Shown: piece after piece, positions 1 through 64,000 of the stretch
Position numbering within the stretch: position 1 is the first letter of the stretch
How the letters are laid out: the number at the start of each line of letters is the position of its first letter
Source of the DNA: Agapetus fuscipes
Lineage: Eukaryota; Arthropoda; Insecta; Trichoptera; Glossosomatidae
Assembly (NCBI GenBank): GCA_951799405.1
Contig: OX637335.1
Coordinates: 20,154,342 to 20,218,341 of the forward strand
Reading direction: 5' to 3'
DNA length: 64,000 nucleotides
Notes under the pieces: generated by a model
What the model saw: only the letters and a program-made list of their open reading frames with translations
Database searches by the model: none
What the model was told of the DNA's origin: nothing
Translations under genes and position numbers: made by a program

Positions 1-20
1 TTGCAACTTAGATTATAGAT
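1..20 (+). repeat. 3' end of a T-repeat copy cut by the window edge
   Basis: The window opens with TTGCAACTTAGATTATAGAT, which matches the last bases of plus-strand T-repeats elsewhere (for example near 53215). The rest lies outside the window. Confidence 0.5.
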
Positions 21-498
21 ACGCGTAATAAAGTATTCGTCCCAATACATGTCAAAAATAAATATGGCATCCATACATGTCTTTTGATGAGGATTTTTTC
101 AACATCTGTTCATAGTTACACCTGTCATAAAAATGTTCTTACAAAACTGTAAATTTATACAACCCTTAGAATCAAATATACATTTTATTTCACACCTTTC
201 CATCACTATCCATTTTTTGCCTAGTCAAAATAAATAATTAAACCTAGGGCCCTTTCAACATTCCATCCCGTCATGGGGCGCAAGGGTGTGAAATTTATAA
301 ATATGCATTTGGAAAAGGGATCCCAAATAACAATTTATAACAAATATTTTTGTTATTAATAACGTTTCAAATTAAGCGTTTGTCAGAAAGAAGCGATTCA
401 TGCTTGGGTCTAAAATGAGCCGTTTTTAGTTCAAATGAATATAAAAATGTTAACAGCAACAAAAATACGACGGTTATTTAAGTAAGTTTATATGAAGT
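21..498. other. AT-rich stretch, nothing recognised
   Basis: No repeat family, RNA gene or believable coding region is visible. Confidence 0.4.
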
Positions 499-499
499 G

Positions 500-960
500 A
501 TAAAAATGCCTATCAACCTGACACGTAGGGTCTATGAGTCATGCGTGTTTCCAGTATCCACCTATCTATGCCTTGGAAAGGAAAGGACTCACTCAGTATA
601 GCGCCAGCAGACTGAGGACGTGCCAAAGAGCCATTGATAGGAGGATGCTGGGAATCAGCCTCAGAGACAGGGTTCCAAACCAAGAGATCCGTAGACGCAC
701 TAGTGTCACTGATGTCATACAGCGAGTGGCCTGCTTAAAGTGGCGCTGAGCTGGTCACGTCGCAAGGCAGGACCATGACAAGTGGCCGAAAAGGATCGTC
801 CAGCGGTGGCCGAGGATTTCCAAGCGGGGAGTAGGAAGAACCCAACTGAGGTGGCTGGACGACATCAAGAGAACTGCAGGCAGAGGATGTCTGAACACAG
901 CAGCCGATAGACAAACATGGGAAAGATTGGAGGAAGCCTATGACAGTGGATCAACTGTGT
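500..960 (+). pseudogene. Decayed C-terminal end of an RTE-like LINE reverse transcriptase (LINE-C)
   Basis: Translation shows the post-RT C-terminal region common in invertebrate RTE-type endonuclease/RT proteins: RRVYESCVFPVSTY, then LRTCQRAIDRRMLGISLRDR, NQEIRRRT, KWR-AGHVAR, RGVGRTQLRWLDDIKR and WERLEEAY. Two lesions are visible. A frameshift lies at about 560-575, where the reading frame changes between STY and ALERK. An in-frame TGA near 748 replaces the Trp usual at this place in the family. The catalytic RT core (YADD) is absent, so this is a 5'-truncated dead copy. Related fragments lie on the minus strand at 1895-1990, 2425-2640 and 60255-60720. Confidence 0.8.
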
Positions 961-961
961 T

Positions 962-1075
962 TGGCATAACGCCGACCCCCTTACCTGTAAAAATAAATAG
1001 ATCTCCACTCGACAAATACAACCAAATCGGAAAAAATGAGGCAAAAAGTTAACACTTAATGTGTAGCTCAGTAAC
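962..1075 (+). repeat. SINE-A body fragment
   Basis: CCCCCTTACCTGTAAAAATA followed by a diverged stretch ending in ATGTGTAGCTCAGT matches the 3' half of the tRNA-headed SINE at 19328-19650. The tRNA head is missing and the fragment abuts the LINE-C end directly. Confidence 0.6.
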
Positions 1076-1126
1076 GTTTTTTTAAGTCCATAATATAAAA
1101 ATAAGTCATTTTACGTAATAATTTTT

Positions 1127-1412
1127 GACCGGTCCGTAGTCTAGTGGTAACGCTTTGTAGTCGTAAATATAAGGTTGTGGGTTCAAAACGCAGTAAAGCA
1201 CAAAAAAATACTATTTATATTTTCAAATATGCTCTTCGCTGGGTTGACAAAATTCATATGCATTTACCCAAAGGTCCATCCAACCTTACAAGAACTGGAT
1301 CTTGCTTGATTATTGGTGCTCTCTATAGTGACGACAAGCTTGCAGAGGTCTCTTTCGGTGTGATTCACACAAAAATAGCGTTCATCAATTAAATTATCCT
1401 AATATTCTTATT
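1127..1412 (+). mobile_element. tRNA-derived SINE, family B
   Basis: The head carries a Pol III A-box-like segment (CCGTAGTCTAGTGGTAACGC) and a B-box-like GTGGGTTCAAAACG, giving a tRNA-like 5' part. The body has CTCTTCGCTGGGTTGA, TGGATCTTGCTTGATTATTG and a tail AAATTATCCTAATATT. The same parts recur at 18113, 46025-46250 (minus) and 59528. It is a retroposed SINE rather than a tRNA gene: the arms do not pair well and the body is shared between copies. Confidence 0.7.
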
Positions 1413-1414
1413 GT

Positions 1415-1890
1415 TTGAATTTTTAGCTAAGAATGCATCTCATTTAGAACATCAAGTTTCTAGATTGATCTGCAGTATTAATTGCTTATTTGTACAACAG
1501 CCTAGTTGCGCCTACCTACGTGTATACGCACACAATAATTACTGAATGTAGATTTATTGCGCAGGTCGACAGGCAGCTGCATACTTCAATGGGAGTAATG
1601 AATGCATGTGGGTGCAGTCGGTGGAAGAATGGGCCTCATTACCATGAAATATCATCCATTCTTACGCCGCTTTGGTGATGACTCTCATTCAGCTTGCATG
1701 TATTATTTCAGTGTAATTATACGACTAGAAATGTTCTACGAGTGATATATTATAAGACTCATTTTATAAACTTTTCTAAGCTGCAGTTTCCATCTAGAAA
1801 ATGTATTAAACAATAAAATATACTTGAAGAGAAATGCAATTCACAATGCATGTATTTTAGCCTGGCCAGAAAAAGGTAACTTATTATTAT
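1415..1890. other. No recognised feature
   Basis: AT-rich sequence. The short open frame at 1490-1678 resembles nothing I know and looks like chance. Confidence 0.35.
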
Positions 1891-1894
1891 TTAA

Positions 1895-1990
1895 TAATTT
1901 TTCTTGGACCTTTCTCAGTCCACTCCTGGACGTAGACTTCCTCCAGTCTTCTCCACCTTTGTCTATTGGCTGCTGTTGTTAGCCATCTTC
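1895..1990 (-). pseudogene. Short LINE-C 3' coding fragment
   Basis: The reverse complement reads as the end of the RTE-like protein (RQRWRRLEEVYVQEWTEKGP). Only about 30 codons remain. Confidence 0.7.
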
Positions 1991-2094
1991 GGCCCGAAGT
2001 TCCCAGTTAATCCAATGAATAATTATCCAATGACATGTGGTAACTCAGGGTCAAAGCTAAATTCGAGAGATAGGATTGGATTCTAACCGCAGTT

Positions 2095-2420
2095 TATTTT
2101 ATTTTAAACACGACAGTCAAATTCAACCGCCTCACCCTGTGGGCCATAATGCCCACAACTCTTATAAAATAATAAGTTATGTTGTCTTCTTTTGCCAAAT
2201 AAATTTTGAAATTGATAAATAAATAAAGAAATTGCTGCTATTTTTACGCAAACTTTTACTCTATACGATTTTTATGAAAAACATTTAACCGTCAATCGGC
2301 TGTTCACGCGCGAACATGAATTATCGCCTCCTATCTACTGATACGATGGCTAGAAAAGTTGAGACATTTTACCCTGGACGAAAAGTCTACTCGGAGAGAA
2401 CTGGTAAAGCACTTCCTTCT
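2095..2420. other. No recognised feature
   Basis: AT-rich sequence between two LINE-C remnants; nothing identifiable. Confidence 0.3.
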
Positions 2421-2424
2421 TTAT

Positions 2425-2640
2425 TTTGTCAGCCCTCTCCTGGACGTAGGCCGCCTTCAATCATCTCCATGTCATCTGCTGTGTTCAGCCATCCTCTGCC
2501 TGCAGTTCCCTTGATGTAGTGCAGGCAACTCGGTTAGGGTCTTCCCACTCCCCGCTTGGACATCCTGAGCCGCCACTGGACGATCCTTCTCGGCCACCTG
2601 TCATGGTCCTGCCTTGCGACGTGACCTACCAAGCTACGGA
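2425..2640 (-). pseudogene. LINE-C 3' coding fragment
   Basis: The reverse complement carries SKRGVGRP, IKGTAGRGWLNTADD and the upstream HVARQD-like segment seen at 500-960. The reading is disrupted and no RT core is present. Confidence 0.7.
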
Positions 2641-2644
2641 ACAC

Positions 2645-3015
2645 TTACAGGAGAAGAATTGCGTGCGAAGTTCTTTGAAATAAAATTATATTTAAACATA
2701 CTAAATTGTTTCCTTAAAAAAATAATCATTTGTACTCGAGATGATAATATAAAGTGACTTGGGAAAATAACCCTTCAAGTTCTATTTCGCATAGAATAAG
2801 ATTATATTGACTCGGACGAGGAATCTCGAATGCGCTCGAAAATTTCACATCATGCTAAAAAAACACGGTCCAATATTTGCATGTCGAAGTGTCTGCTGGA
2901 GTACCAGAGCAAAGAAAAATATTTAAAGAGAACTTCACTGGAGTGCGTACCCGGCGCACTTGTACCTGCCATAGCAGGGCATTCATGCATGGCATTTCAG
3001 CGTGATATTGTGCAT
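2645..3015. other. No recognised feature
   Basis: The open frame at 2830-3033 has no family resemblance. Confidence 0.3.
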
Positions 3016-3017
3016 CT

Positions 3018-3305
3018 TGCAATTGCAGTATGATATCATTGTATAGTATTTAGTGGATGGTATTGTGTATCTGGTCAGTGGTCATACTAAAATATTAGCT
3101 ATAAGTACAATAGCATCCTTACCAGATACACAATTCTATACTGAAATGAATAGATACTTAATACTATACAGATATAATCAGACGCATAATACTTTTATTG
3201 ACCGGATCACGATACCATACTAAAATGACCAGCCACACAATACCATACTGAAATATAAGATACACAATACTATACTGAATTGAACAGATACACAATACTT
3301 TAGAT
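3018..3305. repeat. Foldback F1: degenerate ~27-28 bp repeats in both orientations
   Basis: From about 3119 to 3303, roughly seven degenerate units follow the pattern AGATACACAATACTATACTG + AA(T)TGA(A)C at a 27-28 bp period. Upstream, 3026-3095 holds the same words in reverse complement (GTATAGTATTTAGTGGATGG, TATTGTGTATCTGGTCAGTG). The block can therefore fold back on itself. No coding content is evident. Confidence 0.6.
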
Positions 3306-3384
3306 ATCGTTTCATCTGAATTAAGTATAGTGAAATAAATAAGATTTCTAGCACACACCGAGCTGATTGAGAAAAGTGTGGAGG

Positions 3385-3509
3385 GATAAAAATGAGGAGA
3401 TTGTGTAAGAATGGGATATACAAAGTAAGTGTTAAACAAGAAAATGTAAGAAAAAGGTGATGGATATGAATAAATTGAAAGAAGTATGTAAGCATGCATG
3501 AAAAGAGTA
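3385..3509 (+). pseudogene. LINE-A-type coding end, left part, split by the pogo-like element
   Basis: The last codons before 3510 read HACMKRV and continue in frame at 6564 with MKLDEMKEVCKDRVKW. This matches RACMKKVMTLEEMKEVCKDR at the end of the intact LINE-A frame near 54720. The junction lies on the TA of the Val codon GTA, the TA target duplicated by the transposon. Upstream, KLKEVCKHA repeats part of the motif. A similar fragment lies at 37910-38060. Confidence 0.7.
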
Positions 3510-3760
3510 GGGGAGACCGAGGAGGGTTGTGACAATTTTTACGTTACTTTAAATATTTCAGCTAATAATGGTTCCATATCTACGAAACCTACGATTTTAA
3601 ATAGCTAGTTTATTACACTATATGATATCAATATAAAAAGTAGTAAAATAATCATGTAATATTAATAAAACGTGAAAATCTAAAACAACTCCCGTTGTCA
3701 CAACTCTCCTAGTATCGAGGTGAGTTGTGACATAGGTCGAGGTAAGTTGTGACAAGAGTT
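3510..3760. repeat. Left TIR and subterminal motif array of the pogo-like element
   Basis: The word GTTGTGACA recurs at the tip, in CCGTTGTCACAACTCTCCTA (inverse), GAGGTGAGTTGTGACATAGG and GAGGTAAGTTGTGACAAGAG. Such iterated motifs near transposon ends usually serve as transposase binding sites; that role is inferred here. Confidence 0.6.
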
Positions 3761-3904
3761 AATTACGGCATTTTTTAAAGGACAATTAAATTAAAACATT
3801 GCTTTTGATGAATAAAGTTTCTTTATTTTGAAAAAAATATGCATTAACATTATATTTTACCTCCATTCAGCGTTTGGTAAAAGTAATTGCTAAGTTTAAC
3901 GGTC

Positions 3905-4104
3905 ATCTTAAGCTCTCTTAAGAGGACCAAAAACTGTTTGATCCATTGGCTGCAACTTGTGAGTGCAGTGTGGGGGAAATGTCAGTAAAATAATTCCATT
4001 CTCCCTGCAGAACTCAATGTTTTTTAAAGCCATGTGCGATGAATGGTTATCCAAGAGCAATAATGTTCTGTGCTCTTTTGATGGTCTCACATGTTTCTTA
4101 AAGT
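3905..4104 (-). pseudogene. pogo-like transposase, C-terminal catalytic piece
   Basis: The segment encodes LLLLDNHSSHMALKNIEFCR and then LTFPPHCTHKLQPMDQTVFG. In pogo/CENP-B DDE_1 transposases these hold the second and third catalytic Asp (in DNHSSH and QPMD). A stop follows PLKRA, whereas relatives usually continue well beyond this point, so the C-terminus is missing. The upstream end is cut by the LINE-A insertion at 4105: FKKHVRPSKEH continues the central piece that ends in EHFKK near 5054. Confidence 0.85.
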
Positions 4105-5053
4105 CTAATCTAATCTAATCTAATCTAATCTAAGCTGCAAAGATATATATCATTTAAGATTTATACTAAATGCATTCCCACAAGCAGATATGTATAATTT
4201 CGCGCTAACACATGCCGCATGTGGACCTACAATATAAAAACCCAATCTCAAATGAACATAAGCCTTGCAACTCTTGCCGTCCTTCCCTGAAACAGGGGTG
4301 ACATTGGCAAAGTGAACCAATTTTTATATTATGGGTGGTCAGCCGCATAACAACCTATAAGTCAAGGAACATACATGACAAATTACATTTTTTAAAATCA
4401 AAGAATAAAAATAACAATATATACATGGACATAAAAAACTAAATCATAAAACCAAATTCACTTTAACAAACCCTAGCCGCCAACATCACAGATCAACCGC
4501 CATTTCTTTCTATCCTTGCATACTTCTTTCATTTCCTCCAGAGTCATAACCTTCTTCATACAAGCTCTTCTTTTATTATGACTCTGGATATTCCATTCAT
4601 TCGCAATTTCGGATATTTGGTCCATCCATACCTTTCTCGGTCTTCCTCTACCACGACATCCATCTATTCTACCAACATATACTTTCTTCGTCAGTCTTTC
4701 CTCATTCATTCTCTCCATATGCCCAAACCATCTTAACAAACTTCTTTTAATCTTCACTTTCACACTTTCTTTTGCACCACATTCTTTTCTTACAAAATCA
4801 TTCCTCACCCTGTCACTCCGTTTTTTCCCAATCATACTTCTTAGAAAGTCCATTTCAACAGTATGGACTTTACTAATTTCACTTTCATTCACCGTCCAGG
4901 CCTCGCTTCCATACATCAAGGTGGGTAAAAGTATGCCACTGCGTACCGCCAATCGAGCATTTTTAGAAATGTTTTGATTTTTGGCGATACAAGCTGTGGC
5001 ACCCAGTACACACCTGCCCTTCATTACTCTTCTTTCAAGTTCACCTGTCATTC
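4105..5053 (-). mobile_element. 5'-truncated LINE-A inserted in the pogo transposase
   Basis: The copy is flanked by a 10-bp TSD TTCTTAAAGT (4095-4104 and 5054-5063). On its own strand it runs from mid-ORF at 5053, through the stop at about 4473, the T-repeat 3' UTR (about 4385 down to 4140) and a tail of about five TTAGA units ending at 4105. The sharp TSD and clean tail indicate target-primed reverse transcription. Confidence 0.88.
4473..5053 (-). CDS. LINE-A reverse transcriptase, C-terminal ~190 codons
   Basis: The frame is open from the truncation point to the stop and lacks the RT catalytic core. It carries the post-RT region: LPTLMYGSEAWTVNESEISK, the LLRWFGHMERMNEERLTKKV segment, the basic GRGRPRKVWMDQ and the terminal EMKEVCKDRKKWRLICDVGG. 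Over this overlap the protein differs from the 53721-54806 copy at only a few residues (VRKECGAKES versus VREECGARES), so both derive from a recently active source. A Met-initiated reading that starts further upstream in the flanking transposon is an artefact of the junction. Confidence 0.85.
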
Positions 5054-5668
5054 TTCTTAAAGTGCTCCAGAAAAAAGGAGAAATCATCTTCTTGCATCCA
5101 TCCAGACCCATTAGCAGTCCCTACTGATCCAAGAGGGCCATCCCGTATAAAATGCTCTTGAAACCTTTTACGTGGAAATATAAACATTGGCGGTATATAA
5201 TTACCTATTGCGTTACCAACCAAATCCATCGTCACAAGAGTTCCCCGCTCTGCTGAGATCATGGCACTGACCTGTTTTTCACCACGTCTTGCGATTATCC
5301 TATCAGGTTTTTGGACAGTTGTTATTCCAGTCTCATCTACATTCCAAATATCTTTGGCATCAAGAACATACTTGCTCAAAACAGATTTATAACTATCAAA
5401 AAATATGCTCACGTTTGTCTTATTGAAGCTTGTCGCGCGAGCAATGCTCATAGGCTGGGGTAACCTTAACGACAGGTAACGATGGCGCTTCATAAAAAGT
5501 TGGAGCCATACCTCCCCTGCCATTTCACGTTCGTCCCAGGACACAGGGAACTTCTTATTATGACGTTTCGCTAACTTGTAGGCCAATTCTCTTACTTCCT
5601 TCGTTTTAAGCCCATAATTAGTGGCGGCACAAGTTAACAGGTCACATAATATGTTTTCTTCTTCAGCC
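5054..5668 (-). pseudogene. pogo-like transposase, central piece with first catalytic Asp
   Basis: The minus-strand translation runs from EEENILCDLLTCAATNYGLK through LAYKLAKRHNKKFPVSWDE, the Tc5/CENP-B-type helix-turn-helix WLQLFMKRHRYLSLRLPQP, and into the DDE domain at DIWNVDETGITTVQKPDRII. The Asp of NVDETG lies near 5335-5337. The piece ends at SFFLEHFKK, where LINE-A inserted. It stays open for about 200 codons, so decay is mild apart from the insertions. Confidence 0.85.
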
Positions 5669-5671
5669 GTA

Positions 5672-5890
5672 AAGACTGTGATGATGATGATGATGATGGA
5701 TGATTTCTTTCCTGTGGCGCCATTAAATGGTCCAGGACCATCTCAAGGGCGCCATGGCTTCTGGAGAAAAGTAGTGTCTTCAGTTCCTTTCTGAAGGTGG
5801 TGGTAGGCTGGTTCGCGCGAACACCGATGGGCAAATTGTTCCAGGCAACCGGCTACTGGTTGGGACTGGAGTAGCCAACAGAAGGTGGTG
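5672..5890 (-). mobile_element. 3' end of a CR1/Jockey-like LINE inserted in the transposase gene
   Basis: The reverse complement reads AWNNLPIGVRANQPTTTFRK then ELKTLLFSRSHGALEM, the typical C-terminus of CR1/L2/Jockey-class RT proteins. It ends in a (ATC)n run (5678-5700), which looks like a 3' microsatellite tail. It separates the DNA-binding N-terminus of the pogo transposase (5895-6075) from its middle. I could not define a convincing TSD. Confidence 0.65.
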
Positions 5891-5894
5891 TGTC

Positions 5895-6075
5895 AAACTT
5901 TTTGGACTCAAAATATTTTTTCTTTTTGATGTATCGCGAAAGCGACATATAATTTAAATTATATTAGGATGCAGCAATTCTTAGACTTTGTCCCCTTGAT
6001 GTTACTTCTTCATATGCCAGTTCATAAATCTCCTTACTAGCCATGCCTCTATCAGTCGTTCTCACATATATATAT
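5895..6075 (-). pseudogene. pogo-like transposase, N-terminal psq-type DNA-binding piece
   Basis: The minus-strand translation shows RTTDRGMASKEIYELAYEEV, SLRIAAS and NYMSLSRYIKKKKYFESKKF. This has the layout of the pipsqueak/CENP-B N-terminal helix-turn-helix found in pogo transposases. One stop-like disruption lies between AAS and NLNYMS. Confidence 0.75.
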
Positions 6076-6149
6076 TTGGCATTCTAAAACAAAAACACAG
6101 CATAAGTTAGGATATAAAGCGTAATATTTTATTATCATGCACAAAAAAA

Positions 6150-6563
6150 TATCTAGGAGAGTTGTGACAGGCTGTCACAACTCTCCTAGATGCAAAAATC
6201 ATGATTCATTCAAATAAATAACCTCAAACTTTTAAACACGTGGCAAATAATAATAAAACAGTACATTATTATGAAAGCTGAATTGTTAAGGTATAATAGA
6301 ACCAATTTCAAAAAATCAATAACTTAATATGTTAGGATTAATAGACTATTGAAATTTTGATTAAAAACTTACTTTTGATGATATTTTTCCCACTGATGAT
6401 GCACAGACACAACCACTCATCACGCATCGCTGGCGTTTACTGGACGTAGTGACACGTCAAACTATAATAATTACGCATTGTTGCCAACTCGCTAGCAGCC
6501 ATAGGTTTCGAGGAATCGACTGTGTCACAACTCACCTCTGTCACAACCCTCCTCGGTCTCCCC
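6150..6563. repeat. Right subterminal motif array and right TIR of the pogo-like element
   Basis: A near-palindrome at 6153-6191 pairs TCTAGGAGAGTTGTGACAG with CTGTCACAACTCTCCTAGA. Further inside-out copies are TGTGTCACAACTCACCTCTG (6521-6540) and the TIR itself. The motif matches the left array. Confidence 0.65.
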
Positions 6564-6800
6564 TAATGAAATTAGATGAGATGAAAGAAGTATGCAAGGA
6601 CAGAGTCAAGTGGAGGCACTTGTGTGGAGATACCGGCCACCCTTAGAGGAATGGTGGCAGGATACAAGACAAAACAAGACAAGGATAAGAAGAAATGGAG
6701 GCAGCTCTGCAGAGGCTCTGGCCACCCCTATCGGAATGGCGACTGAGTCACAGTTAGAGTTTACAGTTCTAAAGCTCTTAAATCCAAAAACTCTACAAAG
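6564..6800 (+). pseudogene. LINE-A-type coding end, right part
   Basis: It reads MKLDEMKEVCKDRVKWRHLC and GDTGHP then a stop, continuing the frame from 3385-3509. About 45 bp further on, a second imperfect copy of the end appears (KKKWRQLCRGSGHPYRNGD), a short internal duplication. Confidence 0.65.
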
Positions 6801-6912
6801 CAGAGCAGCTTAATAAATGACAAAATTCAATCGGTGCTCTTCTTAGACATTTTAGTCATCGGTTTAGCCCATGCTTTGACAAACTAATGATGCCTGGGCT
6901 GAAAGTCTCATC

Positions 6913-8235
6913 TTCTTCTTCTTCTTGTGCCACTTCTAACGAAGATCGGCGATCATCATAGCTATTTTGAGTTTTGATGCTGCGGCTCGAAATAGGGACT
7001 TGGTGCTTCTGCCGAACCACTGTCGCAGGTTCTTCAGCCACGATGTCCTTCGGCGTCCCTGAGATCTTCTCCCCTCAATCTTACCCTGAATGATAAGATG
7101 AAGGAGACGGTACTTCTCATTTCTCATAATGTGACCGAAGTACATTAGCTTTCTCTGCTTAATGGTAGGCAGGAGCTCCTTTGTAGTGCGCATTCGTTGA
7201 AGGACTTCTTCATTGGTGACTCGATCACGCCAAGAGATCCGAAGCATTTTTCGGTATAAACACATCTCGAATGCTTCAATACGTCTCTCCAGTGCCTGCG
7301 TGAGAGTCCATCCCTCCATACCATACAGAGCGATTGGGAAAACGTAGCACCTCACTATGCGCTTCCGGAGTTCAAGGCTTAAATTTCGGCACAACAGTAA
7401 TTTGCTCATTTTAGCGAAGACATTTCGGGCTTGCTCTAGTCTGCTTCTGACTTCTTGACACATGTCCCACTTTTCGTTGACCACACATCCCAGGTACCTG
7501 TAACTAGTGCATCTTTCAATGCTTTCGCCATCTAGTTCTACATGTACGGAGGCGTTTGTGTTTCTGCTGATAACCATGACCTTGGTCTTCTTAAAGTTAA
7601 TGTTAATGCCAGCTTCTTTGCTAGCGACATTTATTCTGGTCAACAATGTTTGCAGATCCGCCTGAGTGTCAGCGAGTAGGACTGTGTCATCGGCATACCG
7701 CAGGTTGTTTACCAGCTGCCCGTTGACAACAATGCCTTCTCTAGCCTCATGAAGTGCTTGCGCCATGATCCTTTCTGAATATAGGTTAAAAAGTGTTGGT
7801 GACAGTACGCATCCCTGTCTAACTCCTCTTCTGATGGGTATTTGTCTGGTCTCTGAACTCTCTACAAGCACTGAAGCAGTTTGCTGCCAATATATATTAG
7901 CAATAATGCGAGTGTTTTTATCGTCTATCCCAATGTCTTTCAGTATACTGATCAGCTTGTCGTGTCTCACTCTGTCAAAGGCCTTTTCGTAGTCAATAAA
8001 GCAAACATAAACATCTTTATTCATATCGAGACAACGTTGCACTAAAACCTGTAATCCAAACAGAGCATCTCGTGTGCCAAAGCCGTTCCTAAAACCAAAC
8101 TGTTCGGCTGATAACTGTTGGTCACACTGTTGGTATATTCTCTTTAGTATAATTTTCAGGAAAGATTTCATCACATGACTCATTAAGCTTATTGTTCGAT
8201 GTTCTTCACATTTTTTAGCATTAATATTCTTTGGT
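6913..8235 (-). mobile_element. LINE-B, 5'-truncated non-LTR retrotransposon
   Basis: The insertion is flanked by the exact 11-bp duplication AAAGTCTCATC. Its 3' end is a short (GAA)n tail at 6913-6926. Coding sequence upstream of the first Met (CEEHRTISLMSHVMK) shows truncation inside the RT gene rather than a natural start. Confidence 0.9.
6936..8183 (-). CDS. LINE-B reverse transcriptase, 415 codons, N-terminally truncated
   Basis: An uninterrupted RT frame. Visible blocks: FGFRNGFGTRDALF (residues 29-42); catalytic FIDYEKAFD (62-70, first Asp); RRGVRQGCVLSPTLFN (118-133); YADDTVLL (163-170, the Asp pair); KKTKVMVI and YRYLGCVV in the thumb region. A C-terminal domain follows: LYGMEGWTLTQALERRIEAF, QRKLMYFGHIMRNEKYRLLH and GRRRTSWLKNLRQWF. 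The endonuclease and N-terminal RT parts are lost, so the copy cannot be autonomous although its catalytic residues are intact. Met-8183 is internal. I place it in the RTE/BovB-like group by general resemblance. Relatives of its 3' end lie at 42345-42545 and 56690-57040. Confidence 0.88.
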   Translation of the reverse strand: MSHVMKSFLKIILKRIYQQCDQQLSAEQFGFRNGFGTRDALFGLQVLVQRCLDMNKDVYVCFIDYEKAFDRVRHDKLISILKDIGIDDKNTRIIANIYWQQTASVLVESSETRQIPIRRGVRQGCVLSPTLFNLYSERIMAQALHEAREGIVVNGQLVNNLRYADDTVLLADTQADLQTLLTRINVASKEAGININFKKTKVMVISRNTNASVHVELDGESIERCTSYRYLGCVVNEKWDMCQEVRSRLEQARNVFAKMSKLLLCRNLSLELRKRIVRCYVFPIALYGMEGWTLTQALERRIEAFEMCLYRKMLRISWRDRVTNEEVLQRMRTTKELLPTIKQRKLMYFGHIMRNEKYRLLHLIIQGKIEGRRSQGRRRTSWLKNLRQWFGRSTKSLFRAAASKLKIAMMIADLR

Positions 8236-8399
8236 AAAGTCTCATCACCACGGTCATTCTTACCTACCGCGTTTTGGTATTATTTGTATGAAAACTAATC
8301 AGCTGCCATCTTGAATTGTCAGGTCTTCATATAAAAATGCATCATTAGTTTGTCAAAGCGTGGGCTCAACGGACGACTAAAATGTCTAAGAATAGCACC

Positions 8400-8740
8400 G
8401 AATGACTCCATCTGATGTTGACACTCCCTCTAACGTTTCTCACAACAAAAGTACACGCAAGAATGTCATGTCTGAATGGTTGTATTTAGCGGGTATTACG
8501 TAGCAATGAATGGTTGGAATAGATATGATGGTAGCTGCGAGCATTCCTCGTATACCCGGCCTGACATTTGTGCAGAAATTTATGCGATCTGACCGGCACG
8601 TCGCGGACTTGCGCAACCCAGAGCTGGAATCATTCATGGGATATGTAAAACTAGCAGGCGGGGACTGATGCTATCACAAGGTATTTGAGTAAATATTCTA
8701 TGAAATTTGTTATGTACCCAAGCACAGAAGAGATTCTTGT
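8400..8740. other. No recognised feature
   Basis: Moderate-GC sequence. A 65-codon minus-strand frame (8440-8637) is open but resembles nothing known. Confidence 0.3.
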
Positions 8741-8744
8741 TGGT

Positions 8745-9045
8745 ATACGGATATTATTATTTATTGATTTAAAAAATGTAATTTGTCATGTATGTTCCTT
8801 GACTTATAGGTTGGTATGCGGCTGACCACCCATGCTGTTCAAATGGTTCACTTTTCCAATGTCACCCCTGTCACAGGGAAGGTTGGCAAGAGTTGCAGGG
8901 TGTATGTCCATTTGAGATTTGGTTTTTATGTTGTAGGTTCACATGCGGATGTGCAAGCGCGAATTTGTACGTGTATGCTTGTGAAAATGCATGTAATGTG
9001 AATTTCCATTGTAACATATCTTTGTAATTTAGATTAGATTAGATA
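8745..9045 (+). repeat. T-repeat with extra upstream LINE-A 3' UTR
   Basis: The segment TTTGTCATGTATGTTCCTTG shared with 54890-54908 precedes the T-repeat start. This copy is therefore a truncated LINE-A 3' end rather than a minimal unit. The tail is TTTAGATTAGATTAGATAAG. Confidence 0.85.
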
Positions 9046-9049
9046 AGAT

Positions 9050-9650
9050 GAGGGTCTTCTAGAAAGAACAAGGAGATGATTCAATAGTTTTTACTAGATA
9101 TTGTATCTTATGATCAATAAGAATAGAAGAGCGTTCTGCATGTCAGTCAGTTTTCTAACTGACTGACATACTATATCATATCTTCTGAAAATACTAATAA
9201 ATCTACTGGAATAAGTAAATAAAAATTTGGGCATTTAGCAAAATGTACCAATGAAGAAAAAAATCACTTAAAAACGATATAACTTCTGATCATTTGTGAG
9301 CCGTGTAGATCCCAAAGATTGCAATCTCGGTCTTATTTACAAAATGAGATAGATACAGGTAGTGTGGAAACACAGCAAATGCCTGAAAAAAAAGTCTAGA
9401 AAACTGTTGCGGGTAATAAGTACTTAAATAAAGTTAAAAGATCACGTCCCTTTTGGAACCTATTTTTTTCTACACTTATTTACATCTTTACGAGTGCGAC
9501 TCTGTATTGGCAATAATTAGCTCAAGTCTAGTAGAACTTGTCGTCACATCAGACACAGTGACGCTGTTTCGCTTGCCCCATACAAGCTCATGAGCAAAAT
9601 CTCAATCCTGTGGTCAGATAAGAGGTCCAAGCGTGTGTAGTGAAATAAGG
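9050..9650. other. No recognised feature
   Basis: AT-rich, apart from a short palindrome around 9145-9170 (TCAGTCAGTTTTCTAACTGA). Confidence 0.3.
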
Positions 9651-9652
9651 TC

Positions 9653-10279
9653 CACGACGAATCGGTCACAAACAACCCTCGATAGACAGCTCAGCCATGG
9701 ACAAATCTGGCACTCAACTTTTCAGCCAATGACATTTCGGCCACATATAGCTCGCCCACAGACACATCGGTCAAAAAGAATTCAGTCACTCAACAGATCG
9801 TCACGCGACTTTTTGGTCTACGACAATTCGGTCACGTACAGTGTATGGTTCACAGACACCTCCATCAAAGAAAACTACAATTAATTAAAAATTACCAAGA
9901 TGACCTAGAGACCGAAACCGGTCAAAACTGTTGATTGAAGATATAAAAATATCAGTGGAATAAAACAGTGTTTTGTTTAAAGATTAATATTTTTCAATAA
10001 ATTAAAACTACAGTAATTACAACCGTTTTTTGGAGAACAAGTTTTCTATGATGGAGTTGTCTATGGATCTATATTGTAGTGATCGAAATGTTGCTGACCG
10101 AAAAGATGTGTGGTTGAACAGTCGTATGTCCGATTTGTCCATTGACGAGTTGTCTGTGTATGAGTTATCTTTGACAGAAATGTCATTGATATAAAATTGT
10201 GTGGTCTTACTGTTGTTTGACCAATTTGTCCATGGACGAACTGTCTGTGGACGAGTTATCTTACACCAATTTGTCGTGA
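9653..10279. mobile_element. Foldback element F2, complete two-armed copy
   Basis: The left arm (9653-9880) opens CACGACGAATCGGTCACA. The right arm (about 10030-10279) is its diverged reverse complement and closes with CCAATTTGTCGTGA. Both arms alternate GTCACA/GTCCACA words separated by GACA, CGACA or TGACA at a period near 18 bp, and both end internally with TCCATCA(A/T)(A)GAAAAC. A unique ~150-bp AT-rich centre separates them. No transposase is encoded. Other copies are at 26347 and 39404. Confidence 0.75.
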
Positions 10280-10539
10280 CTCGAGCGAAAGGAATTAGCA
10301 GCTTAGAAGTGCCACTGCCATCGTCTTGTCCAGCCGCAAGATTTAACACTCCCAGCATCTCAATGTGTTTGTGCGAGTTTGAATTCAATAGAATTGATCG
10401 CGAGGAAATAATGGCTTCATTAGAATTATAATGGTGAAACGAGGAAGTGTCGGTGAGTTGGAGACAGTTGAAAGCTTTAGAGGATTGTCGAGAAACTGTC
10501 CCAAATTAAATGAATAGACGTGGTCTAAAAGGTAAATCT

Positions 10540-10735
10540 TCTATCTCGATCTATCTACAAAGATATCTATGCTACAAAGATACATTACATTTCAGATTCA
10601 TATTAAAAGCATTTACATAAACAGACACGTATAATTTTGCGCTTACACATGCCGCATATGAACTTACAACATAAAAACACAATCTCAAATGAACACAAGC
10701 CTTGCAACTCTTGTCGTCCTTCCCTGAAACAGTTT
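10540..10735 (-). repeat. T-repeat, 5'-truncated
   Basis: It contains CTTGCAACTCTTGTCGTCCT and ends at TTCCCTGAAACAG. The 5' third, including the CTTGACTTATAGG start, is missing. Confidence 0.75.
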
Positions 10736-10744
10736 CAAATAAAT

Positions 10745-10830
10745 AACTGGTTGTAGTTTAATGGTGAACGCTTCTGGCTTGATACAACAAAGTATCTAGA
10801 TTGAACACAGGGTGTGTACACTTTAACGAG
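10745..10830 (+). repeat. tRNA-like SINE head, degenerate
   Basis: GGTTGTAGTTTAATGGTGAACGC resembles an A-box region, and AGATTGAACACAGGG a weak B-box. The family B body cannot be followed. Confidence 0.35.
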
Positions 10831-10834
10831 GTAA

Positions 10835-11500
10835 ATGACGTGTGATCATTTACAGTGGTGGATGGCTATGAGAGATGATCCCATAGCCATCGAAAGTGTG
10901 GTCACCACTTTCAGATTGTTATCACTGTCATTAGTAGTTAAAATTGACTTGCGTGTTCTGAAAGATAAGATTGGAGTTTGATAGAAAAGGAAACACTTGA
11001 ATGCAGTTCACGAAACACATCGACATTTATTTATGAGAAAGTTACACAGAGGAATAGTTAATTAATATCTGATTAATTAATATTAGGAACACTACAAATA
11101 AATGGGTGAACAATTAAGCTTAACACAGGTGTTGGAACGGACAGAGAATTCTCAACACAAAGTTAGATTGGAATACAAAAGACAAGATGGACGGTTGGTC
11201 AGGGCGTGACGGAACATCTACTCAGGTCGGCGGTCCGAGTAGGAAAGGGAAGAGGAAGAAGGAGATGCTTGCTTCGTGGCGTGGCGTTTACTTCCACGTC
11301 ACAGGTTGTTCTTCACCTGGTGGTAGAAAAGGGAACTTCAGGTTGGCGCCGATATTTGTATCGGGCTGCCACAAGAGTAAGTATCGTTACGAATGTATGA
11401 GTGTATGTCTGTGTCTGTTTAATTATGATTGTGTGTTTATATGTTTTTACTTACTTGTATATGTGTGTCTAGACGTAAGTATTTGGATGGTTGTACCTAC
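10835..11500 (-). repeat. Possible degenerate LTR-retroelement remnant
   Basis: On the minus strand a CATAAATAAATG poly(A)-like signal is followed about 150 bp later by CTGAAAGTGGTGACCACAC. That resembles the LTR end/leader junction of insect Pao or Gypsy elements, which often carries TGGTGACC. The next segment forms a hairpin (stem GATGGCTATG/CATAGCCATC, 10862-10892). The GC-rich open frame at 11187-11543 is not recognised. Weak call. Confidence 0.25.
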
Positions 11501-11822
11501 TCGTGTTTGCTCGAAGCTTCTGCTTGAGTCGATTCATGCATAGTTTGGTGTATGCTAGAATAACCCTTAGTCACCTATAAATACGGATTGGAGTGCTTTC
11601 AATTTTACCCGAGCCGTTAAGCGAGAAGTAAAAAAGTTTAAACTGTGAAGCAAATGAGAGAAAATTTCTAAAATAAATGTAATCGAAGTTTTATTAAATT
11701 GAACCCAAATAAATCGTAATAATACATTAATTTGTCATTTCATGGACTGAAAGAATCTTAAATCTAAGTACATAGAAATAAAACTAACAAAATTTTGTTT
11801 TCTTTCTGTCAGTCATTTGTTA

Positions 11823-11996
11823 TGGGGCTTCCACACGCTTGCCAACCCATCTCAAGTCAAGCGCACAGTGTGTCGTCTAGAACATGCTAGCTGGACAAAA
11901 TTTTGTCTAATGGACTCATTTTGTCCAGCTAGCATATTCTAGACGACACACTGTGCGCTTGACTTGTGATGGGTTGGCAAGCGTGTGGAAGCCCCA
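11823..11996. mobile_element. PIF/Harbinger-like MITE, nearly perfect palindrome
   Basis: A 174-bp foldback: 11823-11905 pairs with 11915-11996, TIR tip TGGGGCTTCCACACGCTTGC, flanked by TTA on both sides (11820-11822, 11997-11999). A TTA/TAA TSD is the hallmark of PIF/Harbinger. The same 20-bp tip ends the element at 59773-60248. Confidence 0.85.
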
Positions 11997-11999
11997 TTA

Positions 12000-12290
12000 T
12001 GTTATTTGAATTGTGTGCCTAGTGTGAAAGTGGCACACTAACAGCTACGTCTCTGGAACACGCTCACTTCGAGTAAATTGTTCAATGAATAAATATCCCG
12101 CCTACTCTAGTAAATTGTTAATGCTCCGTTTGTGCATACAATGGACATAGGGAGCAGTTCCGCTGCAACCGCACCAGGGCCCCAAAGACTTAAAAATAAA
12201 AACTAGTCAATCGTCTTGGGGGACCCTTCCCATAGTAAACAAAATTTATCTTTAAATATAACTTAGTTAAGCGCTCGAGAAGATAAACCA
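12000..12290. other. No recognised feature
   Basis: Sequence between the MITE and the next T-repeat. CCGCACCAGGGCCC at about 12167 recurs at about 12730, suggesting a diverged repeat I cannot name. Confidence 0.3.
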
Positions 12291-12293
12291 ACT

Positions 12294-12556
12294 CGTGATT
12301 CCTTTACTTATAGGTCCGTATGAGGCTGACCACCCATACTGTAAAAAATGGTTCACTTTGCCAATGTCACCCCTGTTTTAGAGAAGGTCGGCAAGAGTTG
12401 CAGGGCTTATGTTCATTTGAGATTGGGTTTTTATATTGTTGGTCCACATCCGGCATGTGCTCGCGCGAACTAATACGTTTCAGCTTGTAGGAATGCATTT
12501 GATATGAATCTCAAATGATATATATCTTTCCAACTTAAATTTTTATTTAGATTAGA
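12294..12556 (+). repeat. T-repeat
   Basis: Starts TTCCTTTACTTATAGG and includes GGTTCACTTTGCCAATGTCA and TGCTCGCGCGAAC. The tail TTTAGATTAGATT is short. Confidence 0.85.
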
Positions 12557-12559
12557 TTA

Positions 12560-13105
12560 AGTGAAGATTTTTTTTGTTTTGTGGGTACATTATTACTTTA
12601 AAATGAATTTTCAATACACAAACCGTTACACTTTTATAAACTACATGTAATCTATATTTTTTCTTTAAGCTCATAACGCCGTAGAAACATTCAGATTTGG
12701 TTCACAATGGGTTGGGGCCCTATTAGACACCCGCACCAGGGCCCCCGGTGGGCCTAATCCGGGCCTGATTGTGAGTATAGGCACGGTGGTGAAATATGGT
12801 TGTTTTCGGAACGCTTTTGGCAAGCACTCAAAAGCCAGTGGTCAGTTTCAATCGCCAGAGATTGGAAAGACTGCAAACAAGAAGAAGAAAGAAAAACGAA
12901 GAGAGCGTAGCAAGAAGTATAAACAAGGGGTTTACAGGAAGAAGTAAAAACTAGAAGGAAAAAGAAATAAGTAAGACTGACAGAACTGGGCAACAATCCT
13001 GGAAGTATTTGTACGTTTTTGCTTGCTCTACCGTCTCGCAGTTGTATAATTTTATTACATGAGTTTTACAGTTGGATGTAAGAATTTATTGATCCGATTA
13101 TCATC
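12560..13105. other. No recognised feature
   Basis: An 80-codon minus frame (12754-12996) is rich in Ser, Leu and Phe because of a purine-rich opposite strand. It is probably chance. Confidence 0.3.
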
Positions 13106-13108
13106 ATC

Positions 13109-13378
13109 ATCGTTTGTACCTTGACTTATAGGTTGGTATGCGGCTGACCACCCATACTGTAAAAAATGGTTCACTTTGCCAATGTCACCCCTGTTTCAGG
13201 GAAGGGCGGCAAGAGTTGCAGAGCTTATGTTCATTTGAGATTGGATTTTTATATTGTAGGTCCACATGCGGTATGTGTTAGCGCGAAATTATACATGTCT
13301 GCTTGTGGGAATGCATTTAATATAAATCTTACATGATATATATCTTTGCAGCTTATATTAGATTAGATTAGATTAGAT
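13109..13378 (+). repeat. T-repeat with (TTAGA)n tail
   Basis: Begins about seven bases before CTTGACTTATAGG and ends in four TTAGA-type units. TCATCATC-like sequence on both sides (about 13096 and 13381) may be a TSD but lies in a simple repeat. Confidence 0.88.
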
Positions 13379-13577
13379 CGTCATCATCAACTGCACAGAT
13401 TTTCTACCGTTTAGATGAGAAGCTGTAAGGAATGTTTTAGCGGTATTTCGGTTTCTTAGATTACATTTTAAATATAAACTAGTAACACACTTTTTCATAT
13501 TTTATATTTGAAGTTAGTTATAAAAAATATTTTATGAGTTGTAAAGAAAGTTTGTTATTATTTTTTCAAAAAAAAAT

Positions 13578-13832
13578 AACTTTAATCTAAGTTGAAAAGA
13601 TATATATTACATTTAAGATTCTTATTATATGCATTTTCCTAAGCAGATACGTATAAGTTCGCGCTCATACATGCCGCATGTGGACTTACAACATAAAACC
13701 CGAATCACAAATGAACATAAAGCCTAAAACTCTTGCCGACCTTCCCTGAAACAGGGGGTTTGTATTGGCAAAGTTAACAATGTTTACAGCATTAGTTGTC
13801 AGCCTCATACCAACCTATTAGTGAAAGAACCA
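13578..13832 (-). repeat. T-repeat, diverged
   Basis: The 5' end on its own strand reads CTTTCACTAATAGG. It is full-length but has more substitutions than the copy at 13109. Confidence 0.8.
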
Positions 13833-13950
13833 CACCAAAAACTTAAAAGTCAAACCTAGTCGTACATTTATAGTCCGCTTATGTTTTCTAAAAAAAAGAA
13901 TTTATATATGTTTGAACAAATACTTCAACAGAGCTTGAGGAGATTCGTAG

Positions 13951-14339
13951 TGTTATGATTTATTTCGAATTCACTTTTAATAAAATTGCGGTTGAATATA
14001 TTTAACAGTATTTATTTTTTTAACAAATTGATTACATATCGTTCACTGTGTAATTTTTGCACTGGTGGTTTTGCGGCTCAGGTATCAAAGAGCTACTTAT
14101 CAATCACAGGACCGGCGCCCGTATTTAGGTATATCTGAAAAAGGCCTTATCTTGCATGTCCCAGACCATACGAGACGCCTCTCGAAGCATCTATTTGAGA
14201 GAGTACGAGAAATGCAAGGTACAAAATATCAAAAACTTACGTCTATACACACACATAGCAAGTAAGTACCTACGCCTATCCACACACAATCATAAAAGCA
14301 CATAGACATGAACTTATATATTTGTTACAGTATTAATTA
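13951..14339 (+). mobile_element. Probable solo LTR
   Basis: Begins TGTTATGATTTATTTCG, ends TTTGTTACA, and matches 40701-41055 along its length (GCGGCTCAGGTATCAAAG, GACGCCTCTCGAAGCAT, CACACACAATCATAAAAGCA). Flanks are GTAG and GTAT, an imperfect 4-bp duplication. No internal gag/pol sequence adjoins it. Confidence 0.55.
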
Positions 14340-14628
14340 CTAATATACGTATAACCATAGCAATGGGAAATCTGGTTTCGGAATAATTTTATTTTCAGAA
14401 AGTTGTAATGAAATTGCGGACCGGTCGCGTGACTGCTGCTACCCAGCCTTCATGACACTGACAAGATAAATATTCGAGTGTCACAGCTGACTTACTATTA
14501 TAAGGGTTGCAAATTCATCACAAAACCCTCAACGCGTTGGCCGTTGCGAAGGCTTTTTAATTAAAAATATAATTACTGTACTTCAAAAAAACTATTCATT
14601 TCTGGTAAGTTTACAAGGTGTGAATGAT

Positions 14629-14905
14629 CCGGTCGATAGCTCAGTTGATAGAGTGCTTGCATTCTATGCCGAAAGCTCGGGGTCGAATTTTCAAAATCAA
14701 TAATTTCAAAATGAAAAATGAAATAATGCCAAGGTTTACACAGCATTCACAAGAAATTAATACCAGCCCCGTTGGGAGCTGGGAAACCCCACTTCAATTG
14801 AAGTGGTCGGCGAAGGGCCAATCCCCTTAACTGTAAATATAAATACATTCCACTCGCACATGCAACCGCTTCGGCACTTTATACTCGTATTTAACTTAGT
14901 AGTAA
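14629..14905 (+). mobile_element. tRNA-derived SINE, family A
   Basis: The head has a good A-box (TAGCTCAGTTGATAGAGTGC) and a B-box (GGGTCGAATTTTC). The body holds CACAAGAAATTAATACCAGC and GGGAGCTGGGAAACCCC, then TTAACTGTAAATATAAATAC. Compare 19328 and 56052. Confidence 0.75.
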
Positions 14906-14984
14906 TTTTTAACGATGTACCTTACTGTTTCAATTAAAAAATATTTAAGTTTGGAACCTTTTTATTTTCAAAGCTAAAGCAACA

Positions 14985-15290
14985 CCTTATCATCAATCGC
15001 ACGATAACTAGACGTGGGTCTTTGACTTTTTGATCAACCGCAGCCACCGCTGTCTGTCCAACGCCTTCCTCCTCCAGTCCCATACTCCTACAGCACAGCA
15101 ATCTCAGCCCCTTATTCTGGGTCTTACCACTGTCCTGCGGTTTTTTGATTCTGTCATCACAACCATATTTTCTAAGCTCAGATGGTCCATTCGCTGGATG
15201 TGACCCAGTCAATGGAGTCTAGTGCATTTATTGACCGAGCACATTAACGTCTTCTCCGTCATTTGTTACCGTAGTTCATTTACGTCAACC
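14985..15290 (-). pseudogene. LINE-C-like 3' fragment
   Basis: The reverse complement gives DRQRWLRLIKKSKTHV-like codons and an upstream block that matches 60650-60800 (GATGGTCCATTCGCTGGA, then CA-TGGAGTCT and TTATTGACC on the plus strand). The reading is broken by several stops. Assignment to the RTE-like group is tentative. Confidence 0.45.
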
Positions 15291-15294
15291 AGTG

Positions 15295-15500
15295 GCTAAA
15301 GATGACCTTATAATGAAATTGTCTTAATTATCACATTTTACACAATTTAAGGTAAGAAAAAAAACATAAAACACGATAATGTGAGAGTAGTTTTATATAT
15401 TGTTGTAATCAATTTTTATTTAACATAGGACACATTGGTCCAGTACACATAAAATCATTGCTCATGTAAAATTACCTCTGATGGACATAAGACAAGCAAA
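15295..15500 (+). repeat. Repeat family G
   Basis: TAAGAAAAAAAACATAAAACACGATAATGTGAGAG followed by GGTCCAGTACACAT and AAAATTACCTCTGATGG recurs at 17345-17840 (where a T-repeat interrupts it) and, inverted, near 39660-39790. The type of element is unknown. Confidence 0.55.
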
Positions 15501-15734
15501 CAAAACAAAGACTACGATCGGTCATAATCTTAACTAACCGTACTTAAATACCTTCAGCATAGTAAGCAAAAGCTTTAACGTTTAATCACTGTGCTATCGA
15601 TCCAACTGGCAAAAAGTTAGCCTTCAAAAATATGAGTCAACCGTGCTGCCGACAGCTCGTCAAAGGCTCTACACGAAAATCCAAGAACTGCTTTCATATT
15701 CCACAATACCGTAAAAGTTTTGAGTCATCAGTAT

Positions 15735-15863
15735 CTCGAGTATAAACTCAACCATAGAGTTTCACCAAGAAATGTATAAAAACTAAAGCATCATCTCTAG
15801 TGAGAGTTTTAGTTTACGTGCGTTTTTTGGTTGAGCTGAAATGTTAAGTTTTATACTTGCGGT
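15735..15863. repeat. Palindromic MITE-like repeat PM
   Basis: AGTATAAACTCAACCATAG...GTATAAAAACTAAAGC folds back on GAGTTTTAGTTTACGTGC...GGTTGAGC...TTTTATACTT. Other copies lie at 31540, 32795, 50925, 59090 and 60985. Confidence 0.6.
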
Positions 15864-15910
15864 ATAGAATGACTCGGAGGTTTCGAGAGCTTTTCCGTGT
15901 AGGGTGGGCG

Positions 15911-15958
15911 GTGTTTAGGGGCGGAGGAGTTTAGGGGCGGAGGGGTTTAGGGGCGGAG
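15911..15958 (+). repeat. Three tandem 16-bp G-rich units
   Basis: Units at 15911, 15927 and 15943 read G(T/A/G)GTTTAGGGGCGGAG. The block stands out from its AT-rich surroundings and each unit holds GGGGCGG. Confidence 0.85.
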
Positions 15959-16212
15959 GAGTTTTTCACTCGAAAGTCGCGCTTTTGATTTGTTGTTAAT
16001 TTTCCATGGATACTTTTCGGACGATTTTAAAGTCATTAGTGTATGCACGCGATTTCAGAGAATAGAAAGAAAAATTGACAGTTGGAAGTAAATGTTATAC
16101 ACATACAAAGATTCTCTATTTCATTGTATGTTTTTGAATAAGTATACAATTTGATTTTATCATTTTTCAATGTTTCATTATTGAATACACACACACATAA
16201 TACACAAACATA

Positions 16213-16594
16213 TCTGTACCTTAGAGCATAAACAACGGTAGTCACATTTAGTAAAATGTGCAGGAGACGAGTTTTAGTGAAAATGTGCCCTTTTTTAAAC
16301 CATCATAACTTCTAAACTAGACAAGATATTTTTGATCTGTAAAAACTGTTTTTCTTCTTTTATCAATATTTATTTAATGTGAAGTAATGTGAACAACGTA
16401 TGTGGAACTTCCGTGTTTATGCTCGCACTTTTATGTGCATCCCATATTTATTACACTGGATATCTCAGTAACTATGAGTCCGAGGACTCCAATATTTTTA
16501 CCACTTATAGAACAGCTAATTATAATAATTTCTGAATTATTAACTTAAAAACGCAAAAAAGTGGACTTCCGTTGTTTATGCTCTAAGGTACAGA
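16213..16594. mobile_element. TA-flanked MITE with perfect 26-bp TIRs
   Basis: 16213-16238 (TCTGTACCTTAGAGCATAAA and on) equals the reverse complement of 16569-16594. TA lies outside each end, as in Tc1/mariner-type elements. A third, imperfect copy of the end sequence sits internally near 16398-16422 (GGAACTTCCGTGTTTATGCT). No coding capacity. Confidence 0.88.
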
Positions 16595-16848
16595 TATTTT
16601 TGTTGTACGATTCATATTTAATAGACAAGTCTTTAACATTTATTTAAAAATTAGAATAATGTCCACTTTTCGGATATTTAACGAACCGTTGCACGAGAGC
16701 TTACATTACTTTGCTTCCTTTATTGTGTGAAAGCGTGCCTCCCGAAGACGTTGGCTCTTTATAAACAAACATAAAAAAACCATTAAAGGAATAAAAACCG
16801 AGGAACAAAAGTTAGTAAATTCCTGTATAAAAATCTTTAAAGTTATAG

Positions 16849-17072
16849 GGGCTATTCTTAGACAGTTTAGTCGTCGGTTGAGCCCACGTTTTGACAAACT
16901 AATGATGCATTTGTATGAAGACCTGTCAATCCAAGATGGCCGCAAGTTAACAGCTGATTTGTCTTCATACAAATATTCAAATATTACCGTGCTGATGAAA
17001 CTTCCAGCTCAGGTACCATTAGTTTGTCAAAGCGTGGGCTCAACCGACGACTAAAATGACTAAGAATAGCCC
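16849..17072. mobile_element. MITE 'S', complete copy
   Basis: About 225 bp with ~45-bp inverted ends: GGGCTATTCTTAGACA, then GTCGTCGGTTGAGCCCACG and TTTGACAAACTAATG. Internal AAGATGGCCGCAAGTTAACAGCTG. No coding potential; no convincing TSD. The class of the parent transposon is unknown. Confidence 0.8.
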
Positions 17073-17344
17073 ATATAGTCTTCAATTTTCCTCTCAAACA
17101 AAATTTTGTCCTCAAACATGTAATGGGTATTTCAATCGATTTAAAACAAAGTATTTCCAAGACAATTGAAAAATTATTACAAAATTCAGAAGCGACTTGC
17201 AATAAAAATTAGGTTACAAAAAGTAAAAGTGCTCAAATTAACAATTATTGTTGCGAAATCTTTAATGATAACCTGTTTTTCATTCATCTATGATTACTTG
17301 CAAAATTGTGGATTATTGTGAGACAAAACGTTGCAGTTCATCCT

Positions 17345-17840
17345 ACCAGTGCTTGTTTGGCTTATCTACCATTTGATTCAAACATGTCCTTCTAATGAAA
17401 AATTCTTAACAATCACAATCTGAGCTAAGAAAAAAACGTAAAACACGACAATGTCTAAATCTAAATCTAAGTTGACAAGATATTTATCATTTGAGATTCA
17501 TATTAAATGCATTCCCACAAGCAGACACGTATAATTTCGCGCTCACACATGCCATGCCGCATGTGGACCTACAATATAAAAACCCAATCTCAAATGAACA
17601 TAAGCCCTGCAACTATTGCCGAACTTCCCTGAAATAGGGGTGACATTGGCAAAGTGAACCATTTTTTACAGTATGGGTGGTCCGCCTCATACCAACCTAT
17701 AAGTCAAGGAATGTGAATGACAATGTGAGAGCTGTTTTCAATATTTTTAAAATTAATTTACAGTTTTCATTAGACGCATTGGTACAGTACACATACAAGC
17801 ATTGCTCGTGTGAAATTACCTCTGATGGGTATGAGACAAA
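17345..17840 (+). repeat. Repeat family G, split by a T-repeat
   Basis: The left part 17345-17454 (AAAACGTAAAACACGACAATGT) and the right part 17719-17840 (GACAATGTGAGAGCTG, GGTACAGTACACAT, AAATTACCTCTGATGG) align to the continuous copy at 15295-15500. Confidence 0.6.
17455..17718 (-). mobile_element. Solo T-repeat with its own 8-bp TSD
   Basis: The 264-bp insertion is bounded by GACAATGT at 17447-17454 and 17719-17726, inside repeat family G. It contains only the T-repeat and its (TAAAT/TTAGA)-type tail, with no LINE-A coding sequence. The GCATGC-like word near the middle is duplicated (CATGCCATGCCGCATG). Confidence 0.88.
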
Positions 17841-18112
17841 CAAGCACTAGTTGGCAGCGTGTCTTTGAATGGCTTGATTTCCCACGTACGATTTCGAGAG
17901 AATGAAGTCCGATGCAAAAAAATGGATTTGCCACACGGACTCTAGCTGGTAGCTATTGATTAAGTAAACCACGCAATACTACTGTTTTTCCCAGCATTGT
18001 TGATGCAACTGTACAACCTTATTATTGGGAAAATAGGCGGCGGGTAAGAATGAACTATACGCAACGCAAATGCAACTAAGCTGCGCATATAGTGCAACAA
18101 GTCCTTTTCTTG

Positions 18113-18290
18113 GACCGGTCCGTAGTCCAGTGGCAACACTCCGGACTCGTAAATGGAAGGTTGTGGATTCGGATCCCGGCGGAGCACAAAAATATACCAT
18201 TTATATTTCTCTTATATTAGCTCTTCGCTGGGTTGAAAAATTCATAAACCTTTACCAAAGACCGGTTGTTATGTTATTTTAAAATAACAT
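18113..18290 (+). mobile_element. SINE-B, 5' part
   Basis: tRNA-like head GACCGGTCCGTAGTCCAGTG and TGGATTCGGATCCCGGCG, then CTCTTCGCTGGGTTGAAAAA. The body stops near CTTTACCAAAGACCGG and resumes at about 18905 with GGTTCAGCCTTACAGCACCT...TTGCTTGAGTATTGGCGC, matching the order in the copy at 1127. Confidence 0.7.
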
Positions 18291-18895
18291 ATTATAAAAA
18301 AAACAATCCCGAAGTGTGCAGTGTGTGTTTGTGGGCCGAACGGTCACGGAAACGGCCGAACTGCGCCGTGCGAATCAATCGGCCCACGCTCGTGAGTTCA
18401 TCGTTAGTTCCCGGCAAGATGCCAAGCGATTAAGACGTTAGCGACCAAGCACCAAGCGGTGCAAGAGGGGTCACTACAATGGAGCTCCCTCCCCCCCATC
18501 TACTTGGATTTCCTGCCAGCAAGGCACCCGCCTTGTGGACCAGAGGCATAGGAGCGCCCACCCAGGGGCTCCCACGTATGAAGGCGTCCGCCTTGTGAGC
18601 CGCCGCTAGCCTGGGGCGCTGGCCCAGGCCTTCCGTTTAGAACTCCAGCCAACGGAATAGGGAGTGTTCTAGTGACAACCTGTAGGTCGTGCCAATCCCT
18701 AAATTCCCCTTTTTCCCCATATTAATAGATTAAATAAACCCTTATTTGTTCATGTTAAACTTATCTTTTAATTATACAACCTTCCCAATATATAAGTAAG
18801 CAATACCAAAGAAAGAACCCCACGCCCTGAGAGTGATGCTGATGAGAGCTAGCCGGATGTAAGTATCCTGAAGATACCTTTAAATCGAAACATAA
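18291..18895. mobile_element. GC-rich ~600-bp insertion in SINE-B
   Basis: The block separates the two halves of SINE-B. Its ends show weak inverted similarity (GACCGGTTGTTATGTTA versus the complement of AACATAACACGGTCAC). The middle (18330-18690) is GC-rich with repeated GGC(A/G)CCCGCCTTGTGGACC-like words; the right part is AT-rich. I cannot name the class. Confidence 0.4.
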
Positions 18896-18899
18896 CACG

Positions 18900-18975
18900 G
18901 TCACTAAAAGGTTCAGCCTTACAGCACCTGGGTCTTGCTTGAGTATTGGCGCTTTGTAGCGACGATCAAGCTCGT
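18900..18975 (+). repeat. SINE-B, 3' part
   Basis: CAGCACCTGGGTCTTGCTTG and TAGCGACGATCAAGCTCG correspond to 1290-1345 of the copy at 1127. Confidence 0.6.
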
Positions 18976-19075
18976 ACACCTCTGCGGCACTGCAACAAGT
19001 GGCATATGCCCCTAGAGTCTCTAGAATCTAGGGAGTCTCCGCACAGAATTTCTTGAAAAAAAAACTTCTTCTCGA
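18976..19075 (-). repeat. Repeat family H
   Basis: The reverse complement (GCGGAGACTCCCTAGATTCT, CTCTAGGGGC, GCAGTGCCGCAGAGGTGT) matches 34345-34440. Type unknown. Confidence 0.6.
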
Positions 19076-19184
19076 CGGGAAATCGTCATACTTTAATTGT
19101 AACTACGGTTCTTGGAAACCAATAACAACATACTTATTTCCCGGCCGTGAGACGTCACAATATCGTCTATTTCACTGATTAATG

Positions 19185-19270
19185 TGACAGCTTTACGCCA
19201 ACCCTTTCACTTGAATTTGAGTCTCTGTTACTAAGGCGGATGGTTTTCATCTCGTGAAGGCTGAGTAGAC
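19185..19270 (-). repeat. SINE-A body fragment
   Basis: The complement reads TACTCAGCCTTCACGAGATG and GTGAAAGGGTTGGCGTAAAG, as in the SINE-A body. Head absent. Confidence 0.55.
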
Positions 19271-19327
19271 AGTATCATGATGATGATGATTCTGTTCATG
19301 GAAGATAAGTAAGCTCGTAAAAAGTCT

Positions 19328-19650
19328 GGTTGATAGCTCAGTTGGTAGAATGCTGGCATTCTATTCCGAGAGCAATGGTTCGATACCCACAGAGGGTGTC
19401 AGAAATGATTTCCCGTTTCGGTGTCTATTTCAAACCCGTAATGAATACTGGCAAGGTGTACTCAGCCTTCACAAGAAATGAAACACCATTTCCACTTAAA
19501 GTGGTTGGTGTGAGGCCGGCCCCCTTACCCGTAAAAATAAAAAGGTCCTGAATCGCCACATGCAACCTTTTGGAAGATAACGCAGGCAAGAAGTTACAAT
19601 ATATGTGAAGCTTAGCTGCTTGCTGCGAAGGCTAAAGGGATGATGGTGGA
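19328..19650 (+). mobile_element. SINE-A, best complete copy
   Basis: The head has a canonical A-box (TAGCTCAGTTGGTAGAATGC) and a strong B-box (GGTTCGATACCC) at tRNA-like spacing. The body follows with TACTCAGCCTTCACAAGAAA, TTAAAGTGGTTGGTGTGAGG and CCCCCTTACCCGTAAAAATA, then GATAACGCAGGCAAGAAGTT. These are the internal Pol III promoter elements of a tRNA-derived SINE. Confidence 0.82.
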
Positions 19651-19654
19651 GATG

Positions 19655-20635
19655 ATTATAATTTATTTAAAGAGTTGATTCGTGAAAAAAATATCCCACT
19701 GTAAATGAGCGACATGGATTAAAATTTTAATTCCATCTTTGTTTCTTACGATTTCCTATTCATTGAATAAAAATAATACTGTGCCATCATAAATGGTAAT
19801 TTCATTTTTTTACAATGTTTATTTTTTTATTTTGCATACATCTTATTTTATTTATGTTTATTGTTTACAATAATTAAAATGCCATTTTTGATTTGTTGCT
19901 ATAATTAATTGGTGACATTTGCAATTTTTATTGTGTTGCTAAATTACACAATAAATTAACCCGCTATAAATTGTCATTTCTTGAGAAATGTTGTTGTGAA
20001 CAATTCACAAATAAAATCTTAAAATTGTCACATTGCATAAAAATAAAATAATTGATACAAAATAAACAGCAAATTAAAATATTATTTTATCTAGTCTATA
20101 ACATTATAAGTAAGTTATAAGTCTTGCTTTTATTTAACTGCAATAGGGTGTCGTATTGTAACTTATTTAATTTTATTAAAAAATCTAATTTATTCAAAAA
20201 GAAGTACAGGTATTCATTTTCTCACGTTATTACCCAAAATGTTTTTTTTAGTTAAAGCGTGTGAGTAAAATATGTAAATATATTTTTGATTCAATTGAAT
20301 TAGATCTGTGTTTTGAAATATTTTTTTATAATTTTTTAAGATTAATTACTGATTGTACAAAAAAATTATAAATTTATGCTATTCATAAACAATAATGACA
20401 AAAAATAAAACCCACTGAATAAGATAAAAAATAATAAATTGAAGGTTATTTGAAAAGCACATATTTTTATTCAAGGTTACATACATTATAAAATAAGTAT
20501 TTCTTCCATCGGTTTCTGTCGTTTTTTTTTTATTTCAAGAATAGCAAATACAGAAGTTATAAGAAACAAGGATTTACAAGTTCATAAGTAAGTTTCCTTT
20601 ATAAATAAACAAGTTTCAAATACCAAGTAAACAGG
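19655..20635. other. Very AT-rich stretch, nothing recognised
   Basis: Long runs of A and T with no repeat family or convincing frame. Confidence 0.4.
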
Positions 20636-20639
20636 AATA

Positions 20640-21599
20640 GCTAGTAAGTACTGAAGCAAGCAGCCATGGTGGAATCTCTCCATCTGGAATTACTGGAACT
20701 AGATCCTGACAAGTATTATAATATCATTATATTACGCATTTCCTTCGCTACCTGCCGAGTTCAAAAAAAAGATTCAAAAAGTTCATCCGCAGCGTCATTG
20801 GCCGGTACGACAGGTGATACTACTACCCGAACCGAAATTTCCCGAACGCTTCCGAGCTGTTCCGACCGCCTAGTCCGCAGTCTCGCCGCTGCAGATCGCA
20901 GCGCTAAACAAAACTTTAGTCGACGCGCTAGCCGCATTTTGAACGGTTGTAGGCGAAGCCCACGACTCAGCAAATATCGAAAAAAGCGTCAGTTTTGATC
21001 TTCAAAAAAATCGTGCAACCCTTAAAAGTCGTGTTTTAAGTGTAAAGTGCAAGAGAAAACTGTTTTTAAACATTCAAACTCTGCTTTTTATTTGAAATTC
21101 AACAACTTTGTTAAAGTTGTATGCAGTTTCTAAGTGTTATATTTACTTTCTTGATTGTTTACGTTTGAAGTGTTTCTGCCCAGTGCATTGTAGGAATATT
21201 TCCAAGTTTATTTTTATTTTCGATTCAAACTCACTTCAAAAGTGTTTTACAAATCCCAACTCAGTTTTAATTTTGTTAATCACTCCTAAATACTTCCCTG
21301 TATAATATCAAGTTCAGTGTCAGTGAGTCAACATTTTGTGTGCGTGCATTTTCAACAGTAAATAATTAAATGTAACGCACGTCGAATGTTGTGCTATACT
21401 ATAAAACAAAACCTTCAAGGAGTGCAGTTTTAAGTGCAGAAGTTTTCCAAAGTGTGTGAAAAAATAGTGCAACATTTTGTACGAAATATTCTGAAAGTGT
21501 TTGTGTTTAACAATACTATTGGAAAACCATTGGAAATTACGTTAGAGTGGAGCTTACTTGGACTTGGCGCGAATTTTTTATTGGAATCCATTTTAAAAG
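20640..21599 (+). other. Possible host-gene first exon(s) and promoter region
   Basis: 20780-20990 holds roughly two dozen CpG dinucleotides within about 210 bp, unlike its AT-rich neighbours. It is followed by sequence typical of insect 5' UTRs (GTGTTTTAAGTGTAAAGTGC, AGTGCAGTTTTAAGTGCAG, AAGTGTGTGAAAAAATAGTG). It ends at TTTTAAAAG followed by GTAAAC, a good splice donor at 21600. A 110-codon frame (20666-20998) crosses the CpG block, starts in a favourable ATGG context and is rich in Ser and Arg, but I recognise no domain. No transcript evidence is available here. Confidence 0.35.
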
Positions 21600-21779
21600 G
21601 TAAACCACTTTACTCACATAATGCAACTTTAAATCTGTTGCCATTTTGATAGGGGTGGCCAGATTCACTGCAGAGTTGTTTCAAATTGAAAAAGCAAACG
21701 AATCAAAGTTGTACGTATATAGCAATTTCTTACCGCGCTGCAGTCTCATGCGGCGAGTAGAACCTATTTATTTTCACAC

Positions 21780-21900
21780 GTAAGAAGACCGGCCTTACGC
21801 CAACCACTTCAAGTTAAGTTGTGATTTTCCTACTCCGGCTAAGGCAGGTTCTCATTTCTTATGGAGTCTGAGTAAACCTTGCCGGTTCTTTGACTTCTGA
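21780..21900 (-). repeat. SINE-A body fragment
   Basis: The complement contains CGGCAAGGTTTACTCAG, CATAAGAAATGAGAACC and TTGAAGTGGTTGGCGTAAGG. Head absent. Confidence 0.6.
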
Positions 21901-21904
21901 CCCA

Positions 21905-22684
21905 ACGAAATAAAACATAATTGTATTAATAAAATATTTCAGATGAACTTAGTTTTGTATTACTATGAAATATGGAGTTTACTAAATTACTAAAAATAAT
22001 CATTTTCCTGCGTTTTTACAAAAAAATTAGTGATAACGTTGACATATAATCTTACCTGCACATTATTGAGTTACTTGTACATAGGGTATTTAATAAAATA
22101 CGTCAATGCTGCATATGAAACTGTGTTGTATTGTATTAGTGAGAATTTATCAATCTAATCTAGAAGTTGAAAAACAAAATACTCTTTATTAATGATTCAA
22201 TGTTTATTTTCTGGTCATACTTATGTATGTCAGTTAATTTCTAATGTAAATAATTATCTTCCTTATCTCAAATGATAAAACATGCAGAGATTTATTAGAT
22301 TACATTTTTTTTATAAATACCGATATAACAGACTAGTTTAAAAAAAGAATCTTCGTAATCATAAACATACAGTTTCTTAACTCTGAGTGTTGTTTTTTTT
22401 CACTTTTTTTTTACTTTACAAAAAAACAGTCTCATCTCTCACTTTTTTAATTAAGTGAATTAGTAATTATGGGTACACCGACTTCTTAATAGCTTTATTT
22501 ATAGGAAAAAAACGTTGAATTTCCCCAAAATAAAATGAAGGATTTCTACCAGTATACCGAGGTAGATTTTTTAAATGTTTATTAGGTGCTAATTAATAAG
22601 TAATAATTTACCTTGTAGTAGGCCCCAAATAGTCTTTTTACTTTCGGTGAAAACCCATACATTTATTTTTTCATTTAATACATT
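21905..22684. other. AT-rich, nothing recognised
   Basis: No frame or repeat that I can assign. Confidence 0.4.
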
Positions 22685-22686
22685 TA

Positions 22687-22965
22687 AGGTGGATGTCCCA
22701 ATTATTGGCAGCTTAAGGAAATTTTTAAATTGAAAAGCTCATAGAAATTCGAATTTTTATCTGATTTTGTTTTTTTTTGTATCAGGACATTGGAAATATG
22801 CTGTAGTATTAATAAAAAAAGAATTCAAGCAAAATTATGTGAGGAAATAAGTTTTATTTAATTAATTGAACAAAAACTCCAATGTCCCTATTATTGGCAG
22901 GTGAAATTCGGATTTGTCCCAATTATTGGCATACCTTTGTCCCATTTATTAGCACCTCAGTTTTT
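22687..22965. repeat. Left subterminal motif array of the second pogo-like element
   Basis: The word TGTCCC(A/T)ATTATTGGCA occurs in the TIR, near 22883, near 22917 and, weaker, near 22947 (TGTCCCATTTATTAGCA). The right half mirrors this at 24305-24330, 24347-24410 and 24758-24799. Probably iterated transposase binding sites. Confidence 0.7.
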
Positions 22966-23299
22966 TTAATCTACAGCTTACATTTTTCTTAAAAAGGGGG
23001 AAGTTTTTATCAGAATAAGTGCAGAGAGGTTCAGGGAACAAATGTTTATTAAATTTTGGTCGAAAAATATAAAAAAGTTATACAAATAAATAAGAGAAGT
23101 GACAAAAAACATTTATTTTTTTTCAACATATTCACAAAACATCTTATTCGATGGCATATGCAGGTCAACATCTTCCGTGTTTTTTTTTCGCTGAAGAAGT
23201 CACTTCTGGATCATCTGCCTTTATCTCTTTAACCTCTTTCTTCAATTTTCTCCAGACGATGAACAAATTTATATCCTCCATATTCATTTTTTTTTATTA

Positions 23300-23708
23300 T
23301 CATTCGCTTCCATATCCAAACATTTCCTGAAACTTTGTAATTTTACTGGTCCTACTAGTTTCTAGTCTGGAAAGTAGTTTATCAAGTATATCTTCATCTC
23401 CATCTTGTTCTGGTGCATTTTTAGTGCTTAAATGATTCACGGACGGAACTTTGCTGAAGTCAATTGCATTAACGTTCCACGGAAAGAGTCCGTACTTGCG
23501 AAAACCATTCTTCAAAGTATCAGGTTTGACAGATTTCTGAATTGAGGATGCTAGGAGGGGAGCGAAGTCTTTTTTCTTCAATTCGTAGTGCATATTATGT
23601 GTCTCCATGTGTTGGTTTCTTCCTTCCATGAATGCTTTAAGCTTGGAAAGACAGCGACATCCATCGGCTGAATGATGTGAGTGGAATTCGGGTAAAGTGC
23701 TACGAGTA
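23300..23708 (-). pseudogene. pogo-like transposase, third catalytic block and C-terminus
   Basis: The frame carries ALYPNSTHIIQPMDVAVFPS, the block with the third Asp (QPMD), followed by the typical C-terminal segment KKKDFAPLLASSIQKS and LKNGFRKYGLFPWNVNAIDF. The block containing the second Asp (DNH-type) is missing: the text jumps from the first catalytic block straight to GIILVALYPN. Confidence 0.8.
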
Positions 23709-24055
23709 TTATACCAAGTACTTTATCTCCTTTAAGACTAAGAAAAAAGCTGCTTCATCAGCATTAAAAATCCGCTCTGGATCTTTTGTGTCATCGCCAT
23801 TAATGATAATGCGATCACCTAATGTGTTGTCAGGGTCTAAGATATTTGGCTTCTCCGGGTCTATCGCAAACCTCTTACTCTGTAGGTACTCATGGATTTC
23901 CGCATGCCATCTGACTAATTTCTCTTTGGTGACTGAAGCCCGTGACTTTGTCAAATTCTGTGGGGTTCGGATGTTAATTTCCCGGACGTGATAGCAGCAA
24001 TTACTTTGACCATGTCTGCGCCATCATACATTTTTCTCTTTGGATCCCATCATAC
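23709..24055 (-). pseudogene. pogo-like transposase, N-terminal and first catalytic block
   Basis: Codons on the minus strand include KRKMYDGADMVKVIAAI, SRASVTKEKLVRWHAEIHEY and RIFNADEAAFF, where the Asp of NADE is the first catalytic residue. A one-base shift after FFLVL moves the frame. About 100 or more codons, including the second catalytic Asp, are deleted before the next block. Frame breaks also occur between VIAAI and SRASV. Confidence 0.78.
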
Positions 24056-24804
24056 ATCTGTAAAATAAAGAAATTTGAGCAATAAGTATCGTATTTGTCT
24101 AACTGAAATTGTAAAAAAATGAAGAGTCTAAATGAAAATTATAGCGCCGCTGAAGAACGTTTGGCAGAATGTGAGAGAAAAAAGGACTTATTAAGAGTTT
24201 TTTTCTAAGTGGCTTAAAATGATCTCTCCTGATAATAAGTATGTAGTTTCTATTTTCTTATCCATTGTACTGTAAATAAGAAACTTCAGAGGTCAAAAAA
24301 AATGAATGCCAATAATAGGGACATAACAGGTTTCAGCTTGCACCTATCATGGGCACCCCTGCCAGTAATTGGGACAAAAGAGATTTTGGTGTCCCTAATA
24401 CTGGCATTTATTTTAAAAAATAGTAAAAATGAGGTTATGCCAATGACAACAAAGTTTCTACCTAGAGAAAACCTTCATAAAACCACTGATACAATCAGAA
24501 ACCATTCAAACTTAAAAGTAAAGTAGAAAAAAAAACAAAATGCTCACCTTGTTCCTTATCGAAATCAGTAAGAAATCCCGCCAAATGCACCTTGCTGGAC
24601 AGGTGCTCACTTTGACTATTTTTTTTGTGTCCAAAGCTGCCACCTATACACTTGAAATTAGAAACACAGTTTGGACAACCTATGAAATATTTATTCCACA
24701 TTTTTTCTTAACTTTCCCTGCCTTTGAAGCCTTATTATAAGTTAAAAACTGAAAAAGTGCCAATAATTGGGACACTGCCAGTAATTGGGACATCCACCTT
24801 AACG

Positions 24805-26340
24805 AACTAACATTTTCCAAATGTTCAACATTGTAATTTTTACATAGAATGCCAATTTCTTATGTATTATAAAGCTTGTATGCCTTACCTTGGAATTCGC
24901 TTTTTCTAAAATATTTTATTTTCTCTTTTTATTTTAACAGCTTAAAATACTAGTACGAAATAACTACATTGTGTGAATAATAGGGATATGCTTCTTGTTT
25001 ATTTCTTCGATAAAGATCATTTTACAATACTGTCAAAATGCATATGGTTTATTTTGCGCACTCTAAATTTATGTGTGCCATAAATACAAAATGTGAATAT
25101 GTGGCAGCTATTGTTCCTTGATCAGTCCTTTTGTTCGCCCTTACAATGTAAGTACCATTTATTGCCCCTTACTTCATTCAGCTCGCAGACGGCTATAACT
25201 GTAACTTCTCGGTTGCTACTTTTAACTGATTAGACTTTTACATACAAACTCCCAGTAAACGAGAATTTGTATGTAAACTTATTTCTATTTTAGGAGTTAC
25301 AGTTTGTGGCAGTTGAAAGTATGAACGTTAAGAGAACTAGACATTTACGGTGTTATTCACAAAGCAAATTCATGGCTGATCTGCCACCTAAAGTTAAAAC
25401 TCTGCAAAAAAAAAAGGTTGATCATCTACAGATCAAGTGATTTGCGAATAACAGTTTGTTGTGGGCTAAGATTTAAAATTGTCTTAGGAATTGATAATGC
25501 CCAATTTGGTGGGGTTTGAATGTTTTTTCTCATAATAGTAACAAATCTTTGTTTTTTTTTTAAAACCATTTCATCAAATGTTTATGACACCGGATTTAAT
25601 AGCATCAAATAGTAATGTGGGAGTTTTTTTGTTTCTAAAAAATTCCAACCAACTGAATATTAAAAATAAAATGGTTGTACCTACCCCACTCTACTGATTT
25701 TTTTTTTATATACTTATATGGGAATTTTGATCCATTAGCCACAAAAAATATTTGTTTATGAATAGCTAAAATGATGTCTAATTAATTTGAGCTGTGATTG
25801 TTTATTTTATAATTTGTTTTACAAATAAACGATATTTTTAAAAACATTATCCATGCCAAAAAAATGCCTCAATTTAAAATATTTCATTACATTATTCTAC
25901 TTTGAAATGTACGCTTACATTGTTTGCATTTTTATAAGCATTATAAACTGAAACATTTTAATTATAAATTGTGTTAAATAAAAAAAGCAGTTTTTTTTAA
26001 ATCATTTTAGTATTCATAGCTGCATTGTGAGGTGCACAATTCCAAGAAAAACATATTTCTTAAGAAAATCACGTAACGGCCAGCACGAAGCCATCTGAAT
26101 AAACAAAAAACATGAAAATAAACTACAAGGTGATGAATGAATTGTACTCAAAGTAAAACTGTGAAATAACTATTATTTAATATGCACCACGCTAACTTTA
26201 ATGAAATTTTACTTTTGTGCAAATTTCAAAATTGCACGCTTTCAAGTTGGCAATGCACGCGCGCGCTGTTTTGAATTTCTAATTTTAAACTGAAAATCCC
26301 ATTCATACTTATTGATTGCATCAGCATGGTTAATGATATT
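24805..26340. other. AT-rich, nothing recognised
   Basis: Only homopolymer runs and small hairpins. Confidence 0.4.
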
Positions 26341-26346
26341 GGGTTT

Positions 26347-27255
26347 CACGACAAATTGGTCACAGACAGCTCGTCCATGGACAAATCGGTCATACGACAG
26401 GTCGGCCACAGACAACTAGGCAGCACATAACTCATCCACAGACACATCGTTCACACGACAGTTCGTCCACACGACAGTTCGTCCACATGACATTTTGGTC
26501 ACAGACAACTAGGCAGCACATAACACGTCCACAGACACATCGTTCAAACGACAGTTCGTCCATATGACTTTTCGGTCACAGACAACTAGGTAGCACATAA
26601 CTCGTCCACATACACATCGTTCACACGACAGTTCGTCCACATGACATTTCGGTCACAGACAACTAGGCAGCACATAACTCGTCCACAGACACATCGTTCA
26701 AACGACAGTTCGTCCATATGACTTTTCGGTCACAGACAACTAGGCAGCACATAACTCGTCCACATACACATCGTTCAAACGACAGTTCGTTCACATGACT
26801 TTTCGGTCACAGACAACTATGCAGCACATAACTCGTCCACAGACACATCGTTCAAACGACAGTTCGTCCATATGACTTTTCGGTCACAGACAACTAGGCA
26901 GCACATAACTCGTCCACAGACACATCGTTCAAACGACAGTTCGTCCATATGACTTTTCGGTCACAGACAACTAGGCAGCACATAACTCGTCCACATACAC
27001 ATCGTTCAAACGACAGTTCGTTCACATGACTTTTCGGTCACAGAACACTAGGCAGCACATAACTCGTCCACAGACACATCGTTCAAACGACAGTTCGTTC
27101 ACATGACTTTTCGGTCACAGACAACTAGGAAGCACATAACTCGTCCACAGACACATCGTTCAAACGACAGTTCGTCCACATGACTTTTCGGTCAAAAACA
27201 TTTCGGTCACATACACCATATTGTCCACGGACAGTTCCATCACGGAAAACAAATT
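26347..27255 (+). repeat. F2 arm expanded into a 77-bp tandem array
   Basis: The block begins with the F2 tip (CACGACAAATTGGTCACAGA) and ends with the F2 inner arm sequence (TCCATCACGGAAAAC). Between them, CATCGTTCA recurs at 26445, 26538, 26615, 26692, 26769, 26846, 26923, 27000, 27077 and 27154. Every step is exactly 77 bp except the first (93, an extra 16-bp module). Each unit alternates CGTTC(A)/CGTCCA/CGGTCACA words. No opposite arm follows. Confidence 0.9.
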
Positions 27256-27317
27256 CCATTAACAACAAAAAAATTAATACAGCTTTGCAACTTACATGAT
27301 CGATTATATATACAGTG

Positions 27318-27575
27318 CACCTTGACTTATAGGTTGGTATGCGGCTGGCCACCCATGCTGTAGAATATGGTTCACTTTGCCAATGTCTCCACTGTTTCAG
27401 GGAAGGTCGGCAAGAGTTGCAGGGTGTATGTTCATTTTAGATTCGGGTTATTATATTGTAAGTCCACATGCCGAATGTTTAAGCGCGAACTTATTCGTGT
27501 CTGCTTGTGAAAATGCATATAATGTGAACCCTAAATTTAACTTACATATATTTGCAACTTACTTAGATTAGCACG
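27318..27575 (+). repeat. T-repeat
   Basis: Starts at CACCTTGACTTATAGG and ends TTGCAACTTACTTAGATTAG. Full-length, with one substitution-rich stretch in the middle. Confidence 0.87.
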
Positions 27576-27589
27576 TGCCTTCTTCTTCT

Positions 27590-27715
27590 TCTTATTGTAA
27601 AAACCTTGTTATTGTATACCAACCCATTAGTCAGAGGGCTCTTAAGGTGTGATACACACAAAAACAGCGCTCACCAAATAAATCATCCTAATATTATTAT
27701 TATTATTATTAGTCA
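27590..27715 (+). repeat. SINE-B 3' end
   Basis: GTGTGATACACACAAAAACA, GCGCTCACCAAATAAATCATCCTAA (as at 59745-59771) and an (ATT)n tail. Confidence 0.6.
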
Positions 27716-27719
27716 ACGA

Positions 27720-28280
27720 AATCGATTATAATTTTGTAAAATATAATGAGTCAAATTCGTAGAGCCTCGGTCCACCCCTTAGCGGAATAGCGAGTTACAG
27801 CTACAGTTATTACTTATACTCTTACCAAACATAACATTAGTACCTACACATGAATTTTTTCGTGGAAAGGATATGACAAAGTCTTAAAATTTCTCAATTA
27901 TCCACCACTTGTGAACAACTGAATGATTTAAATTTCTTCTTGCAAATTCAGACCCGAAACAATGGCAGTTTGTCACCAAATTTTAGCGACAAGACGGAAT
28001 AATATTTTTCCTTTCGCCATTAAAATAATTGCAGCCCCCTCCTTTTCCTCCGCCATCTTGTGCAGAAAATAAAACAATCGTATTTGCAGCACTTTAAAGT
28101 TTGAGTGTCGTATAAAACCAAAAATGGCAATCTAGTATTTTTTTTAAATGAAATAAATACATGAAAATGAAGAGTGAAGGAATTTCTACATTTCATTATA
28201 TGTAAAAACATTTTAGAAAAAATCCTACATTGCCGCTTTTGATTCATTACAAGTCACCTAAAAATGTATGGTAACTAAAA
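27720..28280. other. Mostly unrecognised
   Basis: 27755-27800 (CCACCCCTTAGCGGAATAGC) resembles the sequence after the LINE-A-type stop at 6640-6740. The rest shows nothing. Confidence 0.3.
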
Positions 28281-28284
28281 AGCT

Positions 28285-28345
28285 CTACTATAAGCGCTGT
28301 TTCAGTTTTAATGCGTTTTTTTGTTTAAACGTAATGTTTGCTTTT
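28285..28345. repeat. Half of a PM palindromic repeat
   Basis: TAAGCGCTGTTTCAGTTTTA then GCGTTTTTTTGTTTAAACG matches one arm of the PM family. Confidence 0.45.
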
Positions 28346-28414
28346 AGAAATAAAGTAAACTACTTGGGGTGGGGTTTAATTTTATATTTGCATTCGGCCG
28401 CTGTTACAATAATT

Positions 28415-29350
28415 GCAAGGAAGTCCACGAAGCGGATCGTCTGAAATAAATAAAGCGAACTCAAAGTGTGCTTAATGCAATATGTACGTGTGGGTGACAG
28501 GTTAGAACGACACAGTGACAAAACGACACATGACAGAACATCACATAGGTACCTAAAAAAGAACATAACATAAACGGCTCATGAAAAAACTTTAAAATTA
28601 ACGCAAATATATTATCGCCATATGCGTTATGCCTTCGGGGATAACGCGCAACAAGTTACTCTTTATATGCTGTTCACTTAGTTTTTTAAAATCTAATAAT
28701 GATAATTATGACTCTGGATGAAATGAAAGAAGTATGCAAGGACAGAAAGAAGTGGCGGCTAATCTGCAATGCTGATTTGTAATGTTGGTTTATTAGCTTG
28801 CTACATTTTTTGCATAAGACATTTTTGACTTTTTTTGTATAGATTTATTTTTAAGGTTTTGTTGTTTTCTTATACTTTCTTATTACAATTGCAAGGAAGT
28901 CCACGAAGCGGATCGTCTGAAATAAATAAAGCGAACTCAACGTGTGCTTAATGCAATATGTACGTGTGGGTGACAGGTTAGAACGACACAGTGACAAAAC
29001 GACACATGACAGAACATCACATAGGTACCTAAAAAAGAACATAACATAAACGGCTCATGAAAAAACATTAAAATTAACGCAAATATATATTTTGCGTCCA
29101 CACGCCATATGCGTTATGCCTTCGGGGATAACGCGCAACAAGTTACTCTTTATATGCTGTTCACTTAGTTTTTTAAAATCTAATAATGATAATTATGACT
29201 CTGGATGAAATGAAAGAAGTATGCAAGGACAGGAAGTAGTGGCGGCTAATCTGCAATGCTGATTTGTAATGTTGGTTTATTAGTTTGCTACATTTTTTGC
29301 GACTTTTTTTGTATAGATTTATTTTTAAGATTTTGTTGTTTTTTTTTTAT
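28415..29350 (+). repeat. ~476-bp direct tandem duplication
   Basis: Two nearly identical copies start at GCAAGGAAGTCCACGAAG (28416 and 28892). Within each: an F3 arm (minus), a SINE-A-like stretch (GCCTTCGGGGATAACGCG) and a LINE-A coding end (ACTCTGGATGAAATGAAAG, then GTATGCAAGGACAG). The second copy has an 11-bp extra (about 29093-29104), so the later offset is 487 bp. Confidence 0.88.
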
Positions 29351-29945
29351 ACTTAAATGTTATTTATCACTCGTATTCCTTGACTTATAGGTTGGTATGA
29401 GGTTGACCACCCATACTGTAAAAAATGTTTCACTTTGCCAATGTCACCCCTGTTTCAGGGAATGTCGGCAAGAGTTGCAGGGCTTATGTTCATTTGAGGT
29501 TTGGATTTTATTTGTAAGTACACAATCAGCATTTGTAAGCGCGAACTACACGTGTTTGTTTGTGGGCATACATCTGAGAGCTTTGAATGAATATATCCTC
29601 GCAACTTAGATTTTAGATTTTTAGATAATCGGGGACATTGATTTTTTTTATAAGCCTTACCAAATAATGTATATGCATGAGTTCTTTTTTTCTCATGTCT
29701 CACTTTTTTGTCATGCCCTTTATGGTGTTCTCTGTTTTGTGATGTTTTGTCATGTGATGTTTTTTTCATTTGACGTCTATGGTATGTTATGTTTCAGATA
29801 TTCTATTTTTTGTCATGTGATGTTTTGTCATTGTGATGTACTTTCCTGTGATATTTTCTCATAGGGATGTTTTGTTATGTGTCGTTCTGTCGTGTCGTGC
29901 TGTTATGTGTCGTTTTGCCACTGTGTTGTTTTATCATGGAACCGT
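28487..29945. mobile_element. Foldback F3 with inserted and duplicated interior
   Basis: The left arm (28487-28575, repeated at 28965-29050) carries TTAGAACGACACAGTGACA, ACGACACATGACAGAAC and ATCACAT. The right arm (29690-29945) is made of the inverse words TGTGATGTTTTGTCAT, TGTGTCGTTCTGTCGTG and CACTGTGTTGTT. A T-repeat and LINE-A ends sit between the arms. The assignment of both arms to one element is inferred. Confidence 0.5.
29375..29625 (+). repeat. T-repeat following a LINE-A coding end
   Basis: Begins TTCCTTGACTTATAGG and ends GCAACTTAGATTTTAGATTT. It lies about 150 bp after the duplicated MTLDEMKEVCKDRK end, so it is part of a truncated LINE-A. Confidence 0.85.
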
Positions 29946-30184
29946 ACGTGTGTGCTTGCATGTATTACATAAGGGGTGTAGATTTCTGTCGTTATAGAAG
30001 GCAAAGCTTCAGAATTGTATTAAATAATTGTACCCGTACACCGCAAAGCCGGGCTTAATGAACTTTGTGATACCTACCATCAGAATGCACTATGGTCCAC
30101 ATAATAATGTGTAATAAACTCGACACAATAAAAAAAAACCTCGGCTATGTAACGTTACTGTAGTAAATAATGGATTCTTAATCC

Positions 30185-30440
30185 ATAATCGTAAATTGAA
30201 AAGATATATTAACATTTAAAATTCATATTAAATGCATGCCCAAAAAACAAACACGTATAAGTTCGTTCTTACAAATGCAGCATGTGTACCTACCTACTTA
30301 CAAATTAAATTCCAAAACTCGAATGAACATAACCCTGCAACACTTGCCGACTTTCCCTGATATAGGGGTGACATAAGCAAGATGAACCATTTTTTTAAAG
30401 CATGGGTAGCCAGTCTCATACCGACCAACATTACGAAGAA
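30185..30440 (-). repeat. T-repeat, diverged
   Basis: It contains ACACTTGCCGACTTTCCCTG and TGGGTAGCCAGTCTCATACC; the 5' tip is degenerate. Confidence 0.78.
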
Positions 30441-30444
30441 GCAA

Positions 30445-31000
30445 AATTTAAAAAAATCAAGCAAGTTGTTATGATTTTTTTGATGAACCACGAGCGTTAT
30501 TCTGCCTAATTCCTTATACTTAGGATATCAATCCTAGTTGGAGCTAGCTAGCGAACTCCATAGATAAAAAAAAACACACAAACAGTAAACCTTATTTTTG
30601 GACACGAATCGCTCTTCAGCGCTTGAGATCCATTGTCGAATATTGTTTGAACCTTTTTGCTTCACTTCAAAAACTCTGCGAGATTATTTATACTTTTATT
30701 TATGAAAAACTTTTGCACGAGTTAATTTCCTACAGCCAAGAAACCCCCATTCCTTTTGTTTTCCTTTTTCTTGTCTTACATCAAGCAGCTTTGCCATGGA
30801 AATGCTTTGTCCTCTGTCTCCCGTACATTAGTGACTTTTCTTGTGTGGAAATTGAATCGCTTCCCCGGCTCCCTGTTGTCCTACGTCACTCCCGGCCTAT
30901 AGGTGTTCGTGAGTCACGCATATGCCCGCTACGAGTATACTCGTACCTACCACTAAACAAGTCGTTCGCTTGCTCTGCGTGAGAAGTCCACCCTCTTTGT
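30445..31000. other. No recognised feature
   Basis: The 119-codon plus frame at 30623-30982 is open, but I recognise no domain and composition favours chance. Confidence 0.3.
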
Positions 31001-31004
31001 GAGT

Positions 31005-31130
31005 CTAATCTATCTCTAATCTAAGTTGCAAATTCATAAAGATTATAAAAGTCGTAGTAAATGTATGCCCAAAAGCAGACATGTGTAATTTTGCGCTTAC
31101 ACTTGCTACATGAGTATGTCTATACCTTAA
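31005..31130 (-). repeat. T-repeat 3' half
   Basis: TCTAATCTAAGTTGCAAATTC, then TAAATGTATGCCCAAAAGCAG and TTTTGCGCTTACACTTG; ends near 31130. Confidence 0.65.
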
Positions 31131-31394
31131 AGGTAATACTGAATAAGTGACATATTTAGCTAACATGGGTTTCTCAGATATATTTTTTTTTCTACGAGAA
31201 AAAACACTAAAAAATTGTGAAGATCCTGTAGTGTAGAACTTTTTCATGAGCTCTTCCTTGTAATTATAAGTATTTCACTTACTATGAGAAGTTATTTCCT
31301 ATTAAATATTTTATCCACAATTTTTCAAATCAGTGAATCAGCACTTATTCAGTATTACCTTTAAGACGGCTGTTACTGTACCCTTCCACCGTTT

Positions 31395-31525
31395 CACTAG
31401 TCGTGGCCGGTACCTCCGCAGGTGCGTCTCCACTTTTTTCTGTCCTTGCATACCTCTTTCATCTCTTCAACGTTCATATTTTTTTTCATACATATTTTTT
31501 TATTCTCACTCTGTAGGTTAATGTT
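31395..31525 (-). pseudogene. LINE-A-type coding end
   Basis: The complement reads KKICMKKNMNVEEMKEVCKD then RKKWRRTCGGTGHD and a stop. The end GTGHD resembles the variant at 6564 (GDTGHP) rather than DVGG, so it belongs to a sister subfamily. Confidence 0.7.
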
Positions 31526-31534
31526 AAAGGCAGG

Positions 31535-31690
31535 CGATACGTTAAAAACTGAACCAAAGCATTTTAGAAAAACTGAATCGAACCTTAAACGCTCTTCAAG
31601 AGAGAGTTTTAGCATCCAATACATTTTTGGTGAAACGCTACGGCTGGTTAACTTCTATGTTTGTTAACTTCTTATATTCTGGATACAGGC
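31535..31690. repeat. PM palindromic repeat
   Basis: GATACGTTAAAAACTGAACC pairs loosely with the right arm GGTGAAACGCTACGGCTGGTTAAC...TTCTGGATACAGG. Confidence 0.5.
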
Positions 31691-31694
31691 GTTC

Positions 31695-32205
31695 TCCTAA
31701 TTACCCGCCTTTGTGAGGGCGACCCGCGTCCCCCTCCTACAAACCTGTTTGAAATACGAGCCACGAGATGCGAACCTGCGATAGGCAGCAGCTGCGGGGC
31801 CAACATCTCCAGGAGATCTACCGCGTGTGCGACCGAGCGAACTCTTTTGTACCTTATCGAGACTGGGACTAGCGCCGAGAGGAAGATGTGGTCTAAAAAT
31901 AACAGTAATTAAGCTAGATCTTCCTTGATTTCAGAGTAGTAAGGCGTATATTTTTCTAAGGTCCGATATTTTCAACACAAGCATAGCGACTTTATACTGA
32001 GTAAAAAGGACGCGCACTTATACTGATCGTGTAGGTAGTATTATTTAATCAGTTTAAAGTCATATAAGCTAACGTTGAAAATACCGGGCCTAAGGGATCT
32101 TAAAGAAAAAAGACGAGTTGTTATTTACACCGCAGGTACTTACTTAACACTGTTTATTTTCACTGTTTTGTATCTAAAAAAATACTAACGTTTTCGCTCC
32201 TCAGA
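31695..32205. other. No recognised feature
   Basis: A small GC-rich island (31690-31880) with an open frame that matches nothing known to me. Confidence 0.3.
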
Positions 32206-32209
32206 CCTT

Positions 32210-32490
32210 CTATAACCTAAGTTGCAAAGTTATGTTGGCATTTTAGGCTAATATTTAATGCATGCCCACAAGTTCATGTAAGTTCGCGCTTGTGAATGTG
32301 TACATGCAAAATAAATTAAAGTTCACACGTGCTAAATGTGTACATGCAAAATAAACTAAACCTCACATGAGCATACACTTTGTGACTCCTGCCGCCTTTC
32401 GTTTAAAACGGGTGGCAGTGAGAAAACGGGATCCACGTTTTTAAAGCATGGGGATCTACCTCATACCAACCTATTAGTCAAGGAACCATC
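32210..32490 (-). repeat. T-repeat, second subfamily, with a small internal duplication
   Basis: The GCATGCCCACA variant of the core is present. A 34-bp segment (GTGTACATGCAAAATAAA) is duplicated at 32298 and 32338. Confidence 0.78.
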
Positions 32491-32794
32491 ATCAAGTATT
32501 TATAATTTTTTCGATTTTCGCAATCGGGGAGAGCTTGTACAATGTTTTGTACTGGGGCACTGGATCCTGTCCGAATGTTTTGTGAAGGAAAGTTTTAAAG
32601 CAGTCCGATATATCCTGGTATATGTGGAAGACCAGCGAGATTCCCCGCTCTTTCAACGCTGGGAGTTTGAGTGAAATAAGTAGCCAAGATTAGTGGTAAT
32701 GCTCTAGCAAAAGTGAACTCTGTAAGCGAAGCATGAACCGCTGAAGTTATCTAAATTAGCATCTCTCACGCGTGATGTATCGCCTTCAGTTTAC

Positions 32795-32915
32795 GTTTTA
32801 TCAAAACATGAAAATGCACAAAAACTTAGTCAGAGCCTCTAGTAAGCGTTTTAGTTTCTGTATATTTTTTGTACAACGCTATGGTCCAGTTTAAATTTAA
32901 TGGTGTATGTTTGAG
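32795..32915. repeat. PM palindromic repeat
   Basis: CGTTTTATCAAAACATGAAA and AAAAACTTAGTCAGAGCCTC fold onto AAGCGTTTTAGTTTCTGTAT and CAACGCTATGG. Confidence 0.5.
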
Positions 32916-32919
32916 GGAA

Positions 32920-34340
32920 AGAATGGTTTGACTTGTACGATGAACAATGACTTGGACTTGAAAGGAGCAAAACAATGTTATGAGTAAAAAAAACGTTGAG
33001 TCAATACTTTATCATAATTTTAAAAATATATTATTTGTTTTAATTTTAAATTTTATCTTATTTTGTAAGAAAAACGTAGAGTGCAATAATAATTAATGAG
33101 AAATTGAGGGATGACGGGTTCCATATCGCAGGACAACATGTTGGTTGGATAACCTGATATAGCGGTTTGGCAGAAGTACAAGATCTCTTCCGTGCAGCAG
33201 TATTGAAGGTAAAAAATTGATATGATGATTACCAATATTAACTGAAGACTCCCAAGAAAAAAAAGGAATATTTATTATTAACCTATTTTTAACTCATGTA
33301 ACGTATATTTTTAGGAAACTAAAGTACATACTTACGTGATATTATCTGTTTTTAACGGGTTCTATTTAATAAAAACTGCGGTTCAGTTCTTTTGCACAGT
33401 AAAGTACGACGGTTGATTGATTTCGGATCTTCCACGGAATTCTGGCCCTAATTTATACAGATTTTTTATAACATTCTCGAAACTCAGAGAATCGTGACGT
33501 ACCATCTTGCTAGATTTCACCAGAATATTCGATTCAACACTTAATTAATCTTAAAGAAATAAAAATATGTTATCAGGTAGGTACAGACCCAAATTTCTTC
33601 TCCATTCTAGAGACTGCATAGACTTATTATCAAACTAACACAGACAAAACAAACACAACTACCAATATCCTGCATATTCGTAACAATATGTATACCATGT
33701 TTCCATTTTAAATTAAAGATTTTACCCTCGAAGCACGCGTGCCAAATCGGAATCTAAATTTAATTCAATGAATATTTTTGTTCACCCCCAGTTCCTAGAC
33801 AAACTTTAGTAATATCGCCAGCTAGGCATTTCATTAAAACCAAATATTCCATATAAATTCGTCACTCCAGCTACCGCAGGATAATCTGTGTTTACACTAC
33901 ATGAAATATTCACCATTATGTTGCGTCCCCCCTTTGCTAGTTTTATTTGATCGAGAATTACAGCGAAGCGGAAAGTTTTTGCGATGCATCCCTAGTCGAC
34001 CCCACCCCGTATTGCGTTTCGGAGCGTACAATTGTGAAAATAAATGGGTTTTCATAATCTAGGGGAGGTCGCCAAGAAGTGGCCTAATCACCCCCAACGC
34101 AGATATTTATTATAATACAACATCGAATTAAAATCATCCCCCAAAATTGTGCCGTAAAAAAATATGAAATTACATTTTGTAAAGTGCAGTATTCTTGTTA
34201 GACGTGCTATTCCATAGGTCATTGTTTCATTAATGAGACTTGTGTTTTCTGAAATGTTGGAATTTAACATAGAAAGCTTTAACTATGATGTTGCCTGATA
34301 GTTGAACAGTATGACACAGCTAGATTTTGTGAAGTGTTTT
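32920..34340. other. No recognised feature
   Basis: Probably single-copy AT-rich sequence; only short chance frames. Confidence 0.35.
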
Positions 34341-34344
34341 ATTT

Positions 34345-34440
34345 TTCCTACTTTTTTTAAGGAAGCCTGTGCAGGAGACTCCCTAGATTCAAGAGGCTCT
34401 AGGGGTCTATGACACTTGTTATAGTGCCGCAGAGGTGTTG
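34345..34440 (+). repeat. Repeat family H
   Basis: GCAGGAGACTCCCTAGATTC, AGGCTCTAGGGGTC and GTGCCGCAGAGGTGTTGG match the complement of 18976-19075. Confidence 0.6.
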
Positions 34441-34444
34441 GTGA

Positions 34445-36890
34445 TGTGGCAGTTGTCTTTGTCCGGTTGCAGGGCCGTTAGCTGCGCAGTGCTGTCGTGT
34501 GTGTTGCGTTGCGCTGTGTTTTAAGACACTTAGAGGAAATGGCGATTGATATTGGATTTGAAAAGGGTAAAGTTAAATTGGGATGGAAACACAGATAGTA
34601 CAGGTAACTCATTCCATAAGCGGGCAGTTTGGCAAAAAAATGAGTCGTGAAAACACCAAGTTCTCATAGTTTTGATATCGACTGCAAATGGTTGGATGTG
34701 AGCCGTTCTATGAGTTGCCCTTGTTGTGACGAGAGGAGGGGTATAAGTGAGGATATTTCATCTAAACAGACGCAATAGATTATTTGCTAATTTCTTGCAT
34801 TTTTAAACGGAAAACTTGGGTTCGGGTCATTGCATGAAGATTTTTGCGATGAAAATACAATAATACCTACTCTACTTTTACGTAATTACATATTTCTGGC
34901 ATTCTCATACTTGAACCTAAGCCACTTGCTTACAAAGTAGAAACTGCCCTAATTTAACACTCGTTTAACTACAATATGAAGGGAGATTTTTTTTATCGTA
35001 CAAAAATAAAATAAAACACATTAGGGATTTTTTTAGTAAATAATATTCTCACCTACCTGCATCATAATATTTTTGTTACATTGAAAATTTATGACCTTTT
35101 CTAAATATTTCTTATGTACTATATTCCTTTTAAGGTTTTACATATTTTTTCTTGCTTTTTAAAAGTATGTGTTTTTCTTAAGTAAGTAAAACAATGTACT
35201 ACTGTAGAAGATGCGTAATTTAAGAGAAAAACAGTAAATTCCTTTTCTCCAACGGAAATTCCGTGTAAATCAGTTAAGTTGAATAGAAATAATTACTGTT
35301 TACTGAAGTAAAAGCTGTCAGAATACAGAATGCTGTTTGGCCGACTTGTAGTCAGTATCTCAAGGGAGGAACACTGTTAGAAAAAACAACACCAAGTCTT
35401 AACGGGGAATAATAATAAGCAGGGAAGGTTTTGTTACTTGAGAAATGGGAAATGTTGTGTTTACTGAGCGCAAAGAGTGAACTTTTGGAACATTTTAGAG
35501 TAATCTTGAATGTAGTTGCTTGTAGAGTTGTATATTTAAGATACTACGAGTATAATACTGTTACGAATATAAGTAGTTGTGTTTGCCTGTGTTAGTGTAA
35601 TAATAATAAGTCTCTTTAGAAATAAATAGGTAGATAATTTGTATTTGATACTAATTTGTATTTGTTCAAGATTGGTTGAATCGAATGTTCCGGTATAACC
35701 TAGCAAGGTGGTAGATAGCGATTCTTCAGGTTTCGAGAATGATCTTTATTTTTTGGGTAAATTAAGGACTGAAATTCCATGTAGCTTGAAAAATATCTCA
35801 GCCGTTGAGCTGTAATGTGTAAATGTACTGAACTTAGAACCGAAAGTGATAAAATACATTGTGTGAATTTAATAAACCACAGTTTTTATTAAATAGAACC
35901 CGCCAAATTCCCCACCATCATGTGAGTAGTAAAGCATTTAAAACTTAATGACTCATTAGGGGTGCTGTTTTATCTTCCATACTTTTTTATTTACTTGATA
36001 ATGGGGAATCTACGCGATATTTTATACTAGGATTTAACGTGGAAATAAAGATTCTGATTTAGACCTGAAATAAAGAATTCAGAAGGATCCAGGATTAGAT
36101 TAAAAAAATGTGCAGTTATGAAGAGTTTTTCGTACACTTTTTTTTACGTAGCTATGAGCTTAAAGAGACTTAAATCATAAAAAATAGCCCACAAATGCTA
36201 AGAATAAGTACTAAAAACCCAACCACTTTCTCTTCCCTGCTTTGAATTTTAATCCTTTCTTTTCTACCTCAGTAAGCCTCTAAAGATGGGTGGAAAAAGT
36301 CCGATAGCGATTGGGCATTTAGACTCAATAAATAGTAAAAAAAAATGAATAAAAAATGAATGAAACAAGTTATTTGTTTAACATTAAAAATGATTTTTCA
36401 CTCCGTAAAAGTGCAAACTTCAGATAATTTCAAAAGTACTATTTACAAACATTTTGACATTGGTCCATGTCTCATTCCAAACCTACCAAAGATACCTAAA
36501 AGAAATTCCTCTTCAACCTACCAAAGATACGTCTAAGGAATTCCTCTTCAATACGATTTCATAATAATATGAAAATGAATTGCCGGAGTGCCCTCAATAA
36601 TTCATTCAGATGTCGTGATGCAAGATTTGAGAGAAAGTTGGACCTCTCCCCGCAGCGACAAATCTTTCTGGGGCCCATGGCATCAATTGAAAACGAATCT
36701 CAGACGAGTCATATCGCGTTGGATTTATTGCGAACCATTTTTTTAATGTCGGAAACTTCCTCGGGTTCGGGCAAATCGCCTCCTTAGCATGTTACATTAG
36801 CATATTTTTTTGCGCCAATAATTTTATCGCACGTTTGTCGCGGGAAATCTCTGCGTTCCGAAAATGCCATTCCACGCATTTCTGGTGGCC
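34445..36890. other. No recognised feature
   Basis: The longest stretch without a recognisable repeat family. AT-rich; ACCTACCAAAGATAC occurs twice (36479 and 36517), a ~38-bp local duplication. No convincing coding frame. Confidence 0.4.
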
Positions 36891-36896
36891 AATTTT

Positions 36897-37480
36897 AACG
36901 TAAAAAAAAGTTTTTTGACACCTTGTGCGAAATATACGTAATAACCCGTTGCTTTTAAATCGAAAGAATTTGTAAAATCTGATTGGATTCGCTTTGCCAA
37001 TGTCACCCGTTTTTCAGGAAAGGCCGGCAAAGTTGTAGGGTTTATGTTCATTAGAGGAACCAGAAATAGTTTGTTGACACCTTGTGCGAAATACGGAATA
37101 ACCCGTTGCTTTTAAATCGAAAAAAATTGTAAAATCTGATTGGATTCGCTTTGCCAATGTCACCCGTTTTTTCCGGAAAGTGCTGCAAGAGTTGTAGGGT
37201 TTATGTTCATTTAGAGGAACCAGAACTTTTTTTTTGACACCTCTTGCGTAGTACGGAATAACCCGTTGTTTTTTAAAACGAAGGAATTTGTACAATCTGA
37301 TTGGAGATACATTTGGCGACTGTAACATATTTTTTAGGAAAGGGCGGCAAGAAATGCATGGTTTATGTTGATTAGAGGTTTTGTTTATTTTGGAAGTACA
37401 CATACAGCATGTTAACTTGCACGTTTCTGCTTATGGGCATGCAGTAAAAATACATCTTCAATTTTAATATTTCTTTATAA
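36897..37480 (+). repeat. T-repeat whose core is part of a chimeric ~160-bp tandem array
   Basis: GACACC(T)TTGTGCG recurs at 36917, 37076 and 37236 (steps 159 and 160). Each unit joins a foreign segment (GGAATAACCCGTTGCTTTTA) to the T-repeat core (CGCTTTGCCAATGTCACCCG to TTTATGTTCATTAGAGG). The last unit runs on into a normal T-repeat end (about 37380-37490). Confidence 0.85.
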
Positions 37481-37909
37481 CTAAGATTTAATAATATAGG
37501 CTGTCAAGGTTTGGCCAAGTGACGCCACAATTTTCCTCCGTCTTTCAATGTGTCGAGTTCATTGTTACATTGAATTTTATCAAACATCAGTCTTATTATA
37601 ATTTATCACCGTACCTCTTCACCTATTACCCCTATTACTTTATTTGTATTTGTTATCAAATCTGAAGGGCCAGTGTGTACTGCTCAAATTATACCCACTT
37701 AGCCCAATCAAACAACAAAATGAATACATTCAAACAATTTAAATTGTTTAATTGTACGAAGAGGAACGATCATGCGGGCAATTTGAGATCCAAACAAAAG
37801 GGTTCATAAGACTACTCCCAAAATAAATGTAACCTTTTTTTACATTCATGTAACAAAACAAGTTCGTAAGAAGTGTATATATACAGAAGAAACGGAAGAC
37901 AAATAAAAG

Positions 37910-38060
37910 TATGGCTGTATCAGATTGGTGAAATTGTGTAGGAATGGGGTATAGAAAGCGAATGTTAAAAAAGGCAATGTATAAAAAAGGTGATGGATAT
38001 TACCTAATGAATTGAAAGAGGTAAATGCAAGGATAGGAAAAATGGAGGCAATATTCTATA
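37910..38060 (+). pseudogene. LINE-A-type coding end
   Basis: AATGAATTGAAAGAGGTAAA...GATAGGAAAAATGGAGGCAA corresponds to NELKEV-KDRKKWRQ. The upstream part matches 3385-3500 base by base over long stretches. Confidence 0.6.
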
Positions 38061-38064
38061 AAAA

Positions 38065-38735
38065 ATTGAATTTAATTTTTTATAGCCTTAGCCTTGAAAA
38101 CCTTGATCGCATAAATAAAATAAAAAGTATTGAAGATACGAGAGCACTCTTAGTGAGTAATTTTGTTTCATACAACTTTTAGATTTACACAATCAAAATG
38201 GAGTTCACGTAATACTTTATACTCGGAGTGAAGATTTCTCAATCATTTCATTTACTTGATGATTTATTTCATTATCACTGCTTGGCGAAAACAACGACTC
38301 ACTTACGAGAATTAAAGCCTATTTAATTAATTTGGATTTATTACTTGGCTATATTGCAATGGCGATCCTCCCCTACGGTTTATCCTATCCACGCCGTTTT
38401 TGTACCAACCCCTCGTTCCGCCAACCATAGGGGCTGCATGTAGACATGTATAAGCAGGCAGATTCTAAGGGTGGGCTCTGACTGCTAATGCAAACCAGTA
38501 GCGTTCCTAGGATATTAACAGTGGCAGGATAAAAAAAAGTAAAAAGTTTCGACTTATTTTCATTATCCACGACGACATTATTTAATCACTTTAAAACTTT
38601 TAAGCACATCTACAGTCTTTTCATAACATTGATCATGTATACTAAAACCGACTGAACTTAGATCCCTGGCAGCGCGTGTAGCAATTGCACGACCAGTGGG
38701 AGGAACGTGTTTGCATTATTCCTTTCTCTCTATGA
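38065..38735. other. No recognised feature
   Basis: No family or frame assigned. Confidence 0.3.
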
Positions 38736-38739
38736 TCTA

Positions 38740-38995
38740 TAATCTAAGTTGCAAAGATAATATATTGACATTCAAGGCTCATATTAAATGCATGCTCTCA
38801 AACAGGCACACGTAAGTTCGCGCTCACACATGCTGCATGCGTACATACAAAACCAAAACGAAACCTCACAAGAATATAAACTTGGCATCTCCTGCTGCCT
38901 TTCCCTGAAACCAGAGTGGCTTTGGAAAAGGTGATCCAAGCTTTACATCATGGGGGGTCAGATTCATATCAACCTATAACCTATAAGTCAAGGAA
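38740..38995 (-). repeat. T-repeat, second subfamily
   Basis: It carries ATGCATGCTCTCAAACAGGC and TCGCGCTCACACATGCTGCA; the 5' tip has a duplicated ACCTATA. Confidence 0.82.
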
Positions 38996-39403
38996 TCAAT
39001 AGAAAGCGTTATTGTCAAGCCAGTCCCGATTGCTGCAGGACTGGAAGTACCTACCTTACTTGGTGACCTGTCTTTGGTAAAAGCATATGAATTTTTCAAC
39101 CTAAGGAAGGACGAATTTTGTTATTTTTTATGATAAAAATATTCGTACTTCCCATGTCCTGTCCCTGGTGTAAGCATATTTGCTTAATACGAAAATAGCT
39201 TGTACGCGTGAGCCGTATGAGATACGCGGCTTAGAGCTCAGTCCCTTGTATCACCTACACACTGACAAGCCGTGATCCGTGGTGATGAATTATGCTTTCT
39301 TTACTTAACGAGAGCGTTAGTGACTCCTGCGTACTTCAAACTCGAGTTATTTGTAAAATACATAAGTCTTACATAAAAATTTAGGTTAACAGAAAAGGAT
39401 TCT

Positions 39404-39960
39404 ACGACAAATCGGTCACAAGCAGCCCGTCCACAGTTCATAGACAGACATAGACAAATTTGTCACACGGCAGACACACGACTTTTTGGTCACATACAAA
39501 ATATGGTCCACAAACAGCTTCACTACAGAAAACTAAACGTCCCCTTAGTGCTCGATTGGCAAATGTCCATCAGAGGAAGTTTCGCATGAGCAATGTTTTT
39601 AGGTTTACTGTACCAAAGTGTCTTATGTTAACTGGAAATTGATTTTAAAAATATTTAATACAACTCTCACGTTATCGTGTTTTACGTTTTTTTCTAGCTC
39701 AGATTGTGTAGAATGTGATTCTTAAGACGATTTCATTGAAAGGTCGTCTTTGAATCTAATGGTAGATGCTCCAAACAAACACTGGGGGAACGAATAGTAA
39801 TTGCAATGTTTTCAAAGACAACAAATTTTCTGTGATTGAACTGTTTGTAAATCTATATTGATTTGACCGAAAAGTCGTGTGGATGAACTCTTGTGTGACC
39901 GATTTGTCCAAGGACGAGCTGTCTGTGGAAAGTTTCTAGATCTTTGACTGATTTATCGTG
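39404..39960. mobile_element. Foldback element F2, two-armed copy
   Basis: The left arm 39404-39535 (ACGACAAATCGGTCACAAGC) faces the right arm 39835-39960 (ends GACTGATTTATCGTG). The centre contains repeat family G in minus orientation (39660-39790), so the element is composite. Confidence 0.7.
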
Positions 39961-40067
39961 ATTCGAAGTAAAATATACTTGAGGTTGCTTTCCGGGATGT
40001 GTTGCCGTGGTCTGTCGGAGCTGGAGCTTCTGGACGTTTCGTCCATATTTTCTTCAAGCGTTCTCTG

Positions 40068-40105
40068 AAGCGTTAACCACTAGACTACGGACCGGTCAAG
40101 CCTTC
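40068..40105 (-). repeat. SINE-B head fragment
   Basis: The complement GACCGGTCCGTAGTCTAGTG + GTTAACGC equals the start of the copy at 1127. Only the A-box region is left. Confidence 0.55.
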
Positions 40106-40524
40106 CTATTTTACTGTTTTATTTTAGTAACAAAATAACTCATTTGCCGTAATGCATTCTTATCAATAACATTATAAATTAATTAAATATAATTAATTGA
40201 AATTCTATAATGGGTTCAACTGCCCAATTCGTTAGATAAGCATTTGATATATAATGCATTTTGTCGGTTTACATTAAGAGGCCTTATCTTCATATACATA
40301 AAAGTCACTATTCAATATAATTTTGAAAATTTGTTCACTTTGTCAATGCATCACTTTTTCAAGTAAGGTTTTATACCAATATTGTCCAATATTATCTGAT
40401 TATCTTGTAAAACGAATTAAAAAATTAATTTAAATAAATAACAACAAATGTCATTTCACCATACTTAACATTTCTGTAATTTCGTTATTTTTTTTACTTT
40501 CTTTCATTTGCAATCATCATCGGG

Positions 40525-40680
40525 TTTTGGTAGAGCTTCTTTTTGAAGATAGAACGCAATAAAACATGGTGGCTTGTGAACAGCTGGTAATGCTGGTATA
40601 TTATGTATAGGACAGATCAGCTGTTTACACGCCGCCATGTTATATTACTTCCTATCTTCAAATAAATAGATCTACTGACA
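40525..40680. mobile_element. Foldback MITE
   Basis: TTTGAAGATAGAACGCAATA + AAACATGGTGGCTTGTGAAC + AGCTG pairs with CAGCTGTTTACACGCCGCCA + TGTTATATTACTTCC + TATCTTCAAA. No coding sequence. Confidence 0.7.
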
Positions 40681-40700
40681 TCCGTAGTATATATAAGTAT

Positions 40701-41055
40701 TGTTATGATTTATTTCGGGTTCACTTTCAATAAATTGCATTTATATTTATTTCACAGCATTTATTTTTAACAAGATATGGTTCACTCTGCTGCTTCTTTT
40801 TTTTTGTTGCTTCGCGGCTCGGTAATCAAAGGGTTACTGAATGCTTCACAGTACTGCAGCTTATATTTGTATGTGACCAAAGCCTATTCTCACGTGTTCC
40901 AGACGAGACGCCTCTAGAATGGATATTTCCAGAGAGTACAAGAAGCACCAACAGTTCAAAGTGCACGCTTGTGTTCACACTCATAACCAGCAAGTAAACA
41001 CGCCTAGGCACACAATCGCAAAAACACGCAGGCGTGAACCTATACATTAGTAACA
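40701..41055 (+). mobile_element. Probable solo LTR with 4-bp TSD
   Basis: A 355-bp unit, TGTTATGATTTATTTCGGG ... ACATTAGTAACA, with TGTTA/TAACA ends and GTAT on both sides (40697-40700, 41056-41059). It aligns with 13951-14339. A 4-bp TSD fits a Gypsy-type LTR. Confidence 0.65.
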
Positions 41056-41442
41056 GTATAATCTAAAATTTCTCTGCCTGAGTGTATGGAAGCTGTGGTT
41101 GTTGAACCTGTGGTCTGTGAAGATGCTGAAGGCGGATGTAGAGTTGATTACCACAAGTCGCAGAGAACAACAAGAGGGAGAGGACAATCCATTAAGTAAT
41201 AACATAGAAGAGTAAAAACTAACTTACTGTGCGCATTGATACATGCTATAGCCCACATTTCTCTCAGTCCTGTCAAACGTTGCAGTGGTGAAGTCATATA
41301 AAACATGTTTTTGCGTGTCAAATTCTATGTTTTCTTGCTTTCTCCATTTTGTGTTTTGACACCCAATTATAACACATGCCATAATGCCTTTATCCTTTAA
41401 AATTTGTCAATTTTATCAATCACACGATATATAACGCATGCG

Positions 41443-41560
41443 TGCGACCGGCCCCCTTACCTGTAAAAATAAATAGGTTCCACTCGCCACATGCGAAACC
41501 CTTCGGGGATAACGCGGAAAGAAGTTGCACTATATGTGTAGCTCAGTTGCGTTCTTTTTT
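41443..41560 (+). repeat. SINE-A 3' fragment
   Basis: GACCGGCCCCCTTACCTGTA and CTTCGGGGATAACGCGG, then ATATGTGTAGCTCAGTTGCG. Confidence 0.7.
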
Positions 41561-41564
41561 GCGT

Positions 41565-42340
41565 ACCTACTATGTTCGGACTGGTTCGGGCATAGTACGC
41601 GCGCGACAATGTGACCACCTTTCTAGAAACATTTTTACATTCGTCCGAGTTTTTTTTTTCTACACATGGAAATGCAACTGACTAGTTTTTTTGTGCTCTT
41701 TTTTTAATAAAAACCATTTTCGTAAGTAAGTTGAAACAGATATATAATATCTATTTTCGTTAGAATAATTTCTAGTCCACATATTATATCATAAGTCAAT
41801 GGGACAACCTCACGGATCTATTATGGACCGTTTAGTGGGCACTCCAGAGCGGTTGATGGTCAAATTGAGAGACAGCGCGTTGATTGGTACATCCATAATA
41901 TTATGGGACTACTTGAAGGAACTTTGAACTGAACCTGTAGGTGAAATATTTTCAGCTACCAGCCACTGAGTATACAACATTAAATAAAATTCCCTTAAGA
42001 TGCGTAAATTTAAAAATGTATGGAAAATTCAACAGAACCCCTTATGAGTTATCTAGTTTTATACATTTGTTTATTTATATTTACGCCATCAAGGGAGGTT
42101 TATACAATGTTTTATAGTTTGACCACATGAACCTGATTTCGGTATCGCAAAGAAAAGGGAAGGATGCATCGAAAGTAAGGGAGTGCTATCCCATCATTAT
42201 CCGGAGGTTAAAACAACTTCATCATTAGGATAATTCGTGTTCACATTTCTGAATTTTTCTTTCTCGGATCGTTTTCAGACGACCAAAAGAAAAGCCAAAT
42301 GAAGAAAAAAAATTTAGAAAATACAAAATTGTAATCGTCA
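41565..42340. other. No recognised feature
   Basis: No family or frame assigned. Confidence 0.3.
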
Positions 42341-42344
42341 TCAT

Positions 42345-42545
42345 TCGCACTACAACCCGGTGTGGATATAGGCATCCTCGAGGAGTTGCCTCGATCGTTG
42401 AAGATCTCAGGGACGCCGAAAGACATCGTGACTGAAAACCCTGCGACAATGGTTCGACAGAAGCACCAAGTCCCTGTTTCGAGCCGCATCATCCAAAGTC
42501 AAAATAGCCATGATGATCTTCGATAGAAGTGGCAAGAAAAGGAGA
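42345..42545 (+). pseudogene. LINE-B 3' coding end
   Basis: The translation includes LRQWFDRSTKSLFRAA, SKVKIAMMIF and DRSGKKRRKR, matching the end of the 415-codon LINE-B frame (LRQWFGRSTKSLFRAAASKL). Upstream frames are broken. Confidence 0.8.
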
Positions 42546-42559
42546 AAAAGGATTTGCGT

Positions 42560-42830
42560 CCATCTTCTAATCTAATCTTATCTAAGTTGCAAAGATATAT
42601 GTACCATTGGGGTTTCACATTACATGCATTTTCACAAGAAAACACGTATAAGTTCGCGCTTGTACATGCCGCATGTGAACCTACAACATAAAAACCCAAA
42701 TCTCAAATGAGCATACACCCTGAAACTCTTGCCGACCTTCCCTGAAGCAGAAGTGATATTGGCAAGGTGAACCATTTTCTATAGCGTGGGTGGTCAGCCA
42801 ACTATAACTATAAATCAAGAAACCAAATCT
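42560..42830 (-). repeat. T-repeat
   Basis: Follows the LINE-B end within about 15 bp. It carries AGTTCGCGCTTGTACATGCC and CTCTTGCCGACCTTCCCTGA; tail TCTAATCTAATCTTATC. Confidence 0.85.
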
Positions 42831-42839
42831 TTACCTCTG

Positions 42840-43225
42840 CAAATCACAATGGACTCTTTTAAACAACAGTGTTGAAAGACCGCAGTGATATGAACGGAAA
42901 TAGTTGTACGATGGAAACAAAATAAAGTTATTAATCAAGCCAAGAATCAAGATGGCACCTCCATCAATCATGCCGTATTATTCACATCAAAACCATTTCA
43001 TTACAAGCCTAACGCGTTGATAATTTTATGCCATTTTTTTTTCATCTGGCGAATAAACGGCAACATAAAATTTACCGCTAGATTTCTATTTGCGAATCCT
43101 CACACGAAACGTGTGGGAGTTACAAGTATGTTGTATTATGAATAAGCTTTATTGCGTTCATAGGGGTCATTTCATTCTATGGAATGCAGAATTCAACATC
43201 TAAACAATCAAGTTCCTTGACTAAA
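42840..43225. other. No recognised feature
   Basis: No family or frame assigned. Confidence 0.3.
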
Positions 43226-43226
43226 T

Positions 43227-43430
43227 ACCGGCAAGGCTTAGATACTCAGCCTTCACAAGAAATGAGTACCAGCCCCCTCGGGAGCTGGGAAATCCCTACA
43301 TCAACTGAAGTGGTTGGCGTAATGCCGGCCCTTACCTGTAAAAATAAGTAGGTTTTACTCGCCACATGCGAAACCCTTCGGGGATAACGTGGCAAGAAGT
43401 TACACTATATGTATAGCTTATTTTCGTTGC
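43227..43430 (+). repeat. SINE-A body, headless
   Basis: From CCGGCAAGGCTTAGATACTC through CGGGAGCTGGGAAATCCC to GATAACGTGGCAAGAAGTTA. The tRNA part is missing. Confidence 0.75.
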
Positions 43431-43431
43431 G

Positions 43432-43520
43432 TTTCCAATGTTACCCCGGTTTAAGGCAAGAGTTGCAGGGCTCATGTTCATTTGCGATTGGGTGTTTATG
43501 TTGTAAGTCCGCATGCGGCA
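43432..43520 (+). repeat. T-repeat core fragment
   Basis: TTCCAATGTTACCCCGGTTT, then CAAGAGTTGCAGGGCTCATG and GTCCGCATGCGGCA. Confidence 0.65.
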
Positions 43521-43917
43521 ACATTTTTTTTAAATTACTAATTGACCTCTCGGCCATAACACTGATAATATGTAGGTTTTCATTTGTTTTGCTTCCATAA
43601 AATACTTTTTAAATTTTTGAGCAATTCAGTTGACTATCAAATGAGACGCTTTACAAGATGGTGACTTCATATTCGGTTAACACCGTGTCGGTCCGTACTG
43701 GAAACGCTTTTAGGCAATCCGACTTCACCTCTCGATACTGGTGTTGGCGCGCTCTACTCAATACAATGCTGTTAAGTCGTTAATCTTGTCGCGCTCATGA
43801 TCTGTCAATTAAACTCTTCCGCGGTCCATTGTGATGCAATAAATATTTTCATTTTGTCAGTGAATGAACCGGCAGAGAGAAATTTGGGTCATACGAAAAC
43901 GGTGCAGCGCTAGATTA

Positions 43918-44672
43918 TGGCGGTGACAGTTTAGAACGGCACAGTGACATAACGACACATTATTATTTATTTCAAAAATAATAATCTATTATCTAAGCTG
44001 CAAAGATATGTTAACATTTAAGGCTCATATTAAATGCATGCCCACAGACAGGCACATGTAGGTTCGCGCCTACACATTTTGCATGCGTGCATACAAATAA
44101 ACAAACCCTCACATGAACATAAACCTAACAACTCCTGCCGCTTTTCCCTGAAACTGGGGTGGCACTGGCAAAAGTGAACCGATTTTTACAGCACATTTAA
44201 TTATTGAAAAAAACACATACAAGACAACATGACAGTTCTAGACCATATTGTTGTAATTTTGACAAAAGGATGTTACAAAAGTAATATAAATCATTATTTT
44301 ATAGAAAAAAAAAGTCAAAACATTATATTGGTATTACTCCATCATAAGTCTTTCTAGCAGAACCTTCCATTCAACCATTAGTCCCTTTATTCTAGTATTA
44401 AATATATCCATATGTGGTGAGGACGACATCAATTCGTTTATGAGCGTGCACATGACATAACAACAAATGACAGAACATCACAATGACAGTACATCACATG
44501 AAAAAACATCACAAACAGAACACACCTAAACGGCACATGAAACGGTTTTGTCTTGTGATGTTTTGTCATTGTGTTGTATTTTCCTGTTATGTTTTCCCAT
44601 GGCTTTGTTTTGTTATGTGATGCTCTGTCATGTGTCGTTTTGTAACTGTGTCGTTCTAACGTGGAACCGATT
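43918..44672. mobile_element. Foldback F3 split by a T-repeat
   Basis: The left arm starts GGTGACAGTTTAGAACGGCA and continues ACAGTGACATAACGACACA. It resumes at 44445-44530 with CATGACATAACAACAAATGA and ACATCACAATGACAG. The right arm (44540-44672) is the inverse: TTGTGATGTTTTGTCATTGT ... TGTCATGTGTCGTTTTGTAA and CTGTGTCGTTCTAACGTGG. Confidence 0.6.
43980..44205 (-). repeat. T-repeat, second subfamily, inside F3
   Basis: It has GCATGCCCACAGACAGGCAC and CAACTCCTGCCGCTTTTCCC; the 5' tip is missing. Confidence 0.8.
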
Positions 44673-44679
44673 ATGGCTT

Positions 44680-46020
44680 GTCACTCGGTATTTTTTTCGT
44701 ATTATTTTTCTCTCTGTGTGGGTGGATTGTTTTTTACGGTTATTTTGAGTTCGTGACTGAATCGTCTTATTGTTTCAAGATACCAACATTCAGATTTCAG
44801 TTCTAATTAGCTTCATACTTGTTTGATTTATTCTGTAGGTCGGGCATCTGAGTTTGTGTTTTATTTCCAGCGTCTATTTCCGTCTTTGTTTTCTCTAAGC
44901 GCGTGTATATTAGTTTCGAGTGGAAAAAAATAATGAGGAGGTAATTGAATTTGAAAAGAAAATATCTTAATTAGTTCGGTAAAACTTGCTTCTGTATGTT
45001 TCCCTTTTCCCTAATTTTGTTCCCCTATTGCTGAAATTCTAAAAAAAAGGAGCGTGTAATATTGGTCTTTATTTCGTGCTGGTTCGACCGGCTTCTCAAA
45101 AGGGGGCAAAAATAGCAGTGGAGACAAAACAAATCACACGAAACAAATATCTTAAAAAGGCAGTACTAAATCGGTTTATGCCTTTACTGAAGACTGATGT
45201 AAATACACTGAATTCGTTTTAATAACTAGTAAATAAAATATTAATTTTCACAGTGTTAATGCACCAACCATCCAAAATATTATACTAAATACTCTGAAAT
45301 GCTCTGTTTCTATTAATGATATAATTTATCTAAGGAAATAAATACAGACGTCTTCATGTTATCTGGAAATTTTTCAGGGACTATCTGAGGTAGCAACCAA
45401 CAAAAGGAGAAAGAAAAATCAAGATAAAAAACGAAAAAGAGGTTTTTTCGAGTAGAAATTCCTAGTAGTGCTGTAGAGATGTTTACTAGCTGGATGGAAT
45501 GATGATCTTTAAAGATCTCAGTATGGAAATTTGTAATGTGAATTTAAAGGTCTGATGAAAGAGTTATTCGGAAGAAATCTCAAGTTTCCAAACTCCCGTA
45601 TCTCAGCATTATATTGTTTTTGCAGCGACTGATCACGAAGTAAATCGTACATAATTTTATGGATTCTTGCACACACTAGAAATAGCTCGTGGATCATGCT
45701 TTTCTGCAATAAAACTCCAGTACGTTTTGCGTTCGCATCTACTATGATGTCTTACAAAATATCCATTACATTGGAAAGTGGCTTGAAAACTGTGAGTCGC
45801 GACATAATATAGCCCGCAAAAAAAGATCCGCACATTGAAACAAAGTTTATACTTTTTTTCACTAATTACAATTTCAGCTTTTGGTAAGGTATTCGAACAC
45901 TAAATGTGGAGCAATTTTTTTGCCAGACCGTAAAACATAAAGATCGATAAGCTGGCGAGTAGCTTAAAAAGACAGGAAGGAGTCAAAATCAAAGAACTAC
46001 CGCAAAAAATTAAGAAAGTA
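44680..46020. other. No recognised feature
   Basis: Apparently low-copy sequence; no coding frame stands out. Confidence 0.35.
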
Positions 46021-46024
46021 CAAA

Positions 46025-46250
46025 TCTGTTGTCGAACTTGACCTTGGTCGTCGATATGGAAAGAGTAGTTTCTCTAAAGATAAATAGAATTTTAGCGACG
46101 GTGCATTGATAAAGTCGGATGATTTTTTCAACCCAGGCGAAATGCCTATTTGAAAACTAAATTGTATTTTTTATATCTCTGTCAGAAATCGAACCTACTA
46201 TCTTCCGATTGATTTAACAAAAGCATTAACCACTCCACTAGGCAAAGTTC
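46025..46250 (-). mobile_element. SINE-B
   Basis: The complement starts TTTGCCTAGTGGAGTGGTTA with a B-box AGGTTCGATTTCTGAC, then TTTCGCCTGGGTTGAAAAAA and CGACGACCAAGGTCAAGTTC. This is the same order of parts as at 18113. Confidence 0.68.
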
Positions 46251-46254
46251 TATA

Positions 46255-47805
46255 CGTAAGTTCTTCAAAATGGCTCTGTAAAATGAATGGCGTTTTCGTT
46301 TGGCAAATAAATCACAGAGAAAAATTATTCTCAACAATTCGCCGTGGATCTATAAACTTTGATAAACACTGCGTTAGAAGATGTTCAAGATTGAACTTCA
46401 CGATTCCTGCATTGTGTGTTGTATACAGTATAGGTTTCGTGTTGTAGACCTGACCTCTTCGTTGACTCGTTTTTTTCGTCATAGGAGAAAGTTGATATTA
46501 TTGCGCGCCTAATAAAGTAGGGTCAAACGCCCCACGATTAGACGCTATCGGAATATTTTAGCATTATTTCGTTGCTATATATGGTGTGGCTCTTCATCCA
46601 TTATAAAACAAAACTATTTAACTAAACAACCTTTTAACCTTTGCCGTTTGTTAGTCTATTCGAAAGCGTATTTCATCTCGACTAAATAAAACTTGTTTTA
46701 TTGGCGAATACAGCTGGATTTGTATTTATTTTTGCTAGACTGCCAAAAAACCGGTATTGTGTGTTAAGTTTTACCATAAATCTAAGATGTGTATCTTTTT
46801 GTTATGTTTTTTATAGTGTATCATTTAGCATAAAATAATCTCGCTGTTAAAATAAAACTGTGATACTAAATCTATAAAAATATATAAAGAAAGGGTATCA
46901 AATTTATTGAAAAAAACTGCTAAGTGACGTTTTACGTTTTATGTTAATGTATTCTGATTGATCAAAAGAAACTTTCTTATGAATAAAATACGAAAAAACC
47001 TTTCTAGCTACAAATCTACACAACTTAAACCGAACGTAGATTACAGTTGAGGGAGGGAGCTTTTGGGATGTTAGTGTCCCACTGATAAAATCGATGGACA
47101 TTATTTTTTTGTGTAACAAAATAAACCACAATTCAGGTTGAACTCTTGAAAATAACGCTTTAGTTCAAATTTTCTCCACGTTCAGTTTAAGCCGTGTAGG
47201 CCTCTAAGGGAAACAGTCTAAGATATCTCGTTTTTGGGTCGAGCTAGCAAAATGTGATTTGGGTATCGTCTGTGTGTGCCAAATGTCAAAATGGGTTAAA
47301 TTCTCGGATCCTCTTTCGCAGATAAGGAAACAAAAAAAAGGAGTGATCGGATCGCTCCCTGTCGGGGAGGGTTCTTGCGTCCTTGCAGATGGGGTAGCGG
47401 ATAAATTGTCGGATCGATAAGCCGCTAGCTCAGTGGAGGGATGATTGAATGGTTCAATGTACCGAAATGATCCCGTGGGACGGAGGTTAATGACGCGGCC
47501 ATCCACCCTACACGCCTACTACTCGCAGCGCCCTTAGCATTGTAAAATTGCGAACAATGTTATACCGTCGGAGTGAATTTTTAAAACAAATGGTAAAGAT
47601 TTGTTTTCATAAATGGTGATATGCATGGCAGGCAATGCCTGATTCGTATTTTGTTTTAATCTCGGCATACTATTAAAAAAGCTTCTGTCTAAGATAATTC
47701 TCACTGAAGTGGAAAATATCAACCGAGGAGATCACATTGAGCATAGCCATTGCCCTCCTTACACTCATAACCTTTGTCAGGTTAGGTATGCATATTGAAC
47801 ATAAA
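46255..47805. other. Mostly unrecognised
   Basis: 47204-47506 (minus) is a 100-codon open frame in a relatively CpG-rich patch with protein-like composition (MDGRVINLRPTGSFRY start). I recognise no family. TAGCTCAGTGG near 47424 is a lone A-box-like word. Confidence 0.3.
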
Positions 47806-47807
47806 CA

Positions 47808-48047
47808 GGGCTATTCTTAGACATTTTAGTCGTCGGTTGAGCCCACGCTTTGACAAACTAATGATGCATTTGCATGAAGACCTGTAAATCCAAGATGGCC
47901 GCAAGTGAACAGCTGATTTGTTTTAATACAAATATTACAAAATTCGGTAGGTAAGAATGACCGTGGTGATGAAACTTCCAGACCGGCCACCATTTGTTTG
48001 TCAAAGCGTGAGCTCAACCGACGACTAAAATGTCTAAGAATAGCCCC
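47808..48047. mobile_element. MITE 'S', complete copy
   Basis: Inverted ends GGGCTATTCTTAGACATTTT / AAAATGTCTAAGAATAGCCC. Slightly longer than the 16849 copy, with GGTAGGTAAGAATGACCGTG retained, which is also present in the split copy near 8250-8270. Confidence 0.8.
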
Positions 48048-48049
48048 GA

Positions 48050-48540
48050 TAGAGTACAAAGACTTTTGTTTTAAATAATAATAGACTTAAAAGCCTTACA
48101 TTTATTTCACATACATAAAACGATATTGCCTTAGTATTTCTCGTTACCCATGGCGGTAACCGGTAACCAGATCGCGTGTTGTCCCGCCAGTGGCGTACTC
48201 GGGAGGGGCAGTGCCTCGTTCATGGTTTATTTAAAACACAATTAATATTCATCACACGCTCGGCAGTCCAATGCTCGCGGACTTTTGCATTCGGCTCGGG
48301 TCGTAGTTGCTTTTTTTTACCGCTCGGTGTAGGTGTTCCGAGGCAGGACCGAACCAAACTGACAGCTGTCAAAAATTTTAAACAATCAAAGTTTAGAAAA
48401 ATATTGATGATGTGTGTGAAAGTTCAAAACGTATTCTAGCACTATAAACAGCTGTCGCTCAAAATATTATTATTTATAACTGTATCTCATCTGCTTGTTA
48501 GACATAGATTAGACACAGTACCTTTCTTAGCAACATCTTT
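48050..48540. other. No recognised feature
   Basis: A CpG-rich patch at 48150-48350 resembles the end of some unidentified unit; nothing firm. Confidence 0.3.
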
Positions 48541-48544
48541 GAAG

Positions 48545-48805
48545 GATCTAATCTAATCTAAGTTGCAAAAATATGTTACATTGGAGATTCACATTACATG
48601 CATTCTCACAACCAGACATGTACAAGTTCGCGCTTGCACATGCCTCATGTGAACCTACAACATAAAAACCAAATCTCAAATGGACACACACACTGCAACT
48701 CTTGCCGTCCTTCCCTGAAACAGGGGTGACATTGGAAAAGTGAACCATTTTTACAGCATGGGTGGTTAGCCGCGTACCAACCTATAAGTCAAGGAACACA
48801 TACAC
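48545..48805 (-). repeat. T-repeat
   Basis: Full unit with tail TCTAATCTAATC and 5' tip CTTGACTTATAGG; AAGGA occurs just outside the tail. Confidence 0.87.
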
Positions 48806-48809
48806 GACA

Positions 48810-50920
48810 AAAGATTAATGAAAATTATTTGTTTCTACGAGTATGATAAAATGCCTACAGTTGGATATTTTGACTAACAAAGTATTTTTCTAAAATCAAA
48901 TATTGTACAATAAAATAAGTATTACTATTGTATTGTAGTCATTGATGTTTTTTTAACTCCAAAAAAATAGCCCTAGTTTTTTTGTTCAATGATTAAGTAT
49001 ATTGTAAAATCAAAAGACTGTGAAGTTTATTTAGTTTCAAATAAATATCTAATCAAAGACTGTATTTATTGCGCTATTTTTTTTGCATTCTGTTGTTTTT
49101 TAATTCTAATTTGTAACCCAGTTCTGCCCTTAGATATTGGAGCTTTGTGCATACTAAAAAGACACTTTTCCGCTTGCCTTTCGGCTTTCATACATGAAAG
49201 TATTGCATTAAAAAAACAGTATGAAATTGTGTACACGTATCGAGTTCAATGCAGTATGTTAGGTACTTCACCATACATATCCTACATACATTGTCCATTC
49301 AAAAAGAACTACTACGAAACTTTTTTTTTATGAATTGTGGAATGCTTATGTTGTAATGTAAAATCAAGTAAAAATGTCTATAAAATAAGTATCAGAGCGT
49401 ATTTGTGTTGTGAGGTAATCCGGACACCTTTTCTGTACTAGATCGTATGATATCATTTCCCGTAGTGGATTTACTCACTCGTATTCCCCTTACCCATTAT
49501 AATCGCTCTCATAAACAAGACTATTAATCCTTTGGCCAAGCATAACCTCGTAAGCTGCTGGAAAACGTTCACCGCTGTATTAAAACTAATCCAAAGAGAA
49601 ACACGCCGTAAAAAACGTTATTTTATTTCCTTTCTTAACATCAGCATCTAAGCAAATATATAAAATTTTATGTTTTTAAATTGTAATTAAATATATTTGT
49701 AAGCAATAGTTTAGAAAATATTATTTTAATTCGTTACCGTTTTTGAATGGCAACGTTTTGAAGTTCATGCGAAATCAAGATGGCGGAAATTAATGTTGGC
49801 ATTGTCCGCGTTCTCTGCTACAAGCGCTCACGTTTGCTGCGGCTCTAATGTCGTGGGTCGGATTTAATTGCTTGCAAATTCGTTTTCTCCGCCTAACGAC
49901 TTTATTGATATAAATGTAGGCACAAGATAAGCCTGGCACTACCTTACGTTAATTTATACAGATTGTCCTTAGCTTACCAAATATATTACAGCAAATTATT
50001 CCGCACAAAGCGAAAAGCCAACAATTTAAAGTAGTATATCTCACAATCAGCTCTTAATAATTCGCCGACAGTTCGATTATGATCTCATTTTTATGTCTTG
50101 TTTTTTACACCCACCTTGTTTTTAATCGTTTTTTACTGATATGGTTGAAACAACTCACGATAAACTAATGTACATGTACTGAGAAAATGTTTTTTTCTCG
50201 TTTATTTTCACTTCTTTTGTTTTGCGGAAGTATGCACATAAATGACATTGCTAAATTAGCAATTACGTAATCCGTTTAATGTTTCTTGCGAGGATAATTG
50301 CAGAAACGTGTTAGACTTTTCTTGGTTGTGACCTTGGCCATCGATCACGACACAGATATAAATTAAGTTTTTACAGCTCTCCTGACACAGGACACACAAA
50401 TTTGTGTAAAGATTAATTGAAACGATAAGTTTTATTGTTTTCATTTGAATTTACAAGGAAGTCGGTTGTACGAGACGAATGCGAATCTATTTATGATGTT
50501 TACTCTATTGCACCTTCGATATTTTACAAAACTTGGACAAAACGGCTTTGTAAACGAAATGAGTCTTAATTTGTAGATTTCAAGGTTTATTTATTAAATT
50601 ATATTAACTTTTATTCCTACTTTTCTTTACCCTTTTTAATAAAATATTTTTTTGTAACGTCCTGCTGTTTCTTCTTTTTGGAATAAAAAGACGTTTTCTA
50701 CCAGGTGGGCAAAAGAAAGAAATAATTGTACATTGATTATGCATGACAAAAAAGTGAAACCACAAGCTAAATTCTCATCCGAATTTTTCAAACAAAAGCT
50801 CATGAAAATTAAGTGTTTTTTTGTGCCGAGAGCTCCAGTCTAAGGTGTAATGTATTCAGGCAAACGCATTTCCAAAACCCGAGTTCACCCTATCGCATCG
50901 GCCGCACATTTCTTACTCCA
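48810..50920. other. No recognised feature
   Basis: AT-rich. The 114-codon frame at 48989-49333 is hydrophobic (Phe, Leu and Ile rich) and looks like translated AT-rich DNA. Confidence 0.35.
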
Positions 50921-50924
50921 AAGT

Positions 50925-51060
50925 ATAAAACTTTACGTTGAAACTCAAACCAAGCGGTTAAAGAAAAAGTGTATGGGAACTTAAGGGCGCTGTTTCAGCT
51001 TAAATATATATTTTGGGAAACGCTGTGGTTGAGTTTTAGATTGATATTTAATACTTGGTG
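50925..51060. repeat. PM palindromic repeat
   Basis: AGTATAAAACTTTACGTTGA and AACTCAAACCAAGCGG fold onto AACGCTGTGGTTGAGTTTTA and TTTAATACTT. Confidence 0.55.
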
Positions 51061-51064
51061 TTTT

Positions 51065-51730
51065 GCTACCAGAATGCTAAGAAGTAAGAAGCACCTCGGC
51101 GCCCGCTGTCAAACTGCGGATCCTGCAAATTTTATCAACTGCTTAAGTAATACAGGGCTCACAGACGTTGCCAATGGAATTTGTAGCTTTCGGCAAACCG
51201 CGAGCAAAATATTCAATGGTATGGCCACAACGAAAGATGGTTATGTAAAAATTAAAGAGAAAAAACTCGGAGAATGGCTTTGAAGCAGACATCAACAGAA
51301 AAAGTATGGATAGACTTGATAATCTTTACAAGATAGACTCGGTGTATTTAAAATATCCCTCATCTATGTGACGTCACCTATATTAAATGCAGAAATTTGA
51401 TTAAAGATAATTTTTTTTTTTTGGCAGCGTCTGAGCTGGGACAATAAATTTGTATTTATTTTACAGAAGTAATTTTGCATACTCCTTAAATGATTAATTC
51501 ACAGGCTTCAGTACTTAGGTGTAATTGATTTGCATTAAAAAAACAACAACAAAACTTTCTAGTCTCCAAATGAGCTGTCATTGTCACATTTATCGAAGAA
51601 AGATCCAGAATGGCGCTCGTGAGGTTCGAAACTGTCTTCATCATTTTTGACATCATTTTTCCCTCCATTTCAAATGTACCGAGTCCATTGTTTCTACTTA
51701 GTTTCACTGCGTATATCTTTTATCTTGCTT
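51065..51730. other. No recognised feature
   Basis: No family or frame assigned. Confidence 0.3.
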
Positions 51731-51735
51731 CGTAG

Positions 51736-52062
51736 CCCAACATCTATTGTAACAATATCGTACAAGTTCTGGGAGAAAGGCAGGAACTACAAAGGGTAGA
51801 GGTTGCAGATGTTGACTCAGATACATTTGGGCCCGAGGGCAACCCTACCACGGCGTTCGTATCGCGTCCATCGATTACTTATTCGAGGCACGGCCGACGA
51901 GACAACAAAGACAAATCGATGTTTACTAATTTGGTCATTCGAGCACGGTCGGACCAAGACAACGTCCGCGAACCAAACGTAAGACGCTGCGATCTGTATG
52001 CAGATTGGCATACATACAAGATCATGGTAGGCACGATACAAGGCTTGAATACGGATCGATAG
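51736..52062 (+). other. Exon-like open frame with splice signals
   Basis: After a pyrimidine-rich TTTTATCTTGCTTCGTAG (acceptor AG at 51734-51735), a frame stays open for 108 codons to TAG at 52060. Inside it, AAC followed by GTAAGA (51979) is a strong donor. An exon of 51736-51978 would be 243 bp, phase 0 at both ends, coding for 81 residues including TFGPEGNPTTAFVSRPSITY and LVIRARSDQDNVREPN. The patch is richer in CpG than its surroundings. I recognise no domain; an unknown repeat fragment is the main alternative. Confidence 0.3.
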
Positions 52063-52199
52063 CGCTTTCAAATGTCATTCAACTTCTGTGTGTGGTGCCC
52101 TTTTCCATGCATTGCCTTTAGTTGGCAGCTGACAAACATGGTAGATTGATTGCTTCTATGGCCACCCGTATCTAAGCGTTCGTGTGTCTATAATATATC

Positions 52200-52410
52200 T
52201 GTACCTAATCTAAGTTGCAAAGATGTATTAAATTCAAGATTCATATTGAATGCATTCCCATAAGCAGACACGTGTACGTTCGCGCTTACACATGCCGCAT
52301 GTGGACTATATAAAATAAAATTCGATCATAAGCCCTGCAACTCTTGCCAACCTTCCCTGAAACAGGGGTGATATTGACAAAGTGAACCATGGTTTACATT
52401 TTGCTCAATG
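52200..52410 (-). repeat. T-repeat, 5' tip missing
   Basis: TCTAAGTTGCAAAGATGTAT to GAACCATGGTTTACA; truncated before the CTTGACTTATAGG start. Confidence 0.82.
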
Positions 52411-52414
52411 TTTT

Positions 52415-52965
52415 TGCATCTCCCTAGTTCACGCTTCTGCAAATTCTAGAAGATAAGATGGAAATCCTGGAATGTAGTTATACAGAAAAATTGATATTGA
52501 CTATTTGATCATGTTCCAAAATTCAATAAAATTAACCGGTGTTATTCGCACACAGCAAATCTATGGCCCAACTGCGGCTTAAAGGGAATTTCCGTTATTA
52601 AAAAAAACGACGACCCATGTATCAGCTATGAATCAAATATTTTTTGAATAACACTGTTCGAAGCTAATTGCATTTCCAAGTAGCTATGTTTTGTAGACAC
52701 GCAGATACCATATCTTGTACAAATGTTGACATCAACCCAGTCGGAATAGAAACCATTTGCATACCAATATAGTCTTGCCAATTGTGTGGATACTCGTGCA
52801 AGCACCTCCTTTGACTTTGGTTTGTTTTGTGTCTTAATTTGTTGCTCATTAACAATCTAACTAAGTGTTGTCTTCATTTTCTATTCCAATCATGTGTTTG
52901 GTGCTAGTACAACAATCTCTTTATGAGCTCAATAATTCAATGAGCCAGAAAAAAACGGTGTTTTC
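52415..52965. other. No recognised feature
   Basis: No family or frame assigned. Confidence 0.3.
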
Positions 52966-52974
52966 TTTTGATTC

Positions 52975-53223
52975 CTTGACTTATAGGTTGGTATGCGGCT
53001 GACCACCCATGCTGTAGAAAATGGTTCACTTTGCTAATTTCACCCCTGTTTCAGGGAAGGTCGGCAGGAGTTGCAGGATGTATGTTCATTTGAGATTTGG
53101 GTTTTATATTGTAGGTCCACATGCGGCATGTTTAAGCTCGAACGTATACGTGTCTGTTTGTGAAAATGCATATAATGTGAATCTTTAATGTTACATATAT
53201 TTGCAACTTAGATTAGATTAGGC
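52975..53223 (+). mobile_element. Solo T-repeat with 7-bp TSD
   Basis: TTGATTC at 52968-52974 is repeated at 53224-53230. The 249-bp insertion starts exactly at CTTGACTTATAGG and ends TTGCAACTTAGATTAGATTA. No LINE-A coding sequence is included. Confidence 0.85.
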
Positions 53224-53229
53224 TTGATT

Positions 53230-53335
53230 CATTTTTGTAAATACACATGCGCAAACTCACACGTGTCTGCTTGTGAGCTTGCATTAAATATGGGCCTTAA
53301 ATGTCAATATATATTTGCAACTTAGATTCAAGTTT
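53230..53335 (+). repeat. T-repeat 3' fragment
   Basis: GTAAATACACATGCGCAAAC to ATATATTTGCAACTTAGATT. The preceding solo T-repeat is inserted just upstream. Confidence 0.65.
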
Positions 53336-53440
53336 ATTACAGACGACATGAAGTAAAATAGAACCCCCTTTTACACAGACTGAAACTTTAGCTCACTGTG
53401 TGTGTATTAGGTTCTTACACTAAAAAAAAAATATACCTTT

Positions 53441-53695
53441 TTTTTTAAAATAAAGCTATTTTTTGTTTAACGTAGTTTATTTTCACAATAATATTTAATA
53501 TCTCGAGTACTTTCGACCTTCAATATTCAGGCCATTATCAAGAGTGATGTATAAAAAATTTAATTAATAATTTTAAATTTTTTATACATCACTCTTGATA
53601 ATGGCCTGAATATTGAAGGTCGAAAGTACTCGAGATATTAAATATTATTGTGAAAATAAACTACGTTAAACAAAAAATAGCTTTATTTTAAAAAA
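53441..53695. repeat. Near-perfect hairpin, ~123-bp arms
   Basis: 53441-53563 is the reverse complement of 53573-53695 around a 9-base centre. I found no mismatch over the arms checked (for example CTCGAGTACTTTCGACCTTC against GAAGGTCGAAAGTACTCGAG). Confidence 0.9.
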
Positions 53696-53720
53696 ATGAA
53701 TTTTCACTGGACAATTCTCA

Positions 53721-54806
53721 GTGGACAGAGGTATGTTATGGGATGTTTTGAAAGCATACGGAGTGAATGGGGCTCTCCTTGGTGCGGTGCATGCAAACTA
53801 TGAAAATAGTAAGGCATGTGTCCGTATTGATGGTGAGTATAGCGAGTGGTTTGAAGTTTATAAGGGTGTGAGGCAAGGATGTGTGATGAGTCCATGGCTA
53901 TTTAACATAGTTATGGACAAGTGTGTCAGGGATGCTAGACTTAATGATTGTGGATTGATGATAGGAGAGAGCAAAGTGAGTGTTCTACTGTATGCAGATG
54001 ATGCAGTTCTTGTATCTGATTCTGCAGTAGAATTGCAAACAATGCTCTCTAGATTGAATGAAGCTTTGTTAGGTAACCATCTGAAGTTGAATGCAAGTAA
54101 GACGAAAGTATTGATTTTTGAAAGAGATGATGAAAGTATGAATTATGAATTTAAAATTAATGGAATGAATGTTGATGTCGTAAATGAGTTTGTATACCTG
54201 GGAAGTAAGTTTGAAAAAGATGGAAGAATGACCGGTGAATTTGAAAGAAGAGTAATGAAGGGCAGGTGTGTACTGGGTGCCACAGCTTGTATCGCCAAAA
54301 ATCAAAACATATCTAAAAATGCTCGATTGGCGGTACGCAGTGGCATACTTTTACCCACCTTGATGTATGGAAGCGAGGCCTGGACGGTGAATGAAAGTGA
54401 AATTAGTAAAGTCCATACTGTTGAAATGGACTTTCTAAGAAGTATGATTGGGAAAAAACGGAGTGACAGGGTGAGGAATGATTTTGTAAGAGAAGAATGT
54501 GGTGCAAGAGAAAGTGTGAAAGTGAAGATTAAAAGAAGTTTGTTAAGATGGTTTGGGCATATGGAGAGAATGAATGAGGAAAGACTGACGAAGAAAGTAT
54601 ATGTTGGTAGAATAGATGGATGTCGTGGTAGAGGAAGACCGAGAAAGGTATGGATGGACCAAATATCCGAAATTGCGAATGAATGGAATATCCAGAGTCA
54701 TAATAAAAGAAGAGCTTGTATGAAGAAGGTTATGACTCTGGAGGAAATGAAAGAAGTATGTAAGGATAGAAAGAAATGGCGGTTGATCTGTGATGTTGGC
54801 GGCTAG
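53721..54806 (+). CDS. LINE-A reverse transcriptase, 361 codons, N-terminally truncated
   Basis: Non-LTR RT. Blocks seen: GVRQGCVMSPWLFNI (residues 49-63); the catalytic YADD (91-94) in VLLYADDAVLV; LKLNASKTKVLIFE (121-134); and EFVYLGSKF (156-164). The C-terminal domain has LPTLMYGSEAWTVNESE, LLRWFGHMERMN, GRGRPRKVWMDQIS and the final EMKEVCKDRKKWRLICDVGG. The first catalytic Asp block and the endonuclease lie upstream of the truncation; Met-53721 (within VDRGML) is internal, not a true start. The frame is uninterrupted and nearly identical to the 4473-5053 copy. The clade is not assigned with confidence. Confidence 0.88.
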   Translation: MDRGMLWDVLKAYGVNGALLGAVHANYENSKACVRIDGEYSEWFEVYKGVRQGCVMSPWLFNIVMDKCVRDARLNDCGLMIGESKVSVLLYADDAVLVSDSAVELQTMLSRLNEALLGNHLKLNASKTKVLIFERDDESMNYEFKINGMNVDVVNEFVYLGSKFEKDGRMTGEFERRVMKGRCVLGATACIAKNQNISKNARLAVRSGILLPTLMYGSEAWTVNESEISKVHTVEMDFLRSMIGKKRSDRVRNDFVREECGARESVKVKIKRSLLRWFGHMERMNEERLTKKVYVGRIDGCRGRGRPRKVWMDQISEIANEWNIQSHNKRRACMKKVMTLEEMKEVCKDRKKWRLICDVGG

Positions 54807-54894
54807 GGTTTGTTAAAGTAAAATTGGTTTTTATGATTTAGTTTTTTATGTCCATGTATATATTATAATTTATTGATTTTAAAAATGTAATTTG

Positions 54895-55160
54895 TCATGT
54901 ATGTTCCTTGACTTATAGGTTGTTATGTGGCTGACCACCCATACTGTAAAAAATTGGTTCACTTTGCCAATGTCACCCCTGTTTCAGGGAAGGACGGCAA
55001 GAGTTGCAAGGCTTATGTTCATTTGAGATTGGGTTTTTATATTGTAGGTCCACATGCGGCATGTGTTAGCGCGAAATTATACATGTCTGCTTGTGGGAAT
55101 GCATTTAATATAAATCTTAAATGATATATATCTTTGCAGCTTAGATTAGATTAGATTAGA
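54895..55160 (+). repeat. T-repeat as LINE-A 3' UTR
   Basis: TTCCTTGACTTATAGGTTGT, GGTTCACTTTGCCAATGTCA, GTCCACATGCGGCATGTG and TATATATCTTTGCAGC followed by TTAGATTAGATTAGATTAGA. This ties the solo repeats to the LINE. Confidence 0.9.
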
Positions 55161-55164
55161 TTCA

Positions 55165-56045
55165 CTGTGTGAATACACAAACCCTACAAAATCTTTTTTT
55201 TTTAGTTTACCCTATCAAAAATTACGTAAGCTTGCTTGAGGTGAATTAATTGCTCAATAACTCGGTGTTTTTTTTTTAAACAGAAAGTAATAATAAAATT
55301 CACCGTGTGCAGGCACCAACTCTAAAAAATTTAGTTTCTTACATCTTCTGTAGTTTTTGTTTCTTACATATTTTTTTCTTTCCAACCCTTGAATTTTGAT
55401 CCCGTTGATCTCTCCGTGTAACCCAAAACCCACTTATTACTTCAGTGCAAAGTTTACCAGATGTCTCTCACCCTTCTCGCTTTAATTCTTCCTCCTCTCT
55501 GTTAACATCGTTAACTTATTTACCAAACTTAACACAACCTTAATTGTTAAGATATTGTCTGACATTTTAGAGTTCACCCCGGATGTTTGTTAACACAATT
55601 AGAGAGGTTATTTGCCATCTGCTTTAACGCACAAAAAAAATATTTTAACTATTGAATATTATAAATAACGTTTTGTAGAGATAATTTATGTGATTCTGAG
55701 CGGAATCTTTGACTTTATATGCCGAGGAAGACATTAATCGTCCGTTTTATAGTGTCGACTTTCCACCATTAACCTTTTCAATAAGATGTGTCACTTTCTA
55801 TTGTAATATTAACGCTGGTATTATAAATTATACGATTCACTAAACTTGAACACGCAAATTATTTTATTTGTTATTTCATCCTACTTTTATTATTTAAATC
55901 CTCATTATTCTATTTTAGACTCCGACGTCATGAAAACTTTTGTGTTCGTTTAAATATTCAAGATATTGTCGTAGTTTATTGATTATTTTACTATTCATTA
56001 ACACCATGAATTATTGTTTTTTTTTTCATTATAATCATCAACATA
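55165..56045. other. No recognised feature
   Basis: AT-rich; no frames of note. Confidence 0.35.
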
Positions 56046-56051
56046 TTTTGG

Positions 56052-56290
56052 TAGAATGCTTGCATTCCATGCCGAGAGCAAGGGTTTGATCTCAAGGTTT
56101 ACTCAGCCTTCACAAGAAATGAGAATCAGCCCCCCCGAGAGCTGGGAAACCCCCACTTCAACTGAAAATGTTTGGTGTGAGGCCGGCCCCCTTACCCGTA
56201 AAAAAAATAGGTCCCGAATCGCCACATGCGACCCCATGATAACGCAGGCAAGAAGTTACACTATATGTGTAGCTTAGTTTTGTATCATCC
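56052..56290 (+). mobile_element. SINE-A, truncated within the A-box
   Basis: Begins GGTAGAATGCTTGCATTCC, has a B-box-like GGGTTTGATCTCA, and retains the full body to GATAACGCAGGCAAGAAGTT. Confidence 0.75.
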
Positions 56291-56689
56291 TTTTTTCAAC
56301 TCGTAAATGTAGTTGACACGTGGCCGTAGCTCTTTTTTGTAGTACCACATAATCAACACACGAAAATCCGACACTACTGTGTTCTAAATCATTTCACTAC
56401 CTTGCATCCTTCAGGTTCTTTCATGATGTCTTCTTTAGACCCGGATGGTTCATTCACTTGAATTGTTTCAACCAATGTAGTAATTATTCATAAGTATTAT
56501 ATATTTAATAAATATTCCGTCTTTTATTGACTGGACTAAATCAGTAACTTGATTGTCCATAATTGACTAATCTTCTCTACCATATTATGTTACTGTATTT
56601 TATTGAACAATAAATCCTACGGCTTTTCCAGCATTTCTACCTTTGCTTAGTACATTTTTCATTACTACTTTGAGCAATATAGTTTCGTA

Positions 56690-57040
56690 TATGTGTTTTA
56701 CCGAAAAATGCTTCGGATCTCTTGACATTATCGGGTCACCAATGAGGAAGTCCTCCGACGTATGCGCACCACAAAATAACTTCTGCCTACCATGAAGAAG
56801 ATAAAGCTGATGTTCTACAGTCACTTTATGACAAATGAGAAATACCGTCTTTTCCATCTTATCATACAGGGTAAGACTGAGTGGAGAAGAACTCAGGGAC
56901 GCCAAAGGGTATGGTGGATGAAAAACTTGCGACAATGGTTTAACAAAAGCATATATTTATAACTTTTTCGAGCCGCGGCATCCAAGGTGAAAATAGCCAT
57001 GATGGCCGATCTACAATAAGTGGCACTAAAAGAAGAAGAT
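56690..57040 (+). pseudogene. LINE-B C-terminal coding end, degraded
   Basis: Codons in shifting frames read EKCFGSL, VTNEEVLRRMRTTK, MKKIKLMFYSHFMTNEKYRL and GRQRVWWMKNLRQWF, ending KVKIAMMADLQ then stop and GTGGCACTAAAAGAAGAAG. Frameshifts and small insertions are present. Confidence 0.8.
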
Positions 57041-57044
57041 AGTT

Positions 57045-57650
57045 CTTCCGGATGAGGTGAATGAATGAGTCAATTTTGAACTTGGCTTTATTTAGAGCAC
57101 AAATAGAAAGGAAAACGGTCTAGCTGTATTCCATCTCAAGAGCCCTATGCACACAAACTCCAACCATAACAACAAACACTATCAACTTTAAAAAAATAGG
57201 TTAGTGATGACACGCGTGATTTGTTTTTCTACCTACGTCGTATTTCCGGTGGTGTGTTTACATTCTTTCTTCCATTCAAATTTTTTTTTCAGTCTGCTCG
57301 GAGATAAAAATCTTTGGCATCTTTCATCAGGAAATTAAATTGTTTACCTCGGAACGGACGGATGGAGTGAAATTGTTGTAAACAAAATAACAGGAGGAGC
57401 GTTCCTGGAGATTTGTTGGGCGGCTTGTGTTGTCTCAATTCTCGGCTAGCCGGGATGTGCTGAAGTGTTTATTGTTTATTCACAGATTGAAATAAATTCT
57501 GGTAATTTTAAAATGCTGCGCAATAGCCGTGCAGTGGGATTTTATTTTTGGACGCCATTGATTGCAACTTGAGTTCCTCGAATCATCCAATAGAATAACA
57601 AATATTATAAGTACATTTTACTATTGATTATTGCTTTAAATTATTTTCGC
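57045..57650. other. No recognised feature
   Basis: No family or frame assigned. Confidence 0.3.
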
Positions 57651-57654
57651 ATTT

Positions 57655-57725
57655 GATGTAGGTACATATTTTTTTGTAAGCGCATACTTACATGTGCATG
57701 CTTGAGAGCATGCATTAAATATTAT
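57655..57725 (+). repeat. T-repeat 3' fragment
   Basis: TTTGTAAGCGCATACTTACA and GCATGCTTGAGAGCATGCAT. Confidence 0.5.
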
Positions 57726-57789
57726 TATTTGATGCATCCCTACAATATAATCATCATATTATAAACACAAAATGCACTTTATTACAATT

Positions 57790-58005
57790 ATTATGACCAC
57801 CCATACTGTAATAAAAATGATTCACTTTGCCAATGTCACCCCTGTTTAAGCGAAGGTCGGCAAGACTTGTGTTCATTTGAGATTAGGTTTTTATATTGTA
57901 GTTCCACATGAGGCATGTGCTAGCGCGAAATTATACATGTCTGCTTGTGGGAATGCGTTTAATATGAATCTTAAATGATATATATCTTTGCAGGTTAGAT
58001 TTAGA
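57790..58005 (+). repeat. T-repeat lacking its 5' tip
   Basis: Starts at GACCACCCATACTGTAATA and ends ATCTTTGCAGGTTAGATTTAG. GAGTTGCAGGGCTT is deleted in the centre. Confidence 0.8.
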
Positions 58006-58009
58006 CAAC

Positions 58010-58430
58010 TTGTTTACACAAAAGTGAACTTTTTTTTTTACAAATTTACGATTTTCAACGGAGTAAGAAAAGTCAAACAAATAGTAAATTTTCCAAATAG
58101 TTTACTTAAAGTAAAGGTATTATAGAGTGCAATCATTTCTCTTCCACCATCGCGTGTGACATTTAGACCGAATATTTAGTACACTCTGGGTTTTAGTATG
58201 ACAGGCGTGCCGGCGTTGTAACTGAATGAAAAATGTACATCGTTCTCAGCTAGGCCACCCCTTTCCACAGACTGGGGGTAATAGTTAATTTTATACTTGG
58301 TGTGCAGGGATAGGTTTGACGTTTTGTGCTTACGTTCAAATGAAAGGCTGATTAAATGATGGAAATTTATCAATGTACTCTACGTAATGTTTAAAGTTTC
58401 CTTTTTGTTTCGTATTTTGTGTGGAAATTA
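58010..58430. other. No recognised feature
   Basis: No family or frame assigned. Confidence 0.3.
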
Positions 58431-58434
58431 TCCA

Positions 58435-58810
58435 TCTGTAATCTAAGTTGCTAAGATATATTTGCATTTAAAATTCATATTAAATGCATGCCCACAAACA
58501 GACACGTGTAATTTCACACACAAATGCTACTTGTGTACTTTTTTAAGTCCAAACCTCAAATGAATTTTCCTTAAAACAAGGGCATTGGCAAAGTGAACCA
58601 TTTTTTATAGCATGGGTGGTCAACTTCAAACCAACCTATAAATCAAGCAATACAAATAATAAATAACATTGTAAGTTTAAAAAACAACCAGGCCTTAAAA
58701 TAAGATTTAGGTATACAAAGAAGTCAGAAGGGACATCGATTGCATAAAATTCAAAATTATGAAAGAATAAGCCGCCAACATTACAGATTAGCCGCCATTT
58801 TTTTTTGTGC
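58435..58810 (-). pseudogene. LINE-A 3' end: coding remnant plus T-repeat
   Basis: The complement of 58760-58808 gives KKWRLICNVGG, the last LINE-A codons. After ~100 bp the T-repeat (58655 down to 58435) follows, with a ~45-bp deletion that removes the GCAAGAGTTGCAGGG core. Confidence 0.75.
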
Positions 58811-58814
58811 AAAA

Positions 58815-59085
58815 AATCTCCTTGTAATAAAAACAAATGCAGATTTAAGGTAAACTTGATTTTTTTTATTAGAATAAATATAACAGGGATTTTTTTTTAT
58901 TTTTAGCCGTGTAAAACTTAATCTCTTTTTTTTATTCAGTCGCATACTTGCAATAGCAATAACATTTCATGAATGAAATCCTTTACAGTTTACAGTCTAC
59001 ACGTTCTATATTATTATTATAATTTTACTTTGTACGGACATTCCTTTTCAACAATTTTTAATGTTTTATGAACATGTATTCCAAA
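58815..59085. other. AT-rich, nothing recognised
   Basis: Runs of T and A only. Confidence 0.3.
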
Positions 59086-59089
59086 CAGT

Positions 59090-59245
59090 ATCCAAATATG
59101 AAACGTTACGTTTAAACTCAAACATAGCGTTTATCAAAAATGTATGCAAACTAAAATAGCGTCTCTAGAAAAGCGTTTCAGTTTTCGTATATTTTTGGTA
59201 AAACGCTGAGGTTGAACTTTGTGGTAAAGTTTTTATACACGGGGT
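59090..59245. repeat. PM palindromic repeat
   Basis: AACTCAAACATAGCGTTTAT, AAAAATGTATGCAAACTAAA and AGCGTCTCTAGAAAAGCGTT fold onto TTTCGTATATTTTTGG and AAACGCTGAGGTTGAACTT. Confidence 0.6.
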
Positions 59246-59527
59246 ACAGGATGGCCTAGCGTGACTCCACGTATACAAAGGGAAGTACCTGTGTACCTTC
59301 AAACAATGTAAATATTTCATAATAATGATGTCAATGGATTTTATGTCGACTTGTAATGCAATGGATGCGGAAGTACAAGTATGGAATTCCTATAAAGGTA
59401 CCTACTCCTTTACCTTTCTATGTAAGTACATAGTATGCACATGATCACCATCGTGTTCATAAAAATGTCATTCAAGCCCATATTTGTTATCCTGATTTAT
59501 GTGACACAAATCTTCATTATTTATTTA

Positions 59528-59770
59528 CCGGTCCGGTGGTATTCTGAATTTTTGGGTTCGATTTCCATTGGAGCAGAAAAAGCATATTACGCTCTTTGCA
59601 GTATTTAACAGTTTATATTCCTTTACCAAAGACCGCTTACGTAAGGCCTTCTTGGATGACAGTTTTTGGGTTTTACTTGAAAATCGACGCTTTCTCTAGC
59701 GACTATCAAACTCGTAGAGGGTTTTTTTTGTTATTCACTAAACAATAGCGCTCTCCAAATAAATCATCCT
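59528..59770 (+). mobile_element. SINE-B, tail interrupted by a Harbinger-like MITE
   Basis: ACCGGTCCGGTGGTATTCTG head, GGGTTCGATTTCCATTGG B-box, CCTTTACCAAAGACCG body and AAATAAATCATCCTAA tail, where the MITE at 59773 is inserted. Confidence 0.65.
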
Positions 59771-59772
59771 AA

Positions 59773-60248
59773 TGGGGCTTCCACACGCTTGCGGCAAACG
59801 CCTTGAGTCAAGGGCTTGCAAGCGCTTGCAAGCTCTTGGAAAACCAAACAGGGTCATCCACACGCTTGTGCGTGCGTCTGTGTGTGTTAGAATAAGCAAG
59901 CATGGCGGACGTCCAGCTTTTAGCTATAACATTTGGATAAACTTATTTTTATTTAAAAAAAAAAACAAAACAAAAAGAGAGAAACTAAAAAGAAACGAAT
60001 AATTCGGCAAAGACGATGGTGGATGATCAAAATTCATAGAAACCGTACCGCACCAGAATGCGCGCGCACAAGTATGTGTGTGCCTGGCATGCGCATGCGT
60101 GAATTCCCTTTGACTTGCGTCAAAAAACCGACTCTGGTCGGATCGGCGACAAGCTGAGCCAAGGCGGCTTAAGCCACGCCCCCAGCTGAGCCAAACGGCC
60201 GTCCACACGCTCGACTTGGCCGAGGTTGGCAAGCGTGTGGAAGCCCCA
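59773..60248. mobile_element. PIF/Harbinger-like non-autonomous element
   Basis: TIR tips TGGGGCTTCCACACGCTTGC match 11823-11996. TAA flanks both sides (59770-59772, 60249-60251). At 476 bp it keeps interior sequence: ATGGCGGACGTCCAGC at 59902, and a Lys/Arg-rich reading with RRWWMIKIHRNRT on the plus strand near 60010. This may be a relic of a transposase N-terminus; that last point is weak inference. Confidence 0.78.
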
Positions 60249-60254
60249 TAATGT

Positions 60255-60810
60255 AATTATTTATTATTATCGTCATTATTCTTCTTCTTCTTCCTCAGCC
60301 TGGATCAATCAACTCCTGAACGCAGGCCTCCTCCGATCTTCTACATTTGTTGTGGATAGCCATCCTTTACCTGCACAGTTCTCTTGATGTCGTCCAGCCA
60401 TCTAGTTGGAGTCTCCCCACTCCCCGCTTGGACATTCTGGGCCGCAACTGGCGATCCTTTTCGACCACGTGTCATGGTCCTGTCTTGCTACGTGATCTGC
60501 TCATCGCCGCTTAAAGCAGGTCGCTCGCTGTACTCAATGACACCAATGCGTCTACGGATCTCCTGTTTTGGAACGTCATAACTGGCACCAAAACTCGTCC
60601 AACCATCTGCTTTTGGATTTCCTTTCTACCATGCGCCCATTCGGGCTCGCCATTGCATCTTTTCTAGGCTTTGATGGTCCATTCGCTGGACCCAGCCAAT
60701 GCAGTCTGCTGACTGTTATTGACCTACTACATCGCTGTCTTGTTATTGTTCGTAATTTCGTTCCCGTCCTTCCTGTACATCTTCCTTCAGATAGTTCTTA
60801 CATTCTGTGA
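60255..60810 (-). pseudogene. LINE-C 3' end, degraded
   Basis: The complement shows VPKQEIRRRIGVIEYSERPA and PTRWLDDIKRTVQVKDGYP, matching 500-960. The block at 60650-60800 (GATGGTCCATTCGCTGGACC) also occurs at 15180-15260. Confidence 0.72.
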
Positions 60811-60984
60811 CACCTTCCAATGATCAAACGTGTTTCTAATCAAACCATTACATTACCAAAATTATACATCGTAGTCGACAGTCTAAGTAAGTCACTGTAA
60901 TAATTGCTTTATTAGGTGAAGCGAAAAAAATAATTATCTCAATTTGTCGGTTTTGCAAATGGCTCTTCTCACATCAGTATAACA

Positions 60985-61130
60985 CTCAACGTTTCACCTC
61001 AATCGTATCAAAATGTGTAGAAATTAAAGCAGCACCTCTAGTGAGCGTCTCAATTTCAATACATATTCGGTGTAAAGGCTATGGTTGAGTTATGAATTAG
61101 GCGTATTTTTTTTCTACTTGGAGTACGTTT
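60985..61130. repeat. PM palindromic repeat
   Basis: CAACGTTTCACCTCAATCG...CACCTCTAGTGAGCGTCTCA...GGCTATGGTTGAGTT; the arms are imperfect. Confidence 0.5.
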
Positions 61131-61134
61131 CCCC

Positions 61135-62570
61135 GCCAAAATTAATTGTCATTTCCACCATTATAATATTCTGTATTATCTTTCCATGGGCGGAGACAAA
61201 CGCGGGGCGATCGTTATTTTGATTTACGGCAAAATAAATTCACACAAAAAACGTTTAAAATTTAATTAATTCCTGACCGGATTTTTTGGACCACCCTCTT
61301 TTGTGTTCGCGCGCTGTTTACCCCAGAGTGTTCACCAACATTAATAAGCCGAAATCAAATAAAAAATTGTATGAAAAAAACTGTAATTATTTACTAAAGA
61401 TTTAAAAACTGGTTATTGAATACAACAATGAAATGGATAAAATCAGTTATGAAGCGATTGTAAAAATATGACATCCCTAGTAGGAAAATCATTTAAAAGC
61501 TTAAAACGGTTCAAAGCTGCGTTTGAACGTTTTATCGCCAGGGCTTGTTTGAATGAAACCCAAATATTTATTTATCTAAATGCAACTAAGATTATGGATT
61601 ATTATACATTTAGTGATCGAATAGGGCCCTTGAAATGTGGCACACACAAAAGCGGCGCTGTCTTATCGATTGTAATTTAAAATAAATAAACCTCATACAT
61701 AGTACCAAACTGCATACTTCGTTAATTCACCCATTCAAAGTTAAGAAGTCAAAAATGGAATCGTGCCAAAGAAAAAAAGAGATTACGGTGCTGTCGTCCT
61801 TTATCCCACCGAACTATAAATCGGGATTTATTTCAATTACACTGAACCCTACCAACTGAATGTAGGGTTCTGTACCGATTCAGTTCCCTGTAGGACAATA
61901 GAAATGTAGGACACCCACTGGCAAAACGCTGAAGAATTTTAGGCCGCACCGACCTCAGTATTTTTTTCATTCGGTTGGATTTTCCGGGACACAAATTTAG
62001 GGGAATCCAGAGGGTTTTAATCCTTCTCAAGAATTTCCACCATATTTATACCCCAGCATTTTTATCCAAGGGTCTGCGTAGTTAGTTTGTAAGAAATTAG
62101 GCGATTTTTTACATAGTAAACGCTAGTGAGACAGAATACAAATGGAGACTTTTTATACACGTCTTACTTTACTTTTATTTGCGTATGGTGACAAGGGTAG
62201 TTTAATTTTTTGGTTATTTGGCTGCGTCGCAGTTGGAGATCCAAGCTTTTCTTCCACTTTACTGCTCCTGTCATGGCTTCAAGGAGTTTTTTTTTTATGT
62301 CTATTGATGGGAACTCCTCCAATAAATACCGGGAAAGGTGATTTACTTGTTTGTTAGCTTCATTAAATATTTAGTAAACAAGAATTAAGAGTTGCCTAAG
62401 AAAAAAAAAAGGGTAAAAAAATGGGAGAGGAGACGGTGTTGAAGCGAAATAAAAGACGTAATTATGAAAAAGAAGAATTATCCAGCTTAAATTTCTAATT
62501 AAGTAACTACATTATGTACAATTGATGAAAATACAAAAAAATATATGAAATAATTTGTACAATCATTCGA
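61135..62570. other. Mostly unrecognised
   Basis: 61600-61690 (GGCACACACAAAAGCGGCGC, AATAAATAAACCTC) may be a diverged SINE-B tail. Otherwise nothing. Confidence 0.3.
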
Positions 62571-62574
62571 GGTT

Positions 62575-62660
62575 CAGAAATTATGCATTTGAACTTATAT
62601 AAAAAAAAAATCTCAACTTGAGTTCTGGAACGCTTGCCGCCTTTCCCTGAAACCTATTAA
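62575..62660 (-). repeat. T-repeat core fragment
   Basis: GAACGCTTGCCGCCTTTCCC with TGAAACC; the rest is lost. Confidence 0.5.
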
Positions 62661-62664
62661 ATCC

Positions 62665-63250
62665 ATTTTATAAATTAATTTTTAGTTACATGTTCATTAG
62701 GATATTCCATTAAAACTCTACATCATCCCAAAATTATTGATGAAAATATCCCAAAAATTAAACAGAACATCCTTTTTTAATGTGTACATTTCCTTTTACC
62801 TCTAACTAAAATAAAAAGCCGAAACAAAGCATCCACAAGGATAAGCCAGAGTCCATCATATCTCCTGGCTTCCTCATTTATTCATCCTCATACCTCCGTT
62901 GCCTCCATTCCTCTGACCCCGGGGTTTGTTTAGGACTTTTGACCTGCAAGAGGGTCTGAGGCGGGTGAGGAGGGAGGAGAGGGAGGGTTGTGGTCCGGGT
63001 CACCACTTGAGTAGTACAGTCCCAAAATGTGAAAAGGCCTCTCCGCTTAGATGGTAGAAATATTTTACTTTTTTGTAACTATTGTGTTTTCTTTATTTCG
63101 ATCTTTTCTATCCACTTTGACCCCGCTTAGTCTGAAAATAAAAATAACAATAATAAAATTTTATTCCTAATATTGCGGAGCATTACATTTAAAAATATAT
63201 ATTAAAGGGATTAATTGTGTCATCCCTTGTAGCCATATTGGGCATTATAA
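62665..63250. other. No recognised feature
   Basis: A purine-rich G-run block (62935-63000) is the only notable composition. Confidence 0.3.
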
Positions 63251-63254
63251 CCTA

Positions 63255-63445
63255 TAATATAAGTTGCAACGATATATTTACATTAAAAATTCATATTAAA
63301 TGCATGCCCACAAACAGACACGTGTAAGTTCCCGTTTACAAATTCTGTATGGGTACTTACAAATAAATTTGTTGACATTGGCAAAGTGAATAACTTTTTA
63401 CAGTTTGGGTGGTCAGCCTCATACCAACTTATAAGTCAAAGAATA
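63255..63445 (-). repeat. T-repeat with central deletion
   Basis: ATAAGTTGCAACGATATATT, ATGCATGCCCACAAACAGAC and GTTGACATTGGCAAAGTGAA; the CAGGGAAGG core is missing. Confidence 0.8.
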
Positions 63446-63827
63446 GCCATGATATTGGATATCTCAATGCTTGTCTGATTTCCCGTTTTCAAACAATATT
63501 TTCGAATTCATCAGGTTCTTTTTTTTCGAAAAGACCGTTTACCAAAAATTCAAATGAAAGGATTGTAAAACTTCCATTTTCCGTTTTCGGAGCTAGGCGA
63601 TTTTGGAGGCCCAAGCGGTAAGCCGACCCTTGATGACGTCACAAATAGTCTCCCTTCCTAGCGTGTGCTCAGGAATATAATATCCAGCTCGGTTTCTTGT
63701 TTGTCCGGTGATGGGTTAAAATTATTTCATCGATACTTAATCTATTGAGTCCACCATTTCACCTATCAGACTACTCTCTACACATGGAATAATATGTAAG
63801 TATTTTACGCCATTGGTTTCTTCTATA

Positions 63828-63955
63828 ATCTAAGTTGCAAAGATATATTAACATTTAAAGCTCATATCAAATGCAAATAAACACGTGCAGTTCGCGCTGA
63901 CAAATGCTAATGCGCTTTTGCTGACCTTCCCTGACACAGGGGTGACATCTTAATT
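63828..63955 (-). repeat. T-repeat fragment
   Basis: AATCTAAGTTGCAAAGATAT to GACCTTCCCTGACACAGGGG, with a deletion in the middle. Confidence 0.7.
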
Positions 63956-64000
63956 TTTCAAAAATAAAAAGGCACTTGACATGTGTATTTTTTTTGACAC

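Follow-up and report, generated by a model that had tools for sequence, protein, structure and literature searches.

The window, a 64-kb stretch of the genome of the trichopteran Agapetus fuscipes, contains a 5'-truncated copy of a LINE, here called LINE-A, whose reverse-transcriptase ORF lies at 53700..54806 on the plus strand (Pfam RVT_1, 6.7e-19). About 100 bp past the stop of this frame begins the last part of its 3' UTR, a 250-bp sequence that we call the T unit (54904..55152, +), which starts with TTCCTTGACTTATAGG and ends in variable (TTAGA)n tails. The same unit stands by itself at 52972..53219 (+), with an (AGATT)n tail to about 53223 and no shared upstream DNA. This is the solo copy named in the initial annotation of the window, whose description of a recurrent unit shared with the 3' end of LINE-A is borne out: a profile search of the window finds 33 T matches, or 31 elements once pieces are joined. 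Directly adjoining the truncated 5' end of LINE-A is a MITE-like inverted repeat (53440-53696) with perfect 63-bp arms (53440-53502 and 53634-53696). Elsewhere in the window, a transposase-like reading frame (5041-5742, -), which we take to resemble pogo/Tigger and which has only a weak unrelated match in Pfam, adjoins a LINE-A fragment, and a second LINE reverse transcriptase (6936-8279, -), about 28% identical to that of LINE-A, seemingly belongs to another clade.

Complete 5' ends, starting at profile positions 1-3, are found in 16 of the window copies, 6 of which extend into LINE-like DNA and 10 of which are without shared upstream DNA. Besides the unit at 52972, solo units were placed by profile match and upstream comparison at 12299..12541 (+), 13117..13364 (+), 13583..13829 (-), 27318..27569 (+), 38740..38995 (-), and 42574..42822 (-); a further solo unit lies at 17459..17711 (-), and two old ones, each composed of two profile matches, lie at 32213..32485 (-) and, with an internal deletion, at 63255..63443 (-). 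The unit of LINE-A itself was assigned by profile and LINE comparison. Other units attached to LINE DNA are that of a second LINE-A copy at 4122..4369 (-), with LINE body up to 5056; that of a LINE copy at 29376..29613 (+), with LINE similarity from 29193; that of an old LINE copy at 58439..58650 (-), with a body fragment to 58804; and, by upstream comparison, those at 8795..9040 (+) and 48550..48796 (-), which are preceded by 44 bp of LINE-A and by about 13-15 bp of LINE-like DNA, respectively. Profile matches truncated inside T were mapped at 10565..10732 (-), 30183..30426 (-), 43984..44193 (-), 52205..52402 (-), and 57794..58001 (+). At 36982-37488, T fragments occur in side-by-side repeats with similar flanking motifs, as if inside a short tandem array.

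The genome comprises 618 Mb in 148 contigs, and the sampled DNA consists of the window and twenty 10-kb stretches (L038-L057), one from each of 20 contigs and all at coordinate 1,000,001, so that the sample is systematic rather than random. The 200 kb of stretches hold 137 T matches covering 24.8 kb, or 12.4%, with all copies counted, and a rough extrapolation from this one coordinate per contig gives some 400,000 T pieces in the genome. An exact pattern search of the genome for a non-T base, then G, then TTCCTTGACTTATAGGTTGG returned 3,920 sites. No relative was found in viral contigs and phages, with two 17-mer matches among the viral contigs, and 27 17-mer matches in prokaryote records of genome contigs are regarded as chance.

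Solo and LINE-linked copies were told apart by comparing the DNA just upstream of complete 5' ends with LINE-A and with all other copies, under the generous rule that a copy is LINE-linked if its upstream DNA is in common with LINE-A or its subfamilies by chain linkage. Among 104 copies from the window, seven targeted loci (L031-L037), and the twenty stretches, with one duplicate removed, 39 are LINE-linked, 63 share no upstream DNA, and 2 share only a neighbouring T tail. A second count, made on the window and stretches with pieces joined and with copies whose 5' end lies <60 bp from an edge left out, gives 164 T copies: 61 solos starting at profile positions 1-4, 33 LINE-linked copies, and 70 copies truncated within T. 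The stretches alone contain 51, 27, and 56 of these classes, and matches of at least 60 bits contain 56, 33, and 37 (n = 126). Set against a uniform spread of the solos and the 70 truncated copies over T, the peak of 61 has P ~2e-72. The common start that the initial annotation had noticed in many solo copies is thus real, and a flat distribution of 5' ends, the outcome it had set against its own reading, was looked for and is absent from the sampled DNA. The truncated copies are skewed toward the 5' part of T, 18 of them starting in the first 20 positions past the peak, and a few solos begin at +3 to +5 or carry 6-11 extra bases ahead of the unit.

At single-base level, position -1 is a purine in 52 and position +1 a T in 55 of the 63 solos, which are of mixed age, and position -2 is like background; the 39 LINE-linked copies have T at -2 in 38 cases and a purine at -1 in 36. 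Moreover, the -1 base of solos tracks their LINE-linked type (P 0.006 by Fisher test of A against G): solos whose nearest LINE-linked copies carry A show 16 A, 4 G, and 7 C/T, and those whose nearest LINE-linked copies carry G show 14 G, 8 A, and 3 C/T. The cleanest view is offered by a young subfamily, since diverged flanks are unable to mislead there. A genome search with the solo L039:5641-5888 as query gave 2,437 candidates, of which the 40 scored all show 98-100% identity, and 36 of these 40, the query included, divide into 18 solo and 18 LINE-linked copies. In 17 of the 18 young solos the -1 base is G, the LINE's own base, and the -2 base is random (A8 T5 G3 C2). One young solo (L083) has 11 bases in common with the LINE, one mismatch included, and could be a copy of slightly greater length, and another (L069) has a LINE match of 5 bases; of the 18 young LINE-linked copies, 10 match along the whole 60 bases compared, and in the other 8 the match breaks off at 19 to 58 bases. 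Because the solo 5' end is exact to one nucleotide, a flat truncation series is rejected.

The solos bear the diagnostic bases of the LINE-linked copies of their own subfamily. On a tree of 86 of the 104 units, namely those with 200 or more profile positions covered (53 solo and 33 LINE-linked), the label changes between solo and LINE-linked 23 times versus a shuffled mean of 26.7, and 42 of 500 shuffles are as low. The nearest neighbour is a solo for 33 solos and a LINE-linked copy for 20; for LINE-linked copies, these numbers are 17 and 16. Within the young set, the 16 full copies differ by a mean of 1.5-2.6 bases, with one variant confined to two solos (one being the query) and another common to a solo and a LINE-linked copy. 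One clade, starred on the tree, is the exception, as it contains five solos and zero LINE-linked copies; four of the five, all except the query, share several variants absent from the 7 LINE-linked copies with which they were compared. Some propagation among solos alone, or a LINE subfamily missed by the sampling, may lie behind this clade, and thin sampling of LINE subfamilies is the likelier cause, since its fifth solo is the query, half of whose near-identical copies are LINE-linked. On the whole, the solos appear to arise repeatedly from the contemporary LINE, and with labels intermixed elsewhere on the tree, they do not form a lineage of their own apart from it. The SINE-like passenger proposed in the initial annotation survives in part: the 5' end is indeed a preferred one, and the 3' end in common with a LINE, which is a criterion for SINEs, and the (TTAGA)n tails fit use of the LINE machinery, but an independent SINE lineage is not supported by the number of label changes or by the even division of copies at 98-100% identity.

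Two target-site duplications had likewise been quoted as exact and as enclosing only the unit. Both direct repeats are present, TTGATTC at 52968-52974 and 53224-53230 and GACAATGT at 17447-17454 and 17719-17726, but the former overlaps the T unit's own TTC, and the latter does not enclose the unit alone because 7 extra bases stand between the repeat and the unit; both are near chance, with a mispaired-flank background of 17% for matches of at least 7 bp and 6.3% for at least 8 bp. Near-junction repeats of at least 7 bp occur in 12 of 44 solos versus 6.6% of mispaired flanks, and one of 9 very young solos has an 8-bp match, a length that 2 of 72 mispaired pairs attain, with the others within chance. 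Extra bases at 5' junctions are known from R2 (PMC3414825). The repeats and the variable (TTAGA)n tails are loosely compatible with target-primed reverse transcription.

The partner LINE appears from its predicted proteins to be RTE-like, with an endonuclease and a reverse transcriptase, and RTE is the clade name that we assume for it. One copy (L048) encodes an AP-type endonuclease (Exo_endo_phos, 7.8e-06) and a reverse transcriptase in different frames, and another (L040) has a single 669-aa frame running from the end of the endonuclease through the reverse transcriptase (RVT_1, 2.2e-36). The nearest named matches of the LINE-A protein are lepidopteran, at about 50% identity (Plutella, Phthorimaea, and Parnassius), and its best match is at 86%; one LINE protein match filed under Klebsiella is probably contamination. 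LINE relatives at 64-69% protein identity (L055:5346-7205, -; L041:7543-7875, +; L050:7300-7632, +) have no T match directly at their 3' end, and T may therefore be confined to the LINE-A subgroup.

Within this subgroup, T and the DNA before it show different degrees of conservation. LINE types alpha and beta are 93% identical in coding DNA and 86% in T, and their UTRs before T are 69% identical versus 69.6% for shuffled sequence; for alpha and gamma, the identities are 94.7% in T and 73.9% in the UTR before it, where shuffled sequence averages 69.7% and reaches 81.5% at most. The last 20-45 bases upstream of T retain enough likeness to chain the LINE types together, so that these upstream parts may well be related but diverged, and the only upstream features seen to be kept in LINE-linked copies are a purine, a T, and a purine before TTCC. 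Upstream type alpha is found ahead of T subfamilies I, IIa, and IIb, and type beta ahead of III, yet two copies have mismatched pairings, namely gamma upstream DNA with T-I in L050:67-315 and beta-like upstream DNA with T-IIb in L045:9088-9318. From these mixed pairings, and from T and coding DNA that are alike where upstream UTRs are shuffle-like, T behaves as a conserved module, perhaps an exchangeable one; the mismatch between T and upstream DNA could also come from gene conversion among the numerous T copies.

Three single T sequences fold better than their shuffles (z -4.9, -4.1, and -2.2), and with one T fold mapped on 48 sequences, 90.6% of cells pair versus 36-50% when the fold is slid by 1-3 columns. 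Covariation support for this fold is mixed: the pairs changed on both sides number 5, fewer than the shuffled 8.7, whereas the cells changed on both sides number 33, more than the shuffled 19.4, and the covariation score is 0.113 versus 0.108 in shuffles, 12 of 500 of which reach it. A helix of T bases 1-8 with 81-88, taken from single folds, includes no pair in which both bases change, and a local hairpin competes with it; it is thus given no weight. An Rfam search of T gave no match and no known ribozyme, and a hammerhead or HDV fold was sought by eye and dropped. The microRNA names returned by Rfam come mostly from the inverted repeat at 53440-53696 and have sub-gathering scores, as does one further microRNA match.

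The initial annotation had recommended looking for Pol III promoters and terminators. In 44 full solos, the best matches to A and B boxes do not exceed those of shuffled sequence, and internal T runs are common (T4+ in 40 and T5+ in 27 of the 44), for which reasons T as a Pol III SINE is rejected. T has no Pol III head. ARAGORN finds no tRNA in the window, a negative that counts for little since it also misses a tRNA-like SINE there. An ordinary tRNA-derived SINE with clear A- and B-box consensus does occur in the sampled DNA, e.g. at L040:5518-5766 (-); it exemplifies a head of this type, and its 3' end differs from T; it has 55 matches in 284 kb (the window and L038-L059), 23 of which start at profile positions 1-6. 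Its start is less sharp than that of T, with the consensus G first in 13 of 21 copies examined, and some copies have a shared extra upstream stretch. TATA-, initiator-, and DPE-like strings near the start of T were sighted by eye, and no claim is made for them.

We give about an even chance to a reading in which T serves an RTE-like LINE as its 3' module and retrotransposition often acts on a discrete RNA that derives from the LINE and has a fixed 5' end. T would be the presumed recognition site at which the LINE enzyme starts target-primed reverse transcription, and solo copies would be made repeatedly from the RNA of whichever LINE subfamily is active. Most solo cDNAs end exactly at the purine that immediately precedes TTCCTTGAC. 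This base may be where a discrete short RNA truly begins, through transcription initiated internally at the T-purine step or through cleavage at that step, and the LINE enzyme would copy this RNA to its end. Since the short RNA would come from the LINE and be copied by the LINE enzyme, the solos would be a LINE by-product, not an independent SINE. At the level of sequence, an internal start, a ribozyme of a new type, and host cleavage are indistinguishable here. The more specific proposal, that the LINE 3' UTR yields a separate short 5'-purine RNA that is retrotransposed at about the frequency of the longer LINE RNA, with T as an exchangeable 3' module, is put forward tentatively, at a little short of even chances.

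Much of this evidence also bears on a reverse-transcriptase stop, by which the full LINE RNA would be copied and the enzyme would halt or release at the 5' border of T; we consider this unlikely, though well short of negligible. Solos that track LINE subfamilies and are at most about twice as common as LINE-linked copies (61 vs 33) agree with it, as does a conserved block that ends at the T border (T 86-95% identical and the UTR before it shuffle-like between LINE types), and a precise stop would leave an identical DNA pattern. It sits less easily with an end that is exact to one base in the young solos, or with the three bases before TTCC as the only upstream features seen to be kept; in addition, structure inside T should halt the enzyme before it copies T, not after. 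A defined 5' end of an RNA would account for the one-base precision as well as, or better than, a stop of the enzyme.

It is improbable that T is a self-propagating, SINE-like lineage with an internal promoter of its own, of the Pol II and not the Pol III kind, in which solos breed solos. The exact start at a pyrimidine-purine step would suit a transcription start, and the very high copy number (137 matches in 200 kb), the excess of solos over LINE-linked copies in the stretches (51 vs 27), and the solo-only clade of five would be expected of such a lineage. However, its Pol III form lacks A and B boxes above shuffle level and faces internal T4+ runs in 40 of 44 solos, solo and LINE-linked labels are intermixed on the tree, and even the clade includes a solo whose closest relatives are half LINE-linked.

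Several known elements resemble T in part. The SIDEs, including Persaeus and Zenon (PMC6740152) and the R2 SIDE and R2/R1 SIDE (PMC3414825), are like T in having no Pol III head, in using the LINE 3' recognition RNA, and in having an exact 5' end, made via a ribozyme in R2, but they keep a 5' part (5' UTR or ribozyme), and T has none. That T is itself such an element, with a LINE 5' end joined to a 3' end as in Persaeus or the R2 SIDEs, has very little probability even though SIDEs are known in Lepidoptera (PMC6740152): T is unbroken within the LINE 3' UTR with no 5'-to-3' LINE junction. L048 is the single copy extending into the LINE 5' part, and T has no match there, so that a SIDE assembled from the two LINE ends is ruled out. 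Ordinary 5'-truncated LINE copies are, like T, unbroken with the LINE 3' end and of the same subfamilies, and 70 of the 164 copies are indeed cut at scattered points inside T, but scattered 5' ends are expected of them and 61 copies share one start, which makes random truncation a most improbable source of the solos.

ZenoSINE, Metulj (PMC6685494), Bov-A2, and RTESINE1 (PMC3747384) are short like T and have a 3' end in common with a partner LINE; several such LINE-tailed SINEs have an RTE-type partner, and Metulj is abundant, as T is. These SINEs have a separate head, derived from a tRNA, of unknown origin, or taken from the LINE's own 5' end. T differs from them as a single unbroken part of a LINE 3' UTR; no Pol III signal was found in it, and it forms no clear separate lineage. 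A limited search of the open literature found no paper with wording for LINE-derived or headless SINEs.

The usual view is that a SINE needs to borrow a promoter head. T has no such head, and this 250-bp stretch of LINE 3' UTR, with all copies counted, occupies about an eighth of the sampled DNA. Repeat annotation calls for caution in such a case, as a T-like family may be labelled "SINE" or "unknown" while being neither. If a discrete RNA with the 5' end seen in the solos exists, then the LINE directly makes its own short and abundant competitor. If this is true, it would provide a natural assay of the RNA requirements of the reverse transcriptase, and it would also open a route to the birth of SINEs, in which any promoter could be added to a unit that is already being copied.
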